DNA of 64,000 nt, from NCBI GenBank assembly GCA_017355425.1, contig CP070233.1, positions 5,179,501 through 5,243,500 of the forward strand. Direction: 5' to 3'. Under the pieces are notes generated by a model. The model ran no database searches. It was not told the DNA's origin and saw nothing but the letters and a program-made list of their open reading frames with translations. A program made the position numbers and the translations under genes. Below are positions 1 through 64,000 of the stretch, in pieces. Positions within the stretch are counted from its first letter, which is position 1; each line of letters begins with the position of its first letter. The DNA is from Dolichospermum sp. DET69 (GTDB taxonomy: Bacteria; Cyanobacteriota; Cyanobacteriia; Cyanobacteriales; Nostocaceae).

Positions 1-100
1 CCTTGTAGGGAATGGGGATTTTAAAGCCTCTCTCCTTATAGGGGAGAGGTTTACAAGAGGGGTTAATTTATACCTTGAAAACTTTTAAAACATCCTCTAA
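1..100. repeat. Right end of a MITE copy (TNA-target family), cut by window edge
   Basis: The stretch contains a CTCTCC...GGGGAGAGG hairpin and ends in ACTTTTAAAACATCCTC. The same right half, including the hairpin, recurs at 22485-22576, and the terminus is related to that at 55540-55560. The base triplet after the terminus (98-100) is TAA, matching the 3-bp TTA or TAA duplications around the two complete copies. The left end lies outside the window. Confidence 0.7.
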
Positions 101-229
101 CGCACCCTCCAAATACTAGAATTTTAAAATAGGATCTTGAATGTTGCATATCTATATACATAATTACTATTTTTGGGGAAAATATGCCATAACAGAAACG
201 AAGATACTCCGATCATTGGGTGTTTATAG

Positions 230-697
230 ATGATGAAATATTCTCAGATTCAATTTAGCCAAAGCCTTGCGGATATTGATCTTTACCAAGTCCAAGAACT
301 GTTTAATCTGGCTGCTTTTTGGGCAAAAGGACGCAGTATTAAGGATTGGGGTATAGCTATTGCTAACAGTGAACCTGTTATTTCTATCTGGGATAGGGAA
401 TTATTAATTGGTTTTGCCAGAGCCACTTCTGATGGCATCTATCGCGCTACGATTTGGGATGTTGTCATTCATCCAGAATATCAAGGTAAGGGACTGGGCA
501 TCAAGTTGGTAGAAACGGTTTTAAGTCATCCCCGGATGCAAAAGGTAGAGCGTGTATACTTGATGACAACTCACCAACAGGAATTTTATGAAAAGATTGG
601 TTTTCAAGCAAATAACACGACGACAATGGTTTTAAACAATCAGTCTAATTTTGATGCTTTTATGACTGAGGAGATTTGTTTGCAACAGTCTCTATAG
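230..697 (+). CDS. GNAT-family N-acetyltransferase
   Basis: A 155-aa protein of normal single-domain GNAT length. The acetyl-CoA pyrophosphate-binding loop is clear at residues 79-96 (VIHPEYQGKGLGIKLVE, Q/RxxGxG/A type). A C-terminal EFYEKIGF motif is typical of the last beta-alpha unit. The substrate cannot be read from the sequence; small amine or arylamine acetylation is the family norm. ATG codons at 230 and 233 are both possible starts. The 3' end overlaps the convergent histidine kinase gene by 38 bp. A decayed MITE lies upstream, and no operon partner is seen. Confidence 0.8.
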   Translation: MMKYSQIQFSQSLADIDLYQVQELFNLAAFWAKGRSIKDWGIAIANSEPVISIWDRELLIGFARATSDGIYRATIWDVVIHPEYQGKGLGIKLVETVLSHPRMQKVERVYLMTTHQQEFYEKIGFQANNTTTMVLNNQSNFDAFMTEEICLQQSL

Positions 698-1571
698 GCA
701 TGGATATTTGCAGTCTAGTTAACTGTGGTGTATCTTCTTTGTTAGTGGGGAAAGACAAAATTTCTAACTTTCCTCCCATTAATTCTACTAAACTTTGATT
801 AATTGCCAGTTTCATTCCTGCTGACAAAACTATATTTTTCTGATTTGTTTGATGTTCCGATTTCATTAAATCTATAGATTCACTTATAATTACTGTCTCA
901 GTCGGTACGTCTAACCAAATATTTGCATAATTACCTGTTAATGATAAATTGCTAGAAAGATAAATATTGCCTTCTTCCATTTTATCAATTGTGGTATTTA
1001 TCAAATTTATTAATACTTGTTTGAGCCAATGGTAATCTGCTAAAATGTGAATTTCTGAATCTGACGGTGAAAGAACGAAAGGATAATTACGGTTGACTGC
1101 TAATAGATAGGTTAAGTTATAAATTTCTTCTAAAAATTCACTTAATTGTAAAGTCTGAATATCTAATTTATTTCTACCAGATTCGATTTTAGAAACATTC
1201 AGAATCTCATCAATTAGTTTTAATAATTTTAGTGATTTTTGGTGAGCTTGGCCGATAAATTCCCGCTCTTCTTCGGGATTTTCACATAAATCTGCCAAAA
1301 TCAATTGATGTAATCCTATGATACTACTTAATGGCGATCGCAATTCATGACTAATTCTAGCTAAAAACCCCGCTTGAAACTGACTCATTTCCCGCGCTTG
1401 ATGATATGCGAGTTGAGTTTGCTGCAATTCTTGTAAAAGTGGGTTTTCTTGCTGTTGTGGCGCATTTTGAATGGAAATGGATGGAGATTTAACGGACTGT
1501 AGGAATAATTTACAAATACCTATTCCTAATCCTACTCCTGTTCCTAAATATAGCCAGTTACTAAAGTTCAT
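660..1571 (-). CDS. Sensor histidine kinase-like protein with degenerate ATP-binding domain
   Basis: A 303-aa protein. Residues 5-25 form a single hydrophobic segment (probable membrane anchor), followed by a Gln-rich linker. The HisKA dimerisation/phosphoacceptor domain contains ISHELRSPLSSIIG, with phospho-acceptor His at residue 75. The HATPase region keeps an N-box-like stretch (QVLINLINTTIDKM) and a late G2-like region (LVELMGGKLEI). However, the D-x-G-x-G of the G1 box is not recognisable; the matching stretch reads WLDVPTETVII. It may be a phosphatase, an inactive partner or a strongly diverged kinase. The ATG overlaps the 3' end of the upstream TsaC-type gene by 11 bp, so the two are probably translationally coupled. 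No response regulator is adjacent. Confidence 0.75.
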   Translation of the reverse strand: MNFSNWLYLGTGVGLGIGICKLFLQSVKSPSISIQNAPQQQENPLLQELQQTQLAYHQAREMSQFQAGFLARISHELRSPLSSIIGLHQLILADLCENPEEEREFIGQAHQKSLKLLKLIDEILNVSKIESGRNKLDIQTLQLSEFLEEIYNLTYLLAVNRNYPFVLSPSDSEIHILADYHWLKQVLINLINTTIDKMEEGNIYLSSNLSLTGNYANIWLDVPTETVIISESIDLMKSEHQTNQKNIVLSAGMKLAINQSLVELMGGKLEILSFPTNKEDTPQLTRLQISMPIETVANKSPQS

Positions 1572-2145
1572 AATTATCTAATTTAATACTACCTTGTCTT
1601 AAAATCTGCCAGTTATTTTCTGTCCATTTAGCAACGGTGGAAGGTATTCCCAAACCCTGATATTCTATAGCTTCTAATGTTAAAACCTCTGGAAATTGAG
1701 CTTCTATTTCGGCTTTGGTTTCTAAAGCTGGTTGACCTGATAAATTAGCGCTAGTTGTAGCCATTGGACCTGTTTGCGCTAAAATAGTTTGGGCAATTGG
1801 ATTATTTGGGACTCTAATACCAATAGTGCTAGGATCATGGGGATTCATGACTTGGGGAATTTTATCACTAGCTGGTAATACTAAGGTTAATGCACCTGGC
1901 CAGTATTGATTCACAATTTTTTGCCAAATTTGATATTCTATCTCGCTACCTTGAACATAATCCCATAAATCTTCGGCTTTGGCTGCCATTAAAATCAAGG
2001 GTTTATCGAAACTGCGTTGTTTTGCCGCATAAATTAATTCTGCTTGTGTGGGTATAGTGGCTAATGCAGGGACGGTATCTGTGGGAAAACTGATGAGTTT
2101 TCCAGTTTTTGCAGCTTCTATAAGTCCTGATAATGAAAGGTTCAT
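1561..2145 (-). CDS. L-threonylcarbamoyladenylate synthase (Sua5/YciO/YrdC family)
   Basis: A 194-aa single YrdC-like domain. Family motifs visible are SFPTDTVPALA, KQRSFDKPL, YWPGALTLVLPA, IGIRVPNNP and GPMATTSANLSGQPA. The family makes threonylcarbamoyl-AMP from Thr, bicarbonate and ATP for tRNA t6A37 modification in the cytoplasm. The frame is open 28 codons further upstream, to an ATG at 2229. That extension falls in decayed cassette DNA (2165-2345) and has a non-conserved sequence, so the internal ATG at 2145 is preferred. The 3' end overlaps the histidine kinase start by 11 bp. Ordinary and complete. Confidence 0.88.
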   Translation of the reverse strand: MNLSLSGLIEAAKTGKLISFPTDTVPALATIPTQAELIYAAKQRSFDKPLILMAAKAEDLWDYVQGSEIEYQIWQKIVNQYWPGALTLVLPASDKIPQVMNPHDPSTIGIRVPNNPIAQTILAQTGPMATTSANLSGQPALETKAEIEAQFPEVLTLEAIEYQGLGIPSTVAKWTENNWQILRQGSIKLDNYEL

Positions 2146-2164
2146 AAGTAGGGTTTTTCTGTTG

Positions 2165-2345
2165 GTGTTTTGAACTGGGGATGATTTTTTTGATATTATT
2201 ATAATAGTAGAAATGGGGTTTAAAAACATGACTCAACTAACACCAAAACAACCAGCAAGCACGAGAGAAACACCCTCATGCTGTACATTGTATGTTTCGG
2301 TTGAATGAAATTGGAGCAGTTGGGAGAATATGATCGAGGGTTATT
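2165..2345 (+). pseudogene. Decayed tandem copy of the DUF5678-like/aspartyl-protease cassette
   Basis: Three blocks match the intact cassette just downstream. First, 2168-2200 resembles the end of the protease gene and its spacer (3055-3085; shared GGGATGATTTTTTTGATA). Second, 2217-2260 resembles the start of the first gene (ATGACTCAACTAACACCAAA versus ATGACACAACTAACACCAAA at 2393). Third, 2300-2343 resembles its last codons and the first six codons of the protease gene; it translates as FRLNEIGAVGRI, then stop, against FGINETGVTGRI. Most of the first gene is deleted and the remaining pieces are out of frame. This is the scar of a tandem duplication. Confidence 0.8.
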
Positions 2346-2392
2346 TTTGTTATTATTAATTTAATATAGTCATAAAATTGGAGTTTAAACCC

Positions 2393-2710
2393 ATGACACA
2401 ACTAACACCAAAAACAGCAAGAAGAAGAGGAAGGATTTTTCCTGAACTGACTTTATCACCGGAAGAATTAGCTAGACGTAAAGCAGAAGATGAACAATTT
2501 TATCAACGTTGTTGGGCAATTTTTGAAAAATTGCTTCCTGAGTTGATAAAAGATCATTATGGTTGGTATATTGCCATAGAACCCGATAGTGGTGATTATT
2601 TCGTTAATCAAAATAAGGAAGTTGCTAGTAAGAAAGCAAGGGAGAAACATCCTAATCTGATACATTTTTTATTTGGCATCAATGAAACTGGAGTAACTGG
2701 GAGAATATGA
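2393..2710 (+). CDS. DUF5678-like small protein
   Basis: A 105-aa soluble protein of unknown function. The middle reads HYGWYIAIEPDSGDYFVNQN and the end reads LIHFLFGINETGVTGRI. Both resemble the DUF5678 pattern (GxY-hhh-G-deviation, then KARxxxPN and FLFRINE) as I remember it. The start is the ATG at 2393, preceded by GGAG at 2380-2383; the TTG at 2378 overlaps that ribosome site and is unlikely. Its stop overlaps the next ATG (ATGA), so it is coupled to the retropepsin-like gene. A broken duplicate lies immediately upstream. Confidence 0.65.
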   Translation: MTQLTPKTARRRGRIFPELTLSPEELARRKAEDEQFYQRCWAIFEKLLPELIKDHYGWYIAIEPDSGDYFVNQNKEVASKKAREKHPNLIHFLFGINETGVTGRI

Positions 2711-3069
2711 TCGAGGGTTATTTTGGTGATGGGGGGCGGTTATTTTTTGAGGTTGAATTAATTACTACTGATGGCTTAAATCTGCCTGTGGATACTTTGT
2801 TTGATACTGGTTTCACAGGCTTTATGGCTATTAATAAACAAGATTTACAAGGTCTAAATTGGCCATTTATATCTAAGGAAAAGTTAAGAACTGCACAGGG
2901 AGAGTCGAGATTTGATCTTTATTCTGGTAAGGTGATTTTGGATAATCAAGAGTATAAAATTCCTGTTTATGCTGGAGATGAATTAACGGAAATTTTATTG
3001 GGTTCAGCGTGGTTGGAGTTTTTGCCTTTGGTGGTGAATTTTCAACAGAGTATTTTGACTTTGGGATGA
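2707..3069 (+). CDS. Retropepsin-like aspartyl protease (clan AA) family protein
   Basis: A 120-aa protein. The N-terminal half carries VDTLFDTGFTGFMAI, the D-T-G flap-forming active-site pattern of single-lobe retropepsin-like proteases. The second half has the conserved ILLGSAWLEFL hydrophobic-Gly motif. Such proteins act as homodimers, and no substrate is predictable. It is translationally coupled (ATGA) to the DUF5678-like gene. The pair forms a compact, duplicating cassette resembling toxin-antitoxin modules in size and layout; that functional parallel is inference only. Confidence 0.7.
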   Translation: MIEGYFGDGGRLFFEVELITTDGLNLPVDTLFDTGFTGFMAINKQDLQGLNWPFISKEKLRTAQGESRFDLYSGKVILDNQEYKIPVYAGDELTEILLGSAWLEFLPLVVNFQQSILTLG

Positions 3070-3133
3070 TTTTTTTGATAAAATTAAAATTAGTTGATAG
3101 TTAACCGTTAATCTTGCCAGTAGAGGTAATTTT

Positions 3134-3400
3134 ATGCAATTGGAAATTCAGCTTGATGATGACTGTGTTCAAAAACTTGCGTATATTCAGGAACAGACTA
3201 ATCAAGATTTTAGTGAAGCTATTAAACAAGCTATTGAAAAATACTATAACCAAGTTCAAACTAATAATAAACCGCCTTTAGCAATATTTAAAGAACTTGG
3301 TTTAGTCGGATGTTTTAATGGTGATTCTGATCTGTCTGTTACTTATAAAACAAAAATGGCTGACTATCTTCAGGATAAACAAAAAGAAGAGCGATTATGA
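3134..3400 (+). CDS. Ribbon-helix-helix-like antitoxin (VapB-type)
   Basis: An 88-aa protein. Residues 1-40 (MQLEIQLDDDCVQKL...FSEAIKQAIEKYY) have the beta-strand plus two amphipathic helices of RHH DNA-binding antitoxins. The C-terminal half is expected to bind the toxin. GAGG lies 7 bases before the ATG. The stop overlaps the start of the PIN toxin gene by 4 bp, the usual antitoxin-first arrangement. It should repress its own promoter in complex with the toxin. Confidence 0.72.
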   Translation: MQLEIQLDDDCVQKLAYIQEQTNQDFSEAIKQAIEKYYNQVQTNNKPPLAIFKELGLVGCFNGDSDLSVTYKTKMADYLQDKQKEERL

Positions 3401-3819
3401 TTATTGTTGATACTGGTGCTTTATTAGCGTTGTTTAACCAAAGAGATACTTATCATTTTCAAGCACAAATTGCATTTAATAATATTTCAGAACCACTAAT
3501 TTCAACTTATCCAGTAGTTACTGAAACTTGTTATATGTTAACACAATTTGCTAGTGATACAGCCTCATTCAATTTTTTAAAAAGTTTTTGTTTAGGTGCT
3601 TTTGAGATTTTTTATCTTGAAAAGTATCATGTTGAAAGGATAATTGAATTAATGGAAAATTACGCAAATTTACCAATGGATTTAGCAGATGCTTCGCTGG
3701 TTGTACTTGCTGAACATCTGCAAAATGGGCGGATTTTTACAAAAGAAGGGAACAGGGAACAGGGAACAGGGAACAGGGAACAGGGAACAGATAAGAAACA
3801 CTCATTTGCACCAGTTTAA
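3397..3819 (+). CDS. PIN-domain toxin (VapC-type) with repeat-derived C-terminus
   Basis: A PIN ribonuclease domain. Acidic residues D5 (MIIVDTGAL), E43 (VVTETCY), D95 and D98 (MDLADASL) fit the Mg-binding tetrad. It would cleave RNA (tRNA or mRNA) and is neutralised by the preceding RHH protein. After GRIFTKE (about residue 117) the frame runs into six GGGAACA heptamers, translated as NREQGTGNREQGT, and ends at residue 140. PIN domains of this subgroup normally finish with RIFTxDxxDF and a last strand, so the original tail has probably been replaced. Activity is therefore uncertain. Confidence 0.75.
   Translation: MIIVDTGALLALFNQRDTYHFQAQIAFNNISEPLISTYPVVTETCYMLTQFASDTASFNFLKSFCLGAFEIFYLEKYHVERIIELMENYANLPMDLADASLVVLAEHLQNGRIFTKEGNREQGTGNREQGTDKKHSFAPV
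3748..3791 (+). repeat. Heptameric short tandem repeat (GGGAACA)n inside vapC 3' end
   Basis: About six direct copies of the heptamer GGGAACA. A short inverse copy (GTTCCCTGTTCCC) lies at 3932-3944. The same heptamer array recurs at 31618-31660. STRR heptamers of this type are well known from heterocystous cyanobacteria. Confidence 0.9.
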
Positions 3820-3888
3820 AGCTCAGTCAAAAAAAAGATGTTTTTACAAGATGCGTAGCACGAAAAAAAACAGTGTCATTATCTCAAT

Positions 3889-3913
3889 CTCATGTTTTTA
3901 AACATGAGTTTTT
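3889..3913 (+). terminator. Intrinsic terminator-like hairpin after the toxin gene
   Basis: The arms CTCATGTTT (3889-3897) and AAACATGAG (3900-3908) pair perfectly over 9 bp around a 2-base loop and are followed by TTTTT. The stem is AT-rich, so its strength is uncertain. Confidence 0.55.
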
Positions 3914-4053
3914 CCTGTTAGAAAGTTGCCCGTTCCCTGTTCCCTCTGAATGTTGATAGAAGAGATTTTAATACTTACCGATGGAATAAAACTAATTCAT
4001 TTGAAAATTTGTTTTTTTGACAAGCATAAAAGATGCAAAGAAGAGGGTTATTT

Positions 4054-5523
4054 TTAATTAATTGGTAAATCTCGTAGGTAGTAAAATTTATCTGTTTTCC
4101 CATCGTTTGCTTTTTCTCTTCCTAAGTAACCTGTTAATGGTGATGATAGTTCTATTAAAATTTCGTGCATTTCTCCTGGTTTTAATGGTTGTGGTGGGTT
4201 TGAACCGAAATATGCACCATCTAAAGTATCAACTCCAGCAGATTCTATTCCTGAGTTTTGTAGATAGTTTTTGACAAGTTGGATAATGTGCGATCGCAAT
4301 TTAATCTCTTTTTCTATTTTATCTATATATTCATTAATTTTATCATCAATTTGCCCCGGTTCTAAGTATTTCTGTAATTCAATTAAGTTTATTGCACCTG
4401 GATATTTTGCTTTGAGTTCTACTAATTTTTGTAATGTCATAGCTTTGATAATACTGACTTTCCATTGTTGTGATGATTTTTGAGTATCTGAGGTAGCGTT
4501 ACCTGGTCCTATTACCAATTTGGCCGAGTTGATAAATTGTTCTCTACCTAAGTGCATTCCACCAAGTTTAATTAATTCCTCAACTGTACGGCTAGGAATA
4601 CTTTTACCTGCTTTACATTCACAAACTAAAGCATAAGGTTGTGAACAATATAAGTCTAAACCTCCTGCACCTCCTTTATAAGCAGTTTCAACTTTAAATC
4701 CTAAAAAATCAAGGCTATCCCGTGCGATATTTTCAAAGTCTGTACCCGCTTGATAGTTGCTTTTTTTCTCTTCTAGTTCTATGCTTCTATCTCCTAATGT
4801 TGTAATTGTTTTTATCCAATCCAGACTTTGATCTAATTTTGTAATAGGTGGAACACTATACCAGCCTAGAAATTGCTTAATGTCGTGATTAAGTTTTTCA
4901 ATATCTGGATTGGTTGCTGAAATATTTTGACATTGAAACTGTAAGGTTTCTATATTTTGGTATGGAGAAATATTTCCAGACAAAATTAAGCTTTTTCGGT
5001 TGCTAAAACTAGAATCAGAAACCACAGAAATATCATTTTCACTTGCATGATTTACTATATCTTCAGATTTAGTCCAATAAAATGAACCTGTATCAGTTGG
5101 TATATTAACTATGCAATGTTTGGAAAGATAGTAAACTCGCAATATCAATAATTTGAGAAATTTCTGCTGTTCAAATATCTTTTCTAAAGCAGTCAAATTC
5201 CAAATTGTTGATTGTGCAATTTTCGGTAAAAGATCCTTTTGCTCAGGATTAATACGCCATTGATATTCACAACGCGCCCAAAATTTAAGATGAATAGGAT
5301 ATGTTGAATATTTAGCTAAGGCATTTTTAGCTTTTGCTAAATATTCAGGTTGATAGTATTCCTCTAAGCTGAGATTATCTGGAAGTTTTTGAGATGGATA
5401 TAACCAAAATGATTTACCTTCATTTTGAAACTGCTTAAAAGGTACTACAATCAATTTCCCCAAAGCCAGCATTTCTATATCAAAAGCTGGTAATTGAATT
5501 CCATTCATTATTTGAATATTCAT
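4054..5523 (-). CDS. DUF1802-like domain fused to PD-(D/E)XK nuclease
   Basis: A 489-aa protein. The N-terminal ~160 residues resemble DUF1802: GKLIVVPFKQF, then FWLYPSQ, then HLKFWARCEYQW, then LLILRVYYLSKH and a final W. Residues ~255-325 form a restriction-endonuclease-like core: E264 in GTDFENIARD, D290 in GGAGGLDLY and E302/K304 in VCECKAGK. That is a complete E...D...ExK nuclease signature. The C-terminal part (~365-489) is charged and helical with no domain recognised. The start is the ATG at 5523, one base past the ATPase stop; a GTG at 5538 would overlap the ATPase by 14 bp. It is the last gene of a three-gene operon and is probably the effector nuclease. Confidence 0.72.
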   Translation of the reverse strand: MNIQIMNGIQLPAFDIEMLALGKLIVVPFKQFQNEGKSFWLYPSQKLPDNLSLEEYYQPEYLAKAKNALAKYSTYPIHLKFWARCEYQWRINPEQKDLLPKIAQSTIWNLTALEKIFEQQKFLKLLILRVYYLSKHCIVNIPTDTGSFYWTKSEDIVNHASENDISVVSDSSFSNRKSLILSGNISPYQNIETLQFQCQNISATNPDIEKLNHDIKQFLGWYSVPPITKLDQSLDWIKTITTLGDRSIELEEKKSNYQAGTDFENIARDSLDFLGFKVETAYKGGAGGLDLYCSQPYALVCECKAGKSIPSRTVEELIKLGGMHLGREQFINSAKLVIGPGNATSDTQKSSQQWKVSIIKAMTLQKLVELKAKYPGAINLIELQKYLEPGQIDDKINEYIDKIEKEIKLRSHIIQLVKNYLQNSGIESAGVDTLDGAYFGSNPPQPLKPGEMHEILIELSSPLTGYLGREKANDGKTDKFYYLRDLPIN

Positions 5524-5524
5524 A

Positions 5525-7366
5525 TCACACCGGCGCACTCAAAATTTCACAAATTAATAGATTATCAGCAGCAAGACTTAAATCTTTCACAAATTGAGTT
5601 ACCTCTTCTTTGGTAAATCCATAGTCTTCAGCTTGTTCATAAATTTTTTGAATCGCTACTAGAGGTTTAATATCATTTTTTTTCAAAACGACTACTTCAC
5701 CACCTTGCTGTTTTTCCAGTTTTTCTTTAAGCTCATATCCAGTTTTCCAATTGCGAGGAACATCAGTAGAACGTACTAAACAACCACGAGTAATTCCATA
5801 TTTATGATAATCTAATAATCTCCTAATTACTGCATTAAATGTATTTCCATTTGTTGTTTCACATATTCTTACACCAATTTTTACCTCGCATATATTTAAG
5901 CAGTCATAACCAGAGATAATAAAATGTAAATCATGTGTTGCATCAGCAATTTTTTTAACTTCTTGAATTACTACATCTGCTGTACCACCATTAGGAATCA
6001 TAGTCATAGCACAGAGAATTATTGCTGCTAACTGATCATCCTCTTTCATTGGTACACGAATTTGTTTAAGTAACTCTTGATAGGTTTCTAAAAATTGTTT
6101 ATTTTTATCTAGTGGTAATGGGGGATCTACTGGTTCGTTACCTTTTGTTCCCAGTGGTTGAATAATTACCTTTTCAAACTCGTCAGCGCACCAGATCATC
6201 AAAGAACGCGCACCAGCAGATTCACTAGCAATATGTCTAATTTTGCTTTCCTCAAAAGGATATAAATGAGGATAATCTTGAGAATTGAGGCTATTATTTT
6301 TATAAAACCAATCTAGTCTGAGCTTAACCAATTCTATAGTTTCTTCAGTAGTAGGTGGTTTGGCTCTAACTGCTCTTTGACCAACTCGATCTGGAATACC
6401 ACTTCCCATTTGCTCAATTTCTCGCCATGTGTCACTAATAACGCAGCAAATCAGAATTACATTACTACATTGAAAGTAGATTTGATCGATACATTTAGCA
6501 ATTGTTTGAGCAGGACTATCTCCAGAATCATTATCAGTACCAGCACTATCAAGTTGATCAAAACAAATTACCACTGGTAATGATGCTACTTCAGCTAATT
6601 TGCAAATTTGCTGTATCATCCAGATAGATTTATCTTCTTGTATATCAAGTGAAAATTCTGGTAATCCTATTGTTTTAAGCTCTGAATTATCCTCTCCTTT
6701 AATCCAAGCTAAAGAAATTTGAGCAATTTTTACATTTTTCAAAAGTAGAAATAATAGTGCTTTTAAAAAGTTGAAATCAATTCCAGTTTGATTTTCTAAA
6801 ATTGCTTCAACTAATTCATCAAAAAAGCTTAATAGAGTGGTTTTAGTTTGACTTGCTACAATATATTTTCGTAATTCATCAGGTGAATTACATTTTTCAA
6901 TATATGAGCGATATTTATCCTCAAACTCTGTTCCTTTTAAAGTATTAATTGCTGCTGCTGCTAATTTTTGCCATTGAGTGATTCCTTTACTATTTTGATA
7001 TGTAAAACTATCAGCTAAGTATAAACGTACATGAGAGTTAATTCGTTTGGGATTAGCACAAGGACCAATATAGGCAAAAATAGAATCTCCTTCTTGTGTT
7101 ATTTTTTTCCATACCCTATGTATAATATGACTTTTGCCAGTACCTCGATCACCTTTAATTGTAATTCCAATTTTACTAGAATACTTTTTACGTACCTCAG
7201 AAATTGCATCAAATATTCTTTCGTCAATATGTTGATTCAGTCCAGATAAATCAGTAATAACATCACCCCAAACTTCATTAGCTGTTATTACTGATTTCAG
7301 TCGAAAAGGATTTGCAGATTCTTTACGTGCCTTATCAAGTAAGGCATATTTATCTGTATTTGACAT
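5525..7366 (-). CDS. Large AAA/P-loop ATPase, likely defence-system motor
   Basis: A 613-aa protein. Walker A is GDRGTGKS (residues ~72-79). Walker B is VVICFDQLD (~265-273), followed by a disordered stretch with SGDSPAQTIAKCID. The long spacing between the two, the ITIKGDRGTGKSHIIHRVW context and a C-terminal half ending in HTH-like helices recall ORC/STAND-like or BREX-type motor ATPases; no exact family was recognised. The ATG at 7366 is preceded by AGGAAA at the right distance and is preferred over the upstream TTG (7390). It sits 24 bp after the small first gene and 1 bp before the nuclease gene, so one operon is very likely. Confidence 0.72.
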   Translation of the reverse strand: MSNTDKYALLDKARKESANPFRLKSVITANEVWGDVITDLSGLNQHIDERIFDAISEVRKKYSSKIGITIKGDRGTGKSHIIHRVWKKITQEGDSIFAYIGPCANPKRINSHVRLYLADSFTYQNSKGITQWQKLAAAAINTLKGTEFEDKYRSYIEKCNSPDELRKYIVASQTKTTLLSFFDELVEAILENQTGIDFNFLKALLFLLLKNVKIAQISLAWIKGEDNSELKTIGLPEFSLDIQEDKSIWMIQQICKLAEVASLPVVICFDQLDSAGTDNDSGDSPAQTIAKCIDQIYFQCSNVILICCVISDTWREIEQMGSGIPDRVGQRAVRAKPPTTEETIELVKLRLDWFYKNNSLNSQDYPHLYPFEESKIRHIASESAGARSLMIWCADEFEKVIIQPLGTKGNEPVDPPLPLDKNKQFLETYQELLKQIRVPMKEDDQLAAIILCAMTMIPNGGTADVVIQEVKKIADATHDLHFIISGYDCLNICEVKIGVRICETTNGNTFNAVIRRLLDYHKYGITRGCLVRSTDVPRNWKTGYELKEKLEKQQGGEVVVLKKNDIKPLVAIQKIYEQAEDYGFTKEEVTQFVKDLSLAADNLLICEILSAPV

Positions 7367-7390
7367 TTTAATTATTTTCCTATTTGACAA

Positions 7391-8050
7391 TTACAATGGT
7401 TTACTAACGAAAAATAGAAGCCCTCTTATTTCACTATTAATAGAGTCTTTTTTCTGTTCTTCAGTCGCTCCTCGTGCTTCTCCACTTTGGAGATATAATA
7501 ATTTCTCTGCTTGCATATCCATGATCCAAGTATTAAATTGATCGCGTTGTAAACGATTTTCTACCTCTTTGCGTATCTGCCAAATAGGAACTAACCCAGC
7601 ATGACTATAGCTTTTATCTAGCTTGTTAAATAAATCAATAATCTCTGACTTAAACTCCTCATAAGAACCAATCACCCCACCAACAGAAACAACCGACGCA
7701 GCTATCACAACTGTATCCTTACCTATCCACCGTAACAACGCATTAGCTGCCCAAGTCCCAACAATAGTTCCCTCAAACTTAAACTCACCACTACGCAAAC
7801 CCGCACCCAACACATCTAAACCGATTGGTGACTTGAGAGTATAACCAGTCCTAGAAATAGTAACAGCCCCCTGTCCCTGCAAATCCTCTAAAATATCCTT
7901 ATAGTCCGCCATTTTCTGACCCTTAGCTACTATCCGCTTCGTCAGCAAACCTTTTTGCACTTCTTGTTGACTTGCTCCTAAATCCCATAAGGCAAGCAAC
8001 AAGCGTGTTTGAGCATACAAAGTCTGTGAATTCTTTTGTTCAGCGTTCAT
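7391..8050 (-). CDS. Unknown 219-aa protein, first gene of ATPase-nuclease operon
   Basis: No family was recognised. Residues ~10-75 read like a winged helix: helices with LLALWDLGAS and YKDILEDLQGQGA, then the short strands VTISRTGYTLKS. A Gly/Val-rich hydrophobic patch (VVIAASVVSVGGVIG, ~115-130) follows; it is too short and too isolated to be a confident membrane helix. The C-terminal third is helical and charged. AGGA lies 8 bases before the ATG. Leading an ATPase and a nuclease gene, it could be a sensor, adaptor or regulator; this is inference from context. Confidence 0.6.
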   Translation of the reverse strand: MNAEQKNSQTLYAQTRLLLALWDLGASQQEVQKGLLTKRIVAKGQKMADYKDILEDLQGQGAVTISRTGYTLKSPIGLDVLGAGLRSGEFKFEGTIVGTWAANALLRWIGKDTVVIAASVVSVGGVIGSYEEFKSEIIDLFNKLDKSYSHAGLVPIWQIRKEVENRLQRDQFNTWIMDMQAEKLLYLQSGEARGATEEQKKDSINSEIRGLLFFVSKPL

Positions 8051-8486
8051 ATTTGGTATCCTACTTAACTAAAAGATATTATATGTATTTTATTTGTTAC
8101 TTGGATAAACTTCAAACAATAAAGTTCAAACAATATTGACTATTTTGATATAAATAAGACAAAAATCAATATTTTTTTAGAGCCAATTATCATATTTTTA
8201 TATTCTTACTTAACAAAAAATTACTGATGATAAAAATAATAAATCAATATTCATAATTTATACCGCAAATACCCTGAGCCAAAAAACTGAATTGCATATT
8301 TCCTCAGAGGTAAATAAGTAATCTTCGCTTATATCAGCAGCAAGATGGAAGACTAACAAAAATAGTTCATGATTACATACAAATACTAGACCCATATTTT
8401 TCTAGGTACAAAAAAACAACCAAAAGCCCAACTCTATCTTTGCATTAGTACGGAGATTAAAAAGTCGTAAATAATGGGAATAAAAA
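8051..8486. other. AT-rich divergent intergenic region
   Basis: 436 bp of very AT-rich DNA between the divergently transcribed operon (left) and the lipoprotein gene (right). It should hold both promoters. No coding frame, palindrome or repeat shared with the rest of the window was recognised. Confidence 0.5.
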
Positions 8487-8972
8487 ATGCAGATTATATA
8501 TAAAGAGCGTAAATTCGGATTACGCGTGCAAGCAATACTGTTGTCAACATTACTCTCAGTGCTTTTATTAACAGGCTGTGGCGGTGGTTCTCGAAACGCA
8601 TCAGTACCACCACCTGTTGATGATACAGCAGGAAGAAACATGAGCGATCGCTCTTTAGTTAATCAACCCGAAGCTAAAAAAGGTTTATCCACAGGTCAGA
8701 CGTTTGCACTTTTAGGAGGAGCAGCGGCTCTTTACTATCTCTATAACAAACAAAAAAACGCTCAAGGAACAGGAGAGAAAGGCAAATATTACCTTTCTAA
8801 AAATGGGCGCGTATATTACCGCGACGAGCAAAACCGCGCTCACTGGGTAACTCCCCCCCCTGGTGGTATTCGTGTTCCCGAATCAGAAGCACAACGGTAT
8901 CAAGATTTTCAAGGCTATAACGGACGCACCACAGGTCGGGATCTCACTCAAGTCCCAGATGCACGACAATAA
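8487..8972 (+). CDS. Lipoprotein, hypothetical
   Basis: A 161-aa protein with an N-terminal signal peptide and a canonical lipobox (LLLTGC, Cys about residue 31) followed by GGGS, so it should be lipid-anchored. A second Gly/Ala-rich hydrophobic segment (FALLGGAAALYYLY, ~72-86) precedes a soluble tail with GKYYLSKNGRVYYRD and a closing PPGGIRVPESEAQ. The tail resembles small cyanobacterial surface or periplasmic proteins of unknown function. The stop lies 11 bp before the next gene, which has its own strong ribosome site, so the two probably form an operon. Confidence 0.75.
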   Translation: MQIIYKERKFGLRVQAILLSTLLSVLLLTGCGGGSRNASVPPPVDDTAGRNMSDRSLVNQPEAKKGLSTGQTFALLGGAAALYYLYNKQKNAQGTGEKGKYYLSKNGRVYYRDEQNRAHWVTPPPGGIRVPESEAQRYQDFQGYNGRTTGRDLTQVPDARQ

Positions 8973-8983
8973 GGAGACAGATC

Positions 8984-9289
8984 ATGGTTAACGAATTTTT
9001 GCAAAAAGCGAAAGATTTTTTCGTAGGGTTGGGCGATAAACGAGAAGAAGAAGATACACGTCCACCTCGTGAAAATCCCTACAGCGACCCCGCAAACCAA
9101 GGCAACTTTGGCAATGTCCGTCCCGCTAGTGAAGACCCCTATGGCGACCCCGCCGACCAAGGCAACTTTGGCAATGTTCGCCCCGCTAGTGAAGACCCCT
9201 ATGGCGACCCCGCCGACCAAGGCAATTTTGGTAATGTTCGTCCCGCTAGTGAAGACCCCTATGGCGACCCCGCTGACGAGGAAAATTAA
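8984..9289 (+). CDS. Acidic tandem-repeat protein (20-residue repeats)
   Basis: A 101-aa protein. A short amphipathic N-terminus (MVNEFLQKAKDFFVGLGDK) is followed by a degenerate first repeat and three near-identical 20-residue repeats, GNFGNVRPASEDPYGDPADQ. These are encoded by 60-bp direct repeats at 9101-9160, 9161-9220 and 9221-9280. Composition (D, P, G, N) suggests an intrinsically disordered linker or scaffold. AAGGAG lies 7 bases before the ATG. No function is known to me. The copy number is likely to vary between strains by slippage or recombination. Confidence 0.72.
   Translation: MVNEFLQKAKDFFVGLGDKREEEDTRPPRENPYSDPANQGNFGNVRPASEDPYGDPADQGNFGNVRPASEDPYGDPADQGNFGNVRPASEDPYGDPADEEN
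9101..9280 (+). repeat. Three 60-bp tandem repeats within a coding sequence
   Basis: The period is exactly 60 bp, so the reading frame is kept when the copy number changes. The copies differ at a few mostly synonymous positions. Confidence 0.9.
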
Positions 9290-9323
9290 CTTTTGACATT
9301 TGGTGGCAAAGAATGTAGAGACG

Positions 9324-9451
9324 CTATCCAATCTTGTGGGATGGGCATCCTGCCCGTCCTGATATTATTAGCAGGCAAGACTTGTACTGAGCTTGTCGAA
9401 GTATGCCTGCACCACAAGAAATTTTGGGATATTTTTTTATTTGGAAGTCTC
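9324..9451. repeat. Interspersed inverted-repeat element, copy A (overlaps mdh 3' end)
   Basis: It matches the reverse complement of 11072-11177 almost base for base, including GATGGGCATC...GGCAAGA hairpin arms and ATTTTGGGATATTTTTTTA. Copy A carries an extra ~23 bp (about 9380-9403, containing CTTGTACTGAGCTTGTCG) inside the hairpin. It overlaps the last codons of mdh. Confidence 0.8.
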
Positions 9452-10414
9452 CAAAATCTCCAACGCCCTAGTAATATTTCCCCTCACCGACTCCGCCGAA
9501 GTCTGCAAAGCTGCTCTTTCTTGATCATTAATATTCACTTCCACAATTTTTCTAATGCCCTCATTGCCTAAGAAACAAGGAACACCAATTACCACATCAT
9601 TTAAACCATATTCCCCTTGCACATAAGCCGCCATTGGTAACAACCGCGATTCATTTAATAATATTGACTGCACCATCATACAAGTTGCTGAAGCCGGCGC
9701 AAAAAATGCCCCCCCAGTTTGCATTAACTCCACAATTTCTGCTCCACTATTGCGAGTTCTAGCGACTAAATTATCAATGGTTTCTTGACTTAATAATTCT
9801 GTAATGGGAATCCCATTTACTGTGGCATAGCGAGATAAAGGAACCATTAAATCTCCATGACTTCCTAATACCATTGCTTTCACATCTGCGGGTAAAACTC
9901 CTAATTCTAAAGCCACAAAAGTTGCAAATCTAGCAGAATCTAAAACCCCAGCCATACCCATAACTCGACTTTTTGGTAAACCCGTAGTTTGCCAAGTTAA
10001 ATAAGTCATCACATCCAAAGGATTTGTGACTACTATAAAAATAGCATTGGGAGAATGAGCGATAGCATTTTTAGCCGCATTTACCACAATTTTGGCATTG
10101 ACTTTCAGCAAATCATCCCGACTCATACCTGGTTTGCGGGGAAAACCTGCCGTAATCACCACAATATTTGAATTAGCCGTATCTGCATAATTAATAGTCC
10201 CGCTAATTTGCCGATTATGGGACTCAATTCCCCGCGCTTCCAGCAAATCTAACGCCAAACCTTGAGGCATTCCGTCCACAATATCCAACAATACCACATC
10301 AGCCAGATTTTTCTGGGCAATGCGTTGGGCTAAAGTGCTTCCAACTCTACCCGCACCCACAATAGTCACACGAGGAGAATTATAAACAATTGGGGAAGAG
10401 GGAGAATAAGACAT
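9437..10414 (-). CDS. mdh: Malate dehydrogenase (LDH-like type)
   Basis: A 325-aa NAD-dependent dehydrogenase interconverting malate and oxaloacetate. The Rossmann motif GAGRVGS spans residues 20-26. The mobile active-site loop FPRKPGMSR (91-99) has Arg where lactate dehydrogenases have Gln, giving malate specificity. D159/R162 and the catalytic H186 (GSHGD) are in place. The start is the ATG at 10414 (MSYSPSS); the long upstream open frame only reads through repeat DNA (10440-10590). The last codons coincide with a repeat element that recurs at 11072. It follows ndhO on the same strand. Confidence 0.92.
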   Translation of the reverse strand: MSYSPSSPIVYNSPRVTIVGAGRVGSTLAQRIAQKNLADVVLLDIVDGMPQGLALDLLEARGIESHNRQISGTINYADTANSNIVVITAGFPRKPGMSRDDLLKVNAKIVVNAAKNAIAHSPNAIFIVVTNPLDVMTYLTWQTTGLPKSRVMGMAGVLDSARFATFVALELGVLPADVKAMVLGSHGDLMVPLSRYATVNGIPITELLSQETIDNLVARTRNSGAEIVELMQTGGAFFAPASATCMMVQSILLNESRLLPMAAYVQGEYGLNDVVIGVPCFLGNEGIRKIVEVNINDQERAALQTSAESVRGNITRALEILETSK

Positions 10415-10444
10415 AATTTCTGAAGTGATTGCAATTATTCCATC

Positions 10445-10580
10445 ATTGTAGGGTGGGTTAGTGACCACGTAACCCACCATGCTACTGACTTTTTCCCTAA
10501 TATAGCGGTTTCTAAACGTATCAGGTATATCATAGCCCCCTCCTCGCTTGCGGGGAGGGGGTTGGGGGGTGGGGTTCTTG
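10445..10580. repeat. Palindromic intergenic repeats between ndhO and mdh
   Basis: Two hairpins lie here. GGGTGGGTTA pairs with TAACCCACC (about 10450-10479). A GC-rich CCCCCTCC/GGGAGGGGG hairpin spans about 10533-10562. Both are of types seen elsewhere in this window and are probably non-coding interspersed repeats that could also attenuate ndhO-mdh readthrough. Confidence 0.55.
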
Positions 10581-10584
10581 TATA

Positions 10585-10800
10585 TTAAACAAACTCTTCT
10601 AACTGTTCTAACTTTAACCAAATATTTGGCGTTGGCACTTGTCCAAACTTGACCAAAGCATAATCACCCTTGATATCCACAATTTCCCCTTGAGTTTCAA
10701 ACAAATAACTAGGAAAGCGGGAATCACTAGCTTTAGCTTCTAAACTATTTTCCAACTTCTCCCGAATAGCCCGCACCATATTTCCTTTTTTAACAGCCAT
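10585..10800 (-). CDS. ndhO: NAD(P)H-quinone oxidoreductase subunit O
   Basis: A 71-aa small subunit of the cyanobacterial NDH-1 complex on the thylakoid membrane. It matches the family over its full length: [19 protein letters not shown], then [27 protein letters not shown] and [13 protein letters not shown]. The length is typical (about 70-75 aa). It sits upstream of mdh on the same strand with repeats in between, so co-transcription is possible but not shown. Confidence 0.93.
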
Positions 10801-11274
10801 AATTTCCCCTCGTTCTCAAATAAATGCTTGTAATCAGAATTTTATCTTAGTACCCAAAGATAAAAGCATAATTTCTTTCCTGAAAACAAATAACCGTCTA
10901 CCTTGCTGGTAAGCGGTTTCAAAGAAAAATCTTATATTATTTTTACCTAGTTCTTCCTTATCAGTTTCATCATAACAAATCCCGAAGCAATTGTCAACCC
11001 CCCAATACTCTATTTTCGCGCGTGATTTATTTGCAAATTCTGTGAGAGGTTGCTGATTTTTCTATCCATTAGAGACTTCCAATTAAAAAAATATCCCAAA
11101 ATTTCTTGTGGTGCGGGCATCTTGCCCGCTAATAATACAAGGACGGGCAAGATGCCCATCCCACAAAATTGGATAATCTTTTTTGTGGAGTTCTCTTACT
11201 AGACAAACCTAGCTATTGACATTACCAGATGCTCTTATAAATGTTGGGTTTCCTCACGTCAACCCAACCTACGA
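10801..11274. other. Intergenic region with an inverted-repeat element
   Basis: 474 bp between ndhO and cobQ. It contains repeat copy B (11072-11177) and, at 11240-11275, a GTTGGGTTT...AACCCAACCTA hairpin of a family also seen near 60755-60831 and 55383. The rest is AT-rich with no open frame of note; the ndhO promoter should lie near 10801-10950. Confidence 0.5.
11072..11177. repeat. Interspersed inverted-repeat element, copy B
   Basis: Inverted relative to copy A at 9324-9451. It contains the GGGCATCTTGCCCG and CGGGCAAGATGCCC arms that form a hairpin. It starts with GAGACTTCCAA, the same bases that encode the last residues of mdh in copy A. Confidence 0.8.
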
Positions 11275-12771
11275 TTAGATAAACGGTGTTAAGTCTAAAT
11301 GTTCTTCAATTTGGGTAGCTAAAGCATCTAAAATTTGTTCTCGCTGTTCTCGATAGTTAGCTACACCTGTGGGTAAAGATTTCAAACCCCGTTGTTGACG
11401 CAGACGATTTACCCAAGCCCGTCTCCAAGGGCCATTATCAAAAATTCCATGTAGATAAGTTCCCCAAATTGATTGACAACTATCTACTAACCCTAAATTA
11501 GCATCATCAAATAAGGGTTGACAAGATTTTTGTTCACCTGGGTTTTCTACGCGTGATAGCGAAGCAATGTTGCTAACAGTTCGCCCTTGGTGGATTTCAA
11601 ACCCACTGACAGGTAAGCCCGCTTGGGGATAATTGGAAGTAACTTGACGCTGACGGGCAATTTTTTGACCTGTAATTACGGTTTTTACTGGTAATAAATT
11701 TAGCCCTTGATATTTACCCGCTTGTCCTTCCATTCCTTCAGGATCAGCAATAGTTTGCCCCAGCATTTGGAAACCGCCACAAATACCTAAAACTGTGCCA
11801 CCAGAAGCTGCATAGTTTTGAATTGCTTCTGCCATACCGCTTTTTTGCAAGGTAATTAAATCGGCAATTGTGGTTTTTGTTCCTGGAATAATTACTGCAT
11901 CTGGATGTCCTAAATCTTGCTTAGGATGCAAATATTTTACCGTAACAGATGGTTCTGATTCCAAGGGGTCAAAATCGGTAAAATTGGCAATTCTGGGTAA
12001 CCGAATGACAGCAATATTTAATTCAGAGTTGGCTTTTGCTGGTTTCCGTTCTAATAAGTCCAAGGAATCTTCCGCTGGGAAAACTTGGTCTAAATAGGGA
12101 ATCACCCCGACAACAGGTATACCTGTGCGTTCTTCTAACCATTTGATTCCCGGTTCGAGAATTGATCTCTGTCCTCGGAATTTGTTAATCACAACTCCTT
12201 TAATTAATGCGCGTTCATCTTCATCTAATAGTTCTAATGTTCCGACCACATGAGCAAATGCTCCACCTCGATCAATATCAACTACTAATAGTGTGGGTGC
12301 ATTCAAATGTTTCGCAACCCGCATATTAGTTAAATCACGGTGTTTGAGATTAATTTCGGCAGGACTACCAGCACCCTCACAAACGAGAGCATCAAACTCT
12401 GTTGATAGGTGTTGTAGACATTCTTTGATGGTTTGCCAACCTAGTTCAAAATATTTTTCATAGTAGTCTGTGGCACTGACTGTACCTATGGCTTTACCTT
12501 TGAGGATGATTTGGGATGTCATATCCCCTTGGGGTTTAAGTAAAATGGGATTCATTTCTACTGACGGTGCTATTCCCGCAGCCCAAGCTTGCACTGCTTG
12601 AGCATAGCCAATTTCGCCCCCACTGGCTGTCACATAGGCATTTAAAGCCATATTTTGACCTTTAAAGGGAGATACTCGCCAGCCGCGTCGGGAAAGAATC
12701 CGACAAATGGCTGTGGTTATCAGTGATTTCCCTGCGTGGGATGTTGTTCCCACTACCATGATTGATTTCAT
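11275..12771 (-). CDS. cobQ: Adenosylcobyric acid synthase (glutamine-hydrolysing)
   Basis: A 498-aa protein, typical for CobQ/CbiP, which amidates four side chains of adenosylcobyrinic acid a,c-diamide in cobalamin synthesis. The N-terminal P-loop-like DRTGG/CobQ ATPase region reads GTTSHAGKSLITTAICR, with SPFKGQNMALN next. The C-terminal class-I glutamine amidotransferase domain has a nucleophile Cys in GICGGFQMLG and a His in YLHGIFDN. The gene is monocistronic as seen. No cobalamin riboswitch was recognised in the 96 bp upstream. Confidence 0.93.
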   Translation of the reverse strand: MKSIMVVGTTSHAGKSLITTAICRILSRRGWRVSPFKGQNMALNAYVTASGGEIGYAQAVQAWAAGIAPSVEMNPILLKPQGDMTSQIILKGKAIGTVSATDYYEKYFELGWQTIKECLQHLSTEFDALVCEGAGSPAEINLKHRDLTNMRVAKHLNAPTLLVVDIDRGGAFAHVVGTLELLDEDERALIKGVVINKFRGQRSILEPGIKWLEERTGIPVVGVIPYLDQVFPAEDSLDLLERKPAKANSELNIAVIRLPRIANFTDFDPLESEPSVTVKYLHPKQDLGHPDAVIIPGTKTTIADLITLQKSGMAEAIQNYAASGGTVLGICGGFQMLGQTIADPEGMEGQAGKYQGLNLLPVKTVITGQKIARQRQVTSNYPQAGLPVSGFEIHQGRTVSNIASLSRVENPGEQKSCQPLFDDANLGLVDSCQSIWGTYLHGIFDNGPWRRAWVNRLRQQRGLKSLPTGVANYREQREQILDALATQIEEHLDLTPFI

Positions 12772-12867
12772 TTTTAACTACAATTTAGTATGTTGAGATT
12801 CGTATAACTATGGGGGACAGATGCCCACCCCACAAGAGTTGTAATCAAAACCAATGATCAACATCGG

Positions 12868-13272
12868 TCAAAAGGGTAAACGTAACCAACGAGTTATAAA
12901 ATCATTGTAGCGATCGCTCAGGGAAGGACTACCCCGCTTGTGATCTTTTAACTTAGTGATCAATTGATGACCCATAGGAGTTAGACGAAAACTATCTGTA
13001 ATTCCCTGTCCATCAACTTCTCTCCGCAATACTCCGACATCAATTAACCAGGCTAAAGCGTTTTCACAGGTCAATTCTGATAATGGGCGGTTGGTGTAAT
13101 TCTGCTTAACTCCTTTATCCATTGCTATAGCACCTAACTGGATGCTTTGGCTAGTCATGGCTACAAACAAATTCAGGTTAAAGGGTGAACAGATTAGCGA
13201 TCGCTCGGCTCTGTCTAGGGCTTTACTAGTATAAACTAAGGGCTTGAAGTTGGGAAAATCCACGGTCGGCAT
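12868..13272 (-). CDS. Conserved cyanobacterial protein (Npun_F0494-like)
   Basis: A 134-aa soluble protein. It has helices with PLSELTCENALAWLIDVGVLRREVDGQG followed by FRLTPMGHQLI. This resembles a winged helix whose wing ends in the common LTPxGxxL motif. I believe it matches the protein family named after Npun_F0494, but this is from memory. The ATG at 13272 is preferred over the GTG at 13284. The function is unknown. It is divergent from the PrxQ gene. Confidence 0.65.
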   Translation of the reverse strand: MPTVDFPNFKPLVYTSKALDRAERSLICSPFNLNLFVAMTSQSIQLGAIAMDKGVKQNYTNRPLSELTCENALAWLIDVGVLRREVDGQGITDSFRLTPMGHQLITKLKDHKRGSPSLSDRYNDFITRWLRLPF

Positions 13273-13421
13273 TTTTTTAATCACTCTAAGTTGGGCTTTT
13301 TCTCAATAATTGGAAAATAAATACTTCTAATTGAGGATATTTAATCAACTATTTATTTAAATATTGTAAATTATTGTAAAATTTTTATTGCATAAAGATT
13401 TTAAACAGGACAAGGTGAATC

Positions 13422-13859
13422 ATGGCTCTAGCAATTGGTACAGATGCACCTGCATTTACCACTAAAGACACTAACGGCAACACAGTTTCATTATCTGATT
13501 TTAAAGGTAAGACCGTTGTTCTCTACTTTTACCCTAAAGATGACACACCTGGCTGCACCAAACAAGCTCAAAGCTTCCGGGATGCCCAACCTGATTATCA
13601 AGTTAAAGATATTGTCGTGTTGGGAGTAAGTGCTGATGATGAATCTTCTCACCAAGCATTCACAGCTAAATATAATTTGAATTTCCCCTTACTAGCTGAT
13701 ACCAACAAATCTCTAATTACCGCTTATAATGTTGATGGTGGTGGTTATGCCAAGCGGGTTACCTACGTAATTGATAGTAGCGGCAAAATCATCCATGTTG
13801 ATGCTACCGTTAATACACCCACCCACGCAAGTGATATTTTAACAGCACTTGGTTTGTAA
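13422..13859 (+). CDS. PrxQ/BCP-type peroxiredoxin with a single cysteine
   Basis: A 145-aa thiol peroxidase. The peroxidatic Cys is in DDTPGCTKQAQSFRD (residue 45), and fold motifs VVLYFYPKDDT and VLGVSADD are intact. The usual resolving Cys five residues later (CxxxxC in most BCP/PrxQ) is Gln here, and no other Cys exists in the protein. It should therefore depend on an external thiol. GGTGAATC precedes the ATG. It is divergent from the Npun_F0494-like gene. Confidence 0.88.
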   Translation: MALAIGTDAPAFTTKDTNGNTVSLSDFKGKTVVLYFYPKDDTPGCTKQAQSFRDAQPDYQVKDIVVLGVSADDESSHQAFTAKYNLNFPLLADTNKSLITAYNVDGGGYAKRVTYVIDSSGKIIHVDATVNTPTHASDILTALGL

Positions 13860-13867
13860 GCATTAAG

Positions 13868-13925
13868 GAATCCGTAGGGGCGCAGGGCCTGCGCCCCAAC
13901 CTACGCAGATCCTGCGCCCCAAATT
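13868..13925. repeat. GC-rich hairpin repeat downstream of PrxQ
   Basis: GTAGGGGCGCAGG and CCTGCGCCCC form a hairpin at about 13875-13899, and the GATCCTGCGCCCC motif repeats just after. It could serve as a bidirectional terminator between the two convergent genes. Confidence 0.45.
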
Positions 13926-13939
13926 ATCCAAAGCAGGTG

Positions 13940-14323
13940 TTATTTACCTGCTGATGGTAAAATTTGTAAAGGGAATAAATTTTGACCAGATGTAATTCCT
14001 AATGCACCTGAGTTTTGTTGGATCTGAGGCTGAAGAAGTTTCTGTTGTGCAGATCTAAATGCGGTTGCGGCTAGGTCTAACTGTTGACTTTGTTGATCAG
14101 CATTCCATTGCACAGTCCCGATTTGTGCTTGATGAATCATGTTCATCATATCGAAACCTGACCCATTACCAGACAAAGCATTGCTATTCCGGTCACTCTC
14201 TAAACTACCAAAGGGTTGATTTGTATCAGCTAAGGTGGGTTCTGTAACTAACATAGAAGCAAAGCTAATACCAGCGATAGTGGCAAGAATAATTTTGTGA
14301 ACTGGTAAAAATGATTTTCTCAT
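13940..14323 (-). CDS. Small secreted protein, unknown
   Basis: A 127-aa protein with a clear Sec signal peptide: MRKSFLPVHK, then the hydrophobic IILATIAGISFASMLV and a probable cleavage after TLA-D. The mature part is Gln/Asn-rich with no recognised domain (QQSQQLDLAATAFRSAQQKLLQ). AAGGAG stands 7 bases before the ATG. It follows the ABC-2 permease by 19 bp on the same strand, so it is probably co-transcribed. Periplasmic or extracellular location is expected. Confidence 0.65.
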   Translation of the reverse strand: MRKSFLPVHKIILATIAGISFASMLVTEPTLADTNQPFGSLESDRNSNALSGNGSGFDMMNMIHQAQIGTVQWNADQQSQQLDLAATAFRSAQQKLLQPQIQQNSGALGITSGQNLFPLQILPSAGK

Positions 14324-14342
14324 GAAATTTCTCCTTATAATC

Positions 14343-15227
14343 TTACGCGAGAGTCCGACGGAGTTGGGGTTGAATAGTGAGTAAAGCCACGATTGCGAAA
14401 CCCAGTAACACTAACAACGCTCCCCCAAAGGTAACATCACCCCAAAAAGCGTGCATTACTATATCATTTAATCCCCAACTGCTGTGTAGATACAAATAGC
14501 GAATTGGTTCAATGGCATAGCTGAGAGGATTAAGGGTAGCAATAACCTGTAACCAACCAGGCATAAAAGATAAAGGTGCTAAGGCTGTACTGGCAAATAA
14601 TAGCGGTAGGTTAGTGACAAAAATTACGGCGATAAGTTCAATGTGTCCTGGTAATGCAAAAGCCAAACCGAGAGAAATGGCAGTTACGCCTAAAGCCAGG
14701 AGCAGGACAATGAGAGCGATCGCACACAATCCTGTAAAATTAGGTAAACCAGCCCCTATAAATGCCGCTGCTGCTACAATTACTGCTGCTTGGAGTAAAC
14801 TTTGGCTAATAATAAAAATAGCAGACGCAAAAACAATTGAAAAGCGCGAGGCTAAGGGTGCAACCAGCAAGCGATTTAGAAAGCCAAATTCCCTGTCAAA
14901 CATCACAGGTAAACCGGCATTTAAAGCCCCAGCAAAGGCGGTAAATACTATTACACCCGCTGCTAGAAATTGCCCGTAATTTGTCGTAGTCCCAAATAAT
15001 CCTTTAGGCGCATTTTGGAATAATGCCCCAAATAAAACTAACCACATGACGGGCTGAATAATCCCGGCTATCAGGCTAGAAGGACGGCGTTGGAGTTGAA
15101 TAAACAGACGACGGGTTAAGGCAAAAGTTTCTTGAACAATTTCTCCCAGGAAACTGGAATTGGTATCGGCAACTACAGTAGATGCGGTTAATTGTTGCCA
15201 ATTCATCACTACTTTATCATTATTCAT
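14343..15227 (-). CDS. ABC-2 type transporter permease
   Basis: A 294-aa integral membrane protein with six predicted hydrophobic segments. ABC-2 hallmarks are an N-terminal RRPSSLIAGIIQPVMWLVLF, MFDREFGFLNRLLVAPL after the second segment, and PLSYAIEPIRYLYL near the last. The family exports drugs, polysaccharides or lipids and needs a separate ATPase. No ATPase gene is adjacent in this window, since the upstream side is transposon debris. The ATG at 15227 is used; an alternative Met is at codon 8. Confidence 0.85.
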   Translation of the reverse strand: MNNDKVVMNWQQLTASTVVADTNSSFLGEIVQETFALTRRLFIQLQRRPSSLIAGIIQPVMWLVLFGALFQNAPKGLFGTTTNYGQFLAAGVIVFTAFAGALNAGLPVMFDREFGFLNRLLVAPLASRFSIVFASAIFIISQSLLQAAVIVAAAAFIGAGLPNFTGLCAIALIVLLLALGVTAISLGLAFALPGHIELIAVIFVTNLPLLFASTALAPLSFMPGWLQVIATLNPLSYAIEPIRYLYLHSSWGLNDIVMHAFWGDVTFGGALLVLLGFAIVALLTIQPQLRRTLA

Positions 15228-15628
15228 AGAGAAAACTAAAATTAAACGGTATCAATTATAAACATCTCTGCAATTCTTAATTAGCAAAGAATATTTATAA
15301 TTCTTAATACTATATTATAGCGAAAATCATTACAGTATATTGCAGGTATATCAAATCCAGATTTTATTATTTTCTGGTTTCGGCAAAGGGTCTGAAGGCG
15401 AGGATGCCAATTTTGCTAAAATCTTAAAATATATTGCGATAGTTCTTCCTCATCAACTTTATGATAACAGATTTAAAATCATCTGTCAAGTGTTTTATGC
15501 TCTTATTTTGGCGACGCGATAAAAGTAGATTATGCAAATATTTTTCTGGATTGTTATCTGATGCTTTTGAAATAATTGTCTGAATCAGGATTTCCAGGAT
15601 TTGAGGATGTACAGGATGATATGTTTGA

Positions 15629-15790
15629 CACTCTCACTGGCTAAAGCCGCTGAGATTCTTGGTTCAACGAGTCCACTTAACTTAGAACCCTTGCGGTATC
15701 TAAGCCAGAGGTGGTTCTCTCCCCAAGCGTTAACTTTCCCTCTGCCCGAAGGTAGTTGCATTACTGCAAATTTTGCTTGAGTTTAAATTC
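15629..15790 (-). pseudogene. TnpB (IS200/IS605 OrfB) 3'-end remnant with right-end hairpin
   Basis: Read on the minus strand, the segment translates as QLPSGRGKVNAWGENHLWL...KLSGLVEPRI, the style of the disordered TnpB C-terminal tail. It is followed by a hairpin (CGGCTTTAGCC region) and GTGTCAA. The intact TnpB element here ends similarly (ATGTCAAC at 35097-35104), and so does the deleted IS605 (GTGTCAAC at 45101-45108). The rest of the gene is missing. Confidence 0.6.
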
Positions 15791-16400
15791 TGTGTTGTCT
15801 AGCTCCCATGAAGATTTTACCTATTCGGAGGGTAGTCACTAAAACTATGGAATAGAACCCTATATCCTCAATTGTCAAGGTACAGAAAAGCCGTTAGGCA
15901 GTTAGGTTTTTATACAGGTTGATTACCATTCCTGTTGTGAACAGTATAACACCATTGAGAGCAAAGATAACAAAACTTCGCGCACCTCAACCAATCTTCA
16001 TGAAAAGAAAGACTCTATGCGCTTTATTACCGCAGGATTCGCTTATATCTCACGTATAAAGACACTGAGCTTTACGCTTAACGGATGCTCTTGTAATTGT
16101 TGTGGATGATTTATGAGTTTTACTTTAATTATTGCGTCATTTTGCATCTACGCAGGTTTCTATCTAGGGTTTTAGTAATTGTTATTAATGGGTTTTTGTA
16201 AGTTAATGATAAATTACGCAAATCACAATTGGTTTTGTGAGAATTTCCCATAAAATCGCAGTATATTAAACTCAAGCATGATTTTATTCAGGATTTTAGT
16301 GATTTATCAAGTATTTTTCTACTTGTAATCCTGTAAATCCTTAAATCCTGGACATCCTGATATGGCTTACGCTACGCTTCGCTATCAGACAATTTTATTA

Positions 16401-16589
16401 TTATGTATTGTTATCTGATGCTTCTGCTTGCTGTTGCAAAAATTCTTGAATAGATGACAATAGCTCAGGATTGGTTTCTATTTGTTCTAGCATTGCTAAT
16501 GCTGTTTCTGGATTAAGTTCGGGAAGGTTTTCTTGTTGTGCGAGTGCTTGGAGAATAATAAACAATGTTTGTTTATCGCAATCAAAAAG
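16401..16589 (-). pseudogene. C-terminal gene fragment without start codon
   Basis: The minus strand is open for 62 codons and reads DKQTLFIILQALAQQENLPE followed by a helical ETALAMLEQIETNPELLSSIQEFLQQ and a stop. There is no ATG at the head, and an in-frame stop precedes it. The regular amphipathic helices and codon use look like real coding sequence, so it is taken as the tail of a lost gene; a short gene starting at a TTG is the alternative. Confidence 0.45.
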
Positions 16590-16741
16590 CTATAGTATGC
16601 CTATTTAATCATAATTACTTAAAACTTTCAATACCATTTTCTGTACTATGTATCACAATTATAACTGTTTTCGGTCGGATGAAATACAATTGAGGGCGGG
16701 GAAACCCCGCCTCATTCTATTGCATACCTCTATAATTAATT

Positions 16742-18391
16742 ATGAGTGAAACCTTATTTAGTGTTGAAAATCTCCGTGTAGCTTATCCTCAACGCAGTGG
16801 AGAAGAAGAAAGCTGGGCTGTTGATGATGTATCTTTTACACTTCAACCAGGTGAAAGAATGGGCTTGGTGGGTGAGTCTGGTTGTGGTAAATCTACGATT
16901 GGCAGGGCAATCATGCGTTTGTTGCCTGCCTCAAGCCGCACTGAGGGATTAGTAAATTTTCAGGGGCAATCTGTATTGTATTTGACACCAATTCAAATGC
17001 GGAAGTTTCGGGGTGAAGCGATAGCTTTAATTTTCCAAGACCCGATGACGCGCCTTGATCCGTTGATGACAATTGGCAATCATTGTATTGAAACTCTACA
17101 AGCCCATTTACCGGAATTATCCAAACAGCAAGCGAAGGAAAAGGCTTTAGCTACTTTGGAAAAGGTAAAAATTCCTGCTAGTCGTTGGAGTCAGTATCCC
17201 CATGAGTTTAGCGGAGGAATGCGTCAACGGGTAGCTATTGCTTTGGCTTTGTTGTTGAGTCCTAAGTTAATTATTGCGGATGAACCAACAACGAGTTTAG
17301 ATGTGACTGTTTCTGCTCAAATTCTCCAAGAACTAACGCGATTGTGTGGGGAGGAAAATATGGGATTATTGTTAATTTCCCATGATTTAGCCATGGTGGG
17401 GGAATATTGCGATCGCATTGGAGTCATGTATCAGGGTAAAATGGTAGAAATGGGGAAAACGGAAACTGTTTTTGCTCATCCTCAGCATGAATATACTCAA
17501 TCTTTATTAAAAGCAGCTTTACATATTCAAGCGGTAGAAGGTAATGGGGAATTGGTAATTGGTAATGGGAAAGAAAGTCAATCACCCATTTTAAAAATTA
17601 CAGAACTCAAGCAGCATTATACGATAGAACCGAATTTTATTGAACGCATATTTAAGGGAGAAGGACAAACAATTAAAGCTGTAGATGGAATTAACTTAGA
17701 ATTGTATTCTGGGGAAATTTTAGGATTGGTCGGAGAGTCCGGTTGTGGAAAAAGTACGCTTTCAAGAACTATTTTACAATTGATTAGTCCGACATCTGGA
17801 AAAGTCGAATTTTTAGGACAGGAATTAACAAGTTTATCCCGGCAAGAAATCCGTTCTTCTCGCAGACAAATCCAAATGATCTTTCAAGATCCTCATGCTT
17901 GTTTAAATCCAGCTATGACGGTAGGACAAAGTATTGCAGACCCTTTATTAATTCATAATTTAGCTAATACCGCAAAAGCTAAAGAACAAGTTTTATGGAT
18001 GTTGGAAAAAGTGGGTTTAACACCCGCAGAATTATATTATCAACGTTATCCCTCCGATTTATCTGGGGGACAACAACAACGGGTCGCTATAGCAAGGGCT
18101 TTAATTACTCGTCCAAAACTGATAATATGTGATGAACCGGTGAGTATGCTAGATGCTAGTGTGCAAACCCAAGTTCTTGATTTGATGTTACAACTAAAGG
18201 CAGAATTTGATTTAACCTATTTGTTTATTACCCATGATTTATGGTTAGCGCGGTTTTTGTGCGATCGCATCGCCGTGATGAATGGTGGTAAAATAGTTGA
18301 ATTAGGACAGACTAAACAAATTTTTGCTCACCCTCAACATCCCTACACCCAAACCCTCTTAGCTGCTGCACCTCTCCTAGCAAAAGCTTGA
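16742..18391 (+). CDS. Fused duplicated ATPase of an oligopeptide/dipeptide-type ABC importer
   Basis: A 549-aa cytoplasmic protein with two complete nucleotide-binding domains, like DppD-DppF or YejF. Domain 1 has Walker A GESGCGKST, signature FSGGMRQR and Walker B LIIADEPTT. Domain 2 has GESGCGKST, LSGGQQQR and LIICDEPVS. Each ends in the peptide-ABC AHPQHEYTQSLL / AHPQHPYTQTLL motif. The interdomain linker (about residues 270-280) is encoded by GGTAATT/GGTAATG heptamer repeats. No permease or binding protein lies nearby, so partners must be elsewhere. A GGGGCAA hairpin follows the stop. Confidence 0.9.
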   Translation: MSETLFSVENLRVAYPQRSGEEESWAVDDVSFTLQPGERMGLVGESGCGKSTIGRAIMRLLPASSRTEGLVNFQGQSVLYLTPIQMRKFRGEAIALIFQDPMTRLDPLMTIGNHCIETLQAHLPELSKQQAKEKALATLEKVKIPASRWSQYPHEFSGGMRQRVAIALALLLSPKLIIADEPTTSLDVTVSAQILQELTRLCGEENMGLLLISHDLAMVGEYCDRIGVMYQGKMVEMGKTETVFAHPQHEYTQSLLKAALHIQAVEGNGELVIGNGKESQSPILKITELKQHYTIEPNFIERIFKGEGQTIKAVDGINLELYSGEILGLVGESGCGKSTLSRTILQLISPTSGKVEFLGQELTSLSRQEIRSSRRQIQMIFQDPHACLNPAMTVGQSIADPLLIHNLANTAKAKEQVLWMLEKVGLTPAELYYQRYPSDLSGGQQQRVAIARALITRPKLIICDEPVSMLDASVQTQVLDLMLQLKAEFDLTYLFITHDLWLARFLCDRIAVMNGGKIVELGQTKQIFAHPQHPYTQTLLAAAPLLAKA

Positions 18392-18401
18392 AATTAGGAG
18401 T

Positions 18402-18428
18402 AGGGGCAATCCCCCCGTGGTTGCCCCT
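18402..18428 (+). terminator. Hairpin after the ABC ATPase gene
   Basis: AGGGGCAA (18402-18409) pairs with TTGCCCCT (18421-18428). No T-run follows, so it may be an RNA-stabilising hairpin or repeat rather than a strong terminator. Confidence 0.4.
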
Positions 18429-18491
18429 CTTGTGAAGTCAGGAGAAGGAAGAATAAAGAAAATTACCCATTACCCATTACCAAACTAATTA

Positions 18492-19211
18492 ATGTCTAAA
18501 AATATTCCTGCCAATACTTACAAAAATAGGATTCATGCCGCAGATAAATGGCAAGAGAGAATATCACAAATAGCATATCGCTTTAATCGCCAATATGAAA
18601 ATCAAAAGTTTGATGTCCCTGACGAAGTGGAAGCAATGCCAATTTTTCGGGAATGGATTAATGGCAGATTAAATGAGAGAATAGTTTCACCATTTTGGGA
18701 AGTTGCTCAACCTCAAAAAAACGAACATTGTTTGGATATTGGTTGCGGTGTCAGTTTTTTAATCTATCCTTGGAGAGATTGGCAAGCATTCTTTTATGGG
18801 CAAGAAATTAGTAGTATAGCTAGAGATACTCTCAACTCCCGTGGTTCACAATTAAACTCGAAGTTGTTCAAAGGTGTTGAGTTGGGACCATCTCATCATC
18901 TAAACTATGATGACAGTCAATTTGATTTAGTAATTGCCACAGGGTTTAGTTGTTATTTTCCCCTAGAATATTGGCAAGCCGTTTTAGTGGAAGTCAAACG
19001 AGTATTAAAACCAGGAGGGCATTTTATTTTTGATATTCTGAATTCAGAACAACCTTTAGCAGAAGATTGGGCTGTGCTGGAAACTTATTTGGGTGCAGAG
19101 GTGTTTCTTGAACCCGTCGCGGAGTGGGAAAAAACCATTAAAGCTGGGGATGCTAAGATAGTTAAGCGGCAATTAGGCGAATTGTTCGAGTTGTACAAAG
19201 TGCGGTTTTGA
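18492..19211 (+). CDS. SAM-dependent methyltransferase
   Basis: A 239-aa class-I methyltransferase. Motif I is CLDIGCGVSFL (about residues 79-89), with an acidic ribose-binding position in GQEISSIA. Motif IV is DDSQFDLVIATG, and the post-IV strand is EVKRVLKPGGHFIFDI. The substrate is not predictable; the extra N-terminal ~75 residues may form a substrate cap. It is preceded by GGTAATG-type heptamers (ATTACCC copies at 18462-18481) and no strong ribosome site is seen. Confidence 0.82.
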   Translation: MSKNIPANTYKNRIHAADKWQERISQIAYRFNRQYENQKFDVPDEVEAMPIFREWINGRLNERIVSPFWEVAQPQKNEHCLDIGCGVSFLIYPWRDWQAFFYGQEISSIARDTLNSRGSQLNSKLFKGVELGPSHHLNYDDSQFDLVIATGFSCYFPLEYWQAVLVEVKRVLKPGGHFIFDILNSEQPLAEDWAVLETYLGAEVFLEPVAEWEKTIKAGDAKIVKRQLGELFELYKVRF

Positions 19212-19291
19212 GAGAACATTATCAATAAATAGTCTCTTAACGCTGTATTATTTTTAAATATTTTATCAATAATTTTGCCCAAATACCAGCA

Positions 19292-19783
19292 ATGATCATC
19301 CGCCATGCCTCAGAAACTGACTTACCCGCTATTGTCGCCATTTATAACGCTTCTGTTCCTGGCCGCATGGCCACTGCTGATTTAGAACCTGTGACTGTGG
19401 AAAGCCGTTTGACTTGGTTTAATGGACGAGTTCCCTCAAAATTCCCTTTGTGGGTAATAGAAACCGAGGGGGTAATTGCTGGCTGGTTAAGTTTTCAATC
19501 ATTCTACGGTAGACCAGCTTACTATTCTACAGCGGAAATTAGTATTTACATTTCTCCAGATTTTCAAGGACGTGGTTTGGGAAAACAACTTTTAGAAAAA
19601 GCAATTCAGGAAAGTCCCAATTTAGGTTTAAAGACTTTAGTTAGTTTTATTTTCGCTCACAATCAACCCAGTTTAAAGTTATTTGCTTGGTTCGGTTTTC
19701 AAGCTTGGGGAAATTTACCGAAAATTGCTGATTTGGACGGTGTGGAACGGGATTTGATGATTTTGGGTTTGCGTGTGATGTAG
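19292..19783 (+). CDS. GNAT acetyltransferase of the phosphinothricin/methionine-sulfoximine type
   Basis: A 163-aa protein. It opens with IIRHASETDLPAIVAIYN and ESRLTWF, the Pat/YncA (MddA) subfamily pattern. The acetyl-CoA loop is DFQGRGLGKQLLE, and FIFAHNQPSLKLFAWFGF follows. Family members acetylate methionine sulfone or sulfoximine, phosphinothricin or related amino acids; the physiological substrate is unclear. It stands alone, 81 bp after the methyltransferase and convergent with mocA. Confidence 0.85.
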   Translation: MIIRHASETDLPAIVAIYNASVPGRMATADLEPVTVESRLTWFNGRVPSKFPLWVIETEGVIAGWLSFQSFYGRPAYYSTAEISIYISPDFQGRGLGKQLLEKAIQESPNLGLKTLVSFIFAHNQPSLKLFAWFGFQAWGNLPKIADLDGVERDLMILGLRVM

Positions 19784-19803
19784 GGAATATGGAAAATGCT
19801 TAT

Positions 19804-20406
19804 TTATTGGGAATTTTTCTCAATTTGTTGGTAATCTTCAGGTGTATCAATATCAATTGCACCCAAAGGAAAGGGAATACTAAAAACTTCGTGATAGTGG
19901 TTTTTAATTAATTTTTTTGCGCCTACATCCTCACTCAAAATTGCTAATTCCGAGAAAAAAATCTGACTAAATAAAACAGGCACACCTAATGTATCTGCGT
20001 ATTCACAAGCAATGATGGGTTTCTTTGTAGAATGGTATGTTGCGACTAAATGATTGATAATTTCCGCAGAAAGAAACGGTTGATCAAAAACAGTAATAAC
20101 TACTGCATCTATGGTAGGATAACAATTTGCAAGTGAGATAATTCCGCAGCGAATTGATGAACTCATTCCCAAATGCCAATCTGGATTTTCAACTATTCTC
20201 ACACTAGCTTCCCTAATTTCAGAACGGATATTTTCTGCATTTGCTCCTAATACTACTATTATAGGGTTGCACACCGAAGCGATCGCATTTTTAATTGTAT
20301 GATTAACTAAACTTTCTCCCTGATAGGATAAAAGTTGTTTTGGTGAACCCATGCGGGTTGATGCCCCTGCGGCTAGAATAATAATAGCAATATTTGATTC
20401 AGTCAT
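19804..20406 (-). CDS. mocA: Molybdenum cofactor cytidylyltransferase-like protein
   Basis: A 200-aa nucleotidyltransferase. The N-terminal LAAGASTRMGSPKQLL is the NTP-binding P-loop equivalent, and FDQPFLSAEII and DIDTPEDYQQI are MocA-family motifs. It would convert Mo-molybdopterin to the cytosine-dinucleotide form used by xanthine-oxidase-family enzymes. Its start overlaps the XdhC stop by 4 bp (ATGA), so it is translationally coupled. The enzyme subunits lie 1.1 kb upstream on the same strand, supporting a dedicated maturation role. Confidence 0.85.
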   Translation of the reverse strand: MTESNIAIIILAAGASTRMGSPKQLLSYQGESLVNHTIKNAIASVCNPIIVVLGANAENIRSEIREASVRIVENPDWHLGMSSSIRCGIISLANCYPTIDAVVITVFDQPFLSAEIINHLVATYHSTKKPIIACEYADTLGVPVLFSQIFFSELAILSEDVGAKKLIKNHYHEVFSIPFPLGAIDIDTPEDYQQIEKNSQ

Positions 20407-21575
20407 TTTTCTGATAACACTGGACTTTGATTAATTTTAATTTCTCCGGCTTGATTTCGGTAGTGAATTGGTTCAGTCCGGTCTTTTAAAAACCCACCAT
20501 TACGGTTTTTAAGTATAGCTTGAATTTCTGCAACAATGGATAATGCTATTGCTTCTGGTGTTTCTGCACCAATATCCATACCCACAGGAGCATATAACTT
20601 TTGTAATTGTTTAGAAGTAAATTCTTCACCATCTTTCTGTAAATCTGTGAGTAATCTTTCAGTTCGCTGCTTTGAACCCAAACAACCTAAATATTTGAGA
20701 TTAGATGGTATTAGTAATTTCAAAATTTCTAAATCATCAAAGTAATTATGAGTCATTATTACCGCAAAAGTATATTCATTAATAGATATTTGTTGATATA
20801 AAATTTCTCGACGTGTGAGCATAACTTCATCAGCCATAATAAACCGTTCTTTACTTGTTTCTATGGCTCGACAATCAATAATTTTTACCTGCCAACCTAA
20901 TGCTTTTGCAAAGTTGGCTACTGGAATAGCGTCACGTCCAGCACCAAAAATAATTAAGTTTGGTGGTGGTTTAATCAACTCCATAAAAACATTAACTTCA
21001 CCTGATAAAAGTTGATATTTATGAAAACTTGAATTTTGATTTTTTAATGCTAATTGTGCATCTTTAATTAAGACTTGAGTTAAAGCAGATTCAACAATAT
21101 TACTATTTACAGCACCATCATAATTGAGGATTAACCGCGCTCCTACCTGAACATTTATTGTCCCTGCAACAGCGAAAACAGTAGCAATAATTCCTGGTTG
21201 CTGATTGCAAAAACATTGATGAATAAAAGTTAAGGGATTAACTAGATCATCTTCAACAAGATGCTCAATCAGAACATCTACCACACCATTACAACCCAAA
21301 CCAAAACCCCAAATAATATCTTCATCAGCACTAGTGTCATAAGTAACAACTTTTATCTGTCCATCTGCCATTAAGCGAGTATGCTCACATACATCGTTTT
21401 CTAGACAGCCACCGCTAATTGTTCCTACTATTTTACCTGATGATGTCATCAGCATCCGCGCCCCTGGTTGACGATAGGTAGAACCTTGAACATTGACAAC
21501 TGTTGCTAAAAATACCTTTTCACTATTGTGTTGACTATTTACAAATTCTGTAATAATAGAATTTATCTCTTTCAT
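20403..21575 (-). CDS. XdhC/CoxI-family molybdoenzyme maturation factor
   Basis: A 390-aa protein. The N-terminal domain has VFLATVVNVQGSTYRQPGARM and GTISGGCLENDV (conserved Cys). The C-terminal Rossmann domain has NLIIFGAGRDAIPVANFAKALGW, and the end has the PVGMDIGAETPEAIA motif. XdhC proteins bind Mo-cofactor, promote its sulfuration and hand it to the Mo-subunit. It is coupled to mocA and lies 1.17 kb downstream of the Mo-hydroxylase subunit genes. A 278-bp inverted-repeat element ends 9 bp before its ATG, so its promoter may lie inside or beyond that element. Confidence 0.88.
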   Translation of the reverse strand: MKEINSIITEFVNSQHNSEKVFLATVVNVQGSTYRQPGARMLMTSSGKIVGTISGGCLENDVCEHTRLMADGQIKVVTYDTSADEDIIWGFGLGCNGVVDVLIEHLVEDDLVNPLTFIHQCFCNQQPGIIATVFAVAGTINVQVGARLILNYDGAVNSNIVESALTQVLIKDAQLALKNQNSSFHKYQLLSGEVNVFMELIKPPPNLIIFGAGRDAIPVANFAKALGWQVKIIDCRAIETSKERFIMADEVMLTRREILYQQISINEYTFAVIMTHNYFDDLEILKLLIPSNLKYLGCLGSKQRTERLLTDLQKDGEEFTSKQLQKLYAPVGMDIGAETPEAIALSIVAEIQAILKNRNGGFLKDRTEPIHYRNQAGEIKINQSPVLSEK

Positions 21576-21583
21576 CTTTACAG

Positions 21584-21861
21584 CCTGACAGGTATAGGTT
21601 TTTTACAATTGGGTTTTATGCAGGACGAAAGAAGACAAGGAAGGAAAGTAGACAAGGGAGTGTGAAGTGAAAGAACCGGAAAATTCTGCCCGCTATGTTC
21701 GCTGTGGGAGCAATCATCACTTATTACCAATTAGCCAACTTTCTGGATGATTAATCAGTTTTAATTCTTCTTTGTTCTTCTTCCTTGTCCACTTTCCCTC
21801 TTTGTCTGCCAAGTCTGGCCCCTATTATAAATCTCAATGTCAAAAACCTACACCTGTCAGG
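21584..21861. repeat. MITE-like element with 20-bp terminal inverted repeats
   Basis: CCTGACAGGTATAGGTTTTT (21584-21603) is the inverse of AAAAACCTACACCTGTCAGG (21842-21861) with one mismatch. Internally a purine-rich arm (about 21625-21658) and a pyrimidine-rich arm (about 21773-21810) pair imperfectly, so the whole element can fold into a long hairpin. Confidence 0.65.
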
Positions 21862-21908
21862 GGTGGGGTTCATGTACCTCATTCAATCAAGAACCGCTGT
21901 AATTTTCA

Positions 21909-22118
21909 TTATTTTATAAAAACAAGTTGTTCGCCTTTATTGACTAAAAAAACACCGGATTTTCCAAAGTCAACCATAAAAATCTTATTATTAAGAGAGT
22001 AAAATAGATTCTCATAAATGCCAGTAGCTAATATTTGTTGTGTTTGCTCTGGATTTAAATCACATAATAATCTCTCATCTTCAATAGTTTGTAAATCAGA
22101 AATTATGATTGTGGACAT
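21909..22118 (-). CDS. Small protein, possible RiPP-type leader remnant
   Basis: A 69-aa protein with a good ribosome site (AAAGGA about 9 bases upstream). The N-terminal MSTIIISDLQTIEDERLL...LNPEQTQQILATG resembles leader peptides of cyanobacterial peptide precursors, where an ISDL-like start and a helical segment end in a GG/GA-type cleavage site. Here the site reads ATG, i.e. Ala-Thr-Gly. The tail (YENLFYSLNNKIFMVDFGKSGVFLVNK) is hydrophobic and lacks Cys/Ser/Thr clusters. No maturase or transporter gene is adjacent. It could simply be an unrelated small protein. Confidence 0.45.
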   Translation of the reverse strand: MSTIIISDLQTIEDERLLCDLNPEQTQQILATGIYENLFYSLNNKIFMVDFGKSGVFLVNKGEQLVFIK

Positions 22119-22355
22119 TATTTTATTTCCTTTAAATTAACTGAAATAATTAACCGTAAATCCAAGTATTTGTTGTCCGAGAATAATCTACTTATATTTA
22201 TTTACCTTGACTATTACATTTTTACATTATTCTCTTATCAAGAACCTAAAAGTTGTATAGGAATATCTTTTTTCTTAGACATAAGTTCATGAATTTTGTC
22301 TTTTATTTCAATTAGTCTAAACTCCAGTAAGTTAGAGGCAGAGCTTTCTACTATT

Positions 22356-22382
22356 CATTCCCATACAGAGCATGGGAACGAG
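22356..22382. repeat. Short palindromic repeat (TTCCCAT/ATGGGAA hairpin)
   Basis: The core CATTCCCATACAGAGCATGG recurs as a longer perfect hairpin at 48408-48436. It is a REP-like interspersed element. Confidence 0.65.
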
Positions 22383-22412
22383 GAAATAATGTTGTTGATT
22401 AAAAACCCGTTA

Positions 22413-22576
22413 GAGGGTGTTTGAAAAGTATTAAATAAAACCAATAATCTCCAAAAACCTAACCCCCCTGCCCCCCTTCCCTTGTAGGGAAGGGGGGTTT
22501 CAAAGCCTCTCTCCGCTTCGGGGAGAGGTTTACAAGAGGGGTTAATTTATACCTTGAAAACTTTTAAAACATCCTC
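22413..22576. mobile_element. 164-bp MITE with TTA target duplication
   Basis: The left end GAGGGTGTTTGAAAAG and right end CTTTTAAAACATCCTC are imperfect inverted repeats. The flanks are TTA at 22410-22412 and TTA at 22577-22579. The inside holds GC-rich hairpins (CCCCCC...GGGGGG). The right half is nearly identical to 1-97. A 3-bp TNA duplication fits the IS5-type transposases as the source; this is inference. Confidence 0.8.
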
Positions 22577-22739
22577 TTATATATGGGCGCACTATTTTCC
22601 ACCCATAACATATAGGATAAAACAATTTTCACGTCTTGTCAAGTCTTAACGATAAAATTCTGCAAAAATCCTTTTCTGTTTCTTTGCGCCTTTACGTGAG
22701 AAAAAGAATTTAATTTCCCACAGAGACGCAAAAACACAA

Positions 22740-24869
22740 TCAAATAAACTTATCCGGCGTAATTGGTAAATCACGGATGCGTTTACCTGTAGCATGATAA
22801 ACAGCATTAGCAATAGCAGCGGAAACACCTGTAATCCCAATTTCACCGACACCACGAACCCCAGCCCGGTTAAAATTCAAATCAGGTTCACCCACAAAAC
22901 TCACATCAATGCGGGGAATATCTGCATGAGTTGGGTAATGGTAAGTACCCAGATCATAAACCACCGGATAACCGATATGAGGATCAAAGCGGCAATCTTC
23001 CATCAAAGCTTGACCGATACCCATAATTACAGCCCCTCGGACTTGAGAAGCTGCGGTTTTAGCATTCATCACCTTGCCAATATTCATCACAGACACCCAC
23101 CGCGTCACCTGTAAGCGGCTGATTTCTTCATCAAGGCTGATTTCGCAAAAATGTGCGCCCCAGGACTGGAAAGCCCATTTTTTGCCCTCTGAGCCGGGAG
23201 CAGAAGCGCCTGTAGCTTCAAAAGCAGCCCGTTGGGACTGACGCAAAGTTGCAAAGGCTTCTGGGGCGGTTTTAGCTTGGGCAGTTTTCAAAACTTCCTC
23301 ACAGGCTACCATTACTGCTGGAATCAGGGTGGCTGTCATTTGCGAACCACCAGCGATACTACCGTTAGGGAATAAAGAATCACCCAGTTCCACTTGCACC
23401 TTTTCCACAGGTAGTCCTAATCCTGCGGCTGCTGTACTGGCAATAATGGTATATGCACCTGTACCCATGTCATTACCGCTGGTGAGAATATGAGCTGTAC
23501 CATCTGCTAATAGCCTGATTTTAACTGAGGCTGCACCCCGTAAACCGGGAAAAGTGGAAGCAGCCATACCCCAACCAATGAGTTTACCATCGCGGGATAG
23601 AGAACGGGGTTTTTTAGTTCTATTTTCCCAACCAAATTGTTTTGCACCCACCCGCAAACATTCCCCAAAATGTTTAGCAGAGAAAGGTAAACCTTGGCTT
23701 TGATGTTCTTTCGTTTCGTTCTTTAGCCGTAATTCTACTGGGTCTATTCCCAAATCCCAAGCCAGTTCATCCATTGCTGACTCTAAAGCATACAAACCGG
23801 GATTTTCTCCAGGCGCTCGCATAAAGGTAGGTGTACCAATATTCATGACTCCTAATTCTTGCAGAGTTCGCAAATTTGGAGCAGCATACATTACCGGGGT
23901 AATCCCTGTACATGGTTCAGTAAAAACATCCACAGGAGAAGTATAAGATTTTGCTGTATGTTCAATTCCCCGCAAACTACCATCAGCATTTGCCGCTAAA
24001 CTAATGGTTTGCTCAGTTGCGGAACGGTGTCCAGCATTTGCCGTCATTTGTCTGCGGCTGAGAACCACTTTCAATGGCCGCTGAAGTTTACGAGCTGCTG
24101 CTGCACAGAGAATAGCGTGTGGCCAGGGAAAGGCTTTAGAACCAAATCCCCCGCCTAAAAATGGTGTAATAATTCTTACTTGTTCTGGGGCAAGTCCAAA
24201 TAATTCTGAATATGTATTTTGGCTACCTTTTACCCACTGAGTCGGTTCATAGATGGTGAGAGAGTGGGAATTTTGCCACTGGGCAATAATGGCATGAGGT
24301 TCCATTGGTGCGTGTAGTTCCGTAGCTGTTTTGTAGGTGGCGGTAATTTTCGCTGCTGCACCTGCCATTATATCGGTCGAATTACCCGTGGCAAAACTAC
24401 CTTTGGCAAATTTCATGTCTTCTCCAAACATGGATGGAGCATTTTTTAAGGTGACTTGTTGGGGATCTAAAATTGGCTTTTGGCTGGTATATTCAACTTT
24501 GACTAAATGGGCTGCTTCTTTTGCTTGTTCAAAGGTATCTGCTACTACTAAACCAATAATTTGCCCTGCGTAGTGAATTTGGTCATCTGCTAATGGTAGT
24601 CGCGCTTCGTAAATTTTAGAATTGACAAAGTTGTTACTAGGCTTAAAAATCTGAGGGGCATTTTTATGAGTGAAAACCGCAATTACCCCCGGTACTGTTT
24701 CTGCTGCTTGGGTGTTGATACTTTGAATATTCCCATTGGCAATACTAGCAGTGACGAGATAACCATGAACTAAATTCGGTATTTGGTGTTCAGCGGCATA
24801 GGTGGCTGTACCTGTTACTTTTGCCTGTCCATCTTTACGGTTAATGCCAGTCCCAATTACTTGATTCAT
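22740..24869 (-). CDS. Molybdopterin-binding subunit of a xanthine-oxidase-family aldehyde/xanthine dehydrogenase
   Basis: A 709-aa large subunit, closest in layout to the PaoC/YagR type. Motifs seen are TGTATYAAEHQIPNL at the start, GGGFGSKAFPWPH for the first Mo-cofactor contact, TPTFMRAPGENPGLYALE and GGSQMTATLIP. Near the end GVRGVGEIGITG carries the catalytic Glu. No signal peptide is seen. It is the last of three overlapping genes (4-bp overlap with the FAD subunit). Together they oxidise aldehydes or N-heterocycles by Mo hydroxylation; the substrate is not predictable. Confidence 0.9.
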   Translation of the reverse strand: MNQVIGTGINRKDGQAKVTGTATYAAEHQIPNLVHGYLVTASIANGNIQSINTQAAETVPGVIAVFTHKNAPQIFKPSNNFVNSKIYEARLPLADDQIHYAGQIIGLVVADTFEQAKEAAHLVKVEYTSQKPILDPQQVTLKNAPSMFGEDMKFAKGSFATGNSTDIMAGAAAKITATYKTATELHAPMEPHAIIAQWQNSHSLTIYEPTQWVKGSQNTYSELFGLAPEQVRIITPFLGGGFGSKAFPWPHAILCAAAARKLQRPLKVVLSRRQMTANAGHRSATEQTISLAANADGSLRGIEHTAKSYTSPVDVFTEPCTGITPVMYAAPNLRTLQELGVMNIGTPTFMRAPGENPGLYALESAMDELAWDLGIDPVELRLKNETKEHQSQGLPFSAKHFGECLRVGAKQFGWENRTKKPRSLSRDGKLIGWGMAASTFPGLRGAASVKIRLLADGTAHILTSGNDMGTGAYTIIASTAAAGLGLPVEKVQVELGDSLFPNGSIAGGSQMTATLIPAVMVACEEVLKTAQAKTAPEAFATLRQSQRAAFEATGASAPGSEGKKWAFQSWGAHFCEISLDEEISRLQVTRWVSVMNIGKVMNAKTAASQVRGAVIMGIGQALMEDCRFDPHIGYPVVYDLGTYHYPTHADIPRIDVSFVGEPDLNFNRAGVRGVGEIGITGVSAAIANAVYHATGKRIRDLPITPDKFI

Positions 24870-25861
24870 GCTATCCCTCCTCCTTGAGCAGAAACCGTGA
24901 GAGCGCGACGAATTGCCCGTTTTGTCAGTTCAACTTTATAACCATTGTCAGCTAGGGGTTGCGCTGCTTCTAAGGCGATATTTGCAGCTTGGGTAAATGT
25001 GGAAATATCGGCAGATTTACCAATTAAAAACTTTTCGGCTGCTGTGGCTCGCCAAGGCTTATGTGCAACTCCGCCCATGGCTAAACGGACATCTTTAATT
25101 TTATCATCAACAATTTCCACAGCAGCAGCTACAGATATTAAAGCAAAAGAATAGGAAGTGCGATCGCGCAGTTTTAAATAAACTCCTGACTTGGCAAAAG
25201 CTAGAGGAGGTAAAATCACAGAAGTAATTAATTCTCCTGGTGCTAAATTACTATCTTTTTGTGGTGTATTTTCTGGTAAACGGTGGAAATCTACAAAGGG
25301 AATTTGCCTTTTATCTTGTGGTCCTGCTACTTCTACCACCGCATCTAAAGCCGTCAGAGCCACACACATATCAGAAGGATGAACTGCCACACATTGATCA
25401 CTAGCACCGAGAATAGCGTGCATTCTGTTAATTCCCGTAGCTGCCGGACAACCAGTTCCCGGCTGGCGTTTGTTGCAAGGGAAAGCAGGATCGTAGTAAT
25501 AGGGACAACGAGTTTTTTGTAAGAGATTACCGCCAACTGTGGCTATGTTGCGAATTTGTTGAGATGCACCAGAGAGAATCGCCCTGGTTAACATGGGGTA
25601 ATTACGGCGAATATCAGTATTATCAGCTACAGCCGTATTTGTCACCAAAGCTCCCAACCGCAGACTACCATTAGCCATTTTTTCGATCTTCTGCATCTGT
25701 AAGCGGGAGATATCAATCAGTTGTGATGGCTCTTTGACGAAGGCTTTAAGAAGATCAACTAAATTTGTCCCCCCACCAATAAACATAGCATTTTGATCAG
25801 CAACGGCTCGGTTGACGGCATCTTTTACCGTGGTAGCCCGAACATAAGTAAAGTTATTCAT
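24866..25861 (-). CDS. FAD-binding (and probably 4Fe-4S) subunit of the Mo-hydroxylase
   Basis: A 331-aa protein. FAD-binding motifs are MFIGGGTNLVDLLK and IRNIATVGGNLLQKTRCPYY. Four Cys lie in RCPYYYDPAFPCNKRQPGTG followed by a Cys (C..., C, C). This is the insertion that in the PaoB/YagS type binds an extra 4Fe-4S cluster, which points to the periplasmic-aldehyde-oxidoreductase-like subgroup. It overlaps both neighbours by 4 bp, so synthesis is coupled. It transfers electrons between the 2Fe-2S subunit and acceptor. Confidence 0.9.
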   Translation of the reverse strand: MNNFTYVRATTVKDAVNRAVADQNAMFIGGGTNLVDLLKAFVKEPSQLIDISRLQMQKIEKMANGSLRLGALVTNTAVADNTDIRRNYPMLTRAILSGASQQIRNIATVGGNLLQKTRCPYYYDPAFPCNKRQPGTGCPAATGINRMHAILGASDQCVAVHPSDMCVALTALDAVVEVAGPQDKRQIPFVDFHRLPENTPQKDSNLAPGELITSVILPPLAFAKSGVYLKLRDRTSYSFALISVAAAVEIVDDKIKDVRLAMGGVAHKPWRATAAEKFLIGKSADISTFTQAANIALEAAQPLADNGYKVELTKRAIRRALTVSAQGGGIA

Positions 25862-26427
25862 GATCCTTGTATTCCCTGGGATTCACTGACCATTACATTT
25901 GCCATAGGAGAGGGGGGTTTTTGGCCAATTGCTTGCTGGACTGCGGCAACAATGCCGTTGTAAGCACTACACCGACAGAGATTCCCACTCAATCGCTCCT
26001 TGATTTCTGCGTCTGAAAGTTCAACTAATTGGGGAGGAGTATTCAAATCTGAAGTTACAGCACTGGCACAACCGCGTTTAACTTCCTCTAGTAGTGCCAC
26101 AGAGGCGCAAATTTGCCCTGGTGTGCAGTAACCACATTGAAAGCCATCATTTTCAATAAAGGCTGTCTGCATGGGATGGAGAGTATCCCCTGTTGCCAGT
26201 CCTTCAATGGTGACAATTTTTTTATCTTCCTGCATGACCGCCAAAGAAAGACAAGAATATACTCGTTGTCCATCAATCAGCACTGTACAAGCTCCACACT
26301 GACCATGATCACATCCTTTTTTGCTGCCTACTAATCCCAAACGTTCCCGTAGGGCATCGAGGAGAGTCACACGCGGCTCAATACTTAGGGGGCGTTGTTC
26401 ACCATTAACATTGAGTATTATATTCAT
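25858..26427 (-). CDS. 2Fe-2S subunit of the Mo-hydroxylase
   Basis: A 189-aa protein. The N-terminal plant-ferredoxin-type cluster reads KKGCDHGQCGACTVLIDG, with a further Cys in VYSCLSL. The C-terminal cluster reads CGYCTPGQICA and GNLCRCSAYNGIV. It lacks the Tat signal found on PaoA-type subunits, so the complex is expected in the cytoplasm. It is the first gene of the operon. The C-terminal tail after AVQQAIG is short and variable. Confidence 0.92.
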   Translation of the reverse strand: MNIILNVNGEQRPLSIEPRVTLLDALRERLGLVGSKKGCDHGQCGACTVLIDGQRVYSCLSLAVMQEDKKIVTIEGLATGDTLHPMQTAFIENDGFQCGYCTPGQICASVALLEEVKRGCASAVTSDLNTPPQLVELSDAEIKERLSGNLCRCSAYNGIVAAVQQAIGQKPPSPMANVMVSESQGIQGS

Positions 26428-26797
26428 TTCACCATTGCCTTACGTCCTAATCCCAGAATAATGTAGTGTTTCGTAGTCAAAAGTAGGAATAAGCATCTTT
26501 GCTGTGGAGTTTTTTGAAATCAGTAAGTTTACCGCCAATTCTTTTCCCGTCTACCCTTATCTCTAGCCTAGTCGCAGATTGCACTACAACTCGACCTGAG
26601 ACACCTTGACAACAGGCTCCTAGAGTAGTTTCTTTGGCTACACTTTCTTGATTCAGCAATGCAGGAACATTTTTTGGTTAGCTTATTGAGAATAGGACTT
26701 ACCCATTGACAAAAAATATCAAATATGTATTGCTGTGAAAATCAACGGATAAGTAGGGGCGTATTGCAATACGCCCCTACCCCACCTTAACTAATTC
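26428..26797. other. Intergenic region with a 28-bp perfect palindrome
   Basis: 370 bp. A 60-codon frame starting at TTG (26477-26659, minus; includes ESVAKETTLGACCQGVSGRV) has no ribosome site and is not called. A GGACTTACCCATTGAC motif (26692) and the palindrome at 26753-26780 look like interspersed-repeat parts. Confidence 0.45.
26753..26780. repeat. 28-bp perfect palindrome, interspersed
   Basis: The half-site GTAGGGGCGTATTG is followed directly by its exact inverse. The same palindrome (one mismatch) with shared flanks (AACGGATAAGTA) occurs in inverted orientation at 51626-51653. Confidence 0.8.
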
Positions 26798-28801
26798 TCA
26801 AGTTACGGTATTGATGACACCTTCACTTTCATTCCCTAATCTATCCACAGCGCATACTGCATAAGTTCCGGGGGTGACTGTAGCAAAGGTAGTTCCAGCA
26901 GATAAAATTCGGTGAATTATCCAATTATTACTATTTTGCACATACAGTGTCCAAGAACGCACGGGTTGATCATTTCCCGGTTCCCAGTTTAATTTACCAT
27001 CAATAAACTTGAGGTTTTGGGGAGGTGGTGGCGTTGTCGGATTTTGCCATAACAGACTAGGAACTAAAGCAGGTTTGGAATAATCGCTTTTGAATTGGTC
27101 AGCTATGCTTTGGCGATTTTCTTGAATACTACTCATACTAAAAAAGATATTACCCAAGGAAAGATTACCCGCTAAATTTCGAGAAATCTGTATTTGCTTG
27201 GCAATTTCGCTATTTTTCCAGTCTTTACCATCTAGTTGTCCCAGATTGTTGCCTGCATAAACGTGACGCTGCTTAATGTTAATTTCAGTCCACCACTTTA
27301 GCAATACTTCGTAGCTTTGTTTGGTTTGGTCGGTACGCCAGTAGAGTTGAGGAGCAATATAATCTATCCAGCCTTGTTGTAACCATTTTTTAGAATCTGC
27401 ATAAAGGACATTATAGGCATCTAAACCGACAATTCCCGCAGGTTCTCCTGAACGATAAATCCCAAAGGGACTAATTCCAAATTTAACATGAGACTTGGTG
27501 GCTTTAATTCCTTGAGCAAGTCGCATTACCATTTGATTGACGTTTTCCCGTCTCCAATTTTCTAAACTCAGTTTACCTCCACTAGCTTGATAAGCTGCGT
27601 AAGTTTTATGGTCAGGGAAAGATTGACCAGATATGGGATAGGGATAAAAATAATCATCTAGATGAATGGCATCTAAATCATAACGCCGGACAACATCAAT
27701 AATGACATCATAAGCTCTGTCTTGAACGATTTTTGCACCGGGGTCCATCCATTGTTGAGTACCCCATTGATAAACTAGTTCTGGGTTGGTAACTGCGATG
27801 TGGGGATAAACAGGGGAAATTTTACTGTTGGCTCTAGCGCGGTAGGGATTGAACCAAGCGTGTAATTCAATATTGCGTTTATGACATTCAGCGATCGCAA
27901 ACTCCAAAGGATCATAAAATGGTATTGGTGCTTTTCCCTGAGTTCCTGTGAGCCAAGCACTCCAAGGTTCTAACTCGGAAGCATATAAAGCATCACCTTC
28001 TGGTCTAACCTGCAAAACTAAAGCATTGAAATTCAAAGCTTGTAACTGTTTAATAATCTCTAGCAATTCCGCTTTTTGCTGTTCTACACTTAGTCCTGAT
28101 TTAGAAGGCCAATCACTATTCCACACAGACGCAACCCAAGCCCCCCGAAATTCCCGACGATGACTCACTTTAACAGTCTCAGACGTTTTAGATGGGGGAA
28201 TAACAATATAATCAGAGGGGATTTTTGCGGCTTTTCCCAAATATACTAAAACCTGATAAACCATTACTGCTACATCTGCACGGGTAGCGGCTGTTTTATA
28301 ATTCAGGATTTTTCTGTTGGGATAACTCACCACCCAACCAGCGCGAGTTGCTAAAGCTATTTGATTAATTCCATAGTAGGGAATTAAAGATCCATCTTGA
28401 TAAATTTCTGCCAGTTGATTTACTAAGTCCAGGTCAACTTTACCAGCAATTTCTAAGCCATTGACCATTGCTACCAAGGCATCACCTCTAGCAATACTGT
28501 CATCTAAGCCGAAACGCCTATTCGGATAACCTGTCAAAAATCCAGTTTCATAAACTTTTTTAATCGCGTTTATTGCCCAATGAGTCTGAGGAACATCCAC
28601 AAAAGGCACATATTCCCGTTTGACTGGTTGAGAAAAAACTGAAGCGATAATGGCCGCAAACTCAGCCCGTGTTACAGGACTATTGGGGCGACAAGTTCCA
28701 TCAGGATAACCACTGAGAATTCGCCTGGCTGCTAAAGCTTCAATAAATGGTTTAGACCAATGACTTTGAATATCGGAGAATGTTATAGGAGTAGATACCA
28801 T
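26798..28801 (-). CDS. SLH-domain protein with glycosyl-hydrolase-10-like (GHL10/DUF187) domain
   Basis: A 667-aa protein. Residues ~8-190 hold three SLH repeats (FSDIQSHWSKPFIEALAARR, FVDVPQTHWAINAIKKVYE and a degenerate third). Residues ~210-560 form the GHL10 TIM barrel (FRGAWVASVWNSDWPSKSGL, NALVLQVRPEGDALY, LDAIHLDDYFYPYP, YIAPQLYW). A short C-terminal fibronectin-like beta domain follows. SLH and GHL10 suggest cell-wall-bound glycan hydrolysis. However, the start at 28801 gives no signal peptide, which is odd for an SLH protein; a missed upstream start or a non-classical route is possible. Confidence 0.85.
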   Translation of the reverse strand: MVSTPITFSDIQSHWSKPFIEALAARRILSGYPDGTCRPNSPVTRAEFAAIIASVFSQPVKREYVPFVDVPQTHWAINAIKKVYETGFLTGYPNRRFGLDDSIARGDALVAMVNGLEIAGKVDLDLVNQLAEIYQDGSLIPYYGINQIALATRAGWVVSYPNRKILNYKTAATRADVAVMVYQVLVYLGKAAKIPSDYIVIPPSKTSETVKVSHRREFRGAWVASVWNSDWPSKSGLSVEQQKAELLEIIKQLQALNFNALVLQVRPEGDALYASELEPWSAWLTGTQGKAPIPFYDPLEFAIAECHKRNIELHAWFNPYRARANSKISPVYPHIAVTNPELVYQWGTQQWMDPGAKIVQDRAYDVIIDVVRRYDLDAIHLDDYFYPYPISGQSFPDHKTYAAYQASGGKLSLENWRRENVNQMVMRLAQGIKATKSHVKFGISPFGIYRSGEPAGIVGLDAYNVLYADSKKWLQQGWIDYIAPQLYWRTDQTKQSYEVLLKWWTEINIKQRHVYAGNNLGQLDGKDWKNSEIAKQIQISRNLAGNLSLGNIFFSMSSIQENRQSIADQFKSDYSKPALVPSLLWQNPTTPPPPQNLKFIDGKLNWEPGNDQPVRSWTLYVQNSNNWIIHRILSAGTTFATVTPGTYAVCAVDRLGNESEGVINTVT

Positions 28802-29434
28802 ATTTAATTAGATAAGTAGGTTAGCATTGAAAATTGTTGTTATGGCAAGGCAAGAGGCAAGAGGCAAAAGGCAAGATTGAAGAGGTTTTAGGAGATTTTA
28901 CTTTTCTTTACATACCTTTAAATTTTTATGTTCACCTACTTAGTTGCATCTTCTCTTAATTTAACAATATTTCCGCTATAATTGCTAATTTTCTCCTCAT
29001 TCACTTCGATATATAAGTTTTTTTTATCATCCGTTTGCGAAAAAAGTTCCTGACCATGTTTATTGATAATATCTGGGGTTCATTCTCAAGATTATTGAGA
29101 ATCTAGTCAATAAGCCAACGATTTTACTAGGGTATTGACATCTGTAAATTTTGTGCTATTGTCAAGGTATACGATCTGAAAGTATTCATATCTAAAATTC
29201 AATATTCTCTAGAATCATCCTGTTGTCGTTGAGAGTTGAAGCGACACAAAGTTTACATATTAACACTAAATAGCCTAATAAAAAAGAATTCACCGAGTCA
29301 GAATCAATGAGTGAGGGTATTAAACCCGCTTATTCATCTACTAGTCGTGCGGAATTCATTCTGACTCGGTGACTCGGTGATTCCTGAATTCTCTTTGATA
29401 AAATAATGATATTTGTTATCTGTAATTTTAGTGA
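28802..29434. other. Divergent intergenic region with STRR and CACCGAGTCAG inverted repeat
   Basis: 633 bp. It holds AGGCAAG-type heptamers (28846-28877). It also holds an inverted repeat whose arms CACCGAGTCAGAAT (about 29292-29305) and ATTCTGACTCGGTG (about 29357-29370) bracket ~50 bp; GACTCGGTGA recurs just after. The same arm motif is found at 48228-48263 and 61816-61870. No gene is seen. Confidence 0.6.
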
Positions 29435-31606
29435 GTGAGTATAATTCGTGATAAATTAATTACGAATTGGCAAGTAATACCAGTTAACATGAATAATCGT
29501 CGGTTGCTAGAAGTAAGCGAATACGTATGCTTAGGGTTGTCAATATCGGGAACAATAGTAGCTACAGTGACGCAACAAGTGGTTTATGCGGTTATTCCCC
29601 TAAATTTAAGCATGGCTTTTAATTTAGTCAATCGTTATAAGTTTAATTATTCCCAATTACAATTACAAATTGACCAATTACAGACAAATTTGCAAAATAT
29701 TACTGAAGAATTTCATCAAATCACTAAAACCATGAATACATCTAATCAACGTTTAGAACAAATCGTAGCTTGGAGACAACAACTAAGCCAAATTATTGAC
29801 CAAACAATTGAGATTGCAATTAATGACCGTTTAGGGGAAATCGAGACTTATAAACAACAAATTAGTCAAGCCGTTGATCAGAAATTTCAAGCATTAGCTC
29901 AAAAATTAAATAGAGAATTTAACGGACTTAATCAACAACTTAGAACTGTTAATAATCGGTTGCAGGAGTTAGATAGTTCTCTGGTAAATTTGAATTCCAC
30001 TGTTGAAAAAGACGAATATTTAAACAATATTTCCGAATTAAAAGCTGAATTATCACAAATTAATCAAGAGATACAGGTCGTTAATTCTCGATTTGCAGAA
30101 TTTGAGATCTCTATCAAAAATGGTTATCAAAGCACTCAGCAGCAATTAGCAGAATTACGCGATAATCAACAAAATCAAAATCTGGAATTTACCCAGATTT
30201 ATGAAAAAATTGAAATTGTAAATTCTCGATTTGAACAAATTGATAATTCAACACATAAATTACAGCAAATAATTCTAGAACAAAGCCAAGAAATCAGTGA
30301 AATTAAAGAAAAGCAGAAAAGTGAAAGCTCTAAAATTAATGATATCCTGGATGCTATTAACCACCGATTGACAAAATTAGATGGATTAACAGAATTAGAT
30401 AGTTTATTTACAGCTTTAATACAACCGTTACAGATAGAAAATAAATCAAATTTGCTCACAAATCAAATCACAGCAGAACCAAGCGAAGAAGTAGGGGAAA
30501 TATTCACAATTAATAACTTGGATTCTCTGAGCGATTCTCTTGATGAATCTTTCGATGCATTGACAGAATTAAATACTTGGTTAAACCCGTCACAGGTAGC
30601 AAATCCATCAAATTTGCAAAAATCAGATAACTATCCAGAAAAATCAGAAATACCGAACATAATTCCTACCACATCTATATTAGATGACAAAACCGGAAAA
30701 TTAGTAACTGTTGGGACTCTTAAAGGACATCAAAGTAAAGTTCTCTCTGTCGCTTTTAGTCCCAATGGTAGGTTTTTAGCAAGTGGCAGTGATGATAAGA
30801 TAATTAAATTGTGGGATTTAGCCAAAGAGGAACACCTGACTCTGAAAGGACATGGAGAGTCTTCTGGGTCTAGAGGGATTAATTCATTAGCTTTTAGTCC
30901 AGATAGTAGAATTTTAGCCAGTGGAAGTGATGACAAAACTATTAAATTGTGGGATGTAAGTATAGGAATAGAAATTTTCACTTTTCCAGAACAAGAAGAA
31001 AGAATTTATGCTATCTCATTTAATCCGTCGGGAAAAATATTAGCCAGTGGTAGTAAAGATAAGACTGTGAAAATATGGTCACTAGAAACAGGAAAAGAAA
31101 CTTACTCTTTCAAAGGTCATACAGATGATGTTTTGTGTGTGGCTTTTAGTCCTGACGGTAAACTATTAGCTAGTGGTGCAGGTGGTAATGATAAAACTAT
31201 CAAAATTTTACAATTAGCTGAAAATAAAGTGAAAACTTTAACAGGACATTCTGATTGGTTTGGAGGGATTACTTCTTTGGCCTTTAGTCCAGACGGAAAA
31301 ATTTTAATGAGTGGTAGTCAAGATAATACTATCAAACTTTGGAATGTAGAAACTAGTCAAGAAATTAGAACTTTATTAGGACATTCTGATACTATTTGTG
31401 CTGTTGCATATAGTCCAAATGGACAGATTTTAGCTAGTGCGAGTAAAGATAAGATGGTGAAATTATGGTCAGTTGCTAATGGTGAAGAAATTTCTAGCGT
31501 AAAATGCAATGATTCAGTGATTTATTCCATTGCCTTCAGTCCAGATGGTAAAATGTTAGCTGCTGGGAATGGAGATACAACTATTACGCTCTTTCCTGTA
31601 GCATAA
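29435..31606 (+). CDS. Membrane-anchored coiled-coil protein with C-terminal WD40 propeller
   Basis: A 723-aa protein. A hydrophobic segment lies near residues 30-55 (VCLGLSISGTIVAT...VVYAVIPLNL). A long coiled coil spans ~70-310, rich in Gln, Glu and Leu. An acidic/Ser linker follows, then seven WD40 blades from ~430 to the end (repeated GHxxxVxSVAFSPDGxxLASGSxDxTIKLW). It is a scaffold-type protein; partners are unknown. The GTG at 29435 is the longest start; an internal ATG at 29489 (MNNRRLLEVSEYV) would keep the membrane segment and may be the true start. Confidence 0.82.
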   Translation: MSIIRDKLITNWQVIPVNMNNRRLLEVSEYVCLGLSISGTIVATVTQQVVYAVIPLNLSMAFNLVNRYKFNYSQLQLQIDQLQTNLQNITEEFHQITKTMNTSNQRLEQIVAWRQQLSQIIDQTIEIAINDRLGEIETYKQQISQAVDQKFQALAQKLNREFNGLNQQLRTVNNRLQELDSSLVNLNSTVEKDEYLNNISELKAELSQINQEIQVVNSRFAEFEISIKNGYQSTQQQLAELRDNQQNQNLEFTQIYEKIEIVNSRFEQIDNSTHKLQQIILEQSQEISEIKEKQKSESSKINDILDAINHRLTKLDGLTELDSLFTALIQPLQIENKSNLLTNQITAEPSEEVGEIFTINNLDSLSDSLDESFDALTELNTWLNPSQVANPSNLQKSDNYPEKSEIPNIIPTTSILDDKTGKLVTVGTLKGHQSKVLSVAFSPNGRFLASGSDDKIIKLWDLAKEEHLTLKGHGESSGSRGINSLAFSPDSRILASGSDDKTIKLWDVSIGIEIFTFPEQEERIYAISFNPSGKILASGSKDKTVKIWSLETGKETYSFKGHTDDVLCVAFSPDGKLLASGAGGNDKTIKILQLAENKVKTLTGHSDWFGGITSLAFSPDGKILMSGSQDNTIKLWNVETSQEIRTLLGHSDTICAVAYSPNGQILASASKDKMVKLWSVANGEEISSVKCNDSVIYSIAFSPDGKMLAAGNGDTTITLFPVA

Positions 31607-31617
31607 TTTGTGATCAC

Positions 31618-31660
31618 AGGGAACAGGGAACAGGGAACAGGGAACAGGGAACAGGGAACA
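31618..31660 (+). repeat. Heptameric short tandem repeat (GGGAACA)n
   Basis: About six copies of the heptamer between the WD40 gene and recN, the same unit as in the vapC tail at 3748-3791. Confidence 0.9.
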
Positions 31661-31791
31661 CCGAAACAGGGAAGAGAATTGAAAGTCTTTTGCTGTATGT
31701 TTCTTTAGGTAAATTTTGTATTTCATGCAACCGCATACCGCTATATTAATCAGCGGAAACGAGGAAGTCTGCAATAGTGGAGATTATTTAA

Positions 31792-33528
31792 ATGCTGTTA
31801 TATTTAAGAATTGAAAATTTTGCTTTAGTTGATCATCTGGAATTGGATTTTGGTGCAGGTTTGAATGTTTTAACAGGGGAAACTGGCGCTGGAAAATCAA
31901 TTATCTTAGATGCCATTGATGCGGTTTTAGGTGGTAAAGTCTCTAGTCGGGTGATTCGGACTGGCACAAATCGTGCTATTGTGGAAGCAACTTTTAGTGT
32001 GACTCCGCCTCTAGCTGCTTGGTTAAATGAACAAGAAATTGATTTAACAGATGATAATGCTGTGATCATTAGTCGAGAAATTACTACCACTACCACTAAT
32101 ATTCGCAGTCGGTCACGAGTGAATGGGGTACTGGTAAATCGTCCCTTAATGGGAGGACTACGGAACTTCTTAGTAGAAATTACGGCACAAGGACAAACAG
32201 TACAAGTGGGACAATCTGCCCAAGTTCGAGATTGGGTAGATTTATATGGTGGTGATACTTTATGGCAAAAACGCCAAAATGTCGCTGCTGCTTTTATTGT
32301 CTATCAACAAGCCCGTCAAGCCCTGGAAAAACGCCGGACATCGGAACGGGAACGACTGCAACAATTGGATTTACTCACCTATCAAGTGCAAGAATTGGGT
32401 GGGGCTAATCTTGATGATGCCCAGGAAATGGAACAGTTAAATCAAGAACGGGACCGCCTGAATCATGTTGTGGATTTACAACAAATGAGTTATAAGGTTT
32501 ATCAGGCTTTGTATCAAGATGATCAGGAAACTCGCACTGCGGCTGATTTATTAGCCGATGGGGAGATGACATTAACTCACATGGTGGCGTATGATTCTCA
32601 ATTACAATCTATGCTAGAATTGGTGCGAGATGCGATCGCAGCAGTCATGGAAGTTGGTAAACAAATTAATATTTATGGGGAAAGTTTAGAAGCAGACCCT
32701 CAACGGTTGGAGGAGGTGGAGGAACGAGTCCGGGAATTAAAACAAATTTGTCGCAAATATGGACCAACTCTGACGGAAGCTATTGCTTATTATGAAAAAA
32801 TTCAAAGTGAGTTAGCCCAATTAAATAATAGTGAACAATCTATAGAAACCTTAGAACAACAAGAAAAATTATATTTACAAGAACTCCAGCAAGTTAGTTA
32901 CCAATTAACCCAATTACGTCAGCAAAGTGCGGCTAATTTAGAATCTCGGTTACTAGCGGAACTCAAACCATTAGCTATGGATAAGGTGAAATTTCAAGTG
33001 GAAATTGTCCCCGTCTCTCCCACAGCTACAGGTGCAGATAAAATTACTTTTATGTTTAGTCCTAATCCTGGTGAACCTATTCAACCATTAACAGAAATTG
33101 CTTCTGGTGGGGAAATGAGCCGATTTTTACTAGCGTTAAAAGCTTGTTTTCACCGAGGGAATGAAGTCGGAACGATGATCTTTGATGAAATTGATGTAGG
33201 GGTTTCTGGTAGAGTTGCCCAAGCTATAGCGGAAAAATTGCACCAACTTAGTCAAGGACATCAAGTATTATGTGTCACCCATCAACCTCTAATTGCCGCC
33301 ATGGCAGATCGTCATTTTCGTGTTGATAAACTAGTAATTAATAAAACCCGAAATAGTAATGATGAACAGCGGACTGTGGTGAGAGTCACCAGTTTAGATA
33401 ATTTAACTACCCGCAGAGAAGAATTAGCGCAGTTAGCCGGTGGTAAATCTGCCAACGAAGCTATCTCCTTTGCAGAATCCTTATTATTACAAGCTGCGAA
33501 TCATCGGGAAACTCAGCAACCAAAATAA
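31792..33528 (+). CDS. recN: DNA repair protein RecN
   Basis: A 578-aa SMC-like ATPase that tethers or processes DNA ends during double-strand-break repair. Walker A is LTGETGAGKSIILDAID near the N-terminus. A central coiled-coil region spans ~180-390. The signature is TEIASGGEMSRFLLALK, Walker B is GTMIFDEIDVGVSG, and the His loop is VLCVTHQPLIAAMAD. The length is typical (550-580 aa). The neighbouring GGGAACA repeats and a downstream hairpin at 33631-33658 suggest a separate transcription unit. Confidence 0.95.
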   Translation: MLLYLRIENFALVDHLELDFGAGLNVLTGETGAGKSIILDAIDAVLGGKVSSRVIRTGTNRAIVEATFSVTPPLAAWLNEQEIDLTDDNAVIISREITTTTTNIRSRSRVNGVLVNRPLMGGLRNFLVEITAQGQTVQVGQSAQVRDWVDLYGGDTLWQKRQNVAAAFIVYQQARQALEKRRTSERERLQQLDLLTYQVQELGGANLDDAQEMEQLNQERDRLNHVVDLQQMSYKVYQALYQDDQETRTAADLLADGEMTLTHMVAYDSQLQSMLELVRDAIAAVMEVGKQINIYGESLEADPQRLEEVEERVRELKQICRKYGPTLTEAIAYYEKIQSELAQLNNSEQSIETLEQQEKLYLQELQQVSYQLTQLRQQSAANLESRLLAELKPLAMDKVKFQVEIVPVSPTATGADKITFMFSPNPGEPIQPLTEIASGGEMSRFLLALKACFHRGNEVGTMIFDEIDVGVSGRVAQAIAEKLHQLSQGHQVLCVTHQPLIAAMADRHFRVDKLVINKTRNSNDEQRTVVRVTSLDNLTTRREELAQLAGGKSANEAISFAESLLLQAANHRETQQPK

Positions 33529-33630
33529 CCGATACAAACAGTTTTTTGAAAACCACAGAATCCATTGATGGATACATCTTTATCAGCGTTCATCAGCGTT
33601 TATCCGCGTTCACTTATTCTTAATATTATC

Positions 33631-33658
33631 GGGTAGCGACCGTAGTTAATCGCTACCC
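33631..33658 (+). terminator. Hairpin after recN
   Basis: GGGTAGCGA (33631-33639) pairs with TCGCTACCC (33650-33658). There is no T-run, so it may be a repeat-type hairpin acting as a weak terminator. Confidence 0.4.
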
Positions 33659-33689
33659 TACAAAAGTGTTATTTATCGAATCGCTGTAA

Positions 33690-35105
33690 GACCCCCGTCT
33701 CAAGGTCTCCTAGGCGGGGGATGTAAAGCGGTTCAAAACGCAGCACTAGGCAGATCAATATTGAGCGTTAGCGAAATAGAATCTGCATAGTAGCTAAGTT
33801 TTTAACAAATCATGATATACTATTTATGTACCATAGTTAGACATAAATGATCGTATTTGAGGCAAAACTTGAAGGACTTGACGAGCAGTATCGAGCGCTT
33901 GATGAAGCGATTAGAACTGCTCGTTTTGTGCGGAATAGTTGCCTAAGATACTGGATGGACAATAAGGGCATTGGACGCTATGACCTGAATAAGTTCTGCG
34001 CTGTACTTGCTGCTAATATTGAGTTTCCTTGGGTATGCAAATTAAACTCAATGGCCAGACAAGCCAGTGCAGAAAGAGCGTGGTCTGCTATTGCTAGGTT
34101 TTTTGATAACTGCAAGAAATGCAAACCAGGGAAGAAAGGTTTTCCAAAGTTTAAGAAAGAACAAACACACGGTTCTGTTGAATACAAAACCTGTGGTTGG
34201 AAACTTTCTGACGACCGCAGGTACATCACTTTTACCGATGGATTTGAAGCAGGAACATTTAAACTTTGGGGAACTCGTGACCTACATTTCTACCAACTCA
34301 AACAGTTTAAAAGAGTGCGGGTTGTGCGTCGTGCTGATGGGTATTATGCCCAGTTTTGCATTGACCAAGAACGAGTAGAAAGGCGTGAACCAACGGGTAA
34401 GACTATTGGTATTGATGTGGGATTGAACCATTTCTACACCGATAGTAACGGTGAAACAATCGCCAATCCTAGACATCTTCGCCAGAGTGAGAAGTCTTTA
34501 AAACGATTGCAACGCCGGATGTCCAAGACTAAAAAGGGTTCTCAAAATAGAGTCAAGTTGAGAAATAAACTGGCGCGTAAGCACCTGAAAGTAAGTCGCC
34601 AACGTAAAGACTTTGCTGTAAAAACAGCAAGGTGCGTAGTGAAGTCTAACGACCTTGTGGCGTATGAAGATTTGATGGTGCGGAATATGGTCAAGAATCA
34701 CCGATTGGCGAAATCAATTAATGATGCGTCATGGTCGTTGTTCCGTGAATGGGTTGAGTATTTTGGTAAAGTGTTTGGTGTGGTAACTGTTGCCGTGCCG
34801 CCCCACTTCACCTCACAAAACTGCTCAAATTGTGGGCAAGTGGTTAAGAAAACCCTTAGCACTAGAACCCATATATGCCCGCATTGTGGACATACACAAG
34901 ATCGCGATGGGAACGCAGCGCGGAACATACTAGAAAAAGGTCTAAGTACGGTGGGTCACACCGGAACTAACGCCTCTGGAGAGACTGACCAATACTTGAG
35001 TGAGGTAACTCCTTCAAGCAAGTCAACTCGTGGAAAGAGGAAACCCAAAGAGCGATCTTTGGAATCCCCACCCTCTACGGAGTAGGGTGGGGAGGATGTC
35101 AACTA
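33690..35105 (+). mobile_element. TnpB-only IS200/IS605-family element (IS605 OrfB type, no TnpA)
   Basis: The left end has a hairpin CCCCCG...CGGGGG (33692-33720) about 127 bp before tnpB. The right end has a perfect 10-bp stem TCCCCACCCT/AGGGTGGGGA (35065-35074 and 35084-35093) overlapping the tnpB stop, then GGATGTCAAC. Two other right ends in this window also finish in GTGTCAA. No tnpA lies inside, so it would move only with a Y1 transposase supplied in trans. Exact boundaries and the target motif at the left edge cannot be fixed by eye. Confidence 0.72.
33847..35085 (+). CDS. tnpB: RNA-guided endonuclease TnpB (IS200/IS605 OrfB)
   Basis: A 412-aa protein. The N-terminal helix-turn-helix/REC-like region starts MIVFEAKLEGLDEQYRALDEAIRTARFVRN. 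The RuvC-like nuclease residues are all present: D190 (IGIDVGLNHF), E274 (AYEDLMVRNM) and D354 (QDRDGNAARNI). The zinc finger is intact, with C326/C329 (CSNCG) and C344/C347 (CPHCG). It should cut DNA matching a guide carried by the omega-RNA made from the element's right end. The frame is undisturbed, so activity is plausible. It lies 29 bp from the convergent fasciclin gene. Confidence 0.92.
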   Translation: MIVFEAKLEGLDEQYRALDEAIRTARFVRNSCLRYWMDNKGIGRYDLNKFCAVLAANIEFPWVCKLNSMARQASAERAWSAIARFFDNCKKCKPGKKGFPKFKKEQTHGSVEYKTCGWKLSDDRRYITFTDGFEAGTFKLWGTRDLHFYQLKQFKRVRVVRRADGYYAQFCIDQERVERREPTGKTIGIDVGLNHFYTDSNGETIANPRHLRQSEKSLKRLQRRMSKTKKGSQNRVKLRNKLARKHLKVSRQRKDFAVKTARCVVKSNDLVAYEDLMVRNMVKNHRLAKSINDASWSLFREWVEYFGKVFGVVTVAVPPHFTSQNCSNCGQVVKKTLSTRTHICPHCGHTQDRDGNAARNILEKGLSTVGHTGTNASGETDQYLSEVTPSSKSTRGKRKPKERSLESPPSTE

Positions 35106-35125
35106 AACACTTACTTATGCAGGAA
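34960..35125 (+). ncRNA. Predicted omega-RNA region of the TnpB element
   Basis: Omega-RNAs of IS200/IS605 TnpB overlap the 3' end of tnpB, run through the right-end hairpin (here 35065-35093) and take their guide from the flanking DNA. The guide would begin about 35105, in the short gap and stop region of the fasciclin gene. Start point and scaffold length are inferred from the family, not seen. Confidence 0.45.
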
Positions 35126-35516
35126 TCAAGACTGTATCAATGACATGAATAACGCCATTATCAGCAGCAATATCTGGTGTTGCTACAGTAGCATTATTTA
35201 TCTTCACACCATGAGAAGCGTCAATTTTTACATCTGAACCCTCTACAGTAGTAGCTGATTTAAGTTTAGCTACATCAGCAGCTAATACTTTACCAGAAAC
35301 AACATGATAAGTCAGGATTTTCTGGAGCTTGGGAATATCCTTCAGTAAAGAATCTACCGTGCCTTTTGGCAGTTTAGCAAACGCCTCATCAGTAGGTGCA
35401 AAAAGAGTAAATGGTCCATCACCTTTGAGAGTATCAACTAACCCAGCGGCTTTAACCGCAGCAATTAAGGTACTGAAAGAGCCAGCTTTTACAGCAGTAT
35501 CAACAATGTCAGCCAT
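35115..35516 (-). CDS. Fasciclin (FAS1) domain protein
   Basis: A 133-aa single FAS1 domain. The H1 motif is [19 protein letters not shown], the YH motif is [11 protein letters not shown], and the H2 motif is [17 protein letters not shown]1 domains mediate adhesion. This one has no signal peptide (starts [17 protein letters not shown]), as is common for short cyanobacterial FAS1 proteins, so its location is unclear. The TnpB element has inserted just beyond its 3' end without damaging it. Confidence 0.92.
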
Positions 35517-35612
35517 GTTTTTTCACTAATTTCTCAACATTTCCTGACTAATGTAAACATTTCTATAGTGGATTTAATCTATCTTTGGATATGTACTTAA
35601 GCTCAAGGCAGA

Positions 35613-35676
35613 ATTTAGAATTTAGAATTTAGAATTTAGAATTTAGAATTTAGAATTTAGAATTTAGAATTTAGAA
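35613..35676 (+). repeat. Heptameric short tandem repeat (AATTTAG)n
   Basis: About nine direct copies of AATTTAG in a row, a cyanobacterial STRR class different from the GGGAACA arrays. Confidence 0.9.
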
Positions 35677-35680
35677 TGAA

Positions 35681-35869
35681 TACAGCCCACATTCCGCACT
35701 TCATTTTGTAATACATCAAGATTACCAATATCGGGCTAATAATGGTCAGATAGGGATCACATAACCACCAGGAAAAACCAGGATTAATACTTAATAAAAC
35801 TACCCCAATTTAGTAACATTTTTTGAAGTATTAGTATGTGACATTTTGAAGTGCGGAATGCCGGCTGTA
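35681..35869. mobile_element. 189-bp MITE, family with CATTCCGCACTTCA termini (copy 1)
   Basis: The left terminus TACAGCCCACATTCCGCACT (35681-35700) mirrors the right terminus ending GTGCGGAATGCCGGCTGTA (35851-35869) with two mismatches. TA stands at both outer edges and could be a TA target duplication of the IS630/mariner kind (inference). A second copy, interrupted by another element, spans about 38862-39226. Confidence 0.72.
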
Positions 35870-36087
35870 GGGGAAAGTATAGATTACACAAAAAGCGATA
35901 AAGGAGGAGTTGGCATCATCTTTAAGTTTTTGCTCTATTTATGTTAAAATTTTAGGACTATAGGTTTTCTAGCTCTGGTAAGGTACGTATTCAGTAAACC
36001 ACAAACCTTTAAAAACCAACGTAAAACCAATAGTTTCAGCCATTAAAAATACTCCTTATTCATGATTAGTAATAGAGCGTTGATAAA

Positions 36088-36465
36088 ATGAAAGACATAT
36101 TTTTTGATGCCTTTAAAATAATACGGAACTCTTTAACAAGTCCTTTAGAGAACTCCATAATTACCCGAAGCAATAGTGATACTGGTAGGACTCTTTATTC
36201 TCGTGGATCTTATGAATCATCAGAACTAGATACAGAAAATAGAAGGTTAAAAAATGAAATTACCATTAGCCCTATGTTCAAGTTGGGGTTTTGGGCAGCA
36301 TTAGTTTTAACAAGTGCTTCTTTGGTTTTATCGTTTTTCCTTCTGCCTAAAGACGCGCAAACTATATTATCTGAGCAGCAAAAGCAACTTTTTGAAACCT
36401 GTAATACTACTTGGAAAATGGGATTTGGAGCGATTATTGGTTTGATAGGAGGTAAGGCAACTTAG
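36088..36465 (+). CDS. Small membrane protein, unknown
   Basis: A 125-aa protein. A soluble N-terminal half with Ser/Arg-rich and charged stretches is followed by two hydrophobic segments (LGFWAALVLTSASLVLSFFLL, about 66-86, and MGFGAIIGLIGG, about 110-121). A hydrophilic KDAQTILSEQQKQLFETC hairpin lies between them. The second segment is short for a membrane span. No family was recognised. The promoter region carries the adjacent MITE. It is the last gene before the ISL3 element. Confidence 0.5.
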   Translation: MKDIFFDAFKIIRNSLTSPLENSIITRSNSDTGRTLYSRGSYESSELDTENRRLKNEITISPMFKLGFWAALVLTSASLVLSFFLLPKDAQTILSEQQKQLFETCNTTWKMGFGAIIGLIGGKAT

Positions 36466-36586
36466 CTTAAGCGTTACCTCTTTTTGTCAATTTTCGTGGA
36501 TTCACATCTTGCATAAATAAAAATTGATATTGATGTGGTTCAATTACATAGTATTAAGCCTTTTCTCCTGACCTGTCTCCTACTTC

Positions 36587-37537
36587 ACGAATTCGGCTCT
36601 TCGGTACTTGCTATGCTAAACTATTAAACAAAATGCCAGTTTAATAAGCATCTAATTCGGAAATTCTCAAAGTTTTTAAATCCATATCCGTGTCACTTGA
36701 ACATCCTCCCACATATCGAATAAATCCCCTTGTCAATAGGGTTTGAGATGCGCTAACCCTGCATTCCATAAGGGTTTGTTTGATTATTTCTTGTGTTCGT
36801 CCACTTAAAATTGCATTTAGTTTACTTTGATCTAAATCTACTAATACCGCACAGTAATTTCCATGTCCTTTCTTCAAAGCTATTTCATCAATTCCTAGTC
36901 TTTTCAGATTTATAGGTTTTAAATTTGGTAGTTCTGACGATGCGTCTTTTAACATTCTTTCTATTTCGTCTTCTGTTACTATACCTTTTGCTGCTACACT
37001 ATGAATATCATTTTCTGAAACTTCTTGTATCGTCTTATGTGCAAGACGGTTTGTATAGGTTCTTTTCTTTTTTACAAAATCTAAATCTTCACTAAACGGT
37101 TTTTTACATTTTTCACATTTAAACTGTCGGCGATTAATTTCTAAAAATACTTCTTTTTCTCCAAACGGGAGATCCTTAATAATATGTCTATGATTTTGAT
37201 GTAATTTATGGCTGGTTGTGCCACACTTAGGACAGGTAGCAAATGACTTTTCTTGTTCAATTTGTAAAATCATCCCAATTCCAGTGTGAAGACGATGTGA
37301 TATAACTTTTACATCGCTTAAATCAAGAATCTCTGTTAGAACTTTAATATCTCTTTTACCAGTCATAGCACTAATTTCATCTAAAAATAATCTGCATTGT
37401 ATTTATAGTTAATAACAAATATTCTTTATATGTCAACCTTTACAGCACTTTTAGATATTTATTGATACATTTTGTAATATTTTTTAGTGAGCGTAGCTAA
37501 TAGTTTGGCATAACAACTACCGAAGAGCCACGAATTC
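36587..37537 (-). mobile_element. ISL3-family insertion sequence, internally deleted, with 8-bp target duplication
   Basis: The element is 36595-37529 (935 bp). Its termini GGCTCTTCGGTACTTGCTAT and the inverse of the right end (GGCTCTTCGGTAGTTGTTAT) agree at 29 of 32 positions. It is flanked by perfect 8-bp direct repeats ACGAATTC (36587-36594 and 37530-37537). ISL3 elements make 8-bp duplications and start with GG. The full family length is about 1.3-1.5 kb, so internal sequence has been lost. Confidence 0.92.
36641..37366 (-). pseudogene. ISL3 transposase, C-terminally truncated
   Basis: A 241-aa product. An N-terminal zinc finger (CPKCGTTSHKLHQNH ... CEKCKKPF) is followed by helix-turn-helix segments. 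The start of the DDE catalytic core reads LGIDEIALKKGHGNYCAVLVD, with LSGRTQEIIKQTL after it. The family normally continues for another ~150 residues to the remaining catalytic acids. Here the frame switches after TLMECRVSAS into unrelated residues and ends LRISELDAY at the IS terminus. The catalytic triad is therefore incomplete and the product should be inactive in catalysis. Confidence 0.85.
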
Positions 37538-37538
37538 T

Positions 37539-38240
37539 ATGTTTTTAACATCTATACACTTTCTAAGTGAGTTTCAAGAAGAGATAAAGTCAAGACTGCT
37601 AGGGGTCTTGCGAAAAATTATTCCATTATCTGTGAACTATGAGTATGAAGGCTTGATTTTACGGATTGTGAATCATAGTGAAATTCTATCAAAAAGTGAC
37701 CTTATTGAGCTAGGAAATTTCATTACTCAAGAACTTGATCTTTTTAGTATCGAGGAGTTCTCTTTGCTTGAAAGTATAATAATAGACACGAAAAAAGATT
37801 TAAATGTAGAAGGCTTTTGGAGGGCTAAATTTTCTAAAAATAAGAATAATCCAAAGGAAACTACTGGTGTCTATGCCTGGATTTTTTTAAATGCTGCTTA
37901 CCTAACTACACTTAAAGATTTCAAAACAACTTTAGCGCATGAATATGGACACCATTGGACAATACTATACTTTATTAAGAATCATGGGTTTCAACTAGAA
38001 CAAAGGCTATCGGATCAATACTATCAACTTCGAGGACTAAACAACAAAGATTATGCTCCCGATTATACTAAAGGTTGGCTGAGGTGTGATAGAGAAATTA
38101 TAGCGGAGGATTATCGTGTAATTTCTGCTTATTCACCTCACAATCAAGAACATAGAATGGCTAGTGATTCAGGCATCGAACTAACGTTTCCTAATGAAGA
38201 AATCAAGTTATATATAAAAGGGCTAAAACAACAACAGTAA
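37539..38240 (+). CDS. Putative HEXXH metalloprotease, unknown family
   Basis: A 233-aa protein. HEYGHH at about residues 135-140 (TLAHEYGHHWTILYF) is a HEXXH zinc-site helix. About 50 residues on, DREIIAEDYRVIS offers Glu ligands in a gluzincin-like spacing. The N-terminal half has alternating helices and strands with no recognised domain. The ATG is only 2 bp past the right target duplication of the ISL3 element, so the IS sits exactly in its 5' region. The native promoter, or even the first codons, may have been cut off. No signal peptide is seen. Confidence 0.6.
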   Translation: MFLTSIHFLSEFQEEIKSRLLGVLRKIIPLSVNYEYEGLILRIVNHSEILSKSDLIELGNFITQELDLFSIEEFSLLESIIIDTKKDLNVEGFWRAKFSKNKNNPKETTGVYAWIFLNAAYLTTLKDFKTTLAHEYGHHWTILYFIKNHGFQLEQRLSDQYYQLRGLNNKDYAPDYTKGWLRCDREIIAEDYRVISAYSPHNQEHRMASDSGIELTFPNEEIKLYIKGLKQQQ

Positions 38241-38399
38241 ATCTATGTAACCTGAATCCATACTAACTAGTATTTTGATCCAAAGCAGGCATAATCTATG
38301 CTACTGGTATTTGTAGTTATCAAAACCAGTAAATTCATTTGTTGGCAAATAGGTTAGAAATCTTTTAGATTTTTTACGCTGTTGTGCCAACACAAAGCC

Positions 38400-38657
38400 T
38401 TAAGATTTGATAATAGCTCTGAATGGTCTGTAATAAATACCCTTTGCCTTGGGACGAACTTCGGATATACAACCATCTGTACTAATGTTAATGCTTGTTT
38501 CATCCTCTTTTTCCAGGTCTTCTTTGGCTACACTAAAAAATATTCCATTCTTTGCGTCCTGCAATTTCTCCTCTAGATACCTAATTTTTCTTCTAGGAGC
38601 GCCTGCCTCCTTAGCATTTTCAAGGAGTTGTTTAAGTCTATCGATTGTTACACGCAT
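38400..38657 (-). CDS. Small charged protein, unknown
   Basis: An 85-aa protein. The N-terminal half is a helical pair (DRLKQLLENAKEAGAPRRKI, then LEEKLQDAKNG). The C-terminal half has an acidic stretch and ends in ISEVRPKAKGIYYRPFRAI. GAGGAAC stands 7 bases before the ATG at 38657, which decides this start over the upstream one at 38681. No family was recognised. It is convergent with the HEXXH gene. Confidence 0.5.
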   Translation of the reverse strand: MRVTIDRLKQLLENAKEAGAPRRKIRYLEEKLQDAKNGIFFSVAKEDLEKEDETSINISTDGCISEVRPKAKGIYYRPFRAIIKS

Positions 38658-38861
38658 AATTTTGTTCCTCAAATAGTTCAAAGGCTTTAGGTATAAAAAC
38701 CTTCACAGCTTTCCATACATTGGAACCGTTAATAGAAAGACTGAGTTTTTGAGCGTTTTAATGATTCTTTCACATCCTTAATTAAACCGTGGATTTTGTT
38801 TACAATGGTCTGTTGTATGTATAACTTATATGTAAATTTTATGTAAAAGTTGTGTTAGAGT

Positions 38862-39226
38862 TAGATCCGACATTCCGTACTTCATAATGTAGTATGAGCC
38901 TTTTCAAGAATTATTCTTAATAAGGGTCAAAGGCTTACGTATTAAAACTTGAAATATTTGGCTCTTCGGTGCTTACTATGCTAAATTAACCAATAAAATC
39001 TTAAAATCCTTGCCATATAAGGATTATAGGTTGATTGGACATAAATTTGGCATCAAAAACAATAAAGTCCTTTATTTATAAGGGTTCTGGGGTAAATAAA
39101 CTCATATTTGGCATAACAAATACCGAAGAGCCAAATATTTGATAAAATATGTATTTTTAAGGACAATAAAAAATAAAATTAAGGAAACATTCGCATATTA
39201 CAAAATAAAGTGCGGAATATGGGTTA
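38862..39226. mobile_element. CATTCCGCACTTCA-family MITE, copy 2, interrupted
   Basis: The left terminus CGACATTCCGTACTTCATAA (38869-38888) and the right terminus ACAAAATAAAGTGCGGAATA (39200-39219) match the termini of copy 1 (35681-35869). Removing the nested element and one of its 8-bp duplications leaves about 184 bp, the same size as copy 1. Confidence 0.7.
38952..39140. mobile_element. 173-bp ISL3-derived MITE with 8-bp target duplication, nested
   Basis: The element is 38960-39132. It starts GGCTCTTCGGTGCTTACTAT and ends in the inverse ATACCGAAGAGCC, the termini of the ISL3 element at 36595-37529. It is flanked by perfect duplications AAATATTT (38952-38959 and 39133-39140). It has no coding sequence and was probably mobilised by an ISL3 transposase. 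Confidence 0.9.
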
Positions 39227-39266
39227 GATAATGTAAAACTTTTACAAAAGTCATTGTGAGTGAGTA

Positions 39267-39896
39267 ATGAGCCGATCACATCGAGCATCAAAAGAAGGAA
39301 TTCAAAAGCTTTATCAAACATTTTATATTTATGGTAGAACGCAGGATTACCTAGCTGGAACAGTAGGGTGTACTCGACAAACTGTAAACAAATTTTTAGC
39401 AGGACGACCTATTGATAAGCGATTATTTCAAGCTCTGTGTGATGAGTTACGGTTGAACTGGCAAGATATTGCTGAACTAGAGATGGAAGAATATGAAAAT
39501 TCCAGGACTGTTGGTAGTATTAATAGAACCAGGAATACTTTTGCATTCGCAACTGAAGAAACTATATCAATACCTCTAAAAGAAGGACAAGACAGTAACC
39601 AAACTATTGTTACATATATTACCAATGGCGGGGAATTTGTTATTAAAATCCCAGGTGATATTAATAGCTTTTTACAAAATGTTGAAGAACAAAATATTTG
39701 GCTGGAAGCTGTAAAGAGAACTTCAGGTGATCAAAATGTAAAAATAGTTAAAATTGAAAGAGGTAGTATCAAAATAATCTTTAATGTTTCTCAAGATGGG
39801 ATTAAAAACCTAGCGAAACTAATTAACTCAGGCAAACTTGAGGACAACCTAGACTGCGATCGCCTCATTACCGTAGACGATCGCTCTCATCATTAG
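39267..39896 (+). CDS. HTH protein with conflict-system-type C-terminal module
   Basis: A 209-aa protein. Residues ~1-75 form the helix-turn-helix domain found at the N-terminus of many cyanobacterial NB-ARC/NACHT proteins (MSRSHRASKEGIQKLYQTF, TRQTVNKFLAGRPIDKRLF, LCDELRLNWQDIAE). After an N/T-rich linker, residues ~125-195 (GGEFVIKIPGDI...VKIVKIERGSIKIIF...GIKNLAKLINSGKL) resemble the small domain often coupled to such immune-like receptors and effectors. Here the two stand together with no NTPase. It may be a free adaptor or regulator. No partner gene is adjacent. Confidence 0.6.
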   Translation: MSRSHRASKEGIQKLYQTFYIYGRTQDYLAGTVGCTRQTVNKFLAGRPIDKRLFQALCDELRLNWQDIAELEMEEYENSRTVGSINRTRNTFAFATEETISIPLKEGQDSNQTIVTYITNGGEFVIKIPGDINSFLQNVEEQNIWLEAVKRTSGDQNVKIVKIERGSIKIIFNVSQDGIKNLAKLINSGKLEDNLDCDRLITVDDRSHH

Positions 39897-39909
39897 TATC
39901 ATTCCCCAC

Positions 39910-40170
39910 TCAAAACAGACTCAACTGCTTTCCCACATCACCTTGAGGCTCAACAACCGAAAGTAACTCATCTCGTTTTTTAGCCATCAACTCCAAATAA
40001 TACCCACTGGAATAGGCTTCAGAATTAGTCAATCCCGTAATTCCTTGATAAAACGTGACAACATCCCCAGTATTACCCAGAACCAAAAGAGCCTTTTCAC
40101 CTTTCTTAATTTTCCGAGTAACCTGTAACTGCCTATCTTTTCCTTTGACTTTGAACTCGTAAATTATCAT
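39910..40170 (-). pseudogene. Chimeric ORF beginning with a TnpB N-terminus
   Basis: The first 14 residues, MIIYEFKVKGKDRQ, are the standard start of IS200/IS605 TnpB. Upstream at about 40230-40260 lies a hairpin (GAGGCTAAAGCCTC) in the position of a TnpB-element left end. After residue 14 the sequence (LQVTRKIKKGEKALLVLGNT...) no longer resembles TnpB, although it ends in QLSLF, a common TnpB tail. It is best read as an internally deleted or recombined tnpB relic; a short real gene is possible. Confidence 0.45.
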
Positions 40171-40367
40171 GGCTGCGACCTAAACACCACGAAGCTGTGC
40201 TAACTCACAGAGCATAATCTTGTCAATAGGACAAACTTTCAGTGGAGGCTAAAGCCTCTGGCTGGCTTTCATCCCTTGCCTAAAGGACAGTTAAGTTTTT
40301 CCGCCACGCTCCAAAACTTAACTTCAAGGGTTTTCAGCCTAGTCTCTTATAAGATTTTAGCTCTAGA

Positions 40368-40673
40368 TTATCCTGTAATAAAATCTATATGTGCAGCTAC
40401 AAGCATTTGTGCTTGTCTTAAAATGTTGCCAAATAAATAAGTAGGAATTTGCCAAGCTACTACTGTCCTTTCTTTAATAACATCCTGGATGCTAATTGAT
40501 ATTAATTCATACTCTGACGGCTCTCCTTCAACTGCACCAGACCAAGTAAAAGCTAATAAGAAATCATCATGTCCTGGTAAAGATGCAACCAAGCACTCTT
40601 CTGGGACTGCGTGGCAATTAATCCCGTGTTCATTTACAAGCGCTACTAATTTCTGAAAATTATTTGAATTCAT
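40368..40673 (-). CDS. Hypothetical protein
   Basis: A 101-aa soluble protein, ATG start. The sequence is well mixed and codon-like (NFQKLVALVNEHGINCHAVP ... GHDDFLLAFTWSGAVEGEPS ... VAWQIPTYLFGNILRQAQML) with no membrane segment and no family I recognise. It stands alone between the TnpB relic and the heme-oxygenase gene. Confidence 0.5.
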   Translation of the reverse strand: MNSNNFQKLVALVNEHGINCHAVPEECLVASLPGHDDFLLAFTWSGAVEGEPSEYELISISIQDVIKERTVVAWQIPTYLFGNILRQAQMLVAAHIDFITG

Positions 40674-40845
40674 TATTTATATATTGCATTGCATTAACAG
40701 CAGCTACTATCAAATTTCTAGGTGACGTGAGTAAAAATTTCCGTGTCTGTTTAAAGTTGGAAGTTTTTACTCCAGTTCATCCAAAAATATGATTACTAAT
40801 ATTACTCGGCATTAGCAATAATGGCTACAGTTATGAATAAAAATT

Positions 40846-40909
40846 TAGGGGTAATCTCCCTCTGGTTGTTTTCATTAACAAAAAAACAATCACAGGGCTG
40901 TTACCCCTA
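40846..40909 (-). terminator. Terminator downstream of heme oxygenase
   Basis: TAGGGGTAA (40846-40854) pairs with TTACCCCTA (40901-40909), extended by an imperfect inner stem around GTTGTTTT/AAAACAAT. On the minus strand it is followed by AATTTTTATTC, so it fits an intrinsic terminator for the gene ending at 40940. Confidence 0.55.
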
Positions 40910-40939
40910 TATATTCTGAGAAAAGTTAATATTTCTCAA

Positions 40940-41656
40940 CTACTCAGCAGTTACCAATTCAGTGCTGCCTTTGGCACGTTTCCGGGTTAAGGTGTTGTAA
41001 ACCATGATACCAATGGCTTTAATTAAGTTACCTTCTAATTCTTGGAACATTTTCATGTTGATTGTAAAAGCAGCATTTGCTTCTTCTGTAATGCGATCGC
41101 CTGTAGTATCATCAATGGGCATAGCATCTAAATTTTGCCGATACTGGGCTTTAAATGCCTTTTCATCGGTAATATCTGCAAACTCATAAAAGGCAGTCCC
41201 TTCACCTTCTCCCAGTTTCATCGCAGTTTGAGCAATACCTTTAAGGATTTGTCCCCCAGATAAGTCACCTAAATAACGGGTATAAGAATGAGCAATTAAT
41301 AATTCTGGTTCGGTAGCGGAAATTTCCCGAATCCGCTTTACATAAGCCGCACCCGCAGCAGATAATTTGATTTCCTCCCGCCAGTTATAACCAAAGTAGT
41401 AATGAAGATCCTGCTCTAAGGTATGCTTACGGTTAAGTTCAGGAAAATAGATTTTACTCAAAATTGGGTGATGCTTGTGTTTCTCCATTTCCTCTTCCAT
41501 AGCTGAGTAAATGAAGTAAAAGTTAGCAACCAACTTGCGGTAAGAGTTTTTTTCCACAACCCCTTTTAAAAAACACTTGACAAAACCTACGTTTTCTGCC
41601 ATAGTGTGTGCTTTCTTTGTACCTATACGTAATTTGCTGGCTAAATTGCTGCTCAT
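40940..41656 (-). CDS. ho1: Heme oxygenase (biliverdin-forming)
   Basis: A 238-aa enzyme that opens heme to biliverdin IXalpha, feeding phycobilin and phytochrome chromophore synthesis. The proximal heme ligand His lies in IGTKKAHTMAENVGF. The distal-helix motif is LLIAHSYTRYLGDLSGGQIL, with the Gly-rich GDLSGG bend. The length matches cyanobacterial HO1. The start is the ATG at 41656 (MSSNLASKLR); the five extra upstream residues are not conserved. It is divergent from glmM, with a terminator after its stop. Confidence 0.94.
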   Translation of the reverse strand: MSSNLASKLRIGTKKAHTMAENVGFVKCFLKGVVEKNSYRKLVANFYFIYSAMEEEMEKHKHHPILSKIYFPELNRKHTLEQDLHYYFGYNWREEIKLSAAGAAYVKRIREISATEPELLIAHSYTRYLGDLSGGQILKGIAQTAMKLGEGEGTAFYEFADITDEKAFKAQYRQNLDAMPIDDTTGDRITEEANAAFTINMKMFQELEGNLIKAIGIMVYNTLTRKRAKGSTELVTAE

Positions 41657-41869
41657 ATTAAAAATTATCAACTGTAAAAAAATTAACTGTTGGCGTTTTT
41701 TGGAGATAATGGTGAAAAAACCCCATTAAAACCTTAGACTAAAACTATTTGATGAGAATTTATATTAAAAATCATTAAGCAATCAGTCTATTTGGCGTTT
41801 CATTAACGTCAACAATAATGGCGGAAGGTGCTATTCTCCTGTGTGATTGTGTGTGGAGTTTCTAAATTT

Positions 41870-43318
41870 ATGGTTTCATCAATGGCTCGGACTCAAGGCT
41901 ATGTTTCAGAATTGGTGACAAGTGTGGAAAATAGTTGGATGTTAAATTCTATCGCACTACCCACCAATGCTTTATTCGGTACAGATGGGATTCGCAGTAA
42001 GGTGGGGGAGTTGCTCAATGCACCTTTGGCTTTACAAGTGGGTTTTTGGGCAGGGATTGTTTTGCGTAGTCATGCTCCTCATTCAGGACCAATTATTCTG
42101 GGACAAGACTCCAGAAACTCCAGTGATATGTTAGCTATGGCTTTAAGTGCTGGGTTAACTGCTGCTGGTGTGGAAGTCTGGTATTTGGGATTATGTCCTA
42201 CTCCTTGCGTAGCCTATCTGGCTAGTATTACTAATGCCATTGGTGGAATCATGATTTCCGCCAGCCACAATCCCCCAGAAGACAACGGAATTAAAATCTT
42301 TGATGGCGATGGTGGTAAGTTACCCAAAGCTCTCCAAGGCGAAATTGAGGCAGGATTACGAGGTCAATTATCCCCAGATTTGCGGACGAATAATTGCGGT
42401 AGACATTATGCCCGGACAGAGTTAATTAAAACCTATAGCCAATCTATTACAACACCGTTAGCATCTGGACTCAATCTCCAGGGGATGAAGATTGTTTTGG
42501 ATTTGGCTTGGGGTGCGGCTGTGGGTTTAGCTCCAGCAGTATTTACGGAAATGGGTGCTGAGGTTATTTGTTTACATAATGAGGCAGATGGCGATCGCAT
42601 TAATGTTAATTGCGGTTCTACACATTTGGATATTCTCCAAGCCGCTGTCAAGGAACATCAAGCCGACATGGGTTTTGCTTTTGATGGTGATGCAGATCGG
42701 GTTTTAGCTGTGGATAATACGGGCAGATCAGTTAATGGTGATTACATTCTTTACCTGTGGGGTCGCCATTTACAACAAAGGCAACAATTACCAGATAATC
42801 TGATAGTTTCCACTGTTATGGCGAATTTAGGCTTTGAAAAGGCTTGGCAACAATTAGGTGGTAAACTAATTCGTACCGCGGTGGGTGATCAATATGTGCA
42901 AGCCGAAATGCGGAAAACTGGGGGGATGTTGGGAGGAGAACAATCAGGACATATCCTTTGTAGTCATTATGCCATGACTGGAGATGGTTTATTAACAGCT
43001 TTACACATTGCGGCTGTGGTAAAGGAGGCTAATCTGTCTCTGGGAGAAATGGTAGATCAAAGTTTCCAAACCTATCCGCAAATATTAAAAAATGTGCGCG
43101 TCTTAGATCGGGAACGACGCTTAGGATGGGAAAGTTGTCAACCTCTCCAACAAGCGATCGCAAAAGCTGAAGTCGCAATGGGTGATCATGGTAGAATCCT
43201 GGTGCGAGCTTCGGGAACAGAACCGGTAATTAGAGTTATGGTAGAAGCAGCAAATGCTGAAATTGTCCACCATTGGACAAATGAATTAGTCTCACAAGTT
43301 GAACAACACCTGGCGTGA
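41870..43318 (+). CDS. glmM: Phosphoglucosamine mutase
   Basis: A 482-aa alpha-phosphohexomutase converting GlcN-6-P to GlcN-1-P for UDP-GlcNAc and peptidoglycan. The N-terminal [12 protein letters not shown] is present. The catalytic phosphoserine loop is [15 protein letters not shown], the metal loop is [14 protein letters not shown], and the sugar-binding motif is [10 protein letters not shown]. The phosphate-binding motif near the end is [14 protein letters not shown]. The start at 41870 follows GGAG (41855-41858) and gives an N-terminal extension of ~30 residues typical of cyanobacterial copies. Confidence 0.93.
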
Positions 43319-43474
43319 CGTACTCCACACACTCCTAAGAGTGAGACGTGGGACTTCTGCTGTTTGTGTTAAAATTTTGTTGCCAACCGCGACAGTCCGA
43401 TAGGATAATCGGTCTTTTGTGTCATACTGTCACAGTAGAATATAGATGTCTTTTTAGAATACAGGGAATCTTAC

Positions 43475-44113
43475 ATGACTCTTCGTCTTGGTGATACAGT
43501 ACCTAACTTTACTCAAGCCTCCACCCATGGGGAAATTGATTTTTACGCCTGGGCTGGTGATAGCTGGGTGGTACTATTTTCTCATCCTGCTGACTTTACA
43601 CCAGTTTGCACGACCGAACTCGGCACAGTTGCCAAACTCAAACCAGAATTTGACAAACGCAATGTGAAAGCGATCGCATTGAGTGTTGATGATGTAGACT
43701 CTCATAATGGTTGGGTAGGTGATATTGAAGAAACCCAAAGCACCACTCTCAATTACCCAATTTTGGCAGATCCAGATCGTAAGGTTTCTGAACTTTATGA
43801 CATGATTCACCCCAACGCAGCGGCTACTGTTACCGTGCGTTCAGTTTTCGTAATTGACAACAATAAAAAACTCCGTCTAACCTTTACCTATCCTCCCAGC
43901 ACTGGACGCAATTTTGATGAAATTTTGCGCGTCATTGATTCTCTGCAATTAACTGATAATTACAGTGTTGCTACTCCCGCAGACTGGAAAGATGGTGAAG
44001 ATGTGGTGATTGTGCCATCTTTGAAAGATCCTGAAGTCCTCAAAGCTAAGTTTCCTAAAGGTTATGCAGAAATTAAACCTTATTTGCGGATGACTCCTCA
44101 ACCTAACAAGTAA
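43475..44113 (+). CDS. 1-Cys peroxiredoxin (Prx6 type)
   Basis: A 212-aa peroxidase. The active-site HPADFTPVCTTELG holds the peroxidatic Cys (about residue 47). The Prx6-specific C-terminal extension ends DWKDGEDVVIVPSLKDPE and YLRMTPQP. No resolving Cys is seen, as expected for the class. It reduces H2O2, organic and possibly phospholipid hydroperoxides in the cytoplasm. It is a single gene followed by a hairpin at 44127-44153. Confidence 0.93.
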   Translation: MTLRLGDTVPNFTQASTHGEIDFYAWAGDSWVVLFSHPADFTPVCTTELGTVAKLKPEFDKRNVKAIALSVDDVDSHNGWVGDIEETQSTTLNYPILADPDRKVSELYDMIHPNAAATVTVRSVFVIDNNKKLRLTFTYPPSTGRNFDEILRVIDSLQLTDNYSVATPADWKDGEDVVIVPSLKDPEVLKAKFPKGYAEIKPYLRMTPQPNK

Positions 44114-44126
44114 GTTTTCAATGTCG

Positions 44127-44153
44127 GGTGGGTTATGCTGTTGTTAACCCACC
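44127..44153 (+). terminator. Hairpin after the 1-Cys peroxiredoxin gene
   Basis: GGTGGGTTA (44127-44135) pairs with TAACCCACC (44145-44153), loop of 9. It is the same GTGGGTTA palindrome type as upstream of mdh, and there is no T-run. Confidence 0.4.
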
Positions 44154-44239
44154 AGGGGATTGCGGGAAGGCTGGGAGCCGCGTCTCTTTAGAGCGCGGGG
44201 GAAAGCCTACCCGTGCGGTTTTAACCGCTTCCAATATTC

Positions 44240-44509
44240 TCAACCATGATGCGGGTCATTAATATATCTTTCTATAGTATCAGCAGCAACGTTTCCAGCA
44301 GTTGAAAAGAAATAGCTACTAGTCCAAAGTGACGGTAGCTTTTTTAATTCTGGGAACTCTTTTCTTAGATAATTAGATGAGCGTCCTTTAAATGCTTTAA
44401 CTACCTGAAATATTGCATCAGTTGGATGAATCTCTACAAATAAATGAATATGATCTGGCGCAACTTCTAACGCACGAATATTCCAATCTTTTTCAATAGC
44501 TAATAATGA
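44240..44509 (-). pseudogene. TnpA (Y1 HUH transposase) fragment
   Basis: The minus strand reads SLLAIEKDWNIRALEVAPDH, then IHLFVEIHPTDAIFQVVKAF, a GRSSNYLRKEFPEL segment and TIERYINDPHHG before the stop. The HUH motif (HIH) and the catalytic Tyr (TIERYI) are present, so this is the C-terminal ~90 residues of an IS200-type TnpA. The N-terminal ~50 residues are gone and an in-frame stop lies at the junction. Confidence 0.8.
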
Positions 44510-45074
44510 TCATCAATGGAAAGCAGCCAATAAAGTTGTTAACACCGCTGAGGCAATTGTCCAAGAGGATTTAAATGTCACGGCTATGAAGTCCCGTTGC
44601 AAACCCAAAAGGCAGCAAGGACGATTTATGGCTAATGGTCAGGCTGCAAAACGTGGGTTAAATCGCTCTATTTCTGATGCTAGTTGGGGTGAATTATTTT
44701 CTAAAATCGCTTGGTTAGCATTGAAGTCTGGTAAACCAGTATTATCCGTTAATCAATCATTTACTTCTCAAGAATGTTCAGCTTGTCATCATATTAGTCA
44801 AGCTAATAGAAATGGCGAAAAGTTTATTTGTGAAAACTGCGGTCATATTGACCATGCTGATACTCAAGCCTCTCGGACAATTTTACAAAGAGCTAATTTA
44901 AAATTCGTCAGTATAAGACGTAAAAACCTATCGGGGGACTCTCGAAAAGTTACGCTTGTCAGAGATGATTCTGCCAGTAATGGCAAACAGGATCAGGGCA
45001 AGAACCGTACATCTAAGGTAATACCTGAAAAGCGGATATTATTCGAGCAGTTGTCTTTACAATTGTTTGATTAA
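44508..45074 (+). pseudogene. TnpB fragment (C-terminal half)
   Basis: The open frame begins at the junction (DHQWKAANKVVNTAEAIVQE) without a start codon; the first ATG inside is at 44586. The RuvC Glu region (VQEDLNVTAM), the zinc finger (CSACHH ... CENCGH) and the last Asp (DHADTQASRTI) remain, but the first RuvC Asp and the whole N-terminal lobe are missing. It cannot be an active nuclease. The right-end omega-RNA segment is still present. Confidence 0.82.
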
Positions 45075-45190
45075 GAATCCCCGCGTCTTTAGACCGGGGA
45101 GTGTCAACATTACTTGTATTATTGGTGTGGTGATTGAAAGTAGGAATTTTTTTCACGCAGAGGCACAGAGAGTAAGAGTTTGACGGCTAT

Positions 45191-45685
45191 TTAAATCATC
45201 TCAAAGGATAAATTATGACTTTTGAGAAAATCATGGCTGAAATGATCTACCACATTGGTATCACTCAATTCTAAATTGTAGAAATCTGCAAACTCATGAT
45301 CAATATATGGTCCTGCGTGCCAAGTTCCTACCTCTAATTTAATAAAACAATTTCCCGGAATCCGAAAAGCTGCAATTTCTGATAACACAGGTTCATTCAT
45401 ATCATTATTAGGTGGACAAACTGCAATTAACCATTCTTTACCATCCAAAGAACCTAAACATTGAGTGCATTTACTATGACGAGTAATTTGATGAAATTTT
45501 CGGCCATTTTCCTGCAACCGCATAATATAAAAATGGGGAATACCATTTTTTAAATTTAACTGTGCATCTTCTTGATCGAAATTTTCTCCATCTTTACTTG
45601 CATATATCACTTGTCCATAAAGTTGAAAATTTGCTGGTGTAATTAATTGAGACTGCAATTTTTGAATTGTTGGTAATGCACTCAT
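45191..45685 (-). CDS. allA: Ureidoglycolate lyase
   Basis: A 164-aa cupin-type enzyme of purine/allantoin catabolism (ureidoglycolate to glyoxylate plus urea). Motifs visible are TPANFQLYGQVIYA near the start, RHSKCTQCLGSLDGKEWLI, and the metal-site region IKLEVGTWHAGPY with HEFADFYNLEL. The ATG at 45685 has AGGAAAG upstream and is preferred over the ATG at 45718, which overlaps the kinase gene. Immediately downstream of, and probably co-transcribed with, the FHA-kinase gene. The Mo-hydroxylase 20 kb away could feed the same pathway if it is a xanthine dehydrogenase. Confidence 0.85.
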   Translation of the reverse strand: MSALPTIQKLQSQLITPANFQLYGQVIYASKDGENFDQEDAQLNLKNGIPHFYIMRLQENGRKFHQITRHSKCTQCLGSLDGKEWLIAVCPPNNDMNEPVLSEIAAFRIPGNCFIKLEVGTWHAGPYIDHEFADFYNLELSDTNVVDHFSHDFLKSHNLSFEMI

Positions 45686-45708
45686 AACTTCTTTCCTCAA
45701 TATTTTAT

Positions 45709-47052
45709 TTACATACAATCTAACAACGCCTGTTTAAATTCTGCTGCTGTTTGAAAATAAATTTGCGGTTTTTCCTGCAAAGCTAAATCTATCACCTTTG
45801 CTAACTTTTGGGGAATACCTTGATGACGTTGAAGAATAGGAACAGGATTATTTTGCAAAACCGATAACCAAGGATCACCTGTAAAATCACGGGGAAAATA
45901 TCCCGTCAACATATTATACAAACAAGCTGCCGTTGCCCATACATCAATTTCTGGTAATTCATCTTTGAAATTTAGCACCTGTTGACGGGGCATAAATGCA
46001 GGTGTTCCCATCTTTGTCCCTGTTAAAGTTTGTCCACTTAACCCAGCTAAATCAAACGCTTTAGATAAACCATAATCGCCTATTTTTACCACTATCTTAT
46101 CGTTTATTTTACTAATAAAAATATTATTTGGTTTTAAATCTTGATGAACTAAACCCTGACCTTTAGTTATTATGCCATCAACTGATTTAATATCGGGAAT
46201 TTCGACTTCATGGGCATATATTAAACCGTCGAGAACTTGCAAAGTTACATCTACGGCAATATCCACAGGTAAACGCCACCCGGATCTTTGCATTAAGTCC
46301 CAAACATTACCCCCTGAAAAATATTCCATTGTAAAAAAGAAAGTATTTTCCACAAAGCCATAATCTAACAATTGCACAATATGAGGATGTTGTAAAATCT
46401 TGATATTTTCTGTTTCTCTCAAAAACATTTCTATCCCCTGTTTTTGAGTCGCAACCGCAGGTAACATGATCTTAATAGCGATGGATCTCTTAGTTTGGGT
46501 ATGCTTGGCTAAAAATACTTCTCCAAAGTCACCTTTACCTAATGACTTGATTAAATTATAGCCAGATATACTTTGAAGACTGACATTACCACTTTGAGCT
46601 AAATTTAGAAGCTTTTTAGTAATGTTTAAAAATTTTATTTTATCATTTTCTTCTTGAACAGGTAAATCTGGGATTTTGTTTAATTCTTCTTCTACTTGTA
46701 CACCAATCTTAAAAAGAATATCACCCAATTTAATTTCATCACCATCTTGTAAATTATATTCGGGAAAGGTTAATTTTACAGCTTCCTTTGCTAGTTGTTG
46801 TTTTTGTCTTTGTCCAATATTTTTGCCGTTTACAAAAGTACCATTTAAACTTCCTAAATCTCGCACACGAATATCTGGAGGATTAATATCAAGTAAACAG
46901 TGGTAGCGGGAAATAGTCATATCAACCTTATCCGCTATTTGCAGGTTGCAATCATCGTTTCTGCCAACAATACAAGTGCTGCGAGATTCAAAAGTATATT
47001 GTTGTCCAGACAGTTTACCCTGTGTGATGGTAAGTGTAATTTTAGATGGCAT
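45709..47052 (-). CDS. FHA-domain Ser/Thr protein kinase
   Basis: A 447-aa protein. The N-terminal FHA domain (~20-105) has CIVGRNDDCNLQIA, then SRYHCLLDI and RDLGSLNGTFVNG, and binds phospho-Thr. The kinase domain (~170-440) has GKGDFGEV, the catalytic Lys in IAIKIML and a catalytic loop VHQDLKPNNIFI, where HRD reads HQD. The DFG position reads GDYGLSKAF, and APE reads TPAFMPRQQ. The HQD and DYG substitutions are unusual, but Lys, Asp and Asn are kept. No membrane segment is seen. It lies 23 bp upstream of allA. Confidence 0.88.
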   Translation of the reverse strand: MPSKITLTITQGKLSGQQYTFESRSTCIVGRNDDCNLQIADKVDMTISRYHCLLDINPPDIRVRDLGSLNGTFVNGKNIGQRQKQQLAKEAVKLTFPEYNLQDGDEIKLGDILFKIGVQVEEELNKIPDLPVQEENDKIKFLNITKKLLNLAQSGNVSLQSISGYNLIKSLGKGDFGEVFLAKHTQTKRSIAIKIMLPAVATQKQGIEMFLRETENIKILQHPHIVQLLDYGFVENTFFFTMEYFSGGNVWDLMQRSGWRLPVDIAVDVTLQVLDGLIYAHEVEIPDIKSVDGIITKGQGLVHQDLKPNNIFISKINDKIVVKIGDYGLSKAFDLAGLSGQTLTGTKMGTPAFMPRQQVLNFKDELPEIDVWATAACLYNMLTGYFPRDFTGDPWLSVLQNNPVPILQRHQGIPQKLAKVIDLALQEKPQIYFQTAAEFKQALLDCM

Positions 47053-47257
47053 TTTTAATAATTAATAATTTAACTTTTAACTAGTGCTTATGCAAAGTTA
47101 ATTTATATAGCATAACAGATTCATGAATACTTGAGTTTTTACGGAAAATATTTTTTATTATATGCCTAAAAAGCTCTGCGTATGCTCTTGGGAGCTAAAT
47201 AATAAAAAAGGGAGAAGAAAAATATATTCCTTTCCCTAATTTTTAATTCAGTAAAAT

Positions 47258-47518
47258 TTAGATTTTACCAATACTGTGTAGTCCTAAAATAATCCCTGCT
47301 CCTAAAATATGCCCAAAGGAAGCAGTTGCTAGTACCGCAGGTAAACCAAAACCACCAAAAAATTGAGGTGCTGGTAATTCTGGTTTAGCGTTAGGTTGCT
47401 GGATAGTAAATTTACCTACAGCAATCGCAAAAATATTGGCAATAATCATAATTATGCCAATATTAGGACTCCATTCTAGAGATGTGGTAACTGTAGCTAG
47501 TAAGCTTGAAGTCAACAT
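47258..47518 (-). CDS. psaK: Photosystem I reaction centre subunit PsaK
   Basis: An 86-aa thylakoid membrane protein with two hydrophobic helices (IGIIMIIANIFAIAVGKFTI and the C-terminal SFGHILGAGIILGL). Between them is the PsaK-typical loop APQFFGGFGLPAVLAT. It sits at the edge of PSI and binds chlorophyll. ATG 47518. It is a single gene; light-responsive promoter elements were not identified by eye. Confidence 0.92.
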   Translation of the reverse strand: MLTSSLLATVTTSLEWSPNIGIIMIIANIFAIAVGKFTIQQPNAKPELPAPQFFGGFGLPAVLATASFGHILGAGIILGLHSIGKI

Positions 47519-47744
47519 CTAATTTACTCCTGATATGCTTGGATGCTTGACAATATCATCTAAATATTAAGTAATAAAAATCTATATCATTGCTTACTTT
47601 GTAGCTAATTTTAACATTTGTTTTCACTTCACAATAGAAACAGTTGCTGTACTTAATAGAAATTTTTGATCTTTGTTGTCATGGGATGGTATCTGGAAAG
47701 CCTAGTAGTTGCTAAGATAAGAGTAATTATTTCCTGGATTGATC

Positions 47745-48179
47745 ATGTCCTCAACTCTTGATTCCTTACCACCTGCACTAAATAAAATCGTCCACCGCTT
47801 TCAACGTGCTACAGAACCTAAACGACGCTATGAACAGTTAATATGGTATGCTCAAAGGTTACCAGAGTTCCCTGAAACTGCGAAACTTCCAGAAAATAAA
47901 GTTCCGGGTTGTGTTTCTCAGGTGTATGTTACGGCATCATTAGAAGATGATAAAGTCATGTTTCAGGGTGATTCTGATTCCCAATTAACTAAGGGATTGT
48001 TAGCATTATTAATAGAAGGATTAAATGGATCAACACCTACAGAAATAGTCCAACTTACTCCTGATTTTATTCAAGAAACTGGCTTAAATGTGAGTTTGAC
48101 ACCTTCCCGTGCTAATGGGTTTTACAATATTTTCAAAACAATGCAAAAAAAAGCTTTGGAATCTAAATTAGTAAATTAG
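47745..48179 (+). CDS. sufE: SufE cysteine desulfurase activator
   Basis: A 144-aa protein that accepts sulfur from SufS for Fe-S cluster assembly. The active-site Cys is in NKVPGCVSQVYV. Flanking motifs RYEQLIWYAQRLPEF and GLLALLIEGLNGSTP are family-typical, and LTPSRANGFYNIF closes the domain. The ATG at 47745 is preferred over the TTG two codons upstream. It is not clustered with other suf genes here. Confidence 0.93.
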   Translation: MSSTLDSLPPALNKIVHRFQRATEPKRRYEQLIWYAQRLPEFPETAKLPENKVPGCVSQVYVTASLEDDKVMFQGDSDSQLTKGLLALLIEGLNGSTPTEIVQLTPDFIQETGLNVSLTPSRANGFYNIFKTMQKKALESKLVN

Positions 48180-48474
48180 GACTTGGGGAAAAAATAAAGT
48201 TTTTTTAAAGTTTTAGTTGAAGAAGGAGTCACCGAGTCAGTAGCCACCGAGTCAGAATCAATCAGTCGAGGATTCAGACCTGCGACTGATTAAAGACCAC
48301 CAAATCGCAGATTTGGTGGGGGTGCAAAAACGCCGGTTATTCATCCGCCACTCGCACAGAATACCCAACTGAATTCTGACTCCTGAATTCTGTTTGATAA
48401 AGTTTAACTCGTTCCCATACAGAGTATGGGAACGAGATATTATCTATAGCGTTCCGTATCTGGGAATTGATAAA
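48180..48474. repeat. Intergenic repeat cluster (CACCGAGTCAG, CCACCAAATC hairpin, GTTCCCATA palindrome)
   Basis: CACCGAGTCAG occurs twice at 48230-48255. A perfect hairpin CCACCAAATC/GATTTGGTGG lies at 48297-48319. A 12-bp perfect stem CTCGTTCCCATA/TATGGGAACGAG lies at 48408-48436. All are non-coding and shared with other intergenic sites. Confidence 0.75.
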
Positions 48475-48795
48475 TTATGCTCCTTCTGAGCGGTCAATTT
48501 TCTGACCAGGAGAAGATTCATAAAGAGCATCTAACTGTTCCCGCGCATCATCAAGATTAATTGAACGCATGACCAACAGTGGTTCTTTAATCATATTACC
48601 TGCACTATCTAACAATTCAGGATGGGGGACATACTGCTTTCTAGCTGCATAATAACCAAAGCCACCTTGTGATGATTGGTTAGTTGGATAAGTTCGTTCC
48701 CTATCGAAACTGAACATGATCAGATTCCGAATTAAATTACCAACAGCCATGAATGCCAAAACGGTGAAAGCTAAAATATAAAGTAGGTGTAGCAT
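48475..48795 (-). CDS. DUF2973 family protein
   Basis: A 106-aa protein. It starts with a membrane helix, MLHLLYILAFTVLAFMAVGN, followed by LIRNLIMFSFDRER and a soluble tail with VPHPELLDSAGNMIKEPLLV. This matches the cyanobacteria-specific DUF2973 pattern; the function is unknown. It is paired with the DUF2605 gene 244 bp upstream on the same strand, an arrangement I recall as common in cyanobacteria. Confidence 0.8.
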   Translation of the reverse strand: MLHLLYILAFTVLAFMAVGNLIRNLIMFSFDRERTYPTNQSSQGGFGYYAARKQYVPHPELLDSAGNMIKEPLLVMRSINLDDAREQLDALYESSPGQKIDRSEGA

Positions 48796-49038
48796 TAGAT
48801 TTTCCTCCAGAACAGCAAAGGTTCAAATGTTATTTGGTAAAACTTAAAACTCCGCAAAGAAATAATTTACGGTAAAAGAAAATGTAAAATTCTTTACTTG
48901 TGCGCTTATGTTATATGATGCAATCCTTATATTCATATTAAGGTAACATGAGATACATTATTTTTTATGAAAAGAATGTTAAGAATTGTCTAGTATCTTT
49001 ACAATTTTCACTTTATTTAGATTTCGTCAAGGGGGTGA

Positions 49039-49353
49039 TTATTCCTTGGACTGACCTAAACGCATTCCCACACTCCAACATTCTGTAACTAATTGATGCC
49101 AAGGCATTACAGTTGCCATATCAATTCCCACTTCTTGATCAGTTGCGTTGAACAACATCTTTGCCGTGTTGAGTTCATGTTGTGCATCCTTAACTCGCTT
49201 TAGTAAGTTTAGTTGCTCTTGTTCACTCATGAATTGAATTCTCTCATTTTCCAGAATTTGACGATATCGCTCAAACCAATATTGAAAATCGTCTAACAGT
49301 GGTTCTAAGACTGATTTGAGTAAATCAGCATTTGATAGACTCGAGTCCCCCAT
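49039..49353 (-). CDS. DUF2605 family protein
   Basis: A 104-aa soluble helical protein: ADLLKSVLEPLLDDFQYWFE, then RYRQILENERI, SEQEQLNLLKRV and a closing MATVMPWHQLVTECW. It fits the cyanobacterial DUF2605 family. The function is unknown. It is upstream partner of the DUF2973 gene. Confidence 0.8.
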   Translation of the reverse strand: MGDSSLSNADLLKSVLEPLLDDFQYWFERYRQILENERIQFMSEQEQLNLLKRVKDAQHELNTAKMLFNATDQEVGIDMATVMPWHQLVTECWSVGMRLGQSKE

Positions 49354-49759
49354 ATATGAGAAGCATATTTCCTAATTCTTTTTTTATATTAACATTCTTT
49401 ACGACTCTTAACAATCAGTTCAGAATTGCTCACATCAAAAAAGCTTGTAACTTGGTATCTGAAGCACAATTATATAAATTTGGCAATAAGTTTGTAAAGC
49501 TCCTTGGGGGTAAATCTAGATACCTCTGAAGGAATAAATCAGTCAGGAGTCAGGAGCGTCCCGGAGGGATATAGGGACGAAGAACACGAAGGAAGAAGAA
49601 AGAAGGGAGGAAGGAGGACATATTGTTTTTTTGTTTCCTGTCCCATACTCGTAGTTGGGCTAAATTAGGAAAAACTATAGCCAGTGGACTATTATTTAGT
49701 TTGTAAAGATATTTTTTGTCAAGTTTATTTTTATCACTTCGTTAAAAGTTTAACAGCCG
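49354..49759. other. Intergenic region upstream of thrS
   Basis: 406 bp. It includes CAGTCAGGAGTCAGGAG and a purine-rich low-complexity run (49560-49620, GAAGAACACGAAGGAAG type). No gene, T-box or other leader structure was recognised. Confidence 0.4.
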
Positions 49760-51580
49760 ATGTCGCCAAATCAAGAAACCCAACCAGCCGAAAAAATCTA
49801 TTTACCCCGTACCAGCGAATCAGAAACATTAAAAAAGATTCGTCACACAGCTTCGCATATCATGGCAATGGCAGTGCAAAAGCTGTTTCCTAAAGCGCAA
49901 GTTACAATTGGACCTTGGATTGAAAATGGGTTTTATTATGACTTTGATAGTCCAGAACCCTTTAGCGATAAGGATTTGAAAACCATTCAAAAAGAAATGG
50001 TGAAGATTATTAATCGCAAATTGCCATTAGTTCGGGAAGAAGTTAGTAGAGAAGAAGCACAAAGCCGCATTGAAGCTATTAAAGAACCCTATAAGCTGGA
50101 AATTCTCGGAGATATTAAAGAAGAACCCATCACAATTTACCATTTAGGAGATCTATGGTGGGATTTGTGCGCTGGTCCCCACCTCGAAAATACTAGCGAA
50201 ATTAATCCCAAAGCTATAGAATTAGAAAGCGTCGCTGGTGCTTATTGGCGGGGCAATGAGAATAATGCCCAATTACAGCGCATTTATGCCACTGCTTGGG
50301 AAACTCCCGAACAACTTGCAGAGTATAAACGCCGGAAAGAAGAAGCCCTGCGCCGTGACCATCGTAAACTAGGGAAAGAACTAGGATTGTTTATCTTTTC
50401 TGATTTAGTCGGTCCTGGTTTACCTTTGTGGACTCCTAAAGGGACTTTACTCAAAACGATTTTAGAAGACTTCCTCAAAAAAGAACAATTAAAACGGGGT
50501 TATTTACCTGTATCTACTCCTCACATTGCCAGAGTTGATTTGTTTAAAACATCTGGACACTGGCAGAAATACAAGGAAGATATGTTTCCTTTAATGGCTG
50601 AAGATGAGGAAGCAAGAGCCATAGAACAGGGTTTTGTCCTCAAGCCAATGAACTGTCCTTTCCATATCCAAATATACAAGAGTGAATTACGCTCTTATCG
50701 GGAATTACCGATGCGTTTGGCAGAATTTGGCACAGTTTACCGTTATGAACAATCGGGAGAATTGGGTGGTTTAACCAGAGTGCGCGGTTTTACTGTTGAT
50801 GATTCTCACTTGTTTGTGACTCCTGAACAGCTAGACAGTGAATTTCTCAATGTTGTAGATTTGATTTTGAGCGTTTTCAAAAGTCTGCAATTAAAGAATT
50901 TTAAAGCTAGACTCAGTTTCCGTGATCCTACCAGTGATAAGTATATTGGTTCCGATGAAGCTTGGGATAAAGCTGAGGGGGCGATTCGTCGCGCTGTGGA
51001 ACAGTTGGGAATGGATTATTTTGAAGGGATTGGGGAAGCGGCTTTTTATGGACCAAAGCTTGATTTTATCTTCAGTGATGCTTTAGAACGGGAATGGCAA
51101 TTGGGAACTGTCCAGGTAGATTATAATTTGCCGGAACGTTTTGATTTAGAATACGTGGCTGAAGATGGTTCGCGCAAACGTCCGGTAATGATTCACCGCG
51201 CCCCTTTTGGATCTTTAGAACGGTTAATTGGGATTTTAATTGAAGAGTATGCGGGTGATTTTCCGTTATGGTTAGCACCTGTGCAAATTAGGCTTTTACC
51301 TGTCGGTGATGTTCAGTTAGATTTTACCAAAGAGGTGGCAGCAAAGATGGTGGCGTTGGGTATTCGGGCGGAAGTTGATTTAAGTGGCGATCGCTTGGGT
51401 AAGTTGATTCGCAACGCCGAAAAGGATAAAATACCTGTAATGGCCGTGGTTGGTGCCAAGGAAGTGGAAGCCAATAGTTTGAGTATTCGTACCCGTGCTT
51501 CTGGGGAATTGGGAGTAATCACCGTAGATGAAGTTGCGGGTAAAATTACAGAAGCGATTACTAACTTTAGTAACTTCTAA
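49760..51580 (+). CDS. thrS: Threonyl-tRNA synthetase
   Basis: A 606-aa class-II synthetase. It lacks the N-terminal TGS domain and begins near the N2 editing domain (LKKIRHTASHIMAMAVQKLF with HxxxH; later Cys/His in DLCAGPHLENT). The catalytic core carries motif 1 (LKKEQLKRGYLPVSTPHI), motif 2 (FGTVYRYEQSGELGGLTRVR) and motif 3 (GSLERLIGILIEEYAG). A C-terminal anticodon-binding domain follows. A TGS-less ThrRS of this size is one of the forms found in cyanobacteria. It is a single gene. Confidence 0.94.
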   Translation: MSPNQETQPAEKIYLPRTSESETLKKIRHTASHIMAMAVQKLFPKAQVTIGPWIENGFYYDFDSPEPFSDKDLKTIQKEMVKIINRKLPLVREEVSREEAQSRIEAIKEPYKLEILGDIKEEPITIYHLGDLWWDLCAGPHLENTSEINPKAIELESVAGAYWRGNENNAQLQRIYATAWETPEQLAEYKRRKEEALRRDHRKLGKELGLFIFSDLVGPGLPLWTPKGTLLKTILEDFLKKEQLKRGYLPVSTPHIARVDLFKTSGHWQKYKEDMFPLMAEDEEARAIEQGFVLKPMNCPFHIQIYKSELRSYRELPMRLAEFGTVYRYEQSGELGGLTRVRGFTVDDSHLFVTPEQLDSEFLNVVDLILSVFKSLQLKNFKARLSFRDPTSDKYIGSDEAWDKAEGAIRRAVEQLGMDYFEGIGEAAFYGPKLDFIFSDALEREWQLGTVQVDYNLPERFDLEYVAEDGSRKRPVMIHRAPFGSLERLIGILIEEYAGDFPLWLAPVQIRLLPVGDVQLDFTKEVAAKMVALGIRAEVDLSGDRLGKLIRNAEKDKIPVMAVVGAKEVEANSLSIRTRASGELGVITVDEVAGKITEAITNFSNF

Positions 51581-52119
51581 AACAACTACGAGGGTAAAGC
51601 CAGCGCTTCATTGGTGTCAACTTAAGTAAGGGCGTATTGCAATACGCCCCTACTTATCCGTTGGCTTCCACACCTGTCAGGGAATTTATTCCCTGTCTAA
51701 TAGCTCAAGTCCACGCTTAGTGGATTTGTGGAATTTTCCAATTGTTTAGTTATCAAAAGACAACTTTGGCTATTAGCAAGGAACTTGAGTTCATTGCGGG
51801 ATGTAGGTTTTACGTTAAGTTGACACCAATAAGCATTGCTAAAGCCCTACATAAATCGAAGAGGATTGCCATGACTATAAATATAATCTTGAAACCTTAA
51901 AATTTTCTGCGCTCCTGTGTGAAAAAATTATCTTTTTACCCAGCAAAATCCCAAAATTTTTACTTATCATCAAGCAGATTCATCTAGTCAATCATTAGCA
52001 TAAGATTTACTTAGGTATATATTCTCTTATGCTAATCTAGGGAAGAAACTTATAAAGAAATTGTTACAAAGTTTAGTAGAATGACCTCATTACACAAATG
52101 AGTATTTTTTCTTATTGAC
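51581..52119. other. Intergenic region with a 221-bp inverted-repeat element
   Basis: 539 bp between thrS and ndhD. The first half is the element at 51610-51830. The remaining ~290 bp is AT-rich and should contain the ndhD promoter. No gene is seen. Confidence 0.55.
51610..51830. repeat. MITE-like element with 16-bp perfect terminal inverted repeats
   Basis: ATTGGTGTCAACTTAA (51610-51625) and TTAAGTTGACACCAAT (51815-51830) are exact inverses. Inside are the GGGCGTATTGCAATACGCCC palindrome (shared with 26753-26780) and an ACCTGTCAGG motif also present at 21851. No target duplication was identified with confidence. Confidence 0.65.
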
Positions 52120-53808
52120 ATGATAGCGGATCAATTTCCTTGGCTTACCGCAATTGTCCTATTTCCCCTCCTGGCATCCTTTCTTATCCCTGTATTGCCT
52201 GATAAAGATGGCAAACTTGTCCGTTGGTATGCACTGGGCGTAGGTATTGCCGACTTTGTTTTGATGTGTTACGCCTTTTGGAAGCATTACGATGCCAGTA
52301 ATACCAGTTTTCAACTCGTAGAAAATTATGCCTGGATGCCCCAGATAGGACTCCACTGGGCAGTTTCCGTTGATGGCATTTCCGCACCGTTGGTACTTTT
52401 AGCGGGCTTTGTTACCACATTGGCGATTTTTTCAGCTTGGCAAGTTGACCGCAGACCAAAGCTTTTCTATTTTCTCATGCTTGTGTTGTATTCTGCACAG
52501 GTTGGGGTATTTGTCGCCCAAGACTTACTGTTATTTTTCATCATGTGGGAAGTTGAACTAATTCCCGTATATTTACTAGTTTGTATTTGGGGTGGACAAC
52601 GGCGACGCTACGCAGCTACAAAATTTTTACTTTATACCGCAGCAGCTTCTATATTTATCTTGGTAGCAGCCCTAGGATTGGGCTTCAATGGTGGCGGAAA
52701 TGTCACTTTTGATGTTGCAGAACTGGCACAAAAACAATATCCCCTCACGCTGCAACTGTTACTATATGCAGGTTTGTTAATTGCCTTCGGCGTAAAATTG
52801 GCAATTTTCCCCTTCCATACTTGGCTACCTGATGCCCACGGTGAAGCATCTTCTCCCGTATCTATGATTTTGGCGGGCGTGTTGTTGAAAATGGGTGGAT
52901 ATGGACTAATTCGCCTGAATCTTGACCTGCTTGCCGATGCTCATGTTTACTTTGCCCCGGTTTTGGCTATTCTCGGTGTTGTCAATATTATCTATGGTGC
53001 TTTAAATTCTTTTGCCCAAACGAATATGAAACGGCGTTTGGCTAATTCATCAATTTCCCACATGGGTTTTGTATTACTAGGAATTGCATCTTTCACCGAT
53101 TTGGGCATCAACGGCGCAATGTTGCAAATGATCTCCCATGGCTTAATTGCTTCCGTGTTGTTCTTTTTGGCTGGTGTAACTTATGACCGTTCCCGCACAA
53201 TGGTAATGGCAGAAATGGGCGGTATTGGTCAAGCCATGCCAAAAGTATTTGCGCTCTTTACAATGGGAGCAATGGCATCTTTGGCGTTACCAGGAATGAG
53301 TGGCTTTGTGAGTGAACTGGCGATTTTTATCGGCATCACAACTAGCGATGTTTACACTTCCACATTCTGCACTGTCACGGTTTTTCTAGCCGCTGTGGGA
53401 GTTATTCTCACACCTATTTATCTACTTTCTATGCTGCGTCAAGTATTTTACGGTTCTGGAGCAGCCCTGATGTGCGATATTAACAATGTCGGCTTTGAAA
53501 ATCTCGAAGATGAAGGAACGGCTTGTTTTGGTACAGATTGTCTCCTCCCTGGGGAAACTTTATATACTGATGCCAGACCCCGTGAAGTGTTTATTGCCAC
53601 CTGTTTTCTGGTGTTGATTATTGGCATTGGTTTCTATCCGAAAGTGGCTATGCAGATGTATGACGCGAAAACTGTAGCTATCAATACTCATGTTCGCCAA
53701 TCTTATACGATCATTTCCCAAACTAATCCTCGTGTTTATGCCAGTGGATTCTTAAATCCGCAAATTCCAGCAACCGAGTTAACACCTGTCTTGGGAACAT
53801 TAAAATAG
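52120..53808 (+). CDS. ndhD: NAD(P)H-quinone oxidoreductase subunit 4 (NdhD)
   Basis: A 562-aa proton-pumping antiporter-like subunit of thylakoid NDH-1 with about 14 hydrophobic helices. Conserved charged sites are [15 protein letters not shown] (Glu) and [19 protein letters not shown]. The discontinuous-helix Lys lies in the [11 protein letters not shown] region, and [16 protein letters not shown] follows. The ATG at 52120 starts right at the first helix. The gene stands alone without ndhF; the NdhD1 or NdhD2 paralogue cannot be distinguished by eye. Confidence 0.93.
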
Positions 53809-53961
53809 GCAACTAACGACTAAGAGAAGTATGGAGAACTTGACACTCTCCTACTCCTTGAATATTTATCAAATTACTTAACTTCATATTGAGGACAAAG
53901 AGAGTTAAGATACTCAAGGTTTCCTAACTTTTTCTATAAAATTATTGCCCTAATTAAACTC

Positions 53962-54627
53962 ATGAATGCTGCTCCCTTAATTCGCTTTACATTTTTATCA
54001 CTCATAACAGTTTTGGGGCTGCTATCACCTGCCTATGCTGAGGCAAAAAAGCCATTAAATCCTGTTAGTCAAACAAAACCCACTACTCCAACAAAACCCA
54101 CTACTCAAACAAAACCCGCTACTCAAACAAAACCTGCTACTCCAGCAAAACCAACTACTCCAGTCAATCCCGTTAATACAGATCAGCCTAACACCCTCAG
54201 CCCAACTGGAATAAGTGGTAATATCTTAAGTATTGAGGGAGGCGATCGCTTAATCAAAGAGGCAGAGCAAGCAGTTACTAGTCAAAACTACACCCTAGCT
54301 ATCAAAAAATTCCAAGAAGCTCGCCAAGTTTATAATCAATTATCCAGCATTTATCAAGACCTCAATGCTAGTTTTACAGGTATTGACATTCGTGCCGCTG
54401 ATTCTCACCGCAAGAATGCCTTAGCAACTGCCCAAAAACGAGATGAAGCCACCTATCAATTAGCCCTAGTACATCGAGCGCAAAATCAGCCAGAATTAGC
54501 TATACCTTTGCTAGTGCAAATCATTAAAAGTCAAAACCCTACCAGAGAATTAGGTAAAAAAGCTTATCAACAATTATTAGAATTAGGTTTTGTAGATGTA
54601 CCCTTTCCCCGTCAAGGTAATAAATAA
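53962..54627 (+). CDS. Secreted protein with Thr/Pro/Lys repeat linker and TPR-like domain
   Basis: A 221-aa protein. The signal peptide (FTFLSLITVLGLLSPAYA, cleavage after AYA-E) is followed by a K-P-T/A-T-P repeat linker (~30-75; units like TKPATQTKPATPAKPTTP). The rest is helical, with LIKEAEQAVTSQNYTLAIKKFQEARQVYNQL and PELAIPLLVQIIK giving a TPR-like helix pair. It is probably periplasmic or cell-envelope bound. No specific family was recognised. ATG 53962. Confidence 0.7.
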   Translation: MNAAPLIRFTFLSLITVLGLLSPAYAEAKKPLNPVSQTKPTTPTKPTTQTKPATQTKPATPAKPTTPVNPVNTDQPNTLSPTGISGNILSIEGGDRLIKEAEQAVTSQNYTLAIKKFQEARQVYNQLSSIYQDLNASFTGIDIRAADSHRKNALATAQKRDEATYQLALVHRAQNQPELAIPLLVQIIKSQNPTRELGKKAYQQLLELGFVDVPFPRQGNK

Positions 54628-54705
54628 TTGGCAAAGGGTAACAGGCAACAGTCAACCGCAACATATCTGTTAATAATAGAGAAGTAAGTTTTTTCAGAAA
54701 TTGCA

Positions 54706-54957
54706 ATGATAAGTCCGCAGCAAGTCGAGGAAATGATCAAGGCAGGGCTGCCAGATGCCCAAGTGCAAGTACAAGACTTGACAGGTGGTGGTGATCACTA
54801 TCAGGTAACAGTAGTTTCATCGCAGTTTGCAGATAAAAGACTGGTGCAACAACACCAACTAGTTTATGGCGCATTGCAACAAGCCCTGTCAAGCGAAGCC
54901 ATTCATGCTTTAGCTCTTAAAACCTACAGTCCCGCAGATTGGCAAGCAGCAAACTAA
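54706..54957 (+). CDS. BolA family protein
   Basis: An 83-aa protein. The class-II KH-like BolA fold has [32 protein letters not shown] and [15 protein letters not shown]. BolA proteins bind 2Fe-2S clusters together with CGFS glutaredoxins in Fe-S and iron sensing. The gene is 87 bp upstream of grxD on the same strand, which supports a BolA-GrxD pair. Confidence 0.92.
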
Positions 54958-55044
54958 TTTGAGATTGAGGATTTTGCATTGAGAAAACAAAATCTAAAAT
55001 TGTATCAACTATTGACTTTCACAAAATAAAGGAAATAACTAATC

Positions 55045-55368
55045 ATGACCCCAGAAACCAAAGCAAAAATTGATAACTTAGTACAACAAAACAAAATTAT
55101 GGTTTTCATGAAGGGCAACAAATTAATGCCCCAATGTGGTTTCTCTAATAATGTCGTGCAAATTCTCAATACCTTGGGAGTTCCCTTTGAAACCCTAGAC
55201 GTACTTGCAGATTCTGAAGTTCGTCAAGGCATCAAAGAATATTCCAACTGGCCAACAATTCCCCAAGTATACGTTAATGGTGAATTCCTGGGCGGTTCTG
55301 ATATTCTGATTGAAATGTACAACAAAGGTGAATTACAAGAAACAGTAGAAGTAGCTCTAGCTTCTTAA
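55045..55368 (+). CDS. grxD: Monothiol (CGFS) glutaredoxin, Grx4 family
   Basis: A 107-aa protein. The active-site motif CGFS is in PQCGFSNNVVQIL. The family WP motif and TIPQVY cis-Pro (WPTIPQVYVNGEFLGGSDI) bind glutathione and the bridging 2Fe-2S cluster. Its role is Fe-S cluster transfer or iron signalling with BolA. AAAGGAAATAA precedes the ATG. Confidence 0.95.
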   Translation: MTPETKAKIDNLVQQNKIMVFMKGNKLMPQCGFSNNVVQILNTLGVPFETLDVLADSEVRQGIKEYSNWPTIPQVYVNGEFLGGSDILIEMYNKGELQETVEVALAS

Positions 55369-55397
55369 TATCATTTTTTAGGTGTAGGTTGGGTTAA

Positions 55398-55560
55398 GAG
55401 GATGTTTTAAAAGTCTCTTGTGGTGTATCAAATATTTTTAGATCCCCCTAAATCCCCCTTAAAAAGGGGGACTTTGATTCTAGTTCCCCCCTCAGAAAGG
55501 GGGGTTAGGGGGGATCAGTAAATGCCTAAAATCACCACCCAAAACTTTTCAAACAACCTC
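55398..55560. mobile_element. 163-bp MITE with TAA target duplication, inserted in another repeat
   Basis: The ends GAGGATGTTTTAAAAG and CTTTTCAAACAACCTC are imperfect inverses, flanked by TAA (55395-55397) and TAA (55561-55563). The flanks GTAGGTTGGGTTAA and GGAACGCAACCCAACACC rejoin into a typical GTAGGTTGGGTT/AACCCAAC palindromic repeat, so this is an insertion into a repeat. Confidence 0.82.
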
Positions 55561-55657
55561 TAAGGAACGCAACCCAACACCTGATTTTTATTAGCTACAA
55601 TTGCAAATTTATTTTTAAATATTAAATTATTTATTACTAATATCTTTTACCAAAACT

Positions 55658-58600
55658 ATGAATAATAAAACAAAGATAGAAGATTGTGGTTATACGTTTA
55701 TAGGTTCAGCCGTTGATAATGTAGTTCGCCATTTTGAAGGCCAATCATCTCTACAATTATATCCTGACTTTCGAGAACGGCGAGAACGTGCTAATGAATT
55801 ATTATTTGAGTTAGTTGGTAAACAACCTGGCTTATTTTATATTCGTCGTCAAGGAACTGGAAAAGAACCAGGAGAAGAAATTTGGGAGTTAATTATTGCC
55901 ACAGACCAAGATAACTTTCAACTACCAAAAAGATTAAAAAAATTAGAAAAAACTTTAGGATTTAAAGCTGCTATTCGTCAAGATGGATATGGCGGATTTA
56001 AAATTTTATCAGCTTATTTACTACATGAATTGCGGGGAAATATTGACGGCTATGCTTTACCTTATTGGTTGCGGTTAATCCCCAATAATCAACATCGTCT
56101 AGATATTCCCAAACCATTATTGGCAAAAATTAAAAATATGCCAATTTGCGGAAATCATGTCCCCACAGAAGATCAACTTAAAGCCTGGAAAGCATTTTTA
56201 AAAGTTGAAGAACGCATTGCTAAATCACGGCAATTTTGTGTATCTTTCCGAATTTATCATAATGGCTCAAATTCTCGACAAATCGCTTTAGAAGTTAAAG
56301 TTAATTCAGCTACCCTTAACGGTTCTGACGAAAATATTTTAGGGATAGAGAACTTTTGGGAACGGGTAAGAAAAGCCAAAAATCAAGAAGTTAAATTTTT
56401 AGATTCTGTACCCACAGACAGAAATCGTCGTAACAGTCGTCAATTAGGAACTATTGAAAAAATTGATCAAAAAAATAATTTGATTCATGTTCGATTAGAA
56501 CGGGAAATAATCGAATATATAGCCAAAGGTAATTATCAACTTCCCAATAAAGGCTATTTATTTTTTGATGCTGCTGGAGATATCAAACAAATTGAACGGA
56601 AAGAAAAAGCCTTAGAACAATTAAAACAAGGACGCACTCAAAATCCCTATTTAGGTAACTTTCTATTTGACGCTTCCCAAGCCAGACCGATTATCAAAAG
56701 GATTAAACTTCAATCAAAAGACTTATTATTATCTACCGCTAATGCTGGACAAAAAGCCGCAGTGGAAAAAGTCCTTTCCGCAGAGGATTTAGTGCTGATT
56801 CAAGGACCTCCAGGTACAGGTAAAACTACCGTAATTGCAGAGATTTGCTATCAGGTAGCATTGCGCGGTGGACGAACATTAATTACATCTCAAGCCAATT
56901 TAGCAGTTGATAACGCCCTCAGTCGCTTAGTTCACAATCCCGTTATTCGCGCTATCAGAAAAGGACGAGCCGAAAAAGTGGGAGAGGAAGGACAACCATT
57001 TTTAGAAGATCAAGTAATTGGTACATGGCTACAAAATACCGCGACTGACTGCGAAAATAATCTCAGTCAACGTCACGAAAATATTAAAATCTTAAATCAA
57101 TTATTACCATTATCATCACGATTTACAGACTATTTTCTCGCGGAGGCAGAAGTAAATCACCAACAGAATGAACTCAAGAATGAAAAACTAAATTTAGAAG
57201 CATCTTATCAAAAACAAGAACTTGAATATAATCAAACTTTAGTAAATAAAAATGAAATTGCATCCTTAATTACTGGGTTAGAAAATATTCTCAAAAATCC
57301 CACTAATATAGATTGGGAATCTTCAGAAATTAACAATTTTTTACCACAAATTAAACCTTATACAGAAAATAACCAACAAGTAGAGGATTTTCGGGAAAAT
57401 GTGCGTCAAGCTATTAAATGTATTGAGGAACTTGGTTTTGTCCGTCCGGGATTTGGTGCATTTGGGTTAGCAGTTTGGTTACAGGAAAATATCACAACTC
57501 ATATTTCTCAATTTAAACCAGGATTAAAGGATGCTAATGATGTTGGTTTAGCTATTTCAGAAGTAGCAAAATTAGTTTATATTTGTCAACAGCATTCTGT
57601 ATCTTTGGAGAAATTAGAAACAGATCATCAAAATTCTCATGACCAAAACGATTTACAGTCAACAATTCAAATTTGGGAAAATCGCAAACGAGAAATTGAT
57701 TATATTGTTGAAGCCATTGTCGAATGGAAATCTACAGCTTACAATAACTTGTATCAAGCATTGAAAGAATGTCAAGAATCTGATTTTGAATTAACAGAAA
57801 GTATGGTGGGTTTACCATTAGGTCTATTAATGTTTGCTAAGACATTAAAATTAACTATTGTTCCTAAAAATTATCAAATCAGTTTACCAGATTGGGGAGT
57901 ATTAACAAAAGCCATATCTTATGAAATAGCGGGTAACTTTACTGATAGAAAAGGGAAAAAACATGATTTTAGTTATTTTTTACAAGAAAGTTTTAGTCAA
58001 ATTCCTATAGTATTATCAAAAATTGATCAAATTCAATGGCAAACAACCTATCAAAAACTCCAAAATTATCAACTCCTGCACCCAAAACAGCGAAAATTGC
58101 TAGTTGAAAATACTCAAGTCTTTTTAATTAGATTAGAAAAAACTTATGGTAAATCCTTTGAATGGAATAATATTGAAGCTACTCTTACCCGCATTACCCA
58201 AGAATTACTAGATATTATCTTAGTTTATGCCCGTCAATGTGTTTTAAGACTTAAAACTGAAGCTGAACAACAATTAGAAATTTTACAAGAACAATTTCAA
58301 GAACTTCCGCAAAATACAATTTCTTCAGAAGAAATATCTGAAGCTAAATCTCAGGTAAAGAAAACTAAAGAAGCTGCTAATTTAAAATTAGCAGAAGTTA
58401 TTAATAAATTACAAGCACTTCATAAACAGCAAAATATCCCGCTGCCATTACGGATTTTAGCAGAAAAATATCTAACTAGACAAGCAAATATTTGGGAAAA
58501 ACCCCGGGAATTTTGTCAACAAGTCAAGTTTTGGGAAAATCGCATCAATGAAATAGAACCTCTAATTTCATCATTAGCACCTTTTACTATTTTAGAAACA

Positions 58601-59962
58601 ATTAAAGACTCTTTAAATCAGGAGTTTACAAATTCACAAGCAGAAGCTGATATTTATCAACAACAAGTTGCAGAATTACGAATCATAATATCTGATTTAG
58701 AACAGCAATTACAATTACAGTTATCAGATAGTTTGATTAGAGAACGGAATTGGTGGCAATCCATTTGGCAAACTATACCAGATAAATTAAAACCAGAATT
58801 ATCTAATGATAATTTATGTGACCCAGACTCTTTAGTCAGTATTCAAAATAAATTTAAGTCATGGAAACGACAGCTAAAAAGTGAAGAAAATTATCTGCAC
58901 AAATATCAAAATTTTGTGCAAGATTGGGTTGCAAAACTCCGTCAACCGTCAGAACGAGATAGTCAAGATCTCAGACGAATTTATTTAGATAATGCTAATG
59001 TAGTGGGGATTACTTGTGTTCAAGCTGCTAATTATAATTTCTCAGAAGAATTTCAATCTTTTGATGTTGTGATTATTGATGAAGTTAGTAAATGCACTCC
59101 TCCAGAGTTACTAATTCCGGCGTTGAAAGGTAAAAAATTAGTCATGGTAGGAGATCATCGGCAATTACCACCCATGCTTGATACTAGCACTGTGGAAGAA
59201 GTTGCTAAAGCAATGGGTAATACTAGAGAAGAATTGCAATTTTTAGAAGAATCATTATTTAAAAGTCAGTTTGAAACCGCTGATAAAAGCATTAAAAAAA
59301 TGCTAAATACTCAATATCGAATGCACCCGATGATTATGGGTGCAATTAATCAATTTTATCATGGTAAATTGGAATGTGGGATTTTAGAACCTGATACCAA
59401 ACGCGCTCATAATTTAGCAGGGGAAGTTATTCAATCTGATCATCATCTATGCTGGGTGAAAATGCCTAGAGAAAATGAGTTTCAAGAAGAACGAAATGGA
59501 ACTTCATTTTTTAATACTAAAGAAATTGATGTGATTGAAAGTATTTGTCAGCAATTTGAAACTGTTTGGGTTCATAAAGTTGCGAATGGAGAACCAAAAA
59601 AAGAAATAGCTGTAATTACATTTTATGGCGCTCAATTAAGAAAAATTGATGAACGCTTACAATCTGAACTTTTTCCTTCTTTACAAATTAGAACGGGTAC
59701 AGTTGACAGATTTCAAGGTATGGAAAGACCAGTGGTAATTGTGAGTATGGTAAGAAATAATCAACAAGGAGATGTGGGATTTGCCAATAAACCAGAACGG
59801 GTAAATGTGGCTTTTTCTCGCGCTCAAGAATTACTGGTAATTGTCGGTTGTCACGATTTATTTACAGCTAAACCCGGTACAGTAGGTAATATGTATTCTC
59901 AAGTTGCAAATACTGTTAATGATCATGGAGGGTTTATTGATGTTTCCTGCTTCTGTAGTTAA
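55658..59962 (+). CDS. Large SF1 (UPF1/DNA2-like) helicase with long coiled-coil insertion
   Basis: A 1434-aa protein. The N-terminal ~370 residues hold an unassigned region including a short beta-rich part (IRLEREIIEYIAKGNYQLP). Walker A is IQGPPGTGKTTVIAE at ~383-397. Some 740 residues of mainly helical, coiled-coil-rich sequence separate it from Walker B, VVIIDEVSKCTPPEL (~1135). Further motifs are MVGDHRQLPPM (~1165), TQYRMHPMI (~1218), VDRFQGMERPVVIVS (~1347) and RVNVAFSRAQELLVIVG (~1380). It is a complete helicase core. Such large two-domain helicases with partner genes often belong to defence islands. It overlaps the next gene by 23 bp. Confidence 0.85.
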   Translation: MNNKTKIEDCGYTFIGSAVDNVVRHFEGQSSLQLYPDFRERRERANELLFELVGKQPGLFYIRRQGTGKEPGEEIWELIIATDQDNFQLPKRLKKLEKTLGFKAAIRQDGYGGFKILSAYLLHELRGNIDGYALPYWLRLIPNNQHRLDIPKPLLAKIKNMPICGNHVPTEDQLKAWKAFLKVEERIAKSRQFCVSFRIYHNGSNSRQIALEVKVNSATLNGSDENILGIENFWERVRKAKNQEVKFLDSVPTDRNRRNSRQLGTIEKIDQKNNLIHVRLEREIIEYIAKGNYQLPNKGYLFFDAAGDIKQIERKEKALEQLKQGRTQNPYLGNFLFDASQARPIIKRIKLQSKDLLLSTANAGQKAAVEKVLSAEDLVLIQGPPGTGKTTVIAEICYQVALRGGRTLITSQANLAVDNALSRLVHNPVIRAIRKGRAEKVGEEGQPFLEDQVIGTWLQNTATDCENNLSQRHENIKILNQLLPLSSRFTDYFLAEAEVNHQQNELKNEKLNLEASYQKQELEYNQTLVNKNEIASLITGLENILKNPTNIDWESSEINNFLPQIKPYTENNQQVEDFRENVRQAIKCIEELGFVRPGFGAFGLAVWLQENITTHISQFKPGLKDANDVGLAISEVAKLVYICQQHSVSLEKLETDHQNSHDQNDLQSTIQIWENRKREIDYIVEAIVEWKSTAYNNLYQALKECQESDFELTESMVGLPLGLLMFAKTLKLTIVPKNYQISLPDWGVLTKAISYEIAGNFTDRKGKKHDFSYFLQESFSQIPIVLSKIDQIQWQTTYQKLQNYQLLHPKQRKLLVENTQVFLIRLEKTYGKSFEWNNIEATLTRITQELLDIILVYARQCVLRLKTEAEQQLEILQEQFQELPQNTISSEEISEAKSQVKKTKEAANLKLAEVINKLQALHKQQNIPLPLRILAEKYLTRQANIWEKPREFCQQVKFWENRINEIEPLISSLAPFTILETIKDSLNQEFTNSQAEADIYQQQVAELRIIISDLEQQLQLQLSDSLIRERNWWQSIWQTIPDKLKPELSNDNLCDPDSLVSIQNKFKSWKRQLKSEENYLHKYQNFVQDWVAKLRQPSERDSQDLRRIYLDNANVVGITCVQAANYNFSEEFQSFDVVIIDEVSKCTPPELLIPALKGKKLVMVGDHRQLPPMLDTSTVEEVAKAMGNTREELQFLEESLFKSQFETADKSIKKMLNTQYRMHPMIMGAINQFYHGKLECGILEPDTKRAHNLAGEVIQSDHHLCWVKMPRENEFQEERNGTSFFNTKEIDVIESICQQFETVWVHKVANGEPKKEIAVITFYGAQLRKIDERLQSELFPSLQIRTGTVDRFQGMERPVVIVSMVRNNQQGDVGFANKPERVNVAFSRAQELLVIVGCHDLFTAKPGTVGNMYSQVANTVNDHGGFIDVSCFCS

Positions 59963-60758
59963 AAAAATTGATGAAAATCTGAAATATATAGTTGAGAAAA
60001 TTGAAGCTGAAAGTTCTGGTTTGTCAGTTTTAGCAGCGCGTCAGTTTCGCTATACTGTGACTCAAAATTCTCTAGAATTGACTATTAAAGAACCTCGCAA
60101 TTTTAATATCTTAGAAGAGTTTATTATTCGGGCTGGTATGGAGTTTAATCCTCCGCCTACAGCTAATGACTTAGCATCTATCTTAGGGCTGGATTCTGTC
60201 TTTGTTAAAAGTACCATTGCTAATTTGCAATCTTTACAAACTCTAGCAGATACACCTCAAATTACTGTCACAGCAGAAGGTAGTTTATTTTATGCCCAGG
60301 GTTCTGTGCCTAAGCCTCCATACACTGTGCAAATTTATGCAATTACTGATAATTTAGCCGGGAAAATTATATTTCAATATGAATCATTGGAAGATATTGC
60401 AATTAATCAGCCAGATTTATCAGAATTCGTGAATATTGAAGCAAAAAATCCAGCAATTTCTAGTTTAAAACTTGCAGATATTCAGGACATGGTGCAAGCT
60501 TCTAATTTACCTCTTCATGTCCCCACAGAAGGTAAATTTATTACTGATTTTAAAGTGCGAGGTATTACACAAACTATGGGGAAAAATATCTCCCTGTTTG
60601 TGATTTATGATAGTAATCAAGATAAATTAAATATCCAAATTAGAAGCGGTAAGGAAATTTTGGAAGTTGCGACAAAGAAGATTGCTCAATTGTACAGTGC
60701 AGAAAAACTATCTCTAGAAGAATTGTGTCAATTATCGGAAGAAACTAATTCTCCGTAG
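59940..60758 (+). CDS. Helicase-associated protein, unknown family
   Basis: A 272-aa soluble protein. The start is the ATG at 59940, preceded by GGAGGG (59927-59932) inside the helicase gene; the two genes overlap by 23 bp and are certainly coupled. Residues ~60-105 (FIIRAGMEFNPPPTANDLAS, ILGLDSVFVKSTIANLQSLQ) look like a winged helix. The C-terminal half alternates strands and helices (ISLFVIYDSNQDKLNIQIRS) without a catalytic signature I recognise. It could be a DNA-binding adaptor or substrate-recognition partner of the helicase. Confidence 0.65.
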   Translation: MFPASVVKKIDENLKYIVEKIEAESSGLSVLAARQFRYTVTQNSLELTIKEPRNFNILEEFIIRAGMEFNPPPTANDLASILGLDSVFVKSTIANLQSLQTLADTPQITVTAEGSLFYAQGSVPKPPYTVQIYAITDNLAGKIIFQYESLEDIAINQPDLSEFVNIEAKNPAISSLKLADIQDMVQASNLPLHVPTEGKFITDFKVRGITQTMGKNISLFVIYDSNQDKLNIQIRSGKEILEVATKKIAQLYSAEKLSLEELCQLSEETNSP

Positions 60759-60831
60759 GTTGGGTTGACGCTCATGTTACCCAACATTTACTCGACTTGG
60801 TTGGGTTTGGTCTTCGTTCTACCCAACCTAC
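60755..60831. repeat. Long imperfect hairpin repeat (GTAGGTTGGGT / ACCCAACCTAC)
   Basis: GTAGGTTGGGT (60755-60765) is the exact inverse of ACCCAACCTAC (60821-60831), with further GTTGGGT/ACCCAAC copies between. The family also occurs at 11240-11275 and, split by a MITE, at 55385-55580. It lies directly at the helicase-partner stop and may act as a terminator. Confidence 0.7.
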
Positions 60832-61042
60832 AATTCAGTTTTAATCGTTTATATAAACTTAAGCATAAATATTTACAATAAATAAAAGGAAAATTCCCCT
60901 CAGCAGTATGAAACTGGAGGGGTTTGATCATATCAATTGCAGTATTTCCCAAATTCCATCCCCCTATACCCCATTGACCGCTGCAAAAATTGTGCTACAA
61001 TCGTCTGCGGTAATAGGCTAATCAACAAAATCAGATCATCCT

Positions 61043-61297
61043 TTAGTAGTAGCCATGTTGTTTTTCAGGTTCCGGTTGAACCATGGCGAAGTTAGATACA
61101 TCATGCAAGTAACGGCTGGCTTCCTCTTCTAAGCGATGAACCCAATATGGTTCCATGATGTTACTATGTCGAAGTGCGGCAAGGTATCCATCCAAATACA
61201 TCCGCATATCATCCATACGATAACCACGGTTCCATAATTCGATGAAGGCATCGGTAAGTCTCTGGTAGTAACGGATTGCTTGTGTGTCTTGGAGCAT
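61043..61297 (-). CDS. DUF6761-like small cyanobacterial protein
   Basis: An 84-aa helical soluble protein: TQAIRYYQRLTDAFIELWNR, then GYRMDDMRMYLDGYLAALRH, and YWVHRLEEEASRYLHD. The pattern resembles a small, highly conserved cyanobacterial family that I believe is DUF6761; the function is unknown. ATG 61297. It is a single gene, convergent with the helicase operon. Confidence 0.72.
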   Translation of the reverse strand: MLQDTQAIRYYQRLTDAFIELWNRGYRMDDMRMYLDGYLAALRHSNIMEPYWVHRLEEEASRYLHDVSNFAMVQPEPEKQHGYY

Positions 61298-61865
61298 AAC
61301 TGCTGTATTAGTCTCTTTGGTATGAGAATTGTAGATGATGATTCACGCTCAATGAAGTATCACTTCATTCCTATGTATTAACTCATAAGTTAATATTTTC
61401 ACCTTGGGTGAGACCCCCCAGCAGCTAACAACTTAATTAGATCCTACGCCAAAAAATTGGAACTATGGTAATTTTGTAAGGTATATTTACGATTTTTTTG
61501 TCAAAAGTTTGATCTGATATTATGGCGTTAGCCATATATTTACAATCACAAAGGGTAATTGATTTTTATCCAATTTTTGGCGCGGTTTCCTTTGGAAATA
61601 CAAATCTAGCCATTAGGGCATAAATCTGTAAAATTAAGTTTGAGAATTTATTAGCTGTTTCCGGGACTAATAACAAACCATGTCTACCTTTGGTCGTAAT
61701 CGGGTGTGATTTTTATGCTACTCCCTTTGGTAAATGATTGTTCTATTAAGTTTACCATATCTCTTAAGGAGTAGGACAGATAACCATAAATAAACTTTAA
61801 TGATAGGGGTTAGGAGTCACCGAGTCAGGAGTCAGGGGTTAGGAGTCACCGAGTCAGGAGTCACC

Positions 61866-61953
61866 GAGTCAGGAGGAAGTAAGAATGGAGTCAGGAGGAA
61901 GTAAGAATGGAGTCAGGAGGAAGTAAGAATGGAGTCAGGAGGAAGTAAGAATG
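61866..61953 (+). repeat. Four 22-bp tandem repeats
   Basis: The unit GAGTCAGGAGGAAGTAAGAA plus TG is repeated exactly four times (61866, 61888, 61910, 61932). A partial fifth follows (GAGGAAGTAA). It is non-coding and purine-rich on the plus strand. Confidence 0.92.
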
Positions 61954-62129
61954 GAGGAAGTAATTGTGCTATTTAACTTTTTGAAGTAAATTTTGTACCT
62001 GATTCTAGTTCATAGTGCTACAAGTGATGGGGAAGTAATTTTATTTACCTATTACCGCTGCAAAATGGATTAATAGTAACTTGAGCTAATATAATATAAA
62101 CGTAATAAAAATTTAATAAAGCTACTAGC

Positions 62130-62228
62130 ATGGCTGCAAATAAAGTAAAAAATAAATTTTTTGCAAGGTTTTTTAAAGGAAATGTGAAGGCTGTGCCTAT
62201 GGAAGTAACAAAAACTACAAAACCTTGA
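62130..62228 (+). CDS. Possible 32-aa basic micro-protein
   Basis: An ATG frame: MAANKVKNKFFARFFKGNVK followed by AVPMEVTKTTKP and stop. It is Lys-rich with an amphipathic centre. A TATAAT-like run lies ~35 bp upstream, but there is no clear ribosome site. It is 50 bp before the response regulator gene. The start MAANK plus regular codon use is suggestive only; it could be chance. Confidence 0.3.
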   Translation: MAANKVKNKFFARFFKGNVKAVPMEVTKTTKP

Positions 62229-62278
62229 GCATGAGATTGTTAATTTGAGATTCATCAACGCTAAGGGGTCTTACCACT

Positions 62279-63049
62279 GTGGGTTCGGTTTGTATAGAAA
62301 TTGTTGAGGGGAATCCCCATCTGAGGTCCTTGTTGGGTTGGCACTTGCAACAACTAGAATACCGAGTTCATCAAGCTGCCAGTATTTATCAAGCAAAAGA
62401 AGTATTTTTGGGACATCAACCCACTCTAGTCATTCTAGATGCGGATTTATCAGATGGTGATGGTGTGGAGTTTTGTCGCTGGTTGCATCGTCAACAACAG
62501 CCTCTAATTCTCATGTTATCTGCTCGAACTAATGAAGCTGATATTGTTGCGGGCTTAAAAGCGGGAGCAGATGACTATTTAAGCAAACCTTTTGGAATGC
62601 AAGAATTTTTGGCTCGGGTTGAGGCAATTATTCGCCGTAACCGGACACCGACCGCACCGGCTCATTTAGATTATGGTAGTTTGCAAATTGATTTAGTCCA
62701 GCGTCGTGTTCGTTTCCAAGGGGAGTTTATTGACTTAACACCCCAGGAATTCAGTTTATTGTATGTCTTGGCACAAGCTGGAGGAATGCCTTTAAGTAGA
62801 TCGGAATTATTACGTCGTGCTTGGCCTGACGCTATTGATAACCCACGCACCATTGATACTCATGTTTTATCGCTGCGGAAGAAGGTGGAACTTGATCCGC
62901 GTCAACCCAGCTTAATCCAAACTATTCGCAATGTTGGATACCGATTTAACATGGAAATTTTGAACACCAATATTCCGCAAACGCCAGCAAAATTACCAAG
63001 AGAGAGATTTACTAATCAGTTACCTGTATTGACTACTCAAAGTTCTTAG
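62279..63049 (+). CDS. OmpR/PhoB-family response regulator
   Basis: A 256-aa protein. The receiver domain (~1-122) has the phospho-acceptor Asp in LVILDADLSDGDG, Ser/Thr in LMLSART, and Lys in DYLSKPFG. The first acidic pocket is reduced to IVEGNPH, with Glu only, where most receivers have two acids. A winged-helix DNA-binding domain (~128-228) ends with RTIDTHVLSLRKKVE and IQTIRNVGYRF. The GTG start follows AAGGGG. It resembles cyanobacterial regulators of the NrrA/Rre37 type, but I cannot confirm orthology. No cognate kinase is adjacent. Confidence 0.82.
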   Translation: MGSVCIEIVEGNPHLRSLLGWHLQQLEYRVHQAASIYQAKEVFLGHQPTLVILDADLSDGDGVEFCRWLHRQQQPLILMLSARTNEADIVAGLKAGADDYLSKPFGMQEFLARVEAIIRRNRTPTAPAHLDYGSLQIDLVQRRVRFQGEFIDLTPQEFSLLYVLAQAGGMPLSRSELLRRAWPDAIDNPRTIDTHVLSLRKKVELDPRQPSLIQTIRNVGYRFNMEILNTNIPQTPAKLPRERFTNQLPVLTTQSS

Positions 63050-63102
63050 CCTCTTTCTGGCGATTTTAAACTGTTAGCAAGAGGTGCTTCTAAGGAGATT
63101 TA

Positions 63103-63846
63103 TTAAGTCCATTCTGCTACTGCTTGAGTTTCCGCTTGAGTTAAACTGGCTGCTAAGTTACCCCAATCTATTTCAGCGGCAGGTTGATTGATAACTAATT
63201 GACCTTGCTGAAGATGTAAGAGGTGAGTACAAAACTCTTGTGCTAGATCAATTTGACGATTTACCATCAAAATCGCCGAGGAAGGGGGTTGATTTAGGTT
63301 GGTGAGGATGTCCATTAAAGGACCAGATGTGGCATTGTCTAAGGCTGATGTAGGCTCATCTAAGAGTAAAATCTGGGGTTCGGTAACTAGGGCGCGAGCG
63401 ATCGCAATTAACTGTTTTTGTCCGCTGGAAAGTTGTACTTCAGTCCGTCCTAACCATTGTTCAGGAATTTGGAGTTGTTCTTGCCAATAACTGACTTTTT
63501 CCTGAATAATTGGCTGCGGTAGACCCCGGAGAATTAAAGGATAAGCTAAAGCCTGTGCAACTGTCATCCCCAATAGTTTAGATTCTTGTTGTACCAGCAT
63601 CACCTGTTGACGGAGTTGGATAACGGGAATTTGGCGATATTCCTGATTTTTCAGATAGATTTTTCCGCTGCTGGGTTCATTTAAGCGGTTAATGAGACGT
63701 AACAAAGAAGTTTTACCAGCACCAGATTCACCGACAATTACCAAGCGATCGCCAGGTGACACATTAAAGGAAATATCCTGTAGAATCGGGTATTGGTGTT
63801 GATGCTGTAACCGCCGATAAAAATTAACAGATTCTAGCCTGAGCAT
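63103..63846 (-). CDS. ABC transporter ATP-binding protein (YbbL/FetA-like)
   Basis: A 247-aa single nucleotide-binding domain. Walker A is VGESGAGKTSLLR, the Q-loop is VMLVQQESKLLGMTV, the signature is QLSSGQKQL and Walker B is ILLLDEPTSALD. LSSGQKQ replaces the usual LSGGQ, as in some FetA-like ATPases. The H-loop position is ILMVNRQID, with Asn-Arg rather than His. The ATG at 63846 (MLRLESVNF) is preferred over the TTG at 63876. The permease partner is not in view. It is divergent from the kinase gene. Confidence 0.82.
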   Translation of the reverse strand: MLRLESVNFYRRLQHQHQYPILQDISFNVSPGDRLVIVGESGAGKTSLLRLINRLNEPSSGKIYLKNQEYRQIPVIQLRQQVMLVQQESKLLGMTVAQALAYPLILRGLPQPIIQEKVSYWQEQLQIPEQWLGRTEVQLSSGQKQLIAIARALVTEPQILLLDEPTSALDNATSGPLMDILTNLNQPPSSAILMVNRQIDLAQEFCTHLLHLQQGQLVINQPAAEIDWGNLAASLTQAETQAVAEWT

Positions 63847-63924
63847 AGGGAATAAGTGATAATTAATAATTAACAAGTGCTATAACCCAATTAATTATCT
63901 GCTCATTTAAGACGAAAAAACCCT

Positions 63925-64000
63925 ATGTTAGCAGGAACAACTTTGCAGAATGGAAAATATACCATCCTCCAGGAAATAGGGCGGGGCGGATTTGGTGTTA
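63925..64000 (+). CDS. Ser/Thr protein kinase, N-terminus only (cut by window end)
   Basis: 25 codons are visible: MLAGTTLQNGKYTILQEIGR followed by GGFGV. This is the standard opening of cyanobacterial eukaryote-type kinases, with the Gly-rich ATP loop GRGGFG. The rest lies beyond the window. Confidence 0.75.
   Translation, partial: MLAGTTLQNGKYTILQEIGRGGFGV

Follow-up and report, generated by a model that had tools for sequence, protein, structure and literature searches.

A conserved ATPase–nuclease gene trio with an exchanged Mrr-like core, a candidate restriction-like system of cyanobacteria

Results

Gene content and conservation of the trio

The window analysed here, a 64,000-nucleotide stretch of contig CP070233.1 from Dolichospermum sp. 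DET69, carries three close-packed genes, which lie, like all their features described below, on the minus strand; as the sequence-only reading had described, the gaps between them are 24 bp and 1 bp. The first gene (7391..8050) encodes a 219-aa protein with a weakly winged-helix-like N-terminal half and a conserved C-terminal domain, the second (5525..7366) an AAA-type P-loop ATPase of 613 aa from its ATG, and the third (4054..5523) a nuclease of 489 aa from its ATG, in which a DUF1802 domain is joined to an Mrr-like core.

The order 219-aa gene–ATPase–nuclease is kept in 39 of 40 regions around relatives of the ATPase, the fortieth being cut by a contig end; strong ATPase matches were present in 53 genomes, and the regions come from 40 of these, a non-random draw. 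Across 109 loci, 113 complete trio units were counted, with median gaps of 47 and 2 bp; 80 loci were the best 80 of 258 relatives, retrieved with two peptide patterns. Some genomes entered the set twice (L032 and L076, for instance), and identical units were counted once; a length filter then reduced the 109 distinct units to 106 by dropping three. Among G000–G193, a strong ATPase match was found in 31 genomes, all of which also contain a DUF1802 frame of fused length. Because the arrangement recurs across cyanobacterial families, it lies far beyond chance. The neighbourhood survey that had been proposed thus found a conserved unit instead of independently scattered homologues, and confirmed that the three genes are a real, co-inherited unit in many cyanobacteria. 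No constant fourth gene was seen around the trio units. Extra ATPases lie upstream of some trios; they were rejected as a variant system, a 262/263-aa gene beside two of them having, by eye, the look of a PhzF-type metabolic enzyme.

Features of the three proteins

The description of the 219-aa protein as winged-helix-like is tentative: winged helix-turn-helix-type matches occur in some of the 28 family members, all of them weak and below threshold.

The window ATPase matches AAA_16 in Pfam with an E value of 6.8e-4, below the cut-off, and its residues G75, G77, K78 and D270 are invariant in a 28-row alignment. Of the two Walker motifs first taken to be intact, Walker A (GDRGTGKS, 7130..7153) is so, its key glycine and lysine residues being found in 105 of 106 units with one gap, but Walker B (VVICFDQ, 6554..6574) is only partly preserved, with a natural glutamine at the usual glutamate position. 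The Walker B aspartate is present in 106 of 106 units and is followed by glutamate in 92 and by glutamine in 14; the glutamine occurs in the window and characterizes its ATPase clade, where 10 of 11 units have it versus 4 of the 95 others. Judged from this motif, ATP hydrolysis in the window's clade may be slow or absent. Family members also resemble replication-type ATPases, with matches to Hda in 20 of 28 and to DnaA in 7 of 28.

In the nuclease, the DUF1802 domain (residues 11–177; 4993..5493) matches Pfam PF08819 with an E value of 2.1e-17, scoring 63.9 bits where the cut-off is 25, and all 28 nuclease members match this family. The Mrr-like PD-(D/E)XK core (about residues 259–376; 4396..4749), the exchanged module described below, was recognized by its profile, which aligns with Mrr_cat (PF04471) in hhalign at 91.8% and an E value of 7.5e-7; direct Pfam matches to Mrr_cat are listed for 17 of 28 members (best 1.1e-4) and not for the window's own protein. 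The catalytic residues E264, D290, E302 and K304, numbered from the ATG, show no variation among the 106 units. The proposed fusion of an E...D...ExK core to a DUF1802-like N-terminus is therefore borne out by residues, domain match and profile alike. Because loci were retrieved by peptide patterns, the lack of variation in GGAGG-D and ELSSPL partly reflects how the loci were selected, and the conservation of the C-terminal motif LIELSSPLTGYLGR (4117..4158), near-invariant in the 106 units, is partly biased because this motif also served as a retrieval pattern; E264 and E302xK304 lie outside these patterns.

Most other DUF1802 frames detected are stand-alone proteins of about 190–280 aa that are common in cyanobacteria, and the profile of the trio's DUF1802 domain matches theirs with a probability of 98.6%. 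Among the frames surveyed, stand-alone DUF1802 had no constant operon partner and no visible link to defence. The Pfam text on DUF1802 already notes an association with Mrr_cat. DUF1802 may, as first suggested, target nucleic acid; its assignment as an ASCH/PUA-like domain was dropped because the profile comparison gave 0.6%, which is the level of unrelated control pairs (0.14–1.1%). Sequence searches of solved structures returned no match for the window ATPase and two chance-level matches for the nuclease; profile searches returned nothing useful (best E values 0.86, 0.0082 and 0.4), and YTH matches of the ATPase profile were taken as chance because the stretch they cover falls outside Walker A.

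Chromosomal site and neighbours

Where both flanking anchors are present, with ndhO/mdh-like genes on one side and a 528-aa gene and ABC-transporter genes on the other, the trio lies between them in 38 of 44 loci; at other sites, its neighbours are housekeeping-like, as judged by eye. Given this conserved chromosomal setting among mostly housekeeping genes, the earlier view of a defence island was rejected. No copies were found on the plasmids, phages and viral contigs searched, and the trio was accordingly rejected as a mobile element. The VapBC-type neighbour is indeed an RHH–PIN pair (PIN 7.5e-8; RHH 5.1e-4, just under the cut-off); it is not constant beside the trio, and an RHH gene stands at the same place in L071. 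As for the protease cassette reported nearby, the gene does recur, since 29 of the 106 trio units have it no more than 3 kb away and always on the opposite strand, but its protease assignment is weak (Pfam 0.0049, below the cut-off). Two sites that lack the trio carry a ResIII/DEAD helicase or a NACHT protein in its place, and another carries two oxidoreductase-like genes, named by eye.

Divergence, loss and exchange of the nuclease core

Over the same 25 loci, median identity is 45% for the ATPase, 58% for the nuclease and 72% for the 219-aa protein versus 83–88% for four neighbouring genes. The trio is under purifying selection, with Ka/Ks values of 0.12–0.31 in nine comparisons. Its presence is patchy: the ATPase is strongly matched in 31 of 42 genomes from the family, remnants persist at some sites, including cases of loss or decay within the window's genus, and ATPase frames are broken in L036, L071 and L138.

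Phylogenetic trees were built for 45 of the 106 units, namely the full set of 11 from clade A1 and 34 others chosen to be diverse, with long branches in two or three rows. The ATPase, the DUF1802 domain and the 219-aa protein share one history, and the Mrr core has been exchanged separately, as seen on the trees and also within the window's genus. The unity of clade A1 on the ATPase tree holds by construction, the ATPase having served to define the clade, and its unity on the DUF1802 and 219-aa trees is independent of that definition. In L073, tandem trios carry nuclease cores from different clusters, and homogenization of the cores within tandem trios was dropped as an idea on these grounds.

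Discussion

We consider the chances about even that the trio is a restriction-like, ATP-dependent DNA-cutting system of several parts that acts on foreign DNA. In such a system, the 219-aa protein would serve as adaptor or sensor, the AAA-type ATPase and DUF1802 domain would together recognize or license the target, and the Mrr-like core would cleave foreign or wrongly modified DNA; we infer the formation of a complex, the foreign-DNA substrate and protection against phages or plasmids alike. This reading is favoured by the conserved gene order, the invariant nuclease residues, the Mrr_cat profile match and the Ka/Ks values, and also by divergence above that of the neighbours, patchiness, replacement by helicase or NACHT genes and exchange of the nuclease core. 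It is weakened by the housekeeping context, the lack of mobile copies among the replicons searched, the weak PADLOC matches given below, the oxidoreductase-like replacement, the Walker B glutamine and the occurrence of stand-alone DUF1802 with no visible defence link. More tentatively, the trio might be a resident chromosomal immune locus in which a co-evolving ATPase–DUF1802 recognition complex is paired with a swappable Mrr-like cutting cassette, exchanged under phage pressure; recombination would then give one fixed site changing combinations of recognition and cutting.

Several of the same observations could be read differently. The conserved position amid housekeeping genes, the failure to find mobile copies, the abundance of stand-alone DUF1802 in cyanobacteria and the many matches to Hda and DnaA would all suit a resident DNA-processing system that works on host DNA during repair, recombination, DNA uptake or stress and whose chief task is not immunity. 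We regard this as somewhat unlikely, given that the trio is often missing or decayed in the family and within the genus, that it diverges well above its neighbours and that exchange of a nuclease core would be unusual among repair enzymes. Less probable still is an abortive or dormancy-type device, in which sensing of infection or stress would lead the ATPase complex to turn the nuclease against host DNA or RNA: the layout of adaptor, ATPase and nuclease and the toxin–antitoxin-like RHH–PIN neighbours, with the RHH gene in L071, are in keeping with it, but no antitoxin-like partner is constant in the trio and the RHH–PIN pair itself comes and goes. The broken ATPase frames and remnants elsewhere might suggest a decaying relic or a chance neighbourhood of three unrelated genes, which we consider highly improbable and which is contradicted for the window copy by the Ka/Ks range, the invariant active site and the conserved order.

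If the restriction-like reading is confirmed, DUF1802 would gain a function in at least one setting, and an unnamed ATPase–nuclease system carried by many filamentous cyanobacteria would be added to those known. It would also be seen that a defence-like locus can keep one position on the chromosome, with change coming from module exchange and not from mobile islands. Relatives within one genus that have the recognition part in common but not the nuclease core, or the core but not the recognition part, would provide a natural experiment, making it testable which module sets the target.

The trio was proposed to match no named system, and no Pfam or NCBIfam model above cut-off names it. In a literature search with preprints and most subscription journals outside its reach, neither a name for the trio nor 'Sll1717' was found, and 'DUF1802' appeared in a single paper, on soil gene networks. 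A PADLOC scan of the window proteins gave no strong match, the only one being to Avs2 (0.0025) for the ATPase; among family members, the best values were 1.7e-5 for the nuclease (in 1 of 28) and 2.1e-4 for the ATPase (in 5 of 28), the 219-aa family being represented by the window protein alone. Weak AAA similarity links 13 of 28 ATPase members to the anti-phage ATPase DS41_1 of NCBIfam and 17 of 28 to the Sll1717-family ATPase; identity with either was rejected, with none of 98 genomes exceeding the DS41_1 cut-off of 370 bits and the window ATPase scoring 24.3 bits against a cut-off of 75 for NF047389, the Sll1717-family model. With McrBC type IV restriction, the likeness is one of working plan only, namely an AAA-type motor and a PD-(D/E)XK nuclease in one operon, whereas the trio's nuclease is Mrr-like; McrB and McrC Pfam families are absent from the matches of the window proteins and from the first 25 of 27 families, those listed for the 28 nuclease members, and identity with McrBC was rejected. 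Mrr-type restriction enzymes share with the trio the PD-(D/E)XK core, aligned over E...D...(E/Q)xK, and differ in that the trio's nuclease is fused to DUF1802, has ExK for QxK and shares its operon with the genes for an ATPase and the 219-aa protein. Type I restriction resembles the trio in its modular exchange, the specificity module being replaced while its partners stay. By contrast, no methyltransferase, the criterion for restriction–modification types I–III, was found among the three genes of the trio, and the module exchanged is the nuclease core itself.

Organization and conservation of the three-gene unit

The trio proposed by the sequence-only reading is present as three minus-strand genes, the first encoding a 219-aa protein (7391–8050), the second an AAA-type ATPase (5525–7366; 613 aa counted from ATG) and the third a nuclease (4054–5523; 489 aa counted from ATG), with intergenic gaps of 24 and 1 bp. 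The third product carries DUF1802 (E = 2.1e-17; 63.9 bits versus a cut-off of 25), and sequence and profile matches predict that this domain is joined to an Mrr-like PD-(D/E)XK core with residues E264...D290...E302-x-K304. DUF1802 was matched by 28/28 aligned nuclease members (best 6.1e-38) and Mrr_cat by 17/28 (best 1.1e-4), with no Mrr_cat match for the window's own nuclease in the family-model scan. In profile comparisons, where unrelated control pairs scored 0.14–1.1%, the nuclease matched 13 cyanobacterial Mrr_cat sequences at 91.8% (E = 7.5e-7, active site aligned) and 14 stand-alone DUF1802 proteins at 98.6% (E = 6.8e-16). The ATPase matched general AAA models only, all under their cut-offs, and winged-helix models scored weakly against the 219-aa family (SelB-wing_2, for instance, matched 9/28 members, best 0.0063).

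The window ATPase has the Walker A motif GDRGTGKS. Its Walker B motif (VVICFDQ), previously read as intact, retains the Asp but carries Gln in place of the usual Glu. Among 106 units, this Asp is present in all and is followed by Glu in 92 and by Gln in 14, the latter found in 10/11 units of the window's ATPase clade (A1) versus 4/95 other units.

The trio is a conserved unit. Searching 386 genomes of the phylum (Cyanobacteriota) gave ATPase matches at E ≤ 0.001 in 83, the weaker of which look like other ATPase families; the strong set (E ≤ 1e-26; 53 genomes, counted from the match list) includes 31 of the 42 listed genomes of the window's family. The order of the three genes, all on the same strand, is kept in 39/40 fetched regions, the 40th (L037) ending at a contig end that cuts the trio; in regions L036 and L071, the ATPase is broken into two frames. 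A nuclease-alignment scan of 84,980 species genomes returned 258 relatives, the best 80 of which all bear cyanobacterial titles. The ATPase-region loci, these best 80 of 258, 11 loci from genomes outside the strong ATPase set and the window together contain 113 complete units, spread over 109 loci (median gaps 47 and 2 bp); deviations arise from contig ends, frame splits or additional copies. A DUF1802 frame of at least 428 aa occurs in 32 of 194 genomes (taken as G000–G193, inferred from their handles), including 31/31 with a strong ATPase match; in the 32nd (G151), the nuclease lies at a contig start and the 219-aa gene at a contig end.

Exchange of the nuclease core

The ATPase and DUF1802 are linked, and the core is freely exchanged. 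Over 106 units, ATPase and DUF1802 clusters agree for 11/11 units of A1 and 91/92 of the main clade, and core clusters N1, N2, N3 and N8 are each paired with both clades. Pairwise identities correlate at 0.72 between ATPase and DUF1802 and at 0.18 between ATPase and core. In trees of 45 units, A1 requires a single, fully supported change for DUF1802, the 219-aa gene and the ATPase (in the last case by construction); on the core tree it requires nine, of which strongly supported branches force eight, a total about the same as the mean of 9.9 for shuffled labels, and a core tree with A1 constrained together is rejected (AU p = 1.5e-91).

This pattern is direct within the window's genus (16 genomes compared). 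The DUF1802 type of the window (86–100% identity) occurs in five genomes, where core identities to that of the window are 75, 72, 76 and only 42%, the 76% core (L236) lying on a separate contig from its DUF1802 part and the 42% core (L226) belonging to a copy that carries one stop and lies at the start of a contig. Six have the other DUF1802 type (27–30% to the window), with cores at 91, 89, 88, 74, 52 and 44%. Genomes G390 and G243 hold nuclease remnants only, and G388, G386 and G125 gave no match.

Median pairwise identity over 25 loci is 45% for the ATPase, 58% for the nuclease and 72% for the 219-aa protein, and 83–88% for four neighbour genes at the same loci; module exchange contributes to the low identity of the trio. 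Purifying selection acts on the window copy, as shown by Ka/Ks values of 0.12–0.31 in nine comparisons against three relatives. The Mrr-like active site is invariant, its catalytic residues being the same in all 106 units; these loci were partly retrieved by two peptide patterns (GGAGG-D and ELSSPL), so that constancy within the patterns partly reflects how the loci were chosen; E264 and E302xK304 lie outside them.

Chromosomal site and neighbouring genes

The ATPase lies between the anchors, genes flanking a conserved chromosomal site, in 38/44 loci having both, a count that is no frequency, five of the six ATPase-less loci having been chosen for genomes without a strong match. Anchors, named by eye, are ndhO/mdh-like genes at one flank, which the window shares with other loci; the opposite flank has ABC-transporter genes together with genes of 528 and 85 aa. 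Where the ATPase is absent, the site holds two oxidoreductase-like genes (named by eye; L152), a ResIII/DEAD helicase (2.9e-14; L153), remnants (L154), nothing (L156) or a NACHT protein (9.5e-14; L157); locus L146 keeps only the 219-aa gene and nuclease. At other sites, the neighbours are housekeeping-like, as judged by eye. Searches of 72,556 plasmid records, 50,697 phage records and viral contigs gave no copy of the nuclease, nor did plasmid records yield any ATPase copy. With a fixed site, such neighbours and no plasmid, phage or viral copies found, the locus does not qualify as a mobile defence island; the sequence-only reading had suggested a setting like that of a defence island.

Loci L073, L074, L079 and L147 carry at least two trios in tandem, one A1 and one main clade in the first three. 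Extra same-family ATPases lacking their own nuclease lie directly upstream of the trio in L043, L075, L141 and L147. A 324–332-aa paralogue is also found upstream (L073:5659-6657 and L042:6885-7859, with a like-sized gene in L074); one of its domains resembles the N-terminal part of the 219-aa protein and is joined to a long Lys/Ser/Thr/Ala-rich, histone-H1-like tail, which hints at nucleic-acid binding. In a genome of the window's genus, L161:12630-14957 contains a 219-aa gene remnant followed by 433-aa and 335-aa genes without clear family. Window positions 2378–3069 encode a 110-aa protein and a 120-aa aspartyl-protease-like one; this gene pair recurs in many relatives, oriented opposite to the adjacent trio and in some cases in tandem. 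At its 3′ end, the PIN frame at 3397–3819 enters 6.3 tandem copies of the 7-bp unit AGGGAAC (3747–3790), so that its C-terminus is repeat-encoded. A small gene (8984–9289) contains a 60-bp tandem repeat (9069–9277, 3.5 copies) that codes for DPYGDPAD-type units, and similar genes occur near the trio in relatives.

Proposed function and comparison with known systems

The ATPase, DUF1802 and the 219-aa protein may form a recognition complex, with the Mrr-like core cutting DNA, the target of which would be foreign. Conflict with phages or plasmids would explain the divergence, the patchy loss and the exchange of the core better than a role in repair. Because a housekeeping setting without recognised defence neighbours weighs against defence, we regard a restriction-like, ATP-dependent nuclease system against foreign DNA as an evenly balanced proposition.

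Membership was rejected for DS41 (0/98 genomes over the cut-off), the Sll1717 family (24.3 versus 75 bits) and, by family-model scans, McrBC; as far as tested, the trio belongs to no system listed in PADLOC. Literature listings yielded no description of the trio. An association of DUF1802 with Mrr_cat is already on record in Pfam. The trio would work like restriction-type motor–nuclease pairs; the present analysis adds the arrangement of the three genes as a fixed unit, along with their distribution and the exchange of the core.
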